From NCBI GenBank assembly GCA_040754395.1, contig JBFMCL010000004.1, positions 1 through 35,012 of the forward strand: a stretch of 35,012 nucleotides of DNA, read 5' to 3'. Shown here one piece after another: positions 1 through 35,012 of this stretch; position 1 is the stretch's first letter, and every line of letters begins with the position of its first letter. The DNA is from Nitrospirota bacterium. GTDB lineage: Bacteria; Nitrospirota; Thermodesulfovibrionia; Thermodesulfovibrionales; SM23-35. The notes below the pieces were generated by a model. That model was not told the origin of the DNA, ran no database searches, and saw only the letters and a program-made list of their open reading frames with translations. Both the position numbers and the translations under genes were made by a program.

Positions 1-206
1 ATTTGGTTGGAAAAAAGCCCATGATAGGTGCACTCGAAGCTTTGAAATCCTCTCTACAGCAGCCTCATCTGCCTGACCAAATGGCGGCTTTTGGTATCTC
101 CGGGACTAAAAAGCAGGGGTTCAAAGCGCTCTTTGCAACCCATCCGAACCTCGATGACCGGATTAATACCCTTATGGAATCGAGGTATCCTGATTACAAG
201 CCCTGA
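1..206 (+). CDS. htpX: HtpX-like M48 metalloprotease, C-terminal end (partial)
   Basis: Only the last 67 or so codons are present; the gene enters from the left edge, so the TTG at position 3 is an internal Leu codon, not a start. The tail contains GALEALK, then DQMAAFGISG, then FATHPNLDDRI. This matches the end of HtpX/M48 membrane proteases, which finish with a THPPxxxRI-type motif after the catalytic domain. The family is an inner-membrane zinc protease that degrades misfolded membrane proteins. The HExxH site and membrane helices would lie outside the window, so activity cannot be judged. The stop codon sits inside a short GC-rich inverted repeat that may act as a terminator. Confidence 0.75.
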   Translation, partial: LVGKKPMIGALEALKSSLQQPHLPDQMAAFGISGTKKQGFKALFATHPNLDDRINTLMESRYPDYKP

Positions 207-229
207 TTGGACAGGGCAGATACTTTTTT
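200..229 (+). terminator. Possible intrinsic terminator after htpX
   Basis: A perfect 6-bp stem (GCCCTG, 6-nt loop, CAGGGC) at 200-217 overlaps the htpX stop codon and is followed by TTTTTT at 224-229. The six bases between stem and T-run make it a suboptimal terminator. Confidence 0.4.
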
Positions 230-507
230 GCCAACCGGGCGATATCAGATATATTGTCATTTAAGGACAGCCATAATGAGAATTTCCTGTTCAAAGCAAC
301 TCGTTGTGAAAAATATCCTAACTTTTGATTGATGAAGAACAGTGCTATGATTATTTCCCTTCGAAGGTAGCAGCAAACATCAGAACGCACATGCAGTTCC
401 AAATTGATATTTCGCACCATGTATGTCAAGGAATATCTTTTTCCATGGATATTCTGGCTTCATGGCATCTTCCTTTTGAATGACAAGAGGATGTTATATT
501 ATAAACA
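207..507. other. Intergenic stretch without a convincing gene
   Basis: About 300 bases between the htpX end and the nucleotidyltransferase gene. I see no tRNA-like TpsiC/anticodon structure, no repeat and no conserved protein. A minus-strand frame at 172-429 and an 18-codon frame at 276-332 preceded by AAGGA lack recognisable features. Near the right end, TTGAAT (476-481) and TATAAA (500-505), 18 bp apart, may be the promoter of the next gene. Confidence 0.5.
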
Positions 508-1728
508 ATGATGCTTTCAGATGACCATATCCGGAATAAAATTCTCAATGACAAGTATAACTCTATCGTTTTTGATAGAGGAAGAGGCAGAGAATTGTAT
601 CTCGTCGGTGGATTTCTCAGGGATACCATATCAGGTGCATATTCAACAGACAGGGATTATGTTCTTTCAGGTGATGTATTTTCTTTTGCATATGATATAC
701 AGCAAATGACAGGAGGTACGATTGTAAAATTCAAAAAAGAAAAAATCGTAAGGCTTGTGGTTGAAAAAAACTTCACGCTTGATTTTTCTTCACTTAAAAA
801 TACGTTAAAAAAGGATCTTTTAAAAAGGGATTTTTCCATTAACGCCATTGCATGGTCACCTGTTCACGGACTTATTGATCTATGCGGGGGTATATCTGAT
901 ATCAATACAAGAACTGTCAGATCCATATCCAGAGAGAACTTCATTGCAGATCCTCTGAGAATGCTGCGGGCATACAGATTTGCAGCAGAATTGCAGGGAA
1001 CTATAGAATCCTCTACAAGAAAACAGATAAAAACTCTGAATAATAAAATAAATAAAGTATCAAATGAAAGAATTACTTTAGAATTGTTTTATTTATTAAA
1101 CTCAGCGGCTGCAGGAAACTATGTAAAACATTGCCTTAAAGACGGCTTGTTGAATCGCATATTATCATTTTCTTACGATATGTTACAATTTAATGTAAAA
1201 GCTATCATTGAACTTGAAAAGCGTTTACTTCAGGTATTGCCGTATACCATTAAAGTTATACTTAATAAAATATTTTCGCAAAATATTACATATAAGGGAT
1301 TGTTGTGCCTCGAAATGCTTTTTCTTGGTTGTTCAGGGAGAGAAATCAAAAAAGCGTTAAAGAAAATAGCTGTAAGTTCTGTAATATCTAAAAGATTGTA
1401 TTTATTATCCAAAGAAGAAGCTGAAACACTTCATGATGTTCTTGCAGGAAGCAATGCGCTTTTTGATATTTTCATGTCGCATAAGGATGCATCTGTCGAT
1501 CTTCTTATTATCATGGACCGTCTTGATTTGTTAAACGAATACTGGAGATTCCAGCGTATCTGGAAAAGAAAACTTATTGATCCGCATGAAATCATGCAGC
1601 GTATTCCATCGATTCATAAAGAAAGGTTAGGAAAAGCCATTAGTGAGTTAAAAAAGGCATGCTTTACCGGAAGAGTGAAGACAAAAAAGCAGGCGATTCT
1701 TTATCTTGAAAAAGCACAGCTTCATTAA
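508..1728 (+). CDS. cca: CCA-adding enzyme / poly(A) polymerase-family tRNA nucleotidyltransferase
   Basis: A class II nucleotidyltransferase head is clear. It has GGFLRD at residues 34-39, the metal-binding pair D48-x-D50 (DRDYV), a third acidic residue D92 in LDFSS, and RDFSINA at 107-113. The helical neck follows with DPLRMLRAYRF at 148-158 and NERITLEL near 187. Family members add CCA (or A residues) to tRNA 3' ends in the cytoplasm. The 406-aa protein has no HD phosphohydrolase domain. CCA-adding, A-adding and poly(A) specificities cannot be separated by eye. Two consecutive ATGs (508, 511) begin the gene with no good ribosome-binding site; AAGAGG lies about 18 nt upstream. The coding sequence is visibly more AT-rich (AAA, TTA, ATA codons) than secA downstream. 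Confidence 0.85.
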   Translation: MMLSDDHIRNKILNDKYNSIVFDRGRGRELYLVGGFLRDTISGAYSTDRDYVLSGDVFSFAYDIQQMTGGTIVKFKKEKIVRLVVEKNFTLDFSSLKNTLKKDLLKRDFSINAIAWSPVHGLIDLCGGISDINTRTVRSISRENFIADPLRMLRAYRFAAELQGTIESSTRKQIKTLNNKINKVSNERITLELFYLLNSAAAGNYVKHCLKDGLLNRILSFSYDMLQFNVKAIIELEKRLLQVLPYTIKVILNKIFSQNITYKGLLCLEMLFLGCSGREIKKALKKIAVSSVISKRLYLLSKEEAETLHDVLAGSNALFDIFMSHKDASVDLLIIMDRLDLLNEYWRFQRIWKRKLIDPHEIMQRIPSIHKERLGKAISELKKACFTGRVKTKKQAILYLEKAQLH

Positions 1729-1730
1729 GC

Positions 1731-1786
1731 ATAAGATAAATAATATGAATATTGAACTATTCATAATTTAACATAATATATCTTAT
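1731..1786. repeat. Nested AT-rich inverted repeats between convergent genes
   Basis: Outer arms ATAAGATA (1731-1738) and TATCTTAT (1779-1786) are perfect complements. Inside them, TATGAATA (1744-1751) and TATTCATA (1758-1765) form a second 8-bp stem with a TTGAAC loop. The repeat lies just after the cca stop and before the converging mtaB end. It could be a weak bidirectional terminator or 3'-end stabilising hairpin, but it lacks the GC-rich stem of a classical one. Confidence 0.45.
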
Positions 1787-1926
1787 CAGTCGTATTAAAT
1801 TAACAGACATTGTTGATAAGCTGTTATTAACCATGTTCAGAAACCCCTTCCTTCCCTTGTTGTTTATGGGATTAAACGCATTTGATTAGGTTTTAGGCAG
1901 TAATAATATATTGAAATAATAATAAC

Positions 1927-3165
1927 TTATGTATTCCTGATGGGAATTCCAACGAGTGCATTTTCTTCGATACCGGCAACCCTTACATATATAAGGGATT
2001 GCCTTGAAAGGTTATTGCCGGATATCCTTATCTTTAGATAATTGCCGGTTGTCCCCGTGAAGCAGTCATCGTAGACCTTATCTTCGATAATCACATCAAG
2101 GGTTTTATGTAATTGCGTCCGCATGTATTCATTTTTTTTCCGGGTGTGTATGAGTTTCAGCGCATACGCCCTTTTTTTCTTTACCTTGAAAGGTATCTGT
2201 AAGGGCATTTTCGAAGCTTTTGTACCTGGACGGGATGAGAAGGGAAATATATGAAGATAGGAAAAAGGCATTTCCTCAAGAAAATTATTGGTATTTTCGA
2301 ATTCCTTCTCCCCTTCACCAGGAAAACCCACAATCACATCAGTACCTATCGCAATATCTGGTGATCTTTTTTTAATCTTTTCAATAATATCACGGTATTC
2401 CTTTAGAGTATAATGCCTGTTCATTTTTTGTAAAATTGAATCATCCCCGCTCTGTAAAGGTATGTGAAGATGTTTGCATATCCTTGGGTCCTGGATTTGC
2501 TCAAGTATTGCATCGGTGAATTCATTTATTTCGAGAGAACTGAGCCTGATTCGTGCGATTTTAGTATTTTTCCGAATAGCATCAAGAAGATGGGAAAGAT
2601 TTGTCTTAGGAGATATATCCAGACCGTATAACCCTAGATGTACCCCTGTCAGGACAATCTCATGATATCCCGCATCTTCACATTCAAGAATCTGCCTTAT
2701 GACTTCATGCATCTGTATGCTTTTGGACCTTCCCCTTGCACGAGGCACGATACAATAGGTACAAGCATTGTTACATCCATCCTGCACTTTTATAAATGGT
2801 CTGGATCTGCCTGAAGAAACGAAACCTGTGCTTGCATAATATTTAGATAAGATATTGATAATATTGCTTTTCTCCGAATTATTCACAATTCTTGCAGAGC
2901 GATCGATCTTGAGAATTTCTTCAGGCCTTATATGTGCATAACATCCGGTAACGATTATCTTAGCACCAGCTTTAATAGCCCTTCTCGTGAGCTGTCTCGA
3001 TTGATAATCGCTTTTCGCAGTGACGGTGCAGGTATTGATAATGCAGAAATCGGGATGTTCTGATAGACTAACAACCTCTATCCCCTGCTTCCTGAGATCT
3101 CCTTCTAAAATTGCGCTTTCCGCCTGATTGACTTTGCAGCCGAGGGTAAGTACTGAAATTTTCAC
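1927..3165 (-). CDS. mtaB: tRNA (t6A37) methylthiotransferase MtaB
   Basis: Radical SAM methylthiotransferase that converts t6A37 to ms2t6A37 in tRNA. The N-terminal UPF0004 domain carries the three auxiliary-cluster cysteines C10 (TLGCKVNQAES), C46 (NTCTV) and C75 (VTGCYA). The radical SAM triad C131/C135/C138 (CNNACTYC) follows, and a C-terminal TRAM-like region ends the 412-aa protein. GCKVNQxES distinguishes MtaB from MiaB, which has GCQMN. The start is GTG, two nt after the miaB stop, so the two are almost certainly cotranscribed. No strong Shine-Dalgarno is visible, which fits translational coupling. Confidence 0.93.
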   Translation of the reverse strand: MKISVLTLGCKVNQAESAILEGDLRKQGIEVVSLSEHPDFCIINTCTVTAKSDYQSRQLTRRAIKAGAKIIVTGCYAHIRPEEILKIDRSARIVNNSEKSNIINILSKYYASTGFVSSGRSRPFIKVQDGCNNACTYCIVPRARGRSKSIQMHEVIRQILECEDAGYHEIVLTGVHLGLYGLDISPKTNLSHLLDAIRKNTKIARIRLSSLEINEFTDAILEQIQDPRICKHLHIPLQSGDDSILQKMNRHYTLKEYRDIIEKIKKRSPDIAIGTDVIVGFPGEGEKEFENTNNFLEEMPFSYLHIFPFSSRPGTKASKMPLQIPFKVKKKRAYALKLIHTRKKNEYMRTQLHKTLDVIIEDKVYDDCFTGTTGNYLKIRISGNNLSRQSLIYVRVAGIEENALVGIPIRNT

Positions 3166-3167
3166 TT

Positions 3168-4472
3168 TTACAAAGGTTTCCCTTCGAGAGAATGCTTTCT
3201 TCCCCTGATTATCCTGACGGAAACCATGGAGCCCTTGGTATAACCATTCCCTGCAACGTTTACTATTTTATTCGTCCTCGTCCTTCCGGACATTTTATTC
3301 CTGTCGGTTTCACTCCGTCCCTCTATCAGTATTTCCTGAATAGTGCCTTCAAGTAACTTATTTTTTCCGGATGTTATTTTGTCCTGTATCAGGAGAATTT
3401 CGTTAAGACGATTTGCCTTAATGCCTTCAGCAACCTGATCATCCATTTCCGCAGCTTTTGTCCATGGTCTTTCAGAATATTTGAAGGCAAAAATACCATC
3501 GAATTCGATTTCCCTGAGGGCGCTCATTGTTGCTTTATGGTCTCCCTCGGTCTCTCCGGGGAACCCCGCGATTATATCTGTAGTGATTGCGATCCCAGGA
3601 ACTTTTCTGCGCAATTTCTCAATTCCTTCAAGATACTGATCATATGAATATCCCCTGTTCATACGATGTAAAATCCTGCTTGAACCGGATTGTATCGGGA
3701 GATGAATGTGTTCACATACCGAATGAAGGGAGGATATCGCTGAGATGAGTTCATCAGAAAGATCCCTCGGGTGGGAGGTAACGAACCGTATTCTCTCAAT
3801 CCCCTGTATTGCATCAAGCATTTCGAGAAGCGCAGAAAAGCCGATATCACTTCTGTATGAATTCACATTCTGTCCGAGAAGAGTAACCTCTTTATACTCC
3901 ATCCGTGCCAGTTCCTCTACCTCCGCACGAATATTTGCACTCGGTCTTGACCTTTCACGGCCTCTTGTGAAGGGCACAATACAATAGCTGCAGTAATTAT
4001 TGCACCCGTACATGATAGTCACCCATGCCCTCGCACCGTCACCCCTTTTCACCGGAAGATCGTGCAGGGCAATCGCCGGATTGCCATGCACTGCAACTAT
4101 AGGTGTTTTTTGTGCTGCCATTGTACCCAGGGCATGAATATTTTCTGGTCCGAAAACCATGTCAACATGGGGAGCATGTTTGAAAATCTTTTCCCCTTCC
4201 TGCTGAGCTATACAGCCTGCCACAATGATTCTGGTACCGGGCCTCTTCTTCTTGAGAGATTTAATCCGGCCAAGCTCGCTGTAGAACTTCTGTTCGGCCT
4301 TCTGCCGTATGCTGCATGTATTGAATATGACAATATCAGCGTTTCCTACATTGTCGGTTGCTGTATAACCCTGCTTCTCCATAATCCCGAGTATTTTCTC
4401 CGAATCATGGACATTCATCTGACATCCGAAAGTCTTGATATAGACGGTTCTTTCCATAAAAAAATGTAACAT
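3168..4472 (-). CDS. miaB: tRNA (i6A37) methylthiotransferase MiaB
   Basis: Radical SAM enzyme that adds a methylthio group to i6A37 of tRNAs reading UNN codons. Auxiliary-cluster cysteines are C17 (TFGCQMNVHDSE), C53 (NTCSI) and C87 (VAGCIAQ). The radical SAM motif CNNYCSYC holds C157, C161 and C164. It is followed by the HLPIQSGS and GFPGET motifs and a C-terminal TRAM domain. Length (434 aa) is normal. The first ATG (4472) is preceded at 7-nt spacing by GGAAGG, so I prefer it over the internal ATG at 4457 (MERTVYIK). First gene of a miaB-mtaB operon, divergent from secA. Confidence 0.95.
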   Translation of the reverse strand: MLHFFMERTVYIKTFGCQMNVHDSEKILGIMEKQGYTATDNVGNADIVIFNTCSIRQKAEQKFYSELGRIKSLKKKRPGTRIIVAGCIAQQEGEKIFKHAPHVDMVFGPENIHALGTMAAQKTPIVAVHGNPAIALHDLPVKRGDGARAWVTIMYGCNNYCSYCIVPFTRGRERSRPSANIRAEVEELARMEYKEVTLLGQNVNSYRSDIGFSALLEMLDAIQGIERIRFVTSHPRDLSDELISAISSLHSVCEHIHLPIQSGSSRILHRMNRGYSYDQYLEGIEKLRRKVPGIAITTDIIAGFPGETEGDHKATMSALREIEFDGIFAFKYSERPWTKAAEMDDQVAEGIKANRLNEILLIQDKITSGKNKLLEGTIQEILIEGRSETDRNKMSGRTRTNKIVNVAGNGYTKGSMVSVRIIRGRKHSLEGKPL

Positions 4473-4648
4473 GTATTATCCTTCCGATACAAGGCCAATC
4501 ATCAGATAAATACTTTTATCCTTGACAGAGGCAGCAGGATTTGATACCGTGGATTTCAAAATATATTTGCATTATCGGGAAAGGTGTTAGACTAAGAAAT
4601 TCGTTTCCCGCACATCCCTAGATCCCTACGTAAACCGCACAGGGATTG

Positions 4649-4678
4649 TTGAAATATTGAACGTCATAATTCTATTAT
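4649..4678 (+). promoter_or_regulatory. Candidate secA promoter abutting the start codon
   Basis: TTGAAA (4649-4654), an 18-bp spacer and TATTAT (4673-4678) end five bases before the secA ATG. No Shine-Dalgarno lies between. If used, the transcript would be leaderless or nearly so. An alternative lies upstream: TTGACA at 4522-4527 with a poor TACCGT 17 bp later would give a leader of about 125 nt. Confidence 0.4.
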
Positions 4679-4683
4679 AGAAC

Positions 4684-7356
4684 ATGATTGGCACATTACT
4701 GAGTAAAGTATTCGGAACCAAGAATGAGCGCGAACTGAAACGATTGTGGCCGCTCGTCGAACGCGTTAATTCGTTAGAATCACCAATATCCGCCCTTTCT
4801 GAAGAGGAGTTAAGAAAAAAGTCAGGAGAATTCAGGGGGAGGCTTGGGAACGGAGAATCCCTGAGCGACCTTCTTCCCGAGGCCTTTGCCGTTGTTCGTG
4901 AAGTATCGAGAAGAAAACTGAATATGAGGCATTTTGATGTACAGATCCTCGGCGGCGTGGTTCTTCACGAAGGGAAAATAGCCGAAATGAAGACCGGTGA
5001 AGGAAAAACGCTTGTAGCCACCCTCCCCGTCTACCTCAATGCGCTTGAAGGAAAAGGGGTCCATGTGATCACTGTCAATGACTATCTTGCAAAAAGGGAT
5101 ACACAGTGGATGGGCCCAATCTATAACTTTCTTGGTCTTTCCGTGGGTGTTATTCAGCATGATGTCTCTTTCATTTTTGATCCTTCCTATCTCTCCACGG
5201 ACAAGAGGCTTGATTATCTCAAACCCTGCTCCCGCCAAGAGGCATACTCTGCTGACATCACCTACGGAACAAACAATGAATTCGGGTTTGACTATCTTAG
5301 GGACAACATGAAATATGATATCTCTGACTACTGTCAGCGTGAGCTGTATTATGCCATTGTTGATGAGGTTGACAGTATCCTCATTGATGAAGCGAGAACC
5401 CCGCTCATTATTTCGGGACCTTCGGAGGAATCTACTGACAAATATTACAGGATCGACAAAATTATACCAGGCCTCAGGAAGGATACCGACTTTACGATTG
5501 ATGAAAAGGCAAGAACAGCTGTTCTTACTGAAGAAGGAAATATTAAGGTTGAACGCTCCCTCGGTGCCGGAAATCTGTATGATCCCTCGAATATAGAACT
5601 CGTCCATCATGTCCTGCAGGCATTAAAGGCGCATGCCCTGTTCAAAAGGGATGTCGATTACGTTGTGAAGGACGGGGAGGTCATTATCGTGGATGAATTT
5701 ACCGGCAGGCTTATGCCCGGTAGGCGCTGGTCCGACGGACTCCACCAGGCAGTTGAAGCAAAAGAAGGTGTCAGAATCGAAAGTGAAAATCAGACTTTGG
5801 CAACCATTACATTTCAGAACTATTTCAGGATGTACAAGAAGCTGGCGGGAATGACCGGTACGGCAGATACAGAAGCCGAGGAATTTGCAAAAATCTACAA
5901 TCTTGAAGTTATGGTTATACCCACCAACAAGCCTATGATCAGGGAAGACCATCCTGATATGATCTATAAAACCGAGAAGGCAAAATACAATGCCGTGATA
6001 CATGAAATTGAGGAGCTCCATGCAAAGGGCCAGCCTGTCCTTGTCGGAACAATTTCCATAGAAAAATCTGAGTACCTGAGTTACCTCCTGAAGAAGAAGG
6101 GCATTGCTCATGCGGTTCTGAATGCGAAATATCATGAGCGAGAGGCTGAAATTATTGCACAGGCAGGGAGATCCGCCGCAGTAACCATAGCCACAAATAT
6201 GGCAGGAAGAGGAACTGATATCGTACTGGGGGGAAACCCTGAAGGACTTGCACGTGAAATGCTGAGAGATTCACAGGAATACTCTGAAGATGACTGGAAA
6301 CACACTCTCTCAAAGGCCGATGCAATATGCAAACAGAACAGGGAAAACGTAGTATCTTCAGGGGGCCTTCATATCCTCGGAACTGAACGACATGAAGCGA
6401 GAAGGATTGACAACCAGTTGCGTGGCCGTTCAGGAAGGCAGGGAGACGCCGGTTCCTCCAGATTCTATCTCTCTCTTGAAGATGATCTGATGAGGATATT
6501 CGGGTCAGACAGAATCTCCGGACTCATGGGCAAACTCGGCATGGAAGAAGACATCCCGATTGAAAACAAGATGATCACTAAAGCGATAGAAAACGCCCAA
6601 AAACGTGTCGAAGCACACAATTTTGACATCAGAAAGCACCTTCTCGAATATGACGACGTAATGAACAAGCAGAGGTCAGAAATTTATTCTTTCAGAAAAG
6701 AGATACTCCAGGGTGAAAATCTCAAAGACCGCATAATGAGCATGACCGATGAGGTACTGGACGAATTGCTCTTTATTTACTGCCCTTCCGAAAAATATAT
6801 TGAAGAATGGGACATGAAAGGTCTTAAGGATGCACTCTTCGGGGTGTTTTCTCTTTCGCCTGAGCTCTCACCCTCAAATCAGGAATCCCTCCGTGAAACC
6901 CTTCTTTCTGAAGTAAGACGTGCATACGAGAAAAAGGAGACTGAGGTTGACAGTGATGTCATGAGATATCTGGAAAGGGTAGTTCTTCTCCAGATAATCG
7001 ATACTCAGTGGAAGGATCATCTTCTTGCCATGGATCATCTTAAGGAAGGAATAGGCCTAAGGGGATACGGACAAAAGGACCCTTTGGTTGAGTACAAAAA
7101 AGAGGCATTCGATATCTTTGCCGAAATGTCGTCAAGGATAAATACTGAAGTTGTCAGGAGGATCTTCAAAATACAGATTGAAAAAAAGGAGAGCATTCAG
7201 AGGGAACCTGCAAAACAGTCAAGGTTCAGTTATAACAGAGGTGAAGGGTCCGGGCCGGCTCAGGCGGTAAGACGCGGGAAAAAAGTAGGAAGAAACGACC
7301 CATGTCCATGCGGAAGCGGAAAAAAGTACAAAAAATGCTGCGGTGTGAATGCATAA
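4684..7356 (+). CDS. secA: Preprotein translocase ATPase SecA
   Basis: Motor ATPase of the Sec system, which pushes unfolded preproteins through SecYEG at the inner membrane. Walker A is MKTGEGKT (102-109). The Walker B/DEAD motif is [14 protein letters not shown] from 227. [32 protein letters not shown] and [10 protein letters not shown] are all present. The C-terminal zinc tail ([16 protein letters not shown]) is intact, so it can bind SecB or ribosomes. The total of 890 aa is normal. Residues about 160-182 form an insertion between VGVIQHD and REAY compared with short enterobacterial versions. The last eight bases overlap the start of the next gene. The start at 4684 gives the standard N-terminus but lacks a visible ribosome-binding site. 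Confidence 0.98.
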
Positions 7357-8743
7357 AATAGCCCTGATAGGAAAAAGTGCGCAAAAGACCGAATATGAGG
7401 AAGCTCTTATTGCACTTGGACACCACGTCAGCAAGTATGATTCGATAGAAAAAGTCCTCCCTTTCTTGGTAGAAAAGGCAGATGTTATTATCATTGACAA
7501 AACAATGAACAGTTCACCCTCTTTCAGGGATTTCCTGAAGGCATCGAAAAACATCCCGAAAATAATCATCTCAGACAGCTACTCTTTCAGAGGTTTTACT
7601 CCATGGATCAGGGAACCCCTTTCTTATCCGCTGTATGTCCCCTCTCCCAGCGTGCTTCTGAATTATATCAAGAAATCATTGAAAGAAAGCTCACTTTTTC
7701 ACGAGAACAACAGAATAAAGACTGACTTGCTGCTGGCAAAACGCGAGCTCAATTTTTATCAGGAAGTGAGCAAAGCCCTCACGTCATCTCTGGATCTGAA
7801 CGATGTGCTCACGAGAATTATGAGGAAAATAAAGGCGATGACAAAAGCAGAAGCCTGGTCTGTCCTTCTTGTTGACCAGGAAACAGGGGAACTTGTTTTC
7901 GAAAAGACCGATGTGCCCAAGACAAAAGGAATGCAGAAATTCCGGATGAAAATGGGTGAGGGCATCGCCGGCTGGGTTGCCAAGGAAGGCATCCCTGTTG
8001 TCGTTCCTGACGTTTCAAAAGATGAGCGTTTTCTCGGTAAGATCGACAGGGCGATACATTTCAAGACCAAATCCCTTATCTGCGTGCCGATCAAGACAAA
8101 TGAACAGGTACTCGGCGTCATCGAACTTGTCAACAAAACAACAGGAGGGCATTTTGTCAAAGAAGACCTTGACCTCTTAATGAGACTGGTCGATCAGACA
8201 GCGATTGTTATTGAAAAGACATCCCTATACCAAAAGATGACCGAACTTGCCATAACTGATGACCTTACAAAGCTTTTCAATACAAGGTATCTTAACAGGA
8301 CCATAGAGATTGAGATACAGCGGTCCAGCAGATACGGCACATCACTCTCCCTGATATTCATGGACGTCGACCATTTCAAGCGTATCAATGACAGCTACGG
8401 TCATCTCATTGGCAGCAAGGTGCTTGTTGAGGTAGGCCAGCTTCTCCTGAAAAGCCTCCGTACGGTTGATATTGTTGCACGGTACGGGGGCGATGAATTT
8501 GTCATCGTACTTCCGCAGACTCCGCCTGAGGCAGCAACGCAGATTGCGGAAAGGATGAGAAAGGCCATCGAACAGAATTCATTTCTGAAAAAAGAAGGGT
8601 ATGCCCTTAAAATGACCGCAAGTTTTGGAGTGGCTTCCTATCCCGAAAGTGCAAAATCCAAGGAAGAACTCGTAAAAATTGCTGATGATGCAATGTACCG
8701 GGTGAAGCACCATACAAGAAATGCGGTGTATGCTATAGTATAA
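7349..8743 (+). CDS. Diguanylate cyclase: pseudo-receiver, GAF and GGDEF
   Basis: Synthesises c-di-GMP from two GTP. Residues 1-115 look like a degenerate receiver fold: an Asp ends a beta strand in VIIID, but the conserved Lys is missing and PLYVPSPS stands in its place. A helical linker leads into a GAF domain (about 140-290; [24 protein letters not shown]) that could bind a small ligand. The GGDEF domain ends the protein, with the intact active-site motif GGDEF at 380-384. The product-inhibition site R371-x-x-D374 is also intact, so the cyclase should be active and feedback-inhibited. The ATG overlaps the secA stop by 8 nt and the next gene starts 3 nt after its stop, implying one transcript. 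The ligand is unknown. Confidence 0.9.
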
Positions 8744-8746
8744 GCC

Positions 8747-9823
8747 ATGGCACTGTTTAATTACGCAACCAAGGAAATCACCATAAAAATTGTATACTAT
8801 GGCCCCGGGCTAAGTGGCAAAACCACCAATCTTCAGTATTTGCATTCCATCTTTGACCCCTCCAAGAGGGGAAAATTGCTTTCACTGGCTACAGAGGCTG
8901 ACAGGACATTGTTTTTTGACTTCCTGCCGGTTGAACTTGGAAAGATCCATGATTTTTCCATCAGGTTTCAGCTTTATACAGTTCCCGGTCAGGTCAGGTA
9001 CAATGCAACAAGGAAACTCGTACTCAAAGGTGCAGATGCCATTGTATTTGTGGCAGACTCGCAGCGCGAGATGAGAGAACAGAATATCGAAAGTCTACAG
9101 AACATGAATGATAATCTTCTCGCAAACAACATTAATCCAGAGGACATCCCTGTGGTGCTTCAATACAACAAAAGGGATCTCTCGAACATTCTTTCAGTAC
9201 AGGAAATGAACGGGTATCTTAATGAGAACAATAAATATGACTTCAGGGAAGCGATCGCTATCAGCGGTGACGGAGTCGAGGATACCTTTCAGCATATAAC
9301 CCGTCTGGTTATCGAGGGCATATCAAGAAAACACAAGATCGTGGTGCAATCAGCAAAAGATGTATCGGAACCTGAACGGAAAGAAAAGAAACCCGAAGAA
9401 CAGGTCACTGCAAAAGAGCCACGCAAAAAACCCGATGCTGCATCCCCGATTTTTCAGACAACACGATATGAAGACAGGGAAATAGAGGTTCAGGAGCGCC
9501 AATATGATTTATCGGAATCTGCACCTGAGACCATTCAACAGTTTGTCTATGAAGAAACTTCCCGCCCTGAAGAAGCATTGGCAAAAGAAGTCAAGGAAGA
9601 CAAGGAGATACCTGCAATATCTGAAGCAAAACTTGATGCTTTGGTCAATGGGGTTGCCGAAATATCGCTCATGATAAAGGAGCTAAGCAGTGCCCTTTCG
9701 CAGATTCAGAATGAAATGAAGGATTTCAAAAAAGAACAGAGAGAGACCAATGGTCTGCTCAGGGAGCTTTTAGGAAGTCTCGAAAACATCAAAGTAAAAA
9801 AAAGATGGTTCCGTTTTTCCTGA
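8747..9823 (+). CDS. mglA: MglA-type small GTPase with long C-terminal extension
   Basis: Ras-like GTPase of the bacterial MglA polarity family. The P-loop is GPGLSGKTT (19-27). The family-typical TVPG (78-81) replaces the usual DxxG, and NKRDL (141-145) gives guanine specificity. In Myxococcus and Thermus, MglA sets cell polarity and controls type IV pili or gliding. The canonical domain ends near residue 200. The remaining 155 residues are charged and probably disordered, followed by a coiled-coil-like helix (about 290-345). This extension is absent from the short myxobacterial protein and may hold partner or regulatory contacts. No MglB (Roadblock) gene is adjacent. Cotranscription with the diguanylate cyclase suggests a functional link to c-di-GMP. 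Confidence 0.88.
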   Translation: MALFNYATKEITIKIVYYGPGLSGKTTNLQYLHSIFDPSKRGKLLSLATEADRTLFFDFLPVELGKIHDFSIRFQLYTVPGQVRYNATRKLVLKGADAIVFVADSQREMREQNIESLQNMNDNLLANNINPEDIPVVLQYNKRDLSNILSVQEMNGYLNENNKYDFREAIAISGDGVEDTFQHITRLVIEGISRKHKIVVQSAKDVSEPERKEKKPEEQVTAKEPRKKPDAASPIFQTTRYEDREIEVQERQYDLSESAPETIQQFVYEETSRPEEALAKEVKEDKEIPAISEAKLDALVNGVAEISLMIKELSSALSQIQNEMKDFKKEQRETNGLLRELLGSLENIKVKKRWFRFS

Positions 9824-9828
9824 TCAGA

Positions 9829-11328
9829 TCAGATCTTCTCCAGTGACTTGATCAGCGCTTCTGCCTTTTTCAGTGTCTCGTAATACTCTTTCTCAGGATC
9901 CGAATCTGCAACAATTCCCGCGCCTGCCTGCACATAGGCAATATCGTCTTTTATCACGAACGTTCTGATCACGATATTCAGATCCATGTCTCCTGAAAAA
10001 CTGAAATATCCGATGGATCCTGTATAGAATCCGCGCCTGACCGGCTCCAGTTCATCAATAATCTGCATGCATCGGACTTTCGGCACACCTGTTATGGTAC
10101 CACCAGGAAAGGCTGCCTTAACTGCATCATAACAGTCCTTTGATGTTGACAGGGTTCCGAGCACGTTTGAAACAATGTGAATTACATGAGAATAATCCTC
10201 TGTAATCATCAATTCGTCAACTGTCACGGAACCGTATGCAGAGACCCTTCCGAGATCATTCCTCTCAAGGTCTATCAGCATGATATGTTCTGCCCTCTCC
10301 TTCTCGTTCAGCAGCAGTTCTGTACGCATTCTTTCGTCCTCACTCCGGTTTCTGCCCCTTGGTCGTGTACCTGCAATAGGTCTTGTATCGACAGATCTTC
10401 CTCTGACTCTCAGCAGCCTTTCCGGTGATGAACTGACTATTGTGTATTCACCGAAATCACAATAAGCGGCAAATGGAGACGGATTGATCGACCTCAATAT
10501 CCTGTAGAGTTCCCAGGAGTCTCTTCCGTTGAGATACGCCGAAACCCTCTGTGAAAGATTTGCCTGAAATATGTCGCCTGCGGCTATGTATTCCTTCGCC
10601 CTCCGTACAATGTCCATATATACGCGTTTTTTCATCTCATGGACGACATCGATCTTGCGTCCCCGCATAACATGTCTTTCGTAAGATTCATTAGGGTAAA
10701 TATCCGGCTTATGTCTTTTGATCCTTTTGCGCGTGTGATCGATTTCCGCTTCAGCCTCAGCATATTTCTGATTCCAGTCTATTTCTCGATATGATACCGC
10801 CGGATCAATAGCCTCCGGCAGCCCAGGGCATATTATTATCCAGCTCTGCTGCCTGATGTGATCAATAACGATCAATTTGTTAATCATCAGGAAATGCGCA
10901 TCGGGAAAACCGAGATCATCTACGGCCTTTCTCGGAAGATTTTCGAAATAATGTGCAAAATCATACCCCAGGATTCCAACGAATCCTCCCTGAAATGGCC
11001 CGAGATGTGCGTGGGGTATCTGACGATATTTCTTCATCAGCGTTTTTAATATATCCAATGGCTGACGGGATACTATTTCTATATCATGATTCGATTTGAT
11101 CTCTATCAGCCCTTTTTTTATCATGATTTCCATGCATGGATCAAAACCGATGAAAGAATATCGTGCGATTTTTTCAGGACCTTTAATACTTTCCAGGAGA
11201 AAACTCTTTTTGTCTTTGAGCGGTTCATATAATAAATACGGCGGAGAATATGTTATTTCACCGCAAACAGGCACAATGCCCTCATTTCTTGCTTTATCTA
11301 TGAAATCTTTTTGAGAGGGAATTATCAT
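9829..11328 (-). CDS. Anthranilate / aminodeoxychorismate synthase component I (TrpE/PabB family)
   Basis: Chorismate-utilising enzyme that aminates chorismate to anthranilate (tryptophan) or aminodeoxychorismate (folate). The 499-aa protein has the N-terminal domain with LLES (44-47), a tryptophan-site motif of TrpE. The C-terminal chorismate-binding domain has RPIAGTRPRG, LIDLERNDLGR, PGGTITGVPK and IVADSDPEKEY. Signatures are mixed. LLES, PIAGT (Ala rather than the Lys of many PabB) and QAGAGI favour TrpE. GGTITG, GDMDLNIVIRT and the SDPE ending resemble PabB. No glutaminase subunit or other trp/pab gene is adjacent to decide. It converges on mglA with a 5-bp gap. The family is certain; the exact reaction is not. 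Confidence 0.85.
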   Translation of the reverse strand: MIIPSQKDFIDKARNEGIVPVCGEITYSPPYLLYEPLKDKKSFLLESIKGPEKIARYSFIGFDPCMEIMIKKGLIEIKSNHDIEIVSRQPLDILKTLMKKYRQIPHAHLGPFQGGFVGILGYDFAHYFENLPRKAVDDLGFPDAHFLMINKLIVIDHIRQQSWIIICPGLPEAIDPAVSYREIDWNQKYAEAEAEIDHTRKRIKRHKPDIYPNESYERHVMRGRKIDVVHEMKKRVYMDIVRRAKEYIAAGDIFQANLSQRVSAYLNGRDSWELYRILRSINPSPFAAYCDFGEYTIVSSSPERLLRVRGRSVDTRPIAGTRPRGRNRSEDERMRTELLLNEKERAEHIMLIDLERNDLGRVSAYGSVTVDELMITEDYSHVIHIVSNVLGTLSTSKDCYDAVKAAFPGGTITGVPKVRCMQIIDELEPVRRGFYTGSIGYFSFSGDMDLNIVIRTFVIKDDIAYVQAGAGIVADSDPEKEYYETLKKAEALIKSLEKI

Positions 11329-11355
11329 CTCTTACAGGATCTCCCGTAAAAAAAT

Positions 11356-11361
11356 ATTATA
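11356..11361 (-). promoter_or_regulatory. -10 element for the TrpE/PabB gene
   Basis: On the minus strand, a TATAAT hexamer sits in TTGGTATATAATAT, about 28 nt before the ATG at 11328. GGGAG lies between it and the start as a possible ribosome-binding site. No good -35 is seen at the normal distance. Confidence 0.45.
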
Positions 11362-11563
11362 TACCAAACAGCTTTGTCAGATATTACCCTAAAAAACAAT
11401 TCTTTTGCAGAGATGTTATACTCGGAACCTTAATATGTAGTAATTGTACTACATGTAGTTTTCTTGATTATGACACGATACTGTCGTTTTTGACGATATT
11501 ATTTCATAATGGTTTGTGATAATGTGATAGAGACGAGGATAATCATGATGCCGGAGAGAGGAT

Positions 11564-11944
11564 ATGATCAGGCTTGAATGTCCTGCATGCAGAAAAGATT
11601 CTTACAGTGCATCAGTAAGGGACTTCAGACAATGTCCTTACTGCAGAACATTTTTCAGCGGAAAATACGGCATAGAAAAACGACGTGATGCAAGAGTTAG
11701 CAAGGATATCCCGGTTGTGCTCTCCTACCATGAAAAAAACCTCAGCGCGAACCTAGTCGACATTTCTGTCAATGGTGTCAGCATCAGGATTCCAGGCAAT
11801 GAATATCTTCCTGTAGGTGAAATAATACATCTCAATATACGTGATTCATCTGCAGAAGCCCAGGTCAAGTGGATAATAAACAACGACACCCCTTCTGTTA
11901 CCATGGCAGGGTTCAGAATTGTGAACGGTCAATTGAATCCCTGA
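11564..11944 (+). CDS. Zinc-ribbon PilZ domain protein
   Basis: A small 126-aa c-di-GMP receptor candidate. Residues 6-27 hold two CxxC pairs (CPAC and CPYC), a probable zinc ribbon. The PilZ signature follows: an Arg-rich segment EKRRDAR (about 38-44) supplying the RxxxR motif, and DISVNG (66-71) matching [D/N]xSxxG. Both halves needed for c-di-GMP binding are present. The ATG is preceded by GAGAGGA at close spacing. There is no enzymatic domain, so it probably passes c-di-GMP signals to a partner through the zinc ribbon. It converges on another PilZ gene 31 bp away. Confidence 0.8.
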   Translation: MIRLECPACRKDSYSASVRDFRQCPYCRTFFSGKYGIEKRRDARVSKDIPVVLSYHEKNLSANLVDISVNGVSIRIPGNEYLPVGEIIHLNIRDSSAEAQVKWIINNDTPSVTMAGFRIVNGQLNP

Positions 11945-11975
11945 AAAACACACAAAAACAATGCGCGGTGTGTCC

Positions 11976-12281
11976 TTACAACAAGTGCTGCACAAAACGT
12001 GTAAACGCCTTATCTTTTTCAGTAAGTTCGATGCCGGTTCCAAATAGCCAGTTCGCTTCTGTTATCTTTGCATTTCTTTTCACAATTCCCTTGAGAGAGG
12101 CAATCCCTTCACCGGGAAGATAAAGGTCTATTGAAAGCACCTTTTCATTCGGCAGTAGCACACCCCGCACAAACAAGCCGTTGTAGGAAATATCCCCGGT
12201 TATACCCCCACAATAGAAATTTTCTGAATAGATTTTCACCAGCAGCTTCTTCGCAAACCTTCTGTTTTTTCTCAAATCCAT
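11976..12281 (-). CDS. PilZ domain protein, single domain
   Basis: A 101-aa protein consisting almost entirely of a PilZ domain. RKNRR (residues 4-8) gives the RxxxR motif and GDISYNG (29-35) gives DxSxxG, so c-di-GMP binding is expected. The C-terminal FGTGIEL strand is typical of the fold. It converges on the zinc-ribbon PilZ gene at 11564-11944 and lies 130 bp downstream of pyrF on the same strand. No strong ribosome-binding site is seen before ATG 12281. It may be a stand-alone adaptor; the target is unknown. Confidence 0.75.
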   Translation of the reverse strand: MDLRKNRRFAKKLLVKIYSENFYCGGITGDISYNGLFVRGVLLPNEKVLSIDLYLPGEGIASLKGIVKRNAKITEANWLFGTGIELTEKDKAFTRFVQHLL

Positions 12282-12411
12282 GAATTATCTTCAATACCTT
12301 ATAACATGCCGGATTGTGTTTCCTGGCCATGATCCTGTCCCGTACGAAATAGTCTTCTCATGTATTCAGGCATAAACACGTTAAATGTTGCGCAGAATAT
12401 TGTCTCTGTTT

Positions 12412-13131
12412 TCAGGCTGTCAGCATTTCAAGCTCAATCAGTTCTATGGCTTTCCGGGGATCAGGTTGCTGAAAGACCGCACGGCCTAATACGAGGTAAT
12501 CAGCCCCTTGCCTTATCGCATCTTTTGGGGTCACTGTTCTCATTTGGTCATCAGGAGGTGACCATGAGGGTCGTATGCCCGGTGTTATAATGAGAAAATC
12601 TTTCCCGCAACAGTCTCTTATCATCTCAGCCTCTCTGGCGGATGCCACCACCCCGTCAAGCCCGGCATTTAAGGCGAGTGTGGCCAAATGACGCACATGA
12701 GTTCTCAGGCCATGCTGAATTCCGAATTCCTCTCTTAGTGTTTCACGTGAAAGACTTGTTAACACTGTAACACCGAGCATGATTGGCCTCTGGATATTCT
12801 CCTTAAGGCAGAACTCAACAACCTTTCCCCTGCATCGTTGCATCATCTCAAATCCCCCGGATGCATGCACATTAAACATATGTATTCCAAGTGCTGTCAC
12901 GGAAACCGATGCCTTAGAGACGGTATTCGGTATATCATGGAATTTTAGGTCGAGAAAAACTTTTTTCCCTTTGTTATTAATCTCTTCGACAATTTTTGGG
13001 CCGCAGGATGTAAATAATTCAAGTCCTACTTTAAATATATCTATGTAATCCATGAATTTATCTACTATTTCCAAAGCATATCCATGATCTGACAGATCAA
13101 GTGCAAGAATAAGCTTTTTTGTTTTTGACAT
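12412..13131 (-). CDS. pyrF: Orotidine 5'-phosphate decarboxylase
   Basis: Last step of de novo UMP synthesis, decarboxylating OMP in the cytoplasm. The N-terminal LILALDL strand is followed by the catalytic segment FLDLKFHDIPNTV, whose Asp/Lys/Asp residues carry out catalysis. The phosphate-binding end has ITPGIRP and a GADYLVLGRA segment. I chose the ATG at 13131 (MSKTKK, 239 aa) because AAAGGA lies 6-7 nt upstream. A GTG at 13155 would add eight residues and include that site. It lies 31 bp after dcd, so the two pyrimidine genes are probably cotranscribed. Confidence 0.95.
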   Translation of the reverse strand: MSKTKKLILALDLSDHGYALEIVDKFMDYIDIFKVGLELFTSCGPKIVEEINNKGKKVFLDLKFHDIPNTVSKASVSVTALGIHMFNVHASGGFEMMQRCRGKVVEFCLKENIQRPIMLGVTVLTSLSRETLREEFGIQHGLRTHVRHLATLALNAGLDGVVASAREAEMIRDCCGKDFLIITPGIRPSWSPPDDQMRTVTPKDAIRQGADYLVLGRAVFQQPDPRKAIELIELEMLTA

Positions 13132-13162
13132 ACCGCATCCTTTCAGTGATATCACGCGTGAA

Positions 13163-13711
13163 TCACATTTTCGCGAGAGTTATCCCCTTCTGTGACTGGT
13201 ATTTCCCCGCCTTATCAGCATATGATTTTTCGCATACATCCGAAGCCTCCAGAAAGACAAGCTGCGCTATTCCCTCATTCGCATATAATTTTGCGGGAAG
13301 TGGTGAGGTATTGGATATTTCAATTGTCACATACCCTTCCCATTCCGGCTCAAGAGGTGTCACATTTACTATAATGCCACATCTGGCATAGGTAGATTTC
13401 CCAAGACATATTACAAGGACATTCCTTGGGATCCTGAAATATTCTGCAGAACGCCCGAGAACAAATGAATTCGGAGGAATAATGCAGGTCTCTCCCTTGA
13501 AATCAATAAAACTCTCTGTACCAAAATTCTTCGGATCAATGAGAGTTGCAGTAATACAGGAAAGCACCTTGAATTCATCGGAAATCCTCATATCGTAGCC
13601 GTATGAACTTACCCCGTAAGATATGACACCTTTTCTGATCTGTTCTTTGTCAAAAGGGGTAATCATACCCTTTTCTGCCATTTCCTTTATCCATCGGTCA
13701 TTTTTTACCAT
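13163..13711 (-). CDS. dcd: dCTP deaminase
   Basis: Deaminates dCTP to dUTP, feeding dTMP synthesis. The 182-aa protein has the trimeric dUTPase-like fold markers: [11 protein letters not shown] near the middle, then [14 protein letters not shown] with the catalytic Glu, GIAQLVF, and the C-terminal [11 protein letters not shown] closing segment. Whether it also hydrolyses dUTP, as bifunctional Dcd-Dut enzymes do, cannot be told by eye. AAGGAG lies about 10 nt before the ATG. It precedes pyrF by 31 bp on the same strand, giving a small pyrimidine nucleotide unit. Confidence 0.93.
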
Positions 13712-13846
13712 TGAACGGAAACTCCTTCAGGAAATTATTATTTGCTCGGAGATTACCATAAAGACATACTGCATGACAAGCACCCCTGAAGATATGGCCG
13801 ATATCCTGGGCTGAAGACTGAAAAAGACAGGGAATGAATAAAAACG

Positions 13847-14134
13847 CTACTGTTTCTTCTTTGTTGTTCTTTTTTTTGCTTTCTTAGGCAGCTTCTCTCG
13901 TTTTTCTTCTGCTGACAACGCTTCAAGATACTGATTGAAATATCCGAGAGTTTCCTTTGCGACATCCTCCTGCAGCTTCTGAATCGCAAAGCCGGCATGC
14001 ACTATTACATAATCCCCAACATTTACCTCATTCTCAAGCAGCATAAGGCTTATATCGCGCCGAGCGCCATATACATCAATAACAGCCCTCGAATCCTCAA
14101 TGCTGATAATTTTTGATGGTATTGCAAGGCACAT
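13847..14134 (-). CDS. hypC: HypC/HupF-type [NiFe] hydrogenase maturation chaperone
   Basis: Starts with the invariant MCLAIP, whose Cys2 contacts HypD and the hydrogenase large-subunit precursor during Fe(CN)2CO insertion. The small beta-barrel continues to VGDYVIVHAGFAI, followed by the usual helix. At 95 aa it is slightly long because of an extra tail (from about residue 77) very rich in Lys with few acidic residues. A perfect GGAGG lies 9 nt before the ATG. No hypA, B, D, E or F or hydrogenase structural gene is in the window, so this copy is isolated from its usual cluster. Its upstream region holds a TATACT -10 and a 16-bp palindrome. Confidence 0.9.
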   Translation of the reverse strand: MCLAIPSKIISIEDSRAVIDVYGARRDISLMLLENEVNVGDYVIVHAGFAIQKLQEDVAKETLGYFNQYLEALSAEEKREKLPKKAKKRTTKKKQ

Positions 14135-14171
14135 TTCTTTACTCCTCCAGATAAATGGCTTTATTTAATTA

Positions 14172-14196
14172 AGTATATCATATTTATTAATAAATA
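14172..14196 (-). promoter_or_regulatory. hypC promoter -10 with 16-bp palindrome
   Basis: On the minus strand an extended -10 (TGA then TATACT, 14172-14177) lies about 38 nt before the hypC ATG. Just upstream, 14181-14196 is a perfect palindrome TATTTATTAATAAATA covering the spacer and -35 zone. No good -35 hexamer exists there. The palindrome could be an operator for a dimeric regulator, or an AT-rich chance event. Confidence 0.4.
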
Positions 14197-14249
14197 CGTT
14201 TTAGAAAATACAGCGCACTAATCTTTGTATATATCAGCAGGTTTAACTG

Positions 14250-15038
14250 CTATTCGTTGAGATAGCCTTTTATTTCCTCCTCTGCAGTCTGCAAAGCAAA
14301 TTCATCAAAGTATTTTGCTATTGCATCTTCATGTAAAACAATACTTCCGTCATGTTCCCTGTAGTTTTGACTTAAAACGCATTCAAGCTGGTCTTCTCCT
14401 TCTTCCCAATTCCATCCGATGATCTCCTCGATCTCGTCGCCTCTCTGCACATGCCTGAGAGGGAGGAATAACTCCAGATCAAATTTTTTGAAAAGTTTGA
14501 TAAATGCTTCAAGGGAGATGCCTATTTGGTTCACCTTTATCTTGCCGTCGTGGGATTCTCTTTCTCCGCCAATCACGAGTCTGCACCCCAATTTTCTTGC
14601 AAGAGGGATCCTCAGGGCGTGAAAATAGAGATGACAACCGACACAGCTTGAAAAAAAACCATATTTTTTGAACAGATGTGTTGCAGGTCTTCCGCAGAGC
14701 TTCCACCAGAATCCGGGCGAACCCAAAAGAACGGGATCATAGAATCTGACACTTCTCTTTTCCATAACCCTTTTGAGTTCCTCTGTTTTCAAAAAAGGGA
14801 TTTCCCAGTTGCCGTGCTCTGTTCCGGAATATGCGATGGTTGGAAGAATTGCCTTGATAGGCCGCAAATCGCAGGCACGTATGATAGCCGCAATGCTGTC
14901 CCTGCCTGCTATTTCTGCTATGGCGCACTCTGCAGTTTCTTTTATTTCCTCTATTACAGATATCGGAAGCATCCATTCCGGAAGGTCTGTAACCAATTCC
15001 GGTTTGTTCGCCAGCAACTCCAGTATCTTTCTATCCAT
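14250..15038 (-). CDS. PP-loop ATPase-like protein of unknown function
   Basis: I do not recognise a named family. Near residue 45, AEIAGRDSIAAIIRA resembles the SGGxDS P-loop of PP-loop (adenine nucleotide alpha-hydrolase-like) ATPases. In the middle, SSCVGCHLYFHALRIPLARKLG and VIGGERESHDGK look like a Cys-pair/His segment and a nucleotide-loop segment. These fit enzymes that adenylate a substrate, sometimes for sulfur transfer, such as tRNA thiolases or QueC relatives; the assignment is by motif only. At 262 aa it is soluble with no signal peptide. It starts 5 nt after the apgM stop with no visible ribosome-binding site, so it is probably translationally coupled to apgM. The substrate is unknown. 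Confidence 0.6.
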   Translation of the reverse strand: MDRKILELLANKPELVTDLPEWMLPISVIEEIKETAECAIAEIAGRDSIAAIIRACDLRPIKAILPTIAYSGTEHGNWEIPFLKTEELKRVMEKRSVRFYDPVLLGSPGFWWKLCGRPATHLFKKYGFFSSCVGCHLYFHALRIPLARKLGCRLVIGGERESHDGKIKVNQIGISLEAFIKLFKKFDLELFLPLRHVQRGDEIEEIIGWNWEEGEDQLECVLSQNYREHDGSIVLHEDAIAKYFDEFALQTAEEEIKGYLNE

Positions 15039-15043
15039 AAATT

Positions 15044-16342
15044 CTATAATGTCAGCGGTTTGTATTGTCCGGGATAATAAGGCTGGTCAACAGGCGTATC
15101 CATTAACCCGTGCATTTTCCCCCTGTCCAGAAAATTGAGGATAAGATACATCATTTCCTTCCCCTTCACAATGCCCAGGCCACCTCTCGGACAACTTATT
15201 TCATTAAATTCACCGACTTTGTCCTTTCTGACATATTTGCCTACCATCGTCAATGGCACAGTCTCCCCTGTATGTATCATAGTACCGGAGCTTGCGGTTG
15301 AATGATCGGCTGTTATTACGAGAAGGACCTCACTGTCCTTGATTATATCATCGACTGCTATTGACATTGCACGGTCTATAGCCTCTATCACGTCTTTCTT
15401 GTACCAGGGATTCTTCGTATGGCCAGCTTCATCCGGCATCTTTGTGTGAACGTGGATAAAGTCATATTCTAAAGCGTCTCTGGCCAATGAGAGACGGTAC
15501 TTAAGGTCTTCTTCGACGTTTCCTGTATCATTGACCCTGACCGTATCGATCCCCAGTGCACTGCATATCCCCCAGTAAATTGCGCCAGAGGATATCGATA
15601 GCCCACGAAGTCCCCAGGCATCCCTCAATGACATCAATTTCTTCTTTTTCCCCGGTCTCTGCGTTACCAGCGCATTTACCGGAAGGAGATTGGCTTCCAT
15701 ACGTTCTTTGTTGATCGCATGCCCGGAAAGTGTCCTAAAAGACCAGATAAGGTATTCATTCAAAGACTCGGCTGTCTTTTTTGCAGCCAGAGATACTTTC
15801 CTTGTATTCAAAGGCAATACCTCCATGATATCTTTTCCCTCATATACGGGATCTGAATCCGTGATATTTTTCGATACATTGCCGCTCATGACGAGAAACC
15901 CGTGTATGCCTTTTGAATGCACGAGTTTAAACCTGACTCCCTGATCACTGAATGAATGAATCGATTCCATCAGGACCTTTGCTTCTTCATTGGGCATTTC
16001 AGGGCATCCGTACCGTAACATAAGTCTTTTTTCCTTTTCTTCGACAGAACACAGATGGCATAATGCCACGACATCGTTGGCAGACACATTTACTCCCTCC
16101 CCTATTGCCTCAATGATCCCCCTGCCAGGGAAGTCACTTATGTCATACCCAAAAATAACAAAGTGGGCGGTCTCGCTCGACATGGGAATTCCCTGTAAGG
16201 TGCTGTGGTATAGTCCGTTCATACCAAGGGAGGAAAGGTGGTCCAGATTGGGGGTATATGCAGCATGCAATGGTGTCTTTCCTTCAAAGCAATCCTGTCC
16301 GCGATCCCCTAACCCGTCCAATATAATCAAGATGCATCGCAT
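15044..16342 (-). CDS. apgM: Archaeal-type 2,3-bisphosphoglycerate-independent phosphoglycerate mutase
   Basis: Interconverts 3- and 2-phosphoglycerate in glycolysis and gluconeogenesis. It belongs to the alkaline phosphatase superfamily. LIILDGLGDRG opens the protein with the first metal Asp. GKTPLHAAYTPNLDHL follows, then PMSSETAHFVIFGYD with the nucleophilic Ser region, HTKMPDEAGH and TADHSTASSG with the distal metal ligands. The 432-aa length fits the archaeal aPGAM branch rather than the longer bacterial GpmI. The start at 16342 (MRCILIILDG) is preceded by a weak AAGG. It is followed after 5 nt by the PP-loop-like gene. With ppdK elsewhere in the window it fits a lower-glycolytic/gluconeogenic role. 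Confidence 0.88.
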   Translation of the reverse strand: MRCILIILDGLGDRGQDCFEGKTPLHAAYTPNLDHLSSLGMNGLYHSTLQGIPMSSETAHFVIFGYDISDFPGRGIIEAIGEGVNVSANDVVALCHLCSVEEKEKRLMLRYGCPEMPNEEAKVLMESIHSFSDQGVRFKLVHSKGIHGFLVMSGNVSKNITDSDPVYEGKDIMEVLPLNTRKVSLAAKKTAESLNEYLIWSFRTLSGHAINKERMEANLLPVNALVTQRPGKKKKLMSLRDAWGLRGLSISSGAIYWGICSALGIDTVRVNDTGNVEEDLKYRLSLARDALEYDFIHVHTKMPDEAGHTKNPWYKKDVIEAIDRAMSIAVDDIIKDSEVLLVITADHSTASSGTMIHTGETVPLTMVGKYVRKDKVGEFNEISCPRGGLGIVKGKEMMYLILNFLDRGKMHGLMDTPVDQPYYPGQYKPLTL

Positions 16343-16422
16343 TGATATATATACCTTATTATGTCACTTTTCTACTAATAGATATTTAAGATATATTATC
16401 TTATTTGTATTGATAATCTCTA

Positions 16423-16451
16423 TTGGACAATTCCCTGCAGCAGGGAATAAT
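16423..16451 (+). promoter_or_regulatory. Candidate PHP-gene promoter containing an inverted repeat
   Basis: TTGGAC (16423-16428), a 17-bp spacer and AATAAT (16446-16451) end nine bases before the ATG at 16461. The spacer holds a perfect inverted repeat, ATTCCCTG (16430-16437) and CAGGGAAT (16441-16448), around CAG. It could be an operator overlapping the -10, so binding would block polymerase. No Shine-Dalgarno is visible after it. Confidence 0.45.
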
Positions 16452-16460
16452 ATTGTATAT

Positions 16461-17057
16461 ATGTTAATCGATATGCATGTCCATACCAGCTTTTCTCCCT
16501 GCAGCCTGATGCGGATTCCTCAGGTGATAGCAAAGGCGCGCGAGTCGGGAATCGACGGCATTTGCATTACTGACCATGACACGACAGCCTCAGAATACGA
16601 AATGAGGAAAATAGCCTCCAATGAATCCCTCTGTATCATAATAGGCATTGAGTATACGACCTTTCAAGGAGACTTTCTTGTCTTCGGCCCGACAGGCAAT
16701 ATGCCATCAGACATGGATGCAGAAACCCTTTTAGGCTGGGCCAAGAGGTCGGGAGGTATCTGCATCCCGGCTCATCCTTTCCGCAGAAGCAGGCCGGCTG
16801 ATATCAGCATACTCAAGTCCTGCCATGTTATTGAGAGCCTCAATGGCAGAAATCGCAGATCAGAAAACGACACATGCAGAAACTGGCTTAAGGAATATGG
16901 CAATGGCACCATGGAAATCGGAGGCAGTGATGCACATACGCCTAACGAAATAGGACATGTAGTCACGGTATTCAAGAAAAATATTTATAGCGTTGATGAC
17001 CTGGTCAGAGAACTCGCTTCAGGCAGTTTTTCTCCTATGGAAAGGTTTTCCGGGTAA
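16461..17057 (+). CDS. PHP-domain metal-dependent phosphoesterase
   Basis: A 198-aa PHP domain. The first motif is DMHVHTS (D4, H6, H8) and the second is CITDHDT. PAHPFR and GGSDAHTPNEIG supply further metal ligands, so the trinuclear metal site appears complete. Relatives include histidinol phosphatase and 3',5'-nucleotide phosphatases (TrpH/RnaAM-like); the substrate cannot be chosen. The start MLIDMHVHTS is conserved for such proteins. The frame stays open upstream across the divergent apgM start, but I consider that noncoding. It is followed 30 nt later by a possible small ORF and then mutS. Confidence 0.82.
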   Translation: MLIDMHVHTSFSPCSLMRIPQVIAKARESGIDGICITDHDTTASEYEMRKIASNESLCIIIGIEYTTFQGDFLVFGPTGNMPSDMDAETLLGWAKRSGGICIPAHPFRRSRPADISILKSCHVIESLNGRNRRSENDTCRNWLKEYGNGTMEIGGSDAHTPNEIGHVVTVFKKNIYSVDDLVRELASGSFSPMERFSG

Positions 17058-17087
17058 AATAATTTCCCCGTCTTCTTGGAGTTCAAC

Positions 17088-17192
17088 ATGGATAAGTTTA
17101 CAAAAGAACCGTTATCCCGTCCGGCAGCGTATATCTGCAATTCATTTTTTTCATATAAGAATCCACCTGCCTATTCTGATGCAATGATATGA
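17088..17192 (+). CDS. Possible 34-residue small protein
   Basis: An ATG with GGAG at 6-nt spacing (17078-17081) opens a 34-codon frame, MDKFTKEPLSRPAAYI onwards, ending in TGA. It lies in the 181-bp gap between the PHP gene and mutS, on the same strand. The peptide has one Cys, is not hydrophobic enough for a membrane helix and matches nothing I know. The main support is the good ribosome-binding site; it may equally be chance. Confidence 0.3.
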   Translation: MDKFTKEPLSRPAAYICNSFFSYKNPPAYSDAMI

Positions 17193-17201
17193 ATTTGCAT
17201 A

Positions 17202-17229
17202 TTGCACTTTCCATACCTGATGGTATTAA
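17202..17229 (+). promoter_or_regulatory. Candidate mutS promoter close to the start codon
   Basis: TTGCAC (17202-17207) and TATTAA (17224-17229) are 16 bp apart and end nine bases before the mutS ATG. There is no Shine-Dalgarno in the remaining TATTCTGT. This again points to a very short leader. Confidence 0.35.
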
Positions 17230-17238
17230 ATATTCTGT

Positions 17239-19815
17239 ATGTCTGAACTGACCCCTTTGATGAAACAATACCTGAGTATCAAAGAAAAACATAAGGATGC
17301 CATTATATTCTTCCGTCTCGGTGATTTTTATGAAATGTTTGGAGAAGATGCAGAAAAGGCTTCTAAAATTCTCCAAATTGCCCTGACAACAAGGGACAGA
17401 TCAAAAGAAAATCCCGTCCCCATGTGCGGTATACCTTATTTCGCTTCAGATTCCTATATATCCAAACTTGTGAAGGCGGGGCACAAGGTTGCGATTTGTG
17501 AGCAAATAGAAGACCCCAAGGAAGCGAAGGGCATCGTAGAGAGAGACATCGTCAGGGTAATTACACCCGGCACCCATCTGCCCGAAAACCCTAAAGAAAA
17601 CTCGTATATTGTCAGCGTTTATCCCTTGGGCAATATGCACGGAGTTGCCGCTGCCGATGTGTCTACTGGAGAATTTGTCATCTTTGAAACTGATGAAAAC
17701 ATTCAGGATGAACTGTACCGTTTTGAGCCGAAAGAGATACTGATGCCACAGAGTATCAGCGATAACATTCATTACAGGGAGTCTCTTAATAATTTTTTTC
17801 TCTCATTCTATGAAGACTGGTATTTCGATTATTCAGAGGCTTACAAGACGCTGCTGAAACACCTCAGGGTTGCTTCCCTTGAAGGATTCGGATGCGACGG
17901 GATGAATTCCGGAATCTCCGCTGCAGGCGCACTCGTCAGTTACCTTGCAGAAACGCAAAAAGAATCCTTCATCCTGAAAAAAATATCTCCTGTAAGAAAT
18001 GACTCCTATATGTTCATGGATGCAACAACCCAGCGAAACCTTGAACTCACCCATAATCTGAAAGACGGTTCATCCGATGCCACTCTCCTGAAGGTGCTTG
18101 ATGAAACGCTGACACCCATGGGAGGAAGATTTTTAAGATCAGCTCTCCTTAAGCCCCTTGTTGATATTCTTGAAATACAAAAGAGACTTGATGCTGTCGA
18201 ATATCTCACTGAAGATTTTGAACTTCTTGAGGAACTCAGAACCCTGCTACGGAATATTCAGGACATGGAAAGACTTTCGGCAAAGATCGATTCGAGGACT
18301 GCAAATGGCAGGGACCTGATAGCGATCAGGACATCTGTGACACATCTACCAAAGATCAGGAAATCACTGGTCTCATCGAAGAATTCATACTTGCAGTCAC
18401 TGGCTTCCGACATTTCTGATTTTACGGAACTCAAGGCATTGATCTCACGCAGCATTGTTGACGCGCCACCGGCAAGCCTGAGAGACGGAGGGATAATCCG
18501 CGATGGGTACAACAAGGATATTGATGAACTGAGAAAAATCTCAAGAAGTGGCAAGGACTTTATTGCCGAAATGGAACACAAAGAAAAACAGAGGACAGGT
18601 ATTTCAAGTCTCAAGGTCGGTTTCAATAAAATCTACGGTTACTATATTGAAGTCACGAAACCGAATCTTCACATGGTTCCCGACAACTACATCAGGAAAC
18701 AGACCCTCGTGGGAGGTGAAAGATTTGCTACCCCTGAACTGAAAGACTTTGAGTCTAAAATTCTCGGTTCCGAGGAGCGGCTGAAAAATCTTGAATACCA
18801 GGTCTATCAGGACATACTCGAAAACATCCAGAACGAATCCTCTGCAATGACAAAAACTGCTTCTGTCATTGCAATTACCGATTTTCTTGCCTCCCTCGCT
18901 GTTGTTGCAAAGAGATACAACTATTGTAAGCCGAGTGTAAATGATTCCGGTATCATTGAAATAACCGACTGCCGTCATCCCGTACTCGAGAAGGTTCTTT
19001 CAGATGAAAGATTCATTCCCAATAGCGTTTCGATGGACACCGGGGATAACCGGCTTCTTATTATCACAGGACCGAACATGGCCGGAAAATCAACTTACAT
19101 GAGGCAGGTGGCACAGATAATGATCATGGCTCAGATAGGATGTTTTGTTCCTGCATCCGGTGCAGTGATCGGAGCCGCAGACAGGATATTTACAAGAATC
19201 GGGGCTTCTGATTTCATCTCAAAAGGACAGAGCACATTCATGGTCGAAATGATCGAGGTTTCCAATATCACACATAATGCAACGGATAAGAGCCTGATTC
19301 TCCTCGATGAAGTGGGAAGAGGCACGAGCACGTTTGACGGCATCAGTATTGCGTGGGCAGTTGCGGAGCATATCCTCAACAGGATAAAAGCCCGTACACT
19401 CTTTGCCACACATTACAACGAACTGACTGAACTGGCGCTTACGAACGACGGAGTGAGAAATTACAATGTGTCCGTGAAAGAATGGGGTGACGAGATCATC
19501 TTTCTCAGAAAAATTGAAAAAGGTCCTGCTGACAAAAGCTATGGCATACAGGTTGCAAGGCTTGCCGGAATTCCCCCATCAATAATAACGCGTGCAAAAG
19601 AGGTTCTGGCAAATCTTGAAAACCAGGAACTCAATGAAGCAGGAAAGCCCCGTTTTGCGGAGAAAAAAGCCAAAAAAGGTACGGTCCAGCTCGATCTTTT
19701 TTCTTCAGTAAATGATTCCGTTATCACCATGCTCAGGAATCTTGAGATAGCACGCATTACACCGGAAGAAGCCTTAGCGAAGCTTATCGAGATCAGAAAA
19801 AAGATCGACCACTAA
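17239..19815 (+). CDS. mutS: DNA mismatch repair protein MutS
   Basis: Recognises base mismatches and small loops and recruits MutL. The N-terminal mismatch-binding domain has the FYEMFGEDA motif (Phe-x-Glu wedge). The connector, core and clamp domains follow. The ATPase domain has Walker A GPNMAGKST (611-619), Walker B LILLDEVGRGTSTFDG (D690/E691) and the ATHYNEL loop. At 858 aa it is a full-length MutS1. The C-terminal tail contains VQLDLFSS, a beta-clamp-binding-like segment common in MutS. It is convergent with purC. No mutL is in the window. Confidence 0.98.
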   Translation: MSELTPLMKQYLSIKEKHKDAIIFFRLGDFYEMFGEDAEKASKILQIALTTRDRSKENPVPMCGIPYFASDSYISKLVKAGHKVAICEQIEDPKEAKGIVERDIVRVITPGTHLPENPKENSYIVSVYPLGNMHGVAAADVSTGEFVIFETDENIQDELYRFEPKEILMPQSISDNIHYRESLNNFFLSFYEDWYFDYSEAYKTLLKHLRVASLEGFGCDGMNSGISAAGALVSYLAETQKESFILKKISPVRNDSYMFMDATTQRNLELTHNLKDGSSDATLLKVLDETLTPMGGRFLRSALLKPLVDILEIQKRLDAVEYLTEDFELLEELRTLLRNIQDMERLSAKIDSRTANGRDLIAIRTSVTHLPKIRKSLVSSKNSYLQSLASDISDFTELKALISRSIVDAPPASLRDGGIIRDGYNKDIDELRKISRSGKDFIAEMEHKEKQRTGISSLKVGFNKIYGYYIEVTKPNLHMVPDNYIRKQTLVGGERFATPELKDFESKILGSEERLKNLEYQVYQDILENIQNESSAMTKTASVIAITDFLASLAVVAKRYNYCKPSVNDSGIIEITDCRHPVLEKVLSDERFIPNSVSMDTGDNRLLIITGPNMAGKSTYMRQVAQIMIMAQIGCFVPASGAVIGAADRIFTRIGASDFISKGQSTFMVEMIEVSNITHNATDKSLILLDEVGRGTSTFDGISIAWAVAEHILNRIKARTLFATHYNELTELALTNDGVRNYNVSVKEWGDEIIFLRKIEKGPADKSYGIQVARLAGIPPSIITRAKEVLANLENQELNEAGKPRFAEKKAKKGTVQLDLFSSVNDSVITMLRNLEIARITPEEALAKLIEIRKKIDH

Positions 19816-19839
19816 TACAATTCTTACCAATCCCCGGCA

Positions 19840-20724
19840 TTACTCCCTGCCTGCCAGGATTCTCAGAATATCCTTATAACGTTCAGCTGTTTTGTGTATG
19901 ACCTCCTCGGGCAGAGAAGGTCCCGGATATGTCCTGTCCCAGTCGAGCGTAAGCAGATAGTCCCTGACGATCTGCTTGTCATAGCTTTCCTGACTTTTTC
20001 CTGGCTGATAGTCAATTGCAGACCAGAAACGTGAAGAATCAGGCGTCAGAATCTCATCTATCAGTATCATAGTATTTTGAAAAAGGCCGAACTCGAATTT
20101 TGTATCTGCGATGATTATTCCCTTTTTTTCAGCAATATCGCGAGCCTTCGAATATATCCCGAGGCTCGCATTCATGAGTTTTTCCGCCATCTCACTTCCG
20201 ACAATCCTCCGGACATCATCATAGGTGATATTGATGTCGTGTCCCTCCTCTTCCTTCGTGCTCGGGGTAAATATGGGGACAGGGAGTCTTGAAGATTCGA
20301 TCAGCCCGTCCGGCAGTCTGATCCCGCAGACGGCTCCATTCTTTTTATATTCCTTCCAGCCACTGCCTGAAAGATATCCTCTTACCACACATTCAACCGG
20401 CAATGGGTTTGTCTTCTTGACTATCATGCTTCTTCCCTCAAGTTCCCCGGCATACTTATGCAAAGATAAAGGAAAGTCCCTTACATCAACCGCTTCAACG
20501 TGATGCTGAATGATGGTTTCCATGTGCTGGAACCAGAAGACGGATATCTGCGTCAGAACCCTGCCCTTTCCCGGAATCCCGCTCGGCAGCACAACATCGA
20601 ATGCCGATATCCTGTCGGTTGCGACAAGGAGAAGATGCTCACCAAGATCGTAGATATCCCTCACTTTTCCTCTTTTTAAAAGCTGAATATCCTGAAAGTC
20701 TGTAGTTAAGAGTATTTTTTCCAT
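19840..20724 (-). CDS. purC: Phosphoribosylaminoimidazole-succinocarboxamide synthase
   Basis: SAICAR synthase of de novo purine synthesis, joining CAIR and aspartate with [14 protein letters not shown] starts the ATP-binding lobe; [31 protein letters not shown] and DTKFEFG are family signatures. The ATG at 20724 ([10 protein letters not shown]) gives 294 aa, the usual single-domain length, and has GAGGGG five nt upstream. A TTG at 20748 would extend through that site and is unlikely. No other pur gene is adjacent. A good sigma-70 promoter lies directly upstream. Confidence 0.96.
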
Positions 20725-20758
20725 GCAATCCCCTCGTTGTAGATTCAATAAGTCGGAA

Positions 20759-20788
20759 ATTGTATCTCCATTGTCAAGTAACTGTCAA
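20759..20788 (-). promoter_or_regulatory. purC sigma-70 promoter
   Basis: On the minus strand, consensus TTGACA (20783-20788), an 18-bp spacer and TACAAT (20759-20764) give a start about 28 nt before the purC ATG. This is one of the best housekeeping promoters in the window. Confidence 0.65.
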
Positions 20789-20789
20789 G
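20772..20789. repeat. Direct repeat TGTCAAG with 11-bp period
   Basis: TGTCAAG occurs at 20772-20778 and again at 20783-20789, one helical turn apart. It sits about 100 bp before the start site predicted from the sigma-54 motif at 20854-20869, the usual place for an activator site. It also overlaps the purC -35 and spacer. Tandem half-sites with this period are typical of response-regulator binding, but the repeat may only reflect the purC -35 sequence. Confidence 0.4.
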
Positions 20790-20853
20790 GGAATATTATC
20801 ATAATTATATAAAAAGCTGAAAGGATGCATACATGTGGACAAAAATGATATTT

Positions 20854-20869
20854 TGGCATATTTATTGCT
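20854..20869 (+). promoter_or_regulatory. Sigma-54 (RpoN) promoter for the tusA-binding protein-kinase-regulator operon
   Basis: The sequence TGGCATATTTATTGCT matches the RpoN consensus TGGCAYRNNNNTTGCW at every specified position. GG (20855-20856) and GC (20867-20868) are exactly 10 bp apart. Transcription would start near 20880, leaving a roughly 80-nt AT-rich leader before the GGAGG of the first gene. It is the only match of this quality I found in the intergenic regions. Confidence 0.65.
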
Positions 20870-20962
20870 TAGAATTACTTCATGTGATTTCGTATAAATA
20901 TGCATTAAATTTTATAAAATTGTATAAAATAAAAAAATATATTCATATTTTGGAGGTTAAAC

Positions 20963-21187
20963 ATGCCCGTCGTATTACTTGATGCGCAGGGGTTAAAGTG
21001 CCCCCAACCGACAATTCAGATGACAATAAAGGCGTTGAAACTAAAGAAGGGCGAGGTGCTTGAGGTTGTCGCAGACTGCTCGACATTCGAAAATGATGTC
21101 AAGAACTGGTGCCGACGCAATAACAAGACTCTCTTATGGATTAAAGACGAGGGAGAAGGTGTGAAAAGGTGCCAAGTACAGTTCTAA
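20963..21187 (+). CDS. TusA/SirA-like sulfur carrier protein
   Basis: A 74-aa protein with the TusA-family core DAQGLKCPQP, whose Cys13 in CPxP would carry persulfide sulfur. The family relays sulfur for tRNA thiolation, molybdenum cofactor synthesis or dissimilatory sulfur metabolism, and some members act with membrane proteins. Compared with TusA, the C-terminal half is unusual (NDVKNWCRRNNKTLLWI) and has a second Cys. A perfect GGAGG lies 7-8 nt before the ATG. The next gene's GTG start overlaps its end by 19 nt, so it is coupled to a binding-protein/kinase system rather than to tRNA genes. The exact role is uncertain. Confidence 0.82.
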   Translation: MPVVLLDAQGLKCPQPTIQMTIKALKLKKGEVLEVVADCSTFENDVKNWCRRNNKTLLWIKDEGEGVKRCQVQF

Positions 21188-22497
21188 AAAGCGACGCTTC
21201 TATTCCAGAAAACCATGTGAACAGAAATACCCTCGCCGTATTGTTTTCCAAAGTGTTCCTTATCGTGCGCAGTCCCCTGAATATCCTGATTTTCCTCTGT
21301 TCGCTCATGTCGCTTTTCCCGGAGAATATTCGTGCAGAATCCATCCATGTCGGCATGTCTGCTGCATTCAAGGGCGCAACAGGCGGGCTTGGGAATGAAT
21401 TATACAGAGGATCAATGGCTTATATTGAGCACATCAACAGATCAGGTGGCGTCAATGGGAAAAAAATAATAATAACTGCATATGATGACGGATATAATCC
21501 CATCCCGTGTATAGAAAATACAATTCGTCTGATAGAAAATGATAACGTCTTTCTCCTTTTTGATTATGTCGGCACACCTACAGTAACAAGAATACTGCCT
21601 ATCCTGAAAAGCTATAGTGACAGACATATCTACCTCTTTTTTCCGTTTACAGGAGCGCAACCTCACAGACAATACCCTTATGATGCCTTTGTTTTTAATC
21701 TGCGCGCGTCGTACCATCAGGAAACTGAAGGCCTTGTCAACAATCTGGTAAAAGTAGGAATAAAAAAAATCGCTGTATTCTATCAGGCAGATGCATACGG
21801 AAGGAGCGGATGGAACGGTGTCCGAATGACCCTGGCAAAATATGGTCTAAAAATTGTCGGTGAAGCGACATATAAGCGCGGGACAAAGTACTCCGAAAGC
21901 CTCAAGCAACAGGTGGATATACTCAAAAAGTCAGGAGCTGATGTAGTGATATCGATCGGCGCTTACGCTGCCTGTGCTGCGTTCATTCGAGATTCAAGGA
22001 ATGCCGGATGGGATGTGCCCATTGCCAATGTATCTTTCGTCGGCAGCGAGTTCATGATCAATCTCCTTCTCAGGGAAGGGAAAGCAAAAGGAAAGGATTA
22101 CACCTTCAATCTTCTGAACTCACAGGTTGTGCCGAGTTACGAAGACCTGTCTCTCCCTGCAGCGAGAGAGTACAGGGAGTTAATGGATAAATACAATCCC
22201 CGTCTTCCTCTTGACATATCTGGAGAAGATTACGTGCCGCTGAAATACAGTTTTGTGGGTTTTGAAGGTTTTCTCAATGCGAAAGTCCTTGTTGAAATAC
22301 TGAAGAGAATGGAAGACAAAATAGAGCAGTCGAGAATAAAAGAAGTTGTTGAGGGAATAAAAAACCTGGATATCGGAATTGATGAGAGAGTTTCTTTCGG
22401 TCCTGAAAAACATCAGGGACTCAACAAGGTCTTTTACACAATATATGAAAACGGGCGTTTTATCCCCATCAGGGACTGGAACAGGTGGCGCAAATGA
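21169..22497 (+). CDS. Type-1 periplasmic (branched-chain amino acid-like) substrate-binding protein
   Basis: Belongs to the Leu/Ile/Val-binding (Peripla_BP_6) fold. Typical segments are IHVGMSAAFKGATGGLGNELYRG, split here around the mature start, then YIEHINRSGGVNGK, FYQADAYGRSGWNG and GADVVISIGAYAACAAFIRD. A hydrophobic segment (about 36-50) followed by RAES gives a Sec-type signal with cleavage near residue 57. The GTG at 21169 has GAGAAGG upstream, but a later GTG (V-R-S-P-L) would give a more ordinary signal peptide, so the start is uncertain. No ABC permease or ATPase genes are near. It overlaps the histidine kinase by 4 nt (ATGA), suggesting it senses a ligand for the kinase. The ligand is unknown. 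Confidence 0.82.
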   Translation: MPSTVLKSDASIPENHVNRNTLAVLFSKVFLIVRSPLNILIFLCSLMSLFPENIRAESIHVGMSAAFKGATGGLGNELYRGSMAYIEHINRSGGVNGKKIIITAYDDGYNPIPCIENTIRLIENDNVFLLFDYVGTPTVTRILPILKSYSDRHIYLFFPFTGAQPHRQYPYDAFVFNLRASYHQETEGLVNNLVKVGIKKIAVFYQADAYGRSGWNGVRMTLAKYGLKIVGEATYKRGTKYSESLKQQVDILKKSGADVVISIGAYAACAAFIRDSRNAGWDVPIANVSFVGSEFMINLLLREGKAKGKDYTFNLLNSQVVPSYEDLSLPAAREYRELMDKYNPRLPLDISGEDYVPLKYSFVGFEGFLNAKVLVEILKRMEDKIEQSRIKEVVEGIKNLDIGIDERVSFGPEKHQGLNKVFYTIYENGRFIPIRDWNRWRK

Positions 22498-24380
22498 TAA
22501 TGTCGAAGCTTTTCAAAAAGACCCTCATCATCATCATAGTCCTTTTTGCCATTATCAGCATTACCATCGCCTTATCATCGGGATGGAATCTTTATAATGA
22601 CCTGATACAGGAATACAAAAGCAAGGGCACAGCGATAGCAAAAAGCATAGCAAATTCAAGCGTCGATACACTCCTGAACAGGGATGCCTCAACAGTGCAG
22701 GCAATGATTGACCAGTTTCTTGAGATAATGGGCGTGTCGTACGTCTTTGTTGTGGATTCGCAGGGAGAGATCATTTCTCATACCTTTGTTCCCAACATAC
22801 CCGAAGAAATATTGGATATCAAAAATGAAAAAACTAAATCGGTGTCAAAGATCCAGGACTTGTATGTTGAAGGAAGAGGAAATTTTATCGACATTTCTTC
22901 TCCGATACTTGAGGGTGCCTTCGGATTCGTACATGTGGGCATGGACAAAGGCATCATTATGTCACAGATGAAATCTGCAATGATCAGGCAGCTGTACCTT
23001 CTTGCCATCATATTTGTCATAAGCATCTTCATCGCGTATATTCTTGTAAACAGAGTTTCGCAACCATTGAACAAACTGACTGAATACTCCAAGAAACTCG
23101 CGTCTCACGACTTTTCGTCCGCGGTTGATATCAAATCCGATGATGAGATAGGACTTTTGGCAGATACCATGAAATCAATGGCTACTGACCTCCATGAGGT
23201 ATTTGACAGATATGAACAGGCCATTAACGACGCAATAGTTGAACTCCAGAATACCCTCGCATATCTTACCGCTGTCATTGACAATATGGCAGACGGGCTC
23301 CTTGTGACTGATACAGACGGCGTGATTACCCATGTCAATCCAGCCCTCTCTTACATGTTTGCACTCAAAGAGACCGACCTCATAGGAAAAAACTGCAGAG
23401 ATATTTTCGGTTCAAATGTCAGTGACCTTGTGAAAAAAACAAGGGGGTTTTCAAACGATATTTATACCTCGGAACTTGTACTTGCCCGTAATAAGATAGG
23501 CAAGGCGGTTGCCACCGGCATACATAAAGATGCATTTGAAGGAGACGATAAGGGAATCGGGTCGGTAATTCTGATACGGGACATCACCTCTGAAAAAGAA
23601 GTCGACCGTATGAAAACGGATTTCATTTCAACGGTATCACATGAATTAAGAACACCTCTGACCTCTGTCCGTGGCTTTACCGAAATTATCAGAAAAAAAC
23701 TCGATGAAGATATTTTCCCCCTGCTTATAGAGGTAAAGAATAAAAAAACGAAGAATTCGATATATCGGGTCAGAGAAAATCTTGAGATTATCCTCTCTGA
23801 AGGAGAAAGACTGACCGCACTGATCAATGATGTGCTTGACATATCAAAACTGGAAGCAGGGAAAGTCGAATGGAAAATAGACAGATTCAGGGTATCCGAT
23901 GTCATTGACCGTGCACTGGTGGCCACTTCAGCCCTTTTTGAACAGAAACATCTCGAGTTCACAAAAGTCATCGAGCAGGATTTGCCAGAGGTTTACGGTG
24001 ACAAGGACAAGCTTATACAGGTTATCATCAATCTCCTCTCCAATGCGGTCAAGTTCACCGACAAGGGATTTGTTCATTGCATTACGAAGAAAGTCGGGAA
24101 TGAACTTATTGTAAGCATTATTGATACGGGTATCGGCATATCGGAGGCGGACAAGGATAAGGTCTTCGAAAAGTTCAGGCAGGCCGGGGATACTTTGACC
24201 GAAAAACCGACTGGGACCGGTCTTGGCCTCTCCATCTGCAAACAAATCATTGAATACCATAGCGGGCGCATATGGGTTGAAAGCGAGCTCGGAAAGGGAA
24301 GCAATTTTTCGTTTACTCTCCCTTTGAATTTGAAAGAAGGTGTGAAGATATATGACCACTCTTTGGTTGTCAAAGAATAA
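22494..24380 (+). CDS. Membrane sensor histidine kinase (HAMP-PAS-HisKA-HATPase)
   Basis: Numbered from the ATG at 22494, which overlaps the previous stop as ATGA and has AGGTGG five nt upstream. TM1 is about 10-28. A periplasmic Cache-like domain (about 30-164; VSYVFVVDSQGEIISHTF) follows, then TM2 at about 166-186, HAMP to about 238 and a PAS domain (about 255-370; DNMADGLLVTDTDG). HisKA has the phosphoacceptor H383 in VSHELRTPLTS. The ATPase domain has N-box INLLSNAVKF, G1 DTGIGIS and G2 GTGLGLS. All catalytic motifs are intact. It lies between a binding protein and a receiver protein, so the periplasmic domain likely contacts the liganded binding protein. A GTG at 22485 is a less likely start. 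Confidence 0.92.
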   Translation: MIMSKLFKKTLIIIIVLFAIISITIALSSGWNLYNDLIQEYKSKGTAIAKSIANSSVDTLLNRDASTVQAMIDQFLEIMGVSYVFVVDSQGEIISHTFVPNIPEEILDIKNEKTKSVSKIQDLYVEGRGNFIDISSPILEGAFGFVHVGMDKGIIMSQMKSAMIRQLYLLAIIFVISIFIAYILVNRVSQPLNKLTEYSKKLASHDFSSAVDIKSDDEIGLLADTMKSMATDLHEVFDRYEQAINDAIVELQNTLAYLTAVIDNMADGLLVTDTDGVITHVNPALSYMFALKETDLIGKNCRDIFGSNVSDLVKKTRGFSNDIYTSELVLARNKIGKAVATGIHKDAFEGDDKGIGSVILIRDITSEKEVDRMKTDFISTVSHELRTPLTSVRGFTEIIRKKLDEDIFPLLIEVKNKKTKNSIYRVRENLEIILSEGERLTALINDVLDISKLEAGKVEWKIDRFRVSDVIDRALVATSALFEQKHLEFTKVIEQDLPEVYGDKDKLIQVIINLLSNAVKFTDKGFVHCITKKVGNELIVSIIDTGIGISEADKDKVFEKFRQAGDTLTEKPTGTGLGLSICKQIIEYHSGRIWVESELGKGSNFSFTLPLNLKEGVKIYDHSLVVKE

Positions 24381-24400
24381 TTTATATTGAGGTTTATGAA

Positions 24401-24784
24401 ATGCCTAAAGTTCTGATAGTTGACGATGATCCCATAATAAGGAATCTTCTTACCCAGATTCTTGAACCATTTGAAGACAGAGGAGTCCGTTTGCTAACAG
24501 CAGAGAACGGTCTTTCCGCAATTGATATCGCGAGAAAGGAAAATCCCGAGATCATTTTTCTCGATGTCATGATGCCCAAGATGAACGGCTTTGAAGTCTG
24601 CAACTTAGTGAAAAACGACGCGGTAATGAGAAAATGCTGTGTCATTATGGTTACTGCAAAAGGACAGGAACTGGACAGACAGAAGGCAACGGGGGTCGGC
24701 GCAGATTTCTACATAACAAAGCCCTTCAATATCTATGAAATAATTACAAAAGTCGGGGAGATTCTGGGCATCGATTCTTTCTGA
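24401..24784 (+). CDS. Stand-alone response regulator receiver (CheY-like)
   Basis: A 127-aa receiver with no output domain. The acidic pair follows LIVDDD, the phosphoacceptor is D55 (FLDVMMP), T85 lies in MVTAKG and the conserved K107 in ITKPF. GAGG lies 8 nt before the ATG and the gene starts 20 nt after the kinase, so it is almost certainly the partner of that kinase. With no DNA-binding domain it must act by protein contact or phosphorelay; it cannot itself drive the RpoN promoter upstream. Convergent with the M16 peptidase gene. Confidence 0.92.
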   Translation: MPKVLIVDDDPIIRNLLTQILEPFEDRGVRLLTAENGLSAIDIARKENPEIIFLDVMMPKMNGFEVCNLVKNDAVMRKCCVIMVTAKGQELDRQKATGVGADFYITKPFNIYEIITKVGEILGIDSF

Positions 24785-24794
24785 CAGGAATTGG

Positions 24795-26042
24795 TTATCC
24801 CACTATACCCGAGAGGGTATCTTTAGAAACCGGTCCATACACAGTAAGGGAAAATAAATCCTTTTGCACTATTTCTTCTGCCAGATCCCTGATCTGCGCC
24901 AATGTAATCAAGTCAATCATATTCATGATCTCTTTCGGAGAACAGTGCTTTTCATAATAGATCTCCTGGCGCGCGATATTATTCATCCTGCTGCTGGAAG
25001 ACTCAAGACCGAGTATTATATTTCCCTTCAGCTGGTTTTTTGCACGCTGCAGTTCCGCCTCAGTGACAGTCTCCCGCAGTGTATAGATTTCTTTCAGGAC
25101 GAGTTCAATTACCTCCGTAACCTTTTTTCTGCTGACACCTGCGTAAACTCCCCATAATCCTGTATCAACATAGGATGCGACAAAGGAGTATATCGCGTAA
25201 GCCAGTCCTCTCTTTTCTCTTATCTCCTGGAACAGCCGGGAACTCACTCCTGCACCCAAAATAGTGTTCAGCGTGAAGAGGCAATATCGTTCCTTACTCG
25301 CATGGGGCACCCCTTTCATTCCCAGGCACAGGTGGGCTTCTGAGAGGTCCTTGTGGATTACTTCCACCTTGCTCCGGAAAACAGGAGGCTCTCCGGCTTC
25401 AGGCTGTGAACCGCGTTTGAGACTGCCAAGATTCTTTTTCAGCAGAGTGAGAAGATGTTCAGCCTCGAAATTGCCAGCACATGATATGACTGTGTCCTTC
25501 GTCCCGTAATATTTTCTGATGTGAGATATCAGGTCATTACGTGTAAAGCCTTTTATTGTCTCTCTTCTGCCAAGAACAGACTGTCCAAGACTGTTCTGTC
25601 CCCATATGTTCTGATTGGCAAGATCATGGATATAGTCATCCGGAGTGTCCTCGACCATTTTTATCTCTTCTTTGATAATCTTTTTTTCCTTTTCTATGTC
25701 TTCATCAGGGAAAGTCGAATTGAGGAAGATATCTGTCAGGAGATCGAGACCCTGGTCAAGGTATTCGTCGAGAACCTTCACATAAAAAGTCGTTGTCTCC
25801 CTGGATGTGAAGGCATTGAGTTCCCCGCCGAGTGAATCTATCTCAAAAGCGATGTCCTTTGCTGAACGCTTCTTTGTTCCCTTAAAAAACATATGTTCAA
25901 GGAAGTGAGATATGCCGTTCATTGCATGGGTTTCGTGCCTTGAACCGACCTTAACCCATATCCCCAGCACAACAGACCTCATATTCTTGAGAGGCTCCAT
26001 AACTACCGGAAGGTTGTTGGAAAGAATTTCTTTTTTAAACAT
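24795..26042 (-). CDS. M16 family zinc metallopeptidase (processing-protease-like)
   Basis: A 415-aa protein with the inverted zinc motif HFLEH (H46, E49, H50) in GISHFLEHMFFKGT and a downstream Glu-rich segment (IIKEEIKMVEDTPDD) that should supply the third ligand. The C-terminal inactive half has SRLFQEIREKRGLAYAI, which helps hold peptides. It resembles Bacillus MlpA/YmxG, commonly encoded after rpsO-pnp, as here. No signal peptide, so cytoplasmic. AGGGA lies near the ATG. An intrinsic terminator separates it from pnp, so it may need its own promoter or readthrough. Confidence 0.9.
   Translation of the reverse strand: MFKKEILSNNLPVVMEPLKNMRSVVLGIWVKVGSRHETHAMNGISHFLEHMFFKGTKKRSAKDIAFEIDSLGGELNAFTSRETTTFYVKVLDEYLDQGLDLLTDIFLNSTFPDEDIEKEKKIIKEEIKMVEDTPDDYIHDLANQNIWGQNSLGQSVLGRRETIKGFTRNDLISHIRKYYGTKDTVISCAGNFEAEHLLTLLKKNLGSLKRGSQPEAGEPPVFRSKVEVIHKDLSEAHLCLGMKGVPHASKERYCLFTLNTILGAGVSSRLFQEIREKRGLAYAIYSFVASYVDTGLWGVYAGVSRKKVTEVIELVLKEIYTLRETVTEAELQRAKNQLKGNIILGLESSSSRMNNIARQEIYYEKHCSPKEIMNMIDLITLAQIRDLAEEIVQKDLFSLTVYGPVSKDTLSGIVG
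24805..24826 (+). terminator. Possible weak terminator of the signalling operon
   Basis: ATACCC-GAGA-GGGTAT forms a stem with a tight tetraloop, followed by CTTTAG, about 20 bp after the receiver gene. It lies inside the end of the opposite-strand peptidase gene. The T-run is poor, so confidence is low. Confidence 0.3.
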
Positions 26043-26120
26043 ATCTATTTCCCTAATCTCGTTTTTTTACTCTGTGAACATACCCAGATCCATTGAATGC
26101 CGGAATCCTTTCCAACCTGA

Positions 26121-26158
26121 AAAAAGAAAGAGGGGATATACCGCATCTATCCCCCTCT
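26121..26158 (-). terminator. Intrinsic terminator after pnp
   Basis: On the minus strand, AGAGGGGGATA and TATCCCCTCT (with one extra base in one arm) flank a loop, followed by TTCTTTTTT. It lies 26 bases beyond the pnp stop codon and is a strong rho-independent terminator. Confidence 0.75.
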
Positions 26159-26183
26159 CATTCTGCATCGTATGGTCCGGCTG

Positions 26184-28277
26184 CTATTTTCTGGACGTTT
26201 CCTGTTCTCTCAGTGCTTCTTTTCTTGACAGGCGTATTCTGCCCATCTTGTCTATCTCGATAACCTTCACGAGCACTTCGTCTCCTTCGTGAATCTCATC
26301 GGTAACCTTTGCTATCCTCTTATCAGATATCTGAGATATATGAAGGAGCCCTTCTGTCCCCGGCATGATTTCTACAAATGCACCGAAATCCATAATTCTT
26401 TTCGCCTTGCCGAGATAGATTTTGCCCAGTTCGGCCTCTGCGGTAATGCTGTTAATTATGTCGATCGCTTTTTGCGCAGATTCTCCGTCAGGTGAGGCAA
26501 TATTGATAATGCCGCTGTCTTCTATATCTATCTTGACACCAGTCTGCTCCACTATTCCGCGGATAACTTTTCCTCCGGTACCGATGACATCCCTTATCTT
26601 TTCCTGCTTGATCTGTAAGGTATAAATACGCGGAGCGTACTGTGCAAGATTCTCTCTCGGAACACTCACCGTTTCCTTCATCTTTTCAAGGATGAAAAGC
26701 CTTCCCTGCCTTGCCTGTTCGATCGCTTTTTCCATTATTTCCTTTGAAATACCGCCTATTTTCGTATCAAGCTGAAAGGCGGTGATTCCCTTTTCCGTTC
26801 CTGTAACTTTGAAATCCATATCTCCGAGGTGGTCCTCGAGTCCAAGGATATCATTAAGAATCACAACAGTATCGTCTTCTTTAATAAGTCCCATTGCGAT
26901 TCCTGCGACATGGGTTCTGATTGGTACCCCCGCGTCCATCAATGCAAGTGAACCTCCGCATACTGATGCCATGGAAGAGGAACCGTTCGACTCCAGAATG
27001 TCCGAGACTATCCTTATCGTATAAGGAAATTCTGCCTTGGGCGGTATGACTGCCTTTATTGCCCGTTCGGCGAGGTTCCCGTGCCCTATTTCCCTTCTCC
27101 CGGGAGACCTCAGGGGCTTTACTTCCCCAACACTGAACGGGGGAAAATTATAATGCAGCATGAAAGTCTTGTAAGACTCTCCGTCAAGAGAATCTATCTT
27201 CTGTTCGTCATCCGATGTTCCAAGGGTCACGACCGCAAGGCATTGGGTCTCACCCCTTATAAAGAGCGCAGATCCGTGTGTTCTTGGCAAAACACTTATT
27301 TCAGAACTGATATTCCTGATTTCTTCAGGGCGCCTGCCGTCCGCTCTCTTATTTTCATTGATTATCATACCCCTCACGAGGTTTTTCTCAATATCATTGA
27401 ATACAGAGATTATGTTCATGGTAATGTCTTTCTCCTCTGTATTCAGCTTTTCTACCGCATTTTTCAGAACGGCATCAAGTGCATTCTGACGTCTCATTTT
27501 ATCAGGGATTGTGATAGCAGATTTTATCTTTTCAAGACAAAAATCCCTGACAGCACTGATTAGCAAATCATCAGGAACAGGCTCAATCACCGTTCTTTTT
27601 TCCTTGCCCGCAATTGAACGCAGTTCGTTCTGCACTGAGCAGATACGCTTTATTTCCTGGTGAGCTACATTTAGCGCATCAAGAAGGTCGCGCTCTGATA
27701 TCTCCTGAGCCTCACCTTCCACCATCACTACAGCCTCTGCTGTACCTGCCACAACCAGGTTCATGTCACATTCCTCAACCTCCCTGAGGTCGGGGTTTAT
27801 CACAAATGACCCGGCAATCCTTCCGATCCTTACTGCGCTGACGGGTGCGTTAAAGGGAATATCTGAAATATTCAGTGCAGCAGACATACAGATGATTCCG
27901 AGTATATCCGCGATGTTTTCGCTTCCATACGACAAGACATTGATAATGCCCTGTGTTTCATAGTAAAACCCCTTCGGGAAAAGAGGCCTGATTGGCCTGT
28001 CTATGAGGCGGGAAGTGAGTATCTCTTTTTCTGAGGGTCTGCCTTCTCTCTTGAAAAATCCCCCCGGGATTTTTCCAGCAGCGTATGCCTTTTCCTGATA
28101 GTCTATCGTAAGGGGGAAAAAGTCAAGACCTTCCTTCGGTGTCTTGTCTGCAACCGCGGTTGCCAGAACTACTGTATCGCCGTACTGAACGACAACCGCT
28201 CCGTCAGCCTGTCTTGCCATTTTTCCTGTCTGAAAAGAAAGTGTTCTTCCTCTAAGTTCAATATCAACTGTTTTCAT
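26184..28277 (-). CDS. pnp: Polynucleotide phosphorylase
   Basis: 3'-5' phosphorolytic exoribonuclease of the degradosome. Two RNase PH-like halves are present: the first has GDTVVLATAV, FFKREGRPSEKE and RLIDRPIRPLFP; the second has RRPEEIRNI, SALFIRGETQ, LRSPGRREIGHG and MDFKVTGT. A KH domain (GTGGKVIRGI) and an S1 domain (GKAKRIMDFGAFVEIMPGTEGLLH) close the 697-aa protein, the usual length. The ATG overlaps the rpsO stop by one base (TAATG), so the two are translationally coupled as in the classical rpsO-pnp operon. Confidence 0.98.
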   Translation of the reverse strand: MKTVDIELRGRTLSFQTGKMARQADGAVVVQYGDTVVLATAVADKTPKEGLDFFPLTIDYQEKAYAAGKIPGGFFKREGRPSEKEILTSRLIDRPIRPLFPKGFYYETQGIINVLSYGSENIADILGIICMSAALNISDIPFNAPVSAVRIGRIAGSFVINPDLREVEECDMNLVVAGTAEAVVMVEGEAQEISERDLLDALNVAHQEIKRICSVQNELRSIAGKEKRTVIEPVPDDLLISAVRDFCLEKIKSAITIPDKMRRQNALDAVLKNAVEKLNTEEKDITMNIISVFNDIEKNLVRGMIINENKRADGRRPEEIRNISSEISVLPRTHGSALFIRGETQCLAVVTLGTSDDEQKIDSLDGESYKTFMLHYNFPPFSVGEVKPLRSPGRREIGHGNLAERAIKAVIPPKAEFPYTIRIVSDILESNGSSSMASVCGGSLALMDAGVPIRTHVAGIAMGLIKEDDTVVILNDILGLEDHLGDMDFKVTGTEKGITAFQLDTKIGGISKEIMEKAIEQARQGRLFILEKMKETVSVPRENLAQYAPRIYTLQIKQEKIRDVIGTGGKVIRGIVEQTGVKIDIEDSGIINIASPDGESAQKAIDIINSITAEAELGKIYLGKAKRIMDFGAFVEIMPGTEGLLHISQISDKRIAKVTDEIHEGDEVLVKVIEIDKMGRIRLSRKEALREQETSRK

Positions 28278-28546
28278 TATTTTCTGATTTCCAGACGCTG
28301 GATAACCTTTTCGTACCTGTCCTTGTCGGACGTCTTCAGGTAATCAAGTAATTTGCGTCTCTGGCTTACGAGCTTCAAAAGACCCCTTCTTGAGTGATGG
28401 TCTTTCTTATGTGTTTTGAAATGCTCGGTAAGATAATTTATACGTGAACTTAACAGCGCTATCTGGACTTCAGGCGAGCCTGTATCGCCATCGTGAAGTT
28501 TGTAGTCGTTGATGATAGTCTGTTTTTGTGATTTATCAATGGACAT
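28277..28546 (-). CDS. rpsO: 30S ribosomal protein S15
   Basis: An 89-aa protein. It has the S15 markers [32 protein letters not shown] and the C-terminal RRKLLDYL. It binds the central domain of 16S rRNA early in assembly. A strong AAGGTGGTG lies five nt before the ATG. The stop overlaps the pnp start by one base. A weak promoter, TTTACA with TAATGT 18 bp downstream, may lie 20-60 bases upstream, after the ppdK terminator. Confidence 0.97.
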
Positions 28547-28630
28547 CTATTCACCACCTTTCAAAAATTTGTAACATTTACATTACCATATATTCTTTTC
28601 TTCTGTAAAGATAACCTCCCCTCCGGGAAT

Positions 28631-28671
28631 AAAAAAACAACGGCTGGGAATTCATAATTCCTCAACCGTTG
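28631..28671 (-). terminator. Intrinsic terminator after ppdK
   Basis: On the minus strand, CAACGGTTGAGGAATT and AATTCCCAGCCGTTG pair around ATG with a single bulge and one G-U pair, then TTTTTTT follows. This is the strongest hairpin in the window. It insulates rpsO-pnp from ppdK. Confidence 0.85.
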
Positions 28672-28707
28672 CCTGAGATGTCTGATCAGATGCTCGTCAA
28701 CAGGATA

Positions 28708-31377
28708 TCATACAGTACTCTTGCTTAAATCAATCTTTGTTTTTTCCTTCAGCGTTGCCTGCGCTGCCGCGAGCTTTGCGATAGGCACCCTGTATGGCGA
28801 ACAGCTCACATAATCAAGTCCTATTTTATGGCAGAATTCAACAGATTTCGGATCTCCTCCGTGCTCCCCGCATATGCCCATCTTCAGGTTTTTCTTCACC
28901 TTTCTGCCTTTTTGGACAGCTATTTCCATCAGAAGACCGATTCCGTTCATATCTATGGTGATAAAGGGATCATTTTCAAGAATGCCTTTTTCCACATAGT
29001 AGGGAAGAAATCTTCCCGCATCATCCCTTGAAAGGCCGAATGTTGTTTGAGTAAGGTCATTTGTGCCAAATGAATAAAAATCTGCCTGCGCTGCGATCTC
29101 ATCAGCGGTAATGCAGGCTCTCGGAAGTTCTATCATTGTGCCCACAGTATAGGCAACCTTAGCCTTGTATTCCTTTTTCACTTCCTCCGCGACGCTCACT
29201 GTAAGTTCCCTCATCATGGAAAGTTCCTTAACATGTCCGACCAGCGGTATCATAATTTCTGGGATAACCTTTACTCTCTGTTTTGCGAGTTCGCATGCAG
29301 CCTCCATGATAGCCCTCACCTGCATTTCATAGATTTCGGGATAGGTGATTCCAAGACGACATCCCCTGTGTCCGAGCATCGGATTGAACTCCTGAAGAAC
29401 CCTGTTTCTCGCCCTCAGCTTTTCCGCAGGCACATCCATTGAGACAGAAAGCGCGCGTATTTCTTCATCGGTATGAGGCAGGAACTCGTGAAGCGGAGGA
29501 TCTAGAAGACGAATTGTAACAGGAAGTCCCTTCATGACTTTGAATATGCCGATAAAATCGCTCTTTTGCATGGGAAGAATCTTTGCAAGGGCCTTCTTCC
29601 TTCCCTCAGTATCGTCCGAAAGGATCATCTCCCTTACCGCGCTGATTCTTTCAGGGTCGAAAAACATATGTTCCGTTCTGCACAGACCGATCCCCTGCGC
29701 TCCAAATTTCCTTGCAACTACCGAATCATGAGGGGTATCGGCGTTTGTTCTCACACCTATTTTTCTGTATTCGTCAATCCATTTCATGAATATGCCGAAA
29801 TCACCCGTCAGCTCGGGTGTTACAAGCGGTGCCTTTCCCATCATCACTTCACCGGTCGTTCCGTTAAGTGTAATGTAGTCGCCCTCTTTTATCGTAAGAT
29901 CATTTACGGTAAAATATTTCTGTACTTCATTGACATTTATTGTGCCGCATCCGGCGACACAGCATTTTCCCATGCCCCTTGCAACAACAGCAGCATGAGA
30001 TGTCATGCCACCCCGTGCAGTAAGAATACCCTGTGCGGCATTCATACCGCCGATATCTTCAGGTGAGGTTTCAGTTCTGACTAAAATAACCTTTTCACCC
30101 TTGTCTGCTGCACGCTCGGCATCCTCTGCAGTAAAAACTGCCTTTCCTACGGCAGCACCAGGTGAAGCTGGGAGTCCTTTTGCTATCACCTTGACCTCGG
30201 CCTTCGGATCGATCATGGGATGCAGCAACTGATCCAGCTGCTGGGGATCAATCCTCAATATCGCAGTCTTTTTGTCAATAAGTCTTTCCCTGACCATGTC
30301 GATGGCAATCTTGAGCGCAGCTGCAGCAGTCCTCTTCCCTACCCTTGTCTGCAGCATGTAAAGTTTCCCTTCCTGCACAGTGAACTCGATATCCAGCATG
30401 TCCCTGTAATGTTTTTCCAGTTTTTTATATATCGCGTTTAGTTCCTTGTACGCTTTCGGAAGACGTTTTTTCAGCTCTTCTATTTTCAGTGGAGTCCTGA
30501 TACCGGCAACCACATCTTCGCCCTGGGCGTTGATAAGACATTCCGCAAAAAATTTATTCTTTCCTGTTGACGGGTCTCTTGTGAAACCAACCCCTGTACC
30601 AGAATTTTTACCAAGATTGCCGAATACCATAGACTGAATATTGCATGCTGTTCCGAGATCATCAGGAATCTCATTAAGTTTTCTGTATTTCATCGCCCGT
30701 TCTCCAAACCAGGAACCGAAGACTGCATTGATCGCCTTTCTGAGCTGCTCAAGGGGGTCATTTGGAAAATCTTCTCCAGTGCTTCTTTTGTAGATAATCT
30801 TGAATTCCTCGACAATTTCCCTAAGGTCATCCGCCGAAAGTTCGGTATCCAGGCGCACTCCCCTTTTTTCTTTCATCTCTTCCAGAGCTTTTTCGAACCG
30901 CTGCCTGTCGATACCCATTACTATGCTCCCGAACATTGTGATAAGCCGTCTGAATGCATCGTATACAAAACGTTCATTTCCGGTCTTCTGTATCATTGCA
31001 GTTATCGTTTTTTCGTTAAGGCCGAGATTGAGAACCGTGTCCATCATTCCCGGCATAGAAAATTTTGCTCCGGATCTTACAGAAAGCAGCAGGGGATTTC
31101 CAGGATCTCCGAATTTCAGGCCCATAGCCTTTTCAACCTTTTTCAGATTCTCGAGAACCTGCTGCCACATCCCTGAAGGGTGTTTTTTTCCGTTCCTGAA
31201 ATATTCATTGCAGGCCGCTGTTGTAATAGTAAAGCCAGCAGGAACAGGGATCTTCAGATTCGTCATCTCTGCAAGTCCGGCGCCTTTTCCGCCGAGGAGG
31301 TCTTTCATATCTCCCCTTCCGTCAGCCTTGCCACCGCCGAAAAAGTAAACATATCTTTTCACAGCCTTTTTAGCCAT
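28708..31377 (-). CDS. ppdK: Pyruvate, phosphate dikinase
   Basis: Reversibly converts pyruvate, ATP and Pi to PEP, AMP and PPi. The N-terminal nucleotide-binding region has LLGGKGAGLAEMT and SVRSGAKFSMPGMMDT. The swivelling phosphohistidine domain has GGMTSHAAVVARGMGK with H461. The C-terminal PEP/pyruvate domain has GIGLCRTEHMF, MLGHRGCRL, FSFGTNDLTQ and GICGEHGGD with the catalytic Cys. The 889-aa protein is full length. GGGAGG lies 8 nt before the ATG. In anaerobes this enzyme often works in gluconeogenesis or PPi-linked glycolysis. Monocistronic: own promoter and terminator. Confidence 0.98.
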   Translation of the reverse strand: MAKKAVKRYVYFFGGGKADGRGDMKDLLGGKGAGLAEMTNLKIPVPAGFTITTAACNEYFRNGKKHPSGMWQQVLENLKKVEKAMGLKFGDPGNPLLLSVRSGAKFSMPGMMDTVLNLGLNEKTITAMIQKTGNERFVYDAFRRLITMFGSIVMGIDRQRFEKALEEMKEKRGVRLDTELSADDLREIVEEFKIIYKRSTGEDFPNDPLEQLRKAINAVFGSWFGERAMKYRKLNEIPDDLGTACNIQSMVFGNLGKNSGTGVGFTRDPSTGKNKFFAECLINAQGEDVVAGIRTPLKIEELKKRLPKAYKELNAIYKKLEKHYRDMLDIEFTVQEGKLYMLQTRVGKRTAAAALKIAIDMVRERLIDKKTAILRIDPQQLDQLLHPMIDPKAEVKVIAKGLPASPGAAVGKAVFTAEDAERAADKGEKVILVRTETSPEDIGGMNAAQGILTARGGMTSHAAVVARGMGKCCVAGCGTINVNEVQKYFTVNDLTIKEGDYITLNGTTGEVMMGKAPLVTPELTGDFGIFMKWIDEYRKIGVRTNADTPHDSVVARKFGAQGIGLCRTEHMFFDPERISAVREMILSDDTEGRKKALAKILPMQKSDFIGIFKVMKGLPVTIRLLDPPLHEFLPHTDEEIRALSVSMDVPAEKLRARNRVLQEFNPMLGHRGCRLGITYPEIYEMQVRAIMEAACELAKQRVKVIPEIMIPLVGHVKELSMMRELTVSVAEEVKKEYKAKVAYTVGTMIELPRACITADEIAAQADFYSFGTNDLTQTTFGLSRDDAGRFLPYYVEKGILENDPFITIDMNGIGLLMEIAVQKGRKVKKNLKMGICGEHGGDPKSVEFCHKIGLDYVSCSPYRVPIAKLAAAQATLKEKTKIDLSKSTV

Positions 31378-31410
31378 TAATGTAGCCTCCCGATAGCGAT
31401 TTTAGCTAAT

Positions 31411-31439
31411 AGAATACCTCATAGCAACAATAAATTCAA
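31411..31439 (-). promoter_or_regulatory. ppdK promoter
   Basis: On the minus strand TTGAAT (31434-31439), a 17-bp spacer and TATTCT (31411-31416) lead to a start about 27 nt before the ppdK ATG, leaving room for the strong ribosome-binding site. Confidence 0.55.
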
Positions 31440-31546
31440 TCAGATGATCCGCCCTGTAAAGGCAGAATAGTCGCAGGAAGAAGGGTGAGATTGAAGCGTG
31501 AAAAACTTGCATTTTCATTTTGCCCTGTCACCATTGATCTGGCAGC

Positions 31547-31575
31547 TTGACAAATGTTTTTCCCTGTTAGAGAAT
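31547..31575 (+). promoter_or_regulatory. Promoter of the secreted redox operon
   Basis: A perfect TTGACA (31547-31552), a 17-bp spacer and GAGAAT (31570-31575) precede the first redox gene by about 50 nt. A weaker GG-N10-GC sigma-54-like match (31460-31475) also lies upstream but deviates from consensus. Confidence 0.5.
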
Positions 31576-31626
31576 GGTGATATAGGGAAATCCGCACTCT
31601 CATATCATGCATCTAAAGGGGGATTC

Positions 31627-32211
31627 ATGAAAAGAAAACTGATTGCTTTTCTTGCCGTTACAGCCTGTGTGTTTTTTTCTGTTCAGATGTTATTTGCCGC
31701 AGGAAATGTGCCTGAAAAAGGTGAGATATTTCCTGAAATAACACTTCCTGTTCCGGAAAGAACTCATGAAACAGAATATCTTGGAATCAAAGAAAAAACC
31801 CATTTCATGATATCCCAGATCAATGCCGACTTGATTATAGTCGAGATATTCAGCATGTACTGCCCCTATTGCCAGAAAGAGGCTCCCAATGTCAATGAGC
31901 TTTTTGCACTCATCGAACAAAGTGAAAAATATAGTTGCAGGGTTAAAATCATAGGTATCGGCGCGGGAAATACACCGTTTGAAGTAGATGTCTTCAGAAG
32001 CCAGTACAATATCCGGTTCCCTCTTTTTTCCGATGAGACGTTTTCTATTCACAAAAAAATCGGAGAGGTCAGGACCCCGCACTTCTTCGTTATCCGAAAT
32101 ACTCCCGACGGGAAAGGAAAAATGGTATATTCAGAGGTGGGAAGCATACAGGACCCCGCAAAATTCCTTGAGCGTATAATAAGAGAATCAGCAATAAGGC
32201 AGGAGGAATAA
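31627..32211 (+). CDS. Secreted thioredoxin-like protein with CPYC motif
   Basis: A 194-aa protein with a Sec signal (MKRKLIAFLAVTACVFF onward, cleavage near residue 25). The thioredoxin fold has the redox motif CPYC (C79-C82) in IFSMYCPYCQKEAPN and a cis-Pro segment VRTPHFFV. CPYC is the glutaredoxin-type motif; a further Cys follows in YSCRVKI. The ATG is preceded by AAAGGGGG. The frame is open for another 43 codons upstream, but the signal peptide and binding site fix this start. It resembles the last gene of the cassette over most of its length, indicating duplication. Probably a periplasmic thiol reductant or oxidase. Confidence 0.85.
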   Translation: MKRKLIAFLAVTACVFFSVQMLFAAGNVPEKGEIFPEITLPVPERTHETEYLGIKEKTHFMISQINADLIIVEIFSMYCPYCQKEAPNVNELFALIEQSEKYSCRVKIIGIGAGNTPFEVDVFRSQYNIRFPLFSDETFSIHKKIGEVRTPHFFVIRNTPDGKGKMVYSEVGSIQDPAKFLERIIRESAIRQEE

Positions 32212-32213
32212 CC

Positions 32214-32822
32214 ATGTTACGTACACGCAAGATTTCCCTTCTTTTCGTAATCGTATTTTTCGTTCTGCTTTTGTCTTCAGGCGCTTCTTATGGCATATCG
32301 GAACAGTTCAAGGGAAAGATATATGCTCCCGGATCGCTCAAGCCTGTAGACAGCAGCACGGAACTTAAACCGGGCATGAAGGCCCCTGTTTTTACTCTTC
32401 CATCCACAGGGGGAGAAAAGATATCGCTCGCCAAGTTTCGTGACAAGAAAAATGTCGTTATTTCCTTTGTCCCTGCAGCATGGACACCAGTCTGTTCGGA
32501 CCAGTGGCCGGGATACAATATCGCAAAGCATATTTTTGAAAAAAATAATGCAATTCTGATTGGTATCACCGTCGACAATATCCCTACCCTGTTTGCCTGG
32601 ACACGGGAAATGGGCGAACTCTGGTTTCCTGTTCTCTCGGATTTCTGGCCTCATGGTGCTGTCTCGAAGGAATACGGAGTTCTCCGTTCCGATGGTACTG
32701 CTGAACGAGCGTTGTTTATCGTAGACAAAAAGGGTATTATCCGCTATATCGATGTTCACGATATCAACACGAGACCATCACTCGATGTTCTGGTCAAAGA
32801 ACTTGAAAAACTTGAGAAATAG
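32214..32822 (+). CDS. Secreted peroxiredoxin (AhpC/TSA family) with one cysteine
   Basis: A signal peptide (hydrophobic about 8-23, cleavage after the GASYG region) precedes an AhpC/TSA peroxiredoxin domain. The active-site P87-x3-T91-x2-C94 (PAAWTPVC) is intact and contains the only Cys of the whole protein. It is therefore a 1-Cys peroxiredoxin that needs an outside thiol to be recycled. It reduces hydrogen or organic peroxides in the periplasm. AGGAGG lies 7-8 nt before the ATG, and the gene starts 2 nt after the CPYC protein. The next thioredoxin-like gene overlaps its end. Confidence 0.88.
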   Translation: MLRTRKISLLFVIVFFVLLLSSGASYGISEQFKGKIYAPGSLKPVDSSTELKPGMKAPVFTLPSTGGEKISLAKFRDKKNVVISFVPAAWTPVCSDQWPGYNIAKHIFEKNNAILIGITVDNIPTLFAWTREMGELWFPVLSDFWPHGAVSKEYGVLRSDGTAERALFIVDKKGIIRYIDVHDINTRPSLDVLVKELEKLEK

Positions 32823-33387
32823 AAAAAAATATCCTGTCCTGATTATGATACTTTTTGTAATGCTTTTTTCTTCTGCATTCCTGTCTGCTGATGTCATGAA
32901 AATATCAAAAAAACCCCGATTCCCGGAGCTTTCATTCACAAATACTCTTACAGCCGATGAACAGAAATATCTTGGGATATCTCGGAAGAGGACTTTTCCG
33001 TTCCATGACGTGAAAGGATCACTGATCATCATCGAGATATTCAATACCTACTGTACCAGTTGTCCGCGCAATGTTCCTGTCCTGAACAATGCATTATTTT
33101 CTGTCGAACGTGATCAAGGACTGAGAGACAGGGTAAAAATCGTTGCAATAGCCGTCGGTAATACTGCAAATGAAGTAAGAGAATACAAAAAAATCCACAA
33201 AACGCGCTATCCAATTGTTACAGACTACAGTTTCTCAGCCCATAAGGCGCTTGGAAACCCCCGGGTACCTTTTACCCTCTTTGTAAAAAGGGATTCTTCT
33301 GGCAGATTATTCATCCACCAGACACATAGCGGATTATTCGAACCGCCTGATTCACTCTTCAGGACTATTCGCAGTCTTGCCGTGTAG
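32785..33387 (+). CDS. Secreted thioredoxin-like protein with CTSC motif, paralogue of the CPYC protein
   Basis: About 200 aa with a hydrophobic signal (VLIMILFVMLFSSAFLSA) and a thioredoxin fold with CTSC (C90-C93 from this start) in IFNTYCTSCPRN. A cis-Pro region PRVPFTLFV follows. It shares KYLGI, IEIF, RVKI and GNT segments and overall order with the CPYC gene, so the two are paralogues. The start is uncertain. ATG 32785 overlaps the peroxiredoxin by 38 nt. TTG 32803 (KNLRNRKK) gives a neater signal peptide. ATG 32845 would leave a very short n-region. No clear ribosome-binding site exists for any, which fits coupling to the peroxiredoxin. Confidence 0.78.
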   Translation: MFWSKNLKNLRNRKKYPVLIMILFVMLFSSAFLSADVMKISKKPRFPELSFTNTLTADEQKYLGISRKRTFPFHDVKGSLIIIEIFNTYCTSCPRNVPVLNNALFSVERDQGLRDRVKIVAIAVGNTANEVREYKKIHKTRYPIVTDYSFSAHKALGNPRVPFTLFVKRDSSGRLFIHQTHSGLFEPPDSLFRTIRSLAV

Positions 33388-33510
33388 CTATGAAATCCCG
33401 TGACTCCATACCCTCCGGCAAGGTAGAATAGTAAAGATAAAGACTATGTATGGTCTTGCTCTTTATTTCTATACAGATGATACTTGCAGACACATGATAC
33501 GGAGGGACAT

Positions 33511-34080
33511 ATGAAAAAGTACATTGTAATAGTCCTTTTTTTATGCGTGAGTTGCGCGACAGTCAATATAACTTATGACTTCGATCAGGAGGCGAATTTT
33601 GCCGTCATTAGAACATATGACTGGCTCCCATTACCGGAAAAACCATACGATAATGAGCTGACGATAAAACGCATAAAATACGCGGTGAACAGAGAACTGC
33701 AGGCAAAAGGACTTAGTGCAACCCAGGAAAAGCCCGACATTCTGTTAGCAATACGCGGTGGAAAAGAGAAGAGAGTGGAAACCCAGGAATGGGGTTATGG
33801 GTTTGATGACCGTGACTCTTACTATTACAACTGGGGCCCCCATCATCCATGGGGGTACAGGGAACCCGCCGGTCGCGACCGCTTCGAATACCGACGTGGA
33901 ACAGACACATATGAATATGAAGTCGGGACACTGATTCTCGATTTCATTGATTCCGAAAAGAAGGAACTGATATGGAGAGGAACAGCTTCCGGAGTGATTG
34001 ATCCCGGAAACACCGCCGAACAGATTAATGAAGTGGTAAGAAAAATCCTTGTCAATTTCCCCCCTCCGCAGAAGAAATAG
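33511..34080 (+). CDS. DUF4136-like outer-membrane lipoprotein
   Basis: A 189-aa protein with a short signal peptide ending in a lipobox-like CVSC, followed by TVNITYDFDQEANFAVIRTYDWL. This matches DUF4136 proteins, which begin with a lipidated Cys, then a YDxxxxFxxYxTYxW pattern. The -3 Cys of the lipobox is unusual. A central Tyr/Trp/Pro/His-rich segment (SYYYNWGPHHPWGY) interrupts the domain, and the C-terminal half has LIWRGTASG, a family hallmark. GGAGGG lies just before the ATG. It sits 123 bp after the redox cassette. The function of the family is unknown. Confidence 0.78.
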   Translation: MKKYIVIVLFLCVSCATVNITYDFDQEANFAVIRTYDWLPLPEKPYDNELTIKRIKYAVNRELQAKGLSATQEKPDILLAIRGGKEKRVETQEWGYGFDDRDSYYYNWGPHHPWGYREPAGRDRFEYRRGTDTYEYEVGTLILDFIDSEKKELIWRGTASGVIDPGNTAEQINEVVRKILVNFPPPQKK

Positions 34081-34227
34081 CCACTCAACGCTCAATGATC
34101 CGGAGAGTGTTCTTGCTGTCTGCATTTCCGCTTTTTCTCCGATACTTTTTGCTCTGCAAGGCTCAGCATATGCATGATGAGTGTGTGCGAAGATTATCTC
34201 TTCGGTTGTTAGAACAACAAAAAAATC

Positions 34228-34257
34228 TTGATACGATTTTTTATCTTTATTTATACT
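34228..34257 (+). promoter_or_regulatory. recR promoter with short leader
   Basis: TTGATA (34228-34233), 18-bp spacer and TATACT (34252-34257). The predicted start is about 9 nt before the recR ATG, so the leader is very short with only GAAGA as a weak binding site. Confidence 0.5.
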
Positions 34258-34272
34258 TGTACTGTGAAGATC

Positions 34273-34866
34273 ATGGAACTTAGTATCATAGAGAATCTTA
34301 TCAACGAACTCTCAAAGCTTCCCGGCATCGGAAGAAAGACTGCGCAGAGACTTGCCTTTTTCATCCTTTCAATGCCTGATGAAGAAGCAAAGGGTATTGC
34401 AAAGGCAATCAGCGAGGTAAAAGAAAAGGCGCGCTTTTGCAGGGAATGCTTCAGCATTACTGATAAAGACCTCTGTGGTATCTGCAGCGATGCCGCAAGG
34501 GACAGAGCCAAGATATGTGTCGTAGAAGAACCGAGCAATATTCTCGTCATCGAACGTACAAAGAGTTTCAACGGAATTTACCATGTGCTCCTTGGCGCCC
34601 TTTCCCCTATAGATGGCATGACTCCTGACAGGCTCAAAATCGAAGAGCTTATTGAACGTATCAGGAAGAATTCTGCAGAAGAAATTATCATTGCTACGAA
34701 TCCCAATACCAGGGGCGAAATCACTGCACAGTATATCAGGGAGTTGCTGAAACCTTTTCATGTGAAGGTAACAAGAATCGCATACGGACTTCCGATAGGT
34801 GGTGATATCGAATTTGCAGATGAGGTAACCCTCGGAAAGTCACTCGAGGGAAGAAGAGAGATATAG
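34273..34866 (+). CDS. recR: Recombination mediator protein RecR
   Basis: Acts with RecF/RecO to load RecA at gapped DNA. The N-terminal HhH segment LPGIGRKTAQRLAF is followed by the zinc finger C56/C59/C68/C71 (CRECF...CGIC). The Toprim domain has ICVVEEP and IIATNPNTRGE, and the C-terminal RIAYGLPIGGDIEFADEVTL completes it. The ATG at 34273 (MELSIIENL, 197 aa) matches family length. A start at 34228 would add 15 hydrophobic residues that RecR lacks and would lie inside the promoter. It is not next to dnaX/ybaB as in many bacteria. Confidence 0.96.
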   Translation: MELSIIENLINELSKLPGIGRKTAQRLAFFILSMPDEEAKGIAKAISEVKEKARFCRECFSITDKDLCGICSDAARDRAKICVVEEPSNILVIERTKSFNGIYHVLLGALSPIDGMTPDRLKIEELIERIRKNSAEEIIIATNPNTRGEITAQYIRELLKPFHVKVTRIAYGLPIGGDIEFADEVTLGKSLEGRREI

Positions 34867-34950
34867 CGTCTTTAACGGGCTGCATTTTCCCCCTGTCATG
34901 CATGCAAATTCCCTATTGCGCTCTTACACGAAAATAATTACAATATCGCC

Positions 34951-35012
34951 ATGGAAAAAAGGCGTGCCAAAAGATACAGGGTAAATTTAAATGCAGAACG
35001 CATTTCAGGAGA
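34951..35012 (+). CDS. Start of a PilZ-like protein (partial, runs off the window)
   Basis: The last 62 bases open with ATG and encode MEKRRAKRYRVNLNAERISG. KRRAKRYRV resembles the N-terminal RxxxR of PilZ c-di-GMP receptors, as in the two PilZ genes at 11564-12281. The rest of the domain is outside the window and no binding site is obvious upstream, so this is tentative. Confidence 0.45.
   Translation, partial: MEKRRAKRYRVNLNAERISG

Follow-up and report, generated by a model that had tools for sequence, protein, structure and literature searches.

A predicted PP-loop protein and a separate phosphoglycerate mutase paralogue form a co-inherited two-gene unit in several bacterial groups

We report that a protein of 262 amino acids encoded by a Nitrospirota bacterium, here called X, represents a conserved family far beyond chance, and that X and ApgM_X, a paralogue distinct from ordinary archaeal-type phosphoglycerate mutase (apgM) and co-inherited with X, form one unit. 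X is a new family and X-ApgM_X a new two-gene (perhaps three-gene) module composed of known kinds of enzymes; the family has no Pfam or NCBIfam name and is retained together with its own mutase paralogue in at least five bacterial groups. The PP-loop fold in the model of X, its conserved cysteines, the co-inheritance and the separate paralogue status of ApgM_X were all obtained computationally. We consider it somewhat probable that X and ApgM_X are dedicated enzymes of one small-molecule pathway, in which X would be an Fe-S enzyme that inserts sulfur, possibly selenium, into a small phosphorylated substrate.

Locus and distribution of X

The stretch of DNA that was analysed, referred to as the window, comprises 35,012 nucleotides of contig JBFMCL010000004.1 (assembly GCA_040754395.1). 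The features relevant to the unit are:

14250..15038, minus strand: gene X, PP-loop family protein of 262 aa, proposed sulfur/selenium insertase (ORF, predicted fold, homologues)
14886..14915, minus strand: EIAGRDSIAA, variant PP-loop motif of X, residues 42-51; E42-S48 and A50 invariant in 29/29 rows
14631..14645, minus strand: C132-x-x-C135-H136 of X, first part of the CXXC-C triad; invariant in 29/29 rows, spacing compared with E. coli TtcA
14544..14570, minus strand: GGERESHDG of X, residues 157-165; G158, R160 and H163 invariant (model secondary structure, TtcA spacing)
14379..14381, minus strand: C220 of X, which completes the proposed CXXC-C triad; invariant in 29/29 rows
15039..15043, minus strand: AATTT, the 5-nt gap from the apgM_X stop to the X start; no Shine-Dalgarno sequence
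15044..16342, minus strand: gene apgM_X, 432 aa, dedicated apgM paralogue co-inherited with X (TIGR00306, profile over 176 genomes, residue comparison, model)
16163..16180, minus strand: SSETAH of ApgM_X, holding the catalytic Ser56 position; S56 nearly invariant in 20 rows
16461..17057, plus strand: PHP phosphoesterase gene of the CehA/McbA family, divergently oriented and probably a third member (PF02811, NF038032)

On the minus strand of the window only AATTT separates the TAG stop of apgM_X from the ATG of X, and no GGAG/GAGG-like element is present upstream of this ATG; the initial annotation, according to which X starts 5 nt after apgM without a ribosome-binding site of its own, was therefore right on both counts. 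Since X lacks a Shine-Dalgarno sequence and lies 5 nt past apgM_X, it is likely translationally coupled to apgM_X. Downstream of X in the window come hypC and then dcd- and pyrF-like genes (the latter two named by eye); the hypC-like hydrogenase maturation gene, at window positions 13847-14134, is on the same strand, 115 nt from X.

Neither Pfam nor NCBIfam nor PADLOC yielded a match for X, and the idea that it is a defence gene was dropped in view of the PADLOC result. Searches against PDB sequences gave chance-level matches only, with no thiolase chain at E values up to 10. No mobile-element relatives of X were found in IMG/VR or among PLSDB plasmids, and the nearest viral structures in a structure search were weak QueC-type matches. 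X was found in 4/198 genomes sampled from the phylum and in 13/176 genomes of the order; the GTDB species collection yielded 30 loci. By record titles, the taxa are Nitrospirae (Thermodesulfovibrionales), Deltaproteobacteria (Desulfohalobiaceae, Desulfonauticus), Synergistales (Acetomicrobium), Dehalococcoidia and Coriobacteriia (Anaerosomatales). A profile search of the Coriobacteriia, the class of a hit recorded as Coriobacteriaceae (G326), gave 36 clear X matches in 246 genomes, a further match of 19 bits (G545) having been left out of the original 37. One genome, G128, has a broken second copy of X, which was not counted as a separate gene.

ApgM_X, a paralogue co-inherited with X

The pairing of X with a mutase, noticed in the initial annotation at a single locus, is real and conserved across genomes: X and apgM_X are adjacent on one strand at 31/31 loci (the window and the 30 loci of the GTDB collection). 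The order apgM_X>X is present at 19 of these, with no more than 36 nt between the matched parts in 18 cases, and the order X>apgM_X at the other 12, with a spacing of 73-1487 nt. Moreover, pairwise identities of X and of ApgM_X correlate (r 0.82, 29 loci), and none of 2000 label permutations reached this value. In G128, which was found through a different search than the 30 loci, the apgM_X-X locus is duplicated; one copy (L003) has the PHP gene, an intact X and an ApgM_X reduced to its last 38 residues, while the other (L005) has an intact ApgM_X and an X that is stopped after approximately 84 codons. Given that the two copies have each lost the opposite partner, it seems that neither protein is dispensable, even where the two genes are no longer linked.

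When the window apgM was compared with the 176 genomes of the order, the best matches were in 12 genomes (418-989 bits, 53-100% identity), all of them X-positive, and the remaining matches were all ≤143 bits. ApgM_X is accordingly present in 12/13 X genomes versus 0/163 other genomes of the order (Fisher 1e-17); in the 13th X genome (G261), a contig begins with X, and a partner gene would fall beyond its edge. Some apgM homologue is present in 174/176 genomes of the order, and the X genomes encode others besides ApgM_X. Two of these others were scanned; the one of the window genome fits PRK04200/TIGR02535 and the one of a relative fits PRK04135. On the basis of this profile over 176 genomes we rejected the notion of a housekeeping apgM with X as a chance neighbour.

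The ApgM_X of the window scores 340.8 bits with the TIGR00306 apgM model (cut-off 320), while two others fall below the cut-off (296.3 bits for L030 and 257.9 bits for L036). Its predicted structure (pLDDT 91.8) is nearest to the archaeal apgM 2zkt in the PDB (Foldseek E 4e-38), and it retains D9, S56, D304, H308, D346, H347 and H357, i.e. the nucleophile and the metal ligands. The motifs RCN, DRRAGR/DYSSGH, HR and DPH/PPH, which we take to be the phosphoglycerate-binding motifs of the iPGM family, are present in most of 11 aligned apgM paralogues and missing from the ApgM_X of the window. The arginine of the RCN motif is retained in some ApgM_X of Coriobacteriia, and the change of the pocket is therefore not uniform. 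At position 56, Ser is nearly invariant in 20 rows, with Thr at several Coriobacteriia loci. At L022 (762-2057), ApgM_X has Tyr in place of the metal-binding Asp9 (ILYGIGD), which is either a sequencing error or a sign of an altered enzyme.

That ApgM_X is a surplus enzyme of glycolysis, with X as an unrelated neighbour, appears extremely improbable. The score of the window protein above the apgM cut-off and the preserved nucleophile and metal ligands would suit such an explanation, but strict co-occurrence, adjacency at 31/31 loci in two gene orders, the reciprocal loss in G128, the lost arginine and histidine motifs and the other apgM homologues in the same genomes all speak against it. The initial annotation had called the partner a glycolytic mutase; this label does not hold for a separate paralogue that lacks the ordinary apgM motifs in genomes with other apgM homologues elsewhere, and for the same reasons a glycolytic intermediate is not expected as substrate. 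The modification or cofactor pathway that had been suggested there is retained. Since the apgM model accepts ApgM_X, automatic annotation would name it a phosphoglycerate mutase of glycolysis, a label that is probably mistaken and would mislead metabolic models.

The PHP gene of the window matches PF02811 (49.3 bits) and NF038032 (82.4 bits, cut-off 80), and a PHP gene is found near the X-apgM_X pair at 21/31 loci. There are two PHP subfamilies, one in Nitrospirota, L022, Synergistota and Desulfonauticus and another in Coriobacteriia. Also recurrent near the pair are TIGR04282/TIGR04283 glycosyltransferases and BioB-like radical SAM, YdjY-domain and VTT membrane proteins, the last also at two Synergistota loci. 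TIGR04282/TIGR04283 (named for arsenosugar biosynthesis in NCBIfam), BioB-like radical SAM and VTT genes were noted at L005 (1847-3322), L016 (604-4729), L017 (244-2684) and L020 (907-7997). A seryl-tRNA synthetase gene occurs at very different distances in the neighbourhood of 11 Coriobacteriia loci (L033-L043, not L031), which probably reflects regional synteny.

Fold, conserved residues and proposed chemistry of X

X had been described as PP-loop-like, and the structure prediction came out as a PP-loop fold and not otherwise; the AF2 model (pLDDT 83.2, built from 12 sequences) supports a Rossmann-like PP-loop fold for X. By Foldseek, the nearest PP-loop family is that of YcfA, a 6-thioguanine thiolase (E 4e-7, Z 20.5, rmsd 2.4, 204/262 residues), and X was not assigned to any unrelated known family in Pfam or NCBIfam. 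ThiI (4-thiouridine synthetase) is the second match (Z 13.9), and further matches include QueC (Z 11.9), MnmA, argininosuccinate synthase, QueH, NcsA, TtuA and LarE (Z 9.7). A shared PP-loop fold is no proof of function. At the sequence level, hhalign of X with E. coli TtcA gave 0.1%, and significant similarity to the TtcA/TtuA/NcsA family was absent. Domain searches matched no THUMP, zinc-finger or other known RNA-binding domain in X; with only 262 aa, near the size of YcfA chains (214-224), X would not accommodate a tRNA-binding domain.

The motifs GRDSIAA, SSCVGCH and GGERESHDG, to which the initial annotation had drawn attention, are all present and are among the most conserved parts of the family. 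Among 29 aligned relatives the residues that never vary are E42-I-A-G-R-D-S48, C132, C135, H136, H140, R143, G158, R160, H163, K168, Q171, R195, Q217, C220, N225 and Y226. Relative to the SGGXDS loop of PP-loop enzymes, the IAGRDS loop of X keeps G, D and S, and the first Ser and the first Gly are substituted. The cysteines of the CXXC-C triad (C132, C135 and C220) are all invariant (29/29 rows), and the GGERESHDG loop, judged by model secondary structure and spacing, follows the fourth strand at the position of the GHxxDD motif of TtcA. Specifically, CXXC, GHHRDD and the third Cys are at 122, 148 and 210 in E. coli TtcA, and the corresponding positions in X are 132, 157 and 220, which gives a distance of 88 from the first to the third cysteine in X and likewise 88 from CXXC to C210 in TtcA. 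For comparison, the [4Fe-4S] ligands given in excerpts of the respective papers are Cys142/145/233 in MmNcsA (distance 91; PMC10067955) and Cys92/95/172 in the Fe-S LarE of T. maritima (distance 80; PMC9283937). A C..C pattern with Gly 20-24 residues further on arose in 200/5000 shuffles of X, and the agreement in spacing between X and TtcA is therefore support and not proof.

Our preferred reading of X as an Fe-S insertase is based on the small-molecule thiolase as nearest fold, the invariant triad, the lack of an RNA-binding domain and a phosphotransferase partner with an altered pocket; counted against it are the lack of sequence similarity to thiolases and AGRDS in place of SGGXDS. According to this proposal, the substrate would be a small phosphorylated compound of nucleotide or sugar type, in which X, with ATP bound in the PP-loop, activates the oxygen of a carbonyl or amide group. 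A [4Fe-4S] cluster would be coordinated by the three invariant cysteines, and its free iron would carry a hydrosulfide (or hydroselenide). The attack of this group on the activated carbon would follow the mechanism proposed for TtuA, NcsA and Fe-S LarE. ApgM_X, a phosphotransferase of the alkaline phosphatase superfamily whose substrate pocket is changed, would make or consume the phosphorylated substrate, which the PHP phosphoesterase may trim. The cluster, the sulfur or selenium chemistry, the donor, the class of substrate and the product of X are all matters that we infer. Should X indeed insert sulfur or selenium, it would give rise to a new thio- or seleno-metabolite.

The cysteines of X, with conserved histidines nearby, could instead bind zinc. 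X would then act as a ligase or amidating enzyme of the PP-loop type, with structural zinc and with chemistry like that of QueC or asparagine synthetase, and would join a substrate made by ApgM_X without sulfur or selenium, an explanation to which we give a minor but appreciable probability. QueC is among the better fold matches, CxxCH...H together with the conserved His163 would suit zinc, and both chemistries use the PP-loop fold; on the other hand, the thiolase YcfA is the closest match by far, followed by ThiI, and the spacing of the X cysteines follows that of the CXXC-C thiolases.

Selenium setting and comparison with known systems

In Coriobacteriia, SelD is present in 36/36 X-positive versus 140/210 X-negative genomes (Fisher 1.8e-6, kinship ignored), with an in-frame TGA in all 34 X-positive rows listed in the SelD search. 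Outside the home order, SelD is over the cut-off in 19/21 X genomes, and the two misses are small assemblies, one with a strong tRNA-Sec (G334, 86.5 bits) and one with YqeB (G317). Within the home order SelD is nearly everywhere (over the cut-off in 150/176 genomes) and is hence uninformative for X. Against the selenium association as a whole counts that SelD and X may both just track anaerobic life.

Genes for SelD, SelB, YedF or a Se/S carrier lie within approximately 9 kb of X at 6/31 loci, in the Nitrospirota order and at L022 only (7/31 if a cysteine-desulfurase-like fragment at L019 is counted). SelB adjoins X at L015 and SelD adjoins X at L017; at L021, X, SelD, the Se/S carrier and YedF all run in one direction, and at L018, SelD, the carrier, YedF, cysteine desulfurase and SelB are near X. 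None of the selenium genes searched for was found near X in the window, and no sulfur donor is fixed in the X-apgM_X pair. As side observations, L018 has a selenium island at 8787-16780 (VTT/Fe-S protein, cysteine desulfurase, YedF, Se/S carrier, SelD, a GCA tRNA-Sec-like gene and SelB), and its genome (G257) has a second SelD over the cut-off. MnmH (tRNA 2-selenouridine synthase) is over the cut-off in 0/34 X genomes and YqeB, of the selenium-dependent molybdenum hydroxylase trait, in 2/34, which argues that X is not an annex of either trait.

It is conceivable, if unlikely, that X-ApgM_X-PHP is an extra route of selenium use, in which the Fe-S PP-loop enzyme would make a seleno-nucleotide or selenosugar cofactor with selenium provided via SelD, YedF and the Se/S carrier. 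Such a route, itself just as unlikely, would stand beside selenocysteine, selenouridine and the molybdenum-hydroxylase cofactor. If true, this would be an added use of selenium that is directly testable in selD organisms.

GCA-anticodon tRNA-Sec-like genes with a long variable arm were seen at L075 (G000:C16:80860-80959), L015 (5248-5337), L017 (7937-8027), L018 (16124-16214) and elsewhere; they occur beside canonical UCA tRNA-Sec, and a SelB gene adjoins them at L015 and L018. They fit the selC* tRNA-Cys described in excerpts of PMC7609411. Pattern matches for such genes were obtained in 57/176 genomes of the order (about six look like chance by eye), namely in 9/13 X-positive and 48/163 X-negative genomes (p 0.005, kinship ignored), and a link of the genes near X (L015, L017 and L018) to recoding of cysteine codons was dropped as not specific to X. 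A link to SepRS-type cysteine coding was also dropped, PMC8762117 making no mention of phosphoglycerate or PP-loop. Shorter GCA tRNA-Sec-like genes of another sequence type are present in a Slackia-labelled MAG (L074, G321:C116:24505-24592) and a Proteobacteria-labelled MAG (L083, G314:C27:12129-12217), and one genome has, alongside canonical and GCA genes, an extra tRNA-Sec-like gene with a CTTCAAA (UCA) loop (L081, 1785-1876; G256:C279).

These genes bear on a further explanation, in which X would replace MnmH by thiolating or selenating a tRNA, perhaps tRNA-Sec or the selC* tRNA-Cys. Many of the fold matches below YcfA are tRNA enzymes, MnmH scores over the cut-off in none of the 34 X genomes (which alone were surveyed for it), and a selC*-like tRNA lies between X and SelB at L015. 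We nevertheless regard this as quite improbable: no RNA-binding domain was matched in X, a phosphomutase partner is hard to explain, and the selC*-like genes of the order are mostly in genomes without X.

No paper connecting a paralogue of apgM with a PP-loop or selenium enzyme, and no description of the pathway, came up in our literature search. The proposed insertase and its partner can be compared with several known proteins. YcfA/TgsB (PDB 9kq7, 9kq6, 9kq9 and 9kqd) resembles X in the PP-loop, in a fold shared over nearly the whole protein, in size and in having no RNA-binding domain, but the two are only 15% identical. The YcfA operons described in parts of PMC7994395 and PMC6225789 encode a PLP enzyme, Nudix proteins and an exporter, whereas X is accompanied by a mutase paralogue; among the X neighbours searched with Pfam there was no Nudix protein, and one class-V aminotransferase was found near X at L018. 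The [4Fe-4S] tRNA thiolases TtcA, TtuA and NcsA share with X the PP-loop fold and the CXXC-C arrangement, with a spacing matching that of TtcA; they have SGGXDS where X has AGRDS, sequence similarity is undetectable (hhalign, TtcA), and zinc fingers are described for TtuA and NcsA in excerpts of PMC10067955, while X has no zinc-finger match. Fe-S LarE, the nickel-pincer nucleotide sulfur insertase, has a PP-loop, CXXC-C and a small phosphorylated substrate, as we propose for X, but it is a weaker fold match and no LarB/LarC-like partner was seen among the X neighbours searched with Pfam. With respect to the partner, archaeal-type apgM (2zkt, 3idd, 3kd8; TIGR00306) has the fold, nucleophile and metal ligands of ApgM_X, which differs in mostly lacking RCN, DRRAGR/DYSSGH, HR and DPH/PPH and in its co-inheritance with X. 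Finally, PhpG (NF038358; a phosphonoformyl transferase by its NCBIfam name) provides a precedent for an apgM relative with another substrate, although ApgM_X scores 182.7 with that model against a cut-off of 545.

Follow-up and report, generated by a model that had tools for sequence, protein, structure and literature searches.

A substrate-binding protein inherited with the Cache-HAMP half of a histidine kinase, a probable ligand sensor in Nitrospirota

What does a substrate-binding protein do when its gene lies against that of a sensor kinase and no transporter is encoded beside it? The question is raised by a gene cassette (Table 1) in a stretch of 35,012 nucleotides from a Nitrospirota bacterium, called the window here. 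The first-pass annotation had reported that permease and ATPase are absent from the locus, and this is the case, as there is no BPD_transp_2 or ABC gene in the window. The 4-nt overlap it gave for the binding-protein and kinase genes was also confirmed by an ORF check, with the kinase ATG at 22494 and the binding-protein stop codon at 22495-22497, while an alternative kinase start (GTG 22485) would bring the overlap with the binding-protein ORF to 13 nt. At its other end the binding-protein ORF, read from GTG 21169, shares 19 nt with the TusA gene, which had been overlooked in that annotation. This arrangement is not a chance one, because several families conserve it, with protein identities of 60-78%.

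Table 1. Genes of the cassette and the conserved part of the kinase, in window coordinates
Feature	Position	Strand	Description
TusA-family sulfur-carrier gene	20963..21187	+	74 aa; first cassette gene in Nitrospirota; Pfam TusA, E 5.9e-16
Substrate-binding protein	21169..22497	+	Pfam Peripla_BP_6; GTG start
Membrane sensor histidine kinase	22494..24380	+	628 aa; TM-sCache-TM-HAMP-PAS-HisKA-HATPase_c (Pfam)
Kinase residues 1-245, conserved module that partners the binding protein	22494..23228	+	TM1, sCache 33-161, TM2, HAMP 184-235
Stand-alone receiver	24401..24784	+	127 aa; Pfam Response_reg only, no output domain

The binding protein far exceeds the curated cut-off of its Pfam family, PF13458 (143 bits against 31.7, E 1.7e-41). 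Its N-terminus is an export signal region, the mature part starting at about residue 55, and a later GTG at 21217 is also a possible start. The AlphaFold model has a pLDDT of 93 and a pTM of 0.92, and the closest solved structure is 4kv7 (Z 47, 30% identity). The solved relatives 4kv7 and 3lop were looked up for clues to the ligand, and none were obtained.

The periplasmic domain of the kinase is of the sCache_3_2 type (Pfam, E 4.4e-12), which gives the kinase a sensor domain of its own that was left out of the earlier description. The model of this half has a pLDDT of 82 and matches the sensor domains of CitA, DcuS, WalK and LuxQ in fold, LuxQ (3c38, E 3.1e-4) being less closely related than the other three. 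The phospho-acceptor of the kinase is His383 in the motif SHELRTP, which is invariant in an alignment of 18 orthologues. The receiver that follows is a lone one, as had been claimed, with a single Response_reg domain (E 4.1e-28) and invariant residues D9, D55 and K107 among its aligned orthologues, D8 and T85 being nearly so. A GAF/HD-GYP protein, seen at two related loci (L061 and L062), was considered as the partner of this receiver and rejected, the best match in the window's genome being 36% identical and not a close orthologue.

The strongest evidence on the role of the binding protein comes from how it is inherited. Among 121 related genomes, an orthologue of the binding protein (at least 60% identity) occurs in 20, and these are exactly the 20 with the TM-Cache-TM-HAMP half of the kinase (E 1e-48 or better); beyond these genomes the next Cache match drops to 29% identity. 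Every close orthologue retrieved from a wider sample of the phylum shows the two together as well. The gene adjacency that marks the class of binding-protein-assisted sensor kinases is found at 20/20 of the orthologous loci in the 121 genomes. More widely, the sensor half of the kinase adjoins the binding protein at 79 of the 80 closest loci, which span about 12 phyla and in 48 of which overlaps of -4, -13 or -22 nt recur; the one exception, L088, has the binding protein with no Cache-HAMP partner. What is exchanged is the output downstream of the Cache-HAMP half, which can be a histidine kinase, a hybrid histidine kinase, SpoIIE, MCPsignal, Guanylate_cyc, PAS with Sigma54_activat, or GAF/PAS (these output counts leave out five of the 80 loci, broken by contig ends). 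The binding proteins themselves form two clades in an unrooted tree, one of signalling type and one associated with an MFS carrier, and within either clade the pairwise distances among binding proteins track those among Cache halves (matrix correlation r 0.87-0.88, the best of 1000 shuffles reaching 0.32). This strict co-inheritance with the sensor half of the kinase strongly supports the earlier suggestion that the protein works with the kinase as a ligand sensor and is not a component of transport. It points to the binding protein and Cache-HAMP half as a portable sensing unit, which appears to have been fitted to different outputs across phyla.

We consider it probable that the binding protein acts as a dedicated ligand sensor in the periplasm, which docks on the kinase's Cache domain and signals via the receiver. 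It would capture a small ligand in the periplasm, and a ligand-dependent state of it would dock on the single Cache domain. Docking could then shift the Cache-TM-HAMP conformation, and with it the kinase/phosphatase activity toward the stand-alone receiver, which may in turn use protein contact or a phosphorelay to reach a partner whose gene lies elsewhere. Physical docking, the dependence on ligand and the direction of the signal are the parts of this model that we infer. Stimulation of receptors by substrate-binding proteins is an established mechanism, widespread but largely unexplored (PMC9602780). Adjacency by itself is no proof of stimulation, because three such proteins of P. aeruginosa are encoded near the AgtS/AruS kinases and show no sign of activating them (PMC11113362). 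We counted against the model that ligand binding may need no more than the Cache domain, as in CitA and DcuS, that L088 lacks a Cache partner, and that the window's genome contains an unpaired LIV set.

The last of these belongs to a different reading, in which a distant ABC transporter, the unpaired LivHMGF on contig C1, uses the binding protein as its substrate subunit, and co-transcription is all that joins the protein to an independent kinase. The protein folds like the binding proteins of LIV-type transport, and a LIV permease/ATPase set that has no adjacent binding protein is indeed present at C1:53-57 kb. The partner of that set could, however, be a classical LIV binding protein that stands unpaired on contig C2. 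The window's genome has three LIV-type permease sets, on contigs C1, C9 and C21 and none on C4, and no permease stands beside the window's binding-protein gene or its close orthologues. Ten Thermodesulfovibrio-like genomes that have the cassette contain no unpaired LIV permease: their sole LIV permease pair directly adjoins a binding protein of its own, and therefore no spare permease is co-conserved with the cassette there. The observation that the first-pass annotation had named as refuting its reading, a matching permease conserved along with the binding protein, was thus looked for in these genomes and not found. The protein also scores only 48.4 against a cut-off of 477 with the LIV binding-protein family model (NF011933), and the same binding protein adjoins SpoIIE, MCP, cyclase and sigma-54 outputs elsewhere. 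An ABC partner is thus disfavoured and this reading very improbable; no dedicated transporter appears to use the binding protein, with the unpaired set in its own genome as a small doubt. The absence of transporters holds for ABC permeases and ATPases at the locus and does not extend to the family as a whole, since its sister clade comes with an MFS carrier. There, an OFA/lactate-type MFS gene lies beside all 36 of the Cache-HAMP proteins that have no output, and beside none of the other loci among the 80. The carrier scores 331 against the cut-off of 320 of the SfMCT model; with SfMCT residues Y119, N276 and R280 as reference (PMC6573034), it retains their equivalents and is changed at the pocket positions L145, Y331, F359, C362 and H250.

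With the split into two clades, these carriers could mean that the unit is primarily one of transport, the original form being binding protein, Cache-HAMP adaptor and MFS, and the kinase form a derived one that lost the carrier. The unrooted tree gives no direction to such a change, however, and a search of the window's order for the OFA carrier found no orthologue, only generic relatives of about 30% identity, which leaves the kinase as the sole output candidate at the window's locus; we regard this history as unlikely. In another account the ligand is detected by the Cache domain itself, and the role of the binding protein is limited to concentrating or delivering it, or to inhibition in the empty state. 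The Cache fold does resemble the carboxylate-binding domains of CitA and DcuS, and a strongly conserved HTFxPxxP stretch together with Q69, D73 and Y83 is a candidate pocket. Yet wherever this Cache type is found the binding protein is there too, and 85 of its positions are identical across the MFS and signalling clades against 19 in the Cache domain, both of which fit docking better than delivery, so that we find this account rather improbable. Docking of a ligand sensor on the Cache domain remains the preferred reading. For the sister clade we hold it possible, and no more than tentatively, that the binding protein and Cache-HAMP protein, having no kinase or enzyme, act directly on the OFA/lactate-type MFS by gating or by substrate hand-over. 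If true, this would be binding-protein-dependent MFS transport with a sensor-type membrane adaptor, and the window's kinase cassette would be its signalling counterpart. A literature search, with most subscription papers outside its reach, found no published case of an OFA/MFS carrier linked to a binding protein.

The pairing of the sister clade with a lactate/oxalate-family MFS hints that the ligand may be a small carboxylate. The genes flanking the MFS clade were also considered as a guide to the ligand and set aside, as amidohydrolase and aminotransferase genes recur in one Binatia subgroup only. On the response side, the TusA gene stays with the binding protein in 20 of 22 Nitrospirota loci, sharing 82-93% identity across 17 orthologous loci and 58-59% at another two. 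Invariant columns make up 34 of the 74 in its alignment, and its CPxP motif (C13-P14-Q15-P16) is invariant in 20 sequences; C39, C50 and C70 are further invariant cysteines. The protein belongs to the Pfam TusA family (58.5 bits, cut-off 28.6) and falls short of the NCBIfam cut-offs for YedF and for TusA proper. HdrA is often found in the same Nitrospirota gene run, and together the two hint that the response in this phylum may touch sulfur metabolism, which offers a testable link from an external ligand to a TusA/HdrA sulfur-transfer gene run.

The family as a whole is a clean evolutionary case in which one pair stays intact and the output is exchanged several times. The docking interface should therefore be readable from conservation and testable by chimaeras. 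Another issue that the family brings up is whether an MFS carrier can be regulated, or supplied with substrate, by a binding protein together with a Cache-HAMP protein.

Several known systems can be set beside this cassette. In GlnH/GlnX, which works with PknG in Corynebacterium, a binding protein acts via a transmembrane protein with no recognised output, much like the stand-alone Cache-HAMP members (PMC9769921), but the receptor domains are helical and unrelated, with a Ser/Thr kinase as partner instead of an MFS carrier or histidine kinase. LivJ/LivK have their fold and Pfam family in common with the window's binding protein, which in contrast falls under their family cut-off, has no permease and adjoins a receptor-type membrane protein. 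The SfMCT/OFA lactate transporters resemble the sister-clade MFS only, there being no such gene at the window's locus. The likeness to TorT/TorS that had been proposed stands as far as a binding protein with an adjacent sensor kinase and no dedicated transporter goes. TorS, a hybrid kinase, senses through a helical domain and signals to TorR, whereas the window has a Cache kinase and a receiver with no output. The analogy is a loose one, because the sensor is a single Cache domain and the TorS and LuxQ models match the kinase core only (TIGR02956, 193.1 bits against 676.5, with the best stretch in the core; NF041947, 175.6 bits against 1200), neither of them over its whole length. LuxP/LuxQ, the AI-2 receptor of Vibrio, is alike in joining a periplasmic binding protein to a membrane histidine kinase whose periplasmic part has a PAS/Cache fold, a type of domain that the window's kinase also has. 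LuxP is of a different binding-protein family, and the window's kinase, unlike LuxQ, lacks a hybrid architecture and has a lone receiver as its partner. The most likely mode of action is docking of the binding protein on the Cache domain, LuxPQ-like in principle.

The four genes of the cassette are tightly packed on one strand of the window. The first-pass annotation had described a binding protein, a kinase overlapping it by 4 nt and a lone receiver, and these parts hold: the kinase start codon shares 4 nt with the binding-protein stop, Pfam finds one Response_reg domain in the last gene, and the receiver's phosphorylation residues are retained in the alignment. That description missed the first gene of the unit, which encodes a TusA-family protein and whose 3' end reaches 19 nt into the binding-protein ORF, an overlap seen again in most Thermodesulfovibrio-like genomes.

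Genes of the cassette in the window, and phosphodiesterase genes beside lone receivers at two other Nitrospirota loci
Feature	Coordinates	Strand	Evidence or setting
TusA-family protein, 74 aa (window)	20963-21187	+	Pfam, 58.5 bits
Binding protein (window)	21169-22497	+	Pfam Peripla_BP_6, 143 bits
Histidine kinase (window)	22494-24380	+	Pfam sCache_3_2, HAMP, PAS, HisKA, HATPase_c
Receiver (window)	24401-24784	+	Pfam single Response_reg
GAF/HD-GYP phosphodiesterase (L061)	11431-12801		Beside lone receiver
GAF/HD-GYP phosphodiesterase (L062)	3841-5244		Beside lone receiver

The binding protein is found at 60% identity or more in 20 of 121 related genomes, the window included, and the kinase directly follows it in all 20, with TusA ahead of it in 19 and a receiver gene present in 19. 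Two more close orthologues from a 396-genome sample of the phylum (L198 and L202) likewise carry the kinase half, and with them TusA is found in 20/22. A reciprocal search of the 121 genomes with the Cache-HAMP half of the kinase (TM-Cache-TM-HAMP, residues 1-245) recovered those 20 genomes and no others at E values of 1e-48 or below, every match adjoining a binding-protein gene, and the next-best match falls to 29% identity (E 1.7e-27). These genomes are mutually related, thus the pairing count does not stand for 20 independent events. The flanks vary: the window's family has mutS/purC and a peptidase there, a Thermodesulfovibrio-like family (f10) ferredoxin/HdrA and an isochorismatase. Since the flanking genes otherwise change, conservation applies to the cassette as a whole and does not reflect general synteny. 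Binding proteins at 33-41% identity are mostly without a Cache-HAMP partner, and several lie beside chemotaxis receptors and che genes. Four more distant Peripla_BP_6 relatives (35-38%; L060, L063, L064 and L065) sit within chemotaxis clusters, adjoined by receptor, CheW, CheR and CheA-type genes, and from this setting a signalling role of this binding-protein branch may be older.

For a wider view the binding-protein alignment was run against 84,980 species genomes, and the best 80 of 337 relatives were kept; these were picked up through exact peptide seeds and the sample tilts to close relatives. The loci come from about 12 phyla, mostly as MAGs, and the start codons of some were set mechanically. 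Locus and genome labels partly coincide (e.g. L070 = G250, L085 = G321), and counts of the two sets were never summed. Among these best 80 loci the Cache-HAMP half is present in 79, the sole exception being L088, which has the binding protein without it. The gene lies directly downstream of the binding protein in 76-77, is divergent and at most about 3.5 kb off in L111 and L121, and overlaps it by 4, 13 or 22 nt in 48. The region past residue ~235 is variable, being HisKA/HATPase, a hybrid kinase with receivers or Hpt, a SpoIIE phosphatase (L086, L098, L113, L136), MCPsignal (L093, L101), a class III nucleotide cyclase (L124), PAS with a sigma-54 activator (L130 and, by similarity, L144) or GAF/PAS (L106).

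At 36 loci the Cache-HAMP protein is output-less, ending past the HAMP region at a length of ~245 aa in those with an unambiguous start. An MFS gene that shares 61-74% identity with its L132 counterpart is present at 36/36 of these and at none of the others (Fisher p 3e-22, relatedness uncorrected). Its product scores 331 bits against a cut-off of 320 for the L-lactate carrier SfMCT, and like SfMCT it keeps the equivalents of Y119, N276 and R280, in 34/34 covering sequences; transport by SfMCT requires these three residues, which bind its substrate or hold it in position (PMC6573034). A quick, unrooted binding-protein tree with several long branches separates this MFS clade from the signalling clade, which holds the window's kinase version, at 98% SH-aLRT, and on the same tree the output label changes at least 7 times. 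Binding-protein and Cache-half distances correlate at r 0.87 and 0.88 inside the two clades (best of 1000 shuffles, 0.29 and 0.32), as is expected from co-inheritance. At a threshold of at least 95%, the binding protein has 85 positions identical across the two clades and the Cache half has 19, which suggests either a common ligand or a common interface. A twin-arginine-like start, approximately TRRxxLRxGL, is frequent in MFS-clade binding proteins (L114, L117, L119, L122, L129, L145) and suggests that they, unlike the window's protein, may be exported by Tat.

The binding-protein model is of high confidence (pLDDT 93) and lies nearest to 4kv7 of Rhodopirellula (Z 47) and then 3lop (Z 43); proteins related to it in fold have amino acids, urea, aromatic acids and 2-oxo acids as ligands. 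The Cache-domain model (pLDDT 82) resembles the sensor domains of WalK, CitA and DcuS and, more weakly, LuxQ. Given the co-inheritance and the module exchange, the best explanation is that the binding protein would dock on the Cache domain in a state set by its ligand and so switch the kinase, which would act on the lone receiver. It is also possible that the Cache domain senses the ligand directly and that the binding protein delivers it. Another alternative is that the binding protein is the substrate subunit of an ABC transporter encoded elsewhere. The window's genome has three LIV permease sets, on its contigs C1, C9 and C21. The C9 set has a binding protein adjacent and the C21 set has one a few genes distant; in the latter (L005, 40.8-41.6 kb) LivH is apparently split into two frames, and a radical-SAM-like gene is among those that separate the permeases from the binding protein. 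The C1 set (L067, 53-57 kb), divergent from a gene pair that encodes a histidine kinase and an NtrC-type regulator, is a complete LivHMGF permease/ATPase with no adjacent binding protein. We infer that it may be served by a classical LIV-type lipoprotein, which is unpaired on contig C2 (L006, 7068-8201, between thiE-like and pfkA-like genes). Against a transport role, ten Thermodesulfovibrio-like genomes with the cassette have only one permease pair, which already has its own binding protein adjacent, so that no ABC partner accompanies the cassette throughout these relatives, in agreement with the first-pass reading of a ligand sensor.

Plausible candidate targets of the receiver can be drawn from gene neighborhoods. 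At L061 and L062 a close receiver relative comes after a GAF/HD-GYP protein whose HD and HHExx(D/N)GKGYP motifs are intact, at two Symploca loci (L090/L092, 469-aa genes) such a receiver comes after a GAF/cyclase protein that has the same N-terminal part, and at L054/L077 a second kinase and an NtrC-like-looking regulator come next. The N-terminal part and GAF domain common to the L061/L062 and Symploca proteins are fused in Nitrospirota to an HD-GYP phosphodiesterase and in Symploca to a class III cyclase, a lone receiver adjoining each. No close counterpart of the GAF/HD-GYP protein was identified in the window's genome.

Upstream of TusA in Thermodesulfovibrio-like genomes is an HdrA-like gene that overlaps or abuts it, and together TusA and HdrA suggest sulfur transfer, as a lead only. 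In one such genome (L046) the genes flanking the cassette are a molybdoenzyme set resembling polysulfide/thiosulfate reductase and several rhodanese-like genes (1748-5485, 13540-16030). TusA-like proteins are partners of thiosulfate import, and sulfur passage from them to regulators has been proposed without proof (PMC11582611). Stimulation of receptors by binding proteins is established for kinases, chemoreceptors, cyclases and Ser/Thr kinases (PMC9602780), therefore the principle is not new. What appears new, judged against the open literature only, is that one binding-protein/Cache pair keeps its identity while the output is exchanged, that the pair is linked to an MFS carrier when the output domain is absent, and that it has a TusA-linked kinase version.
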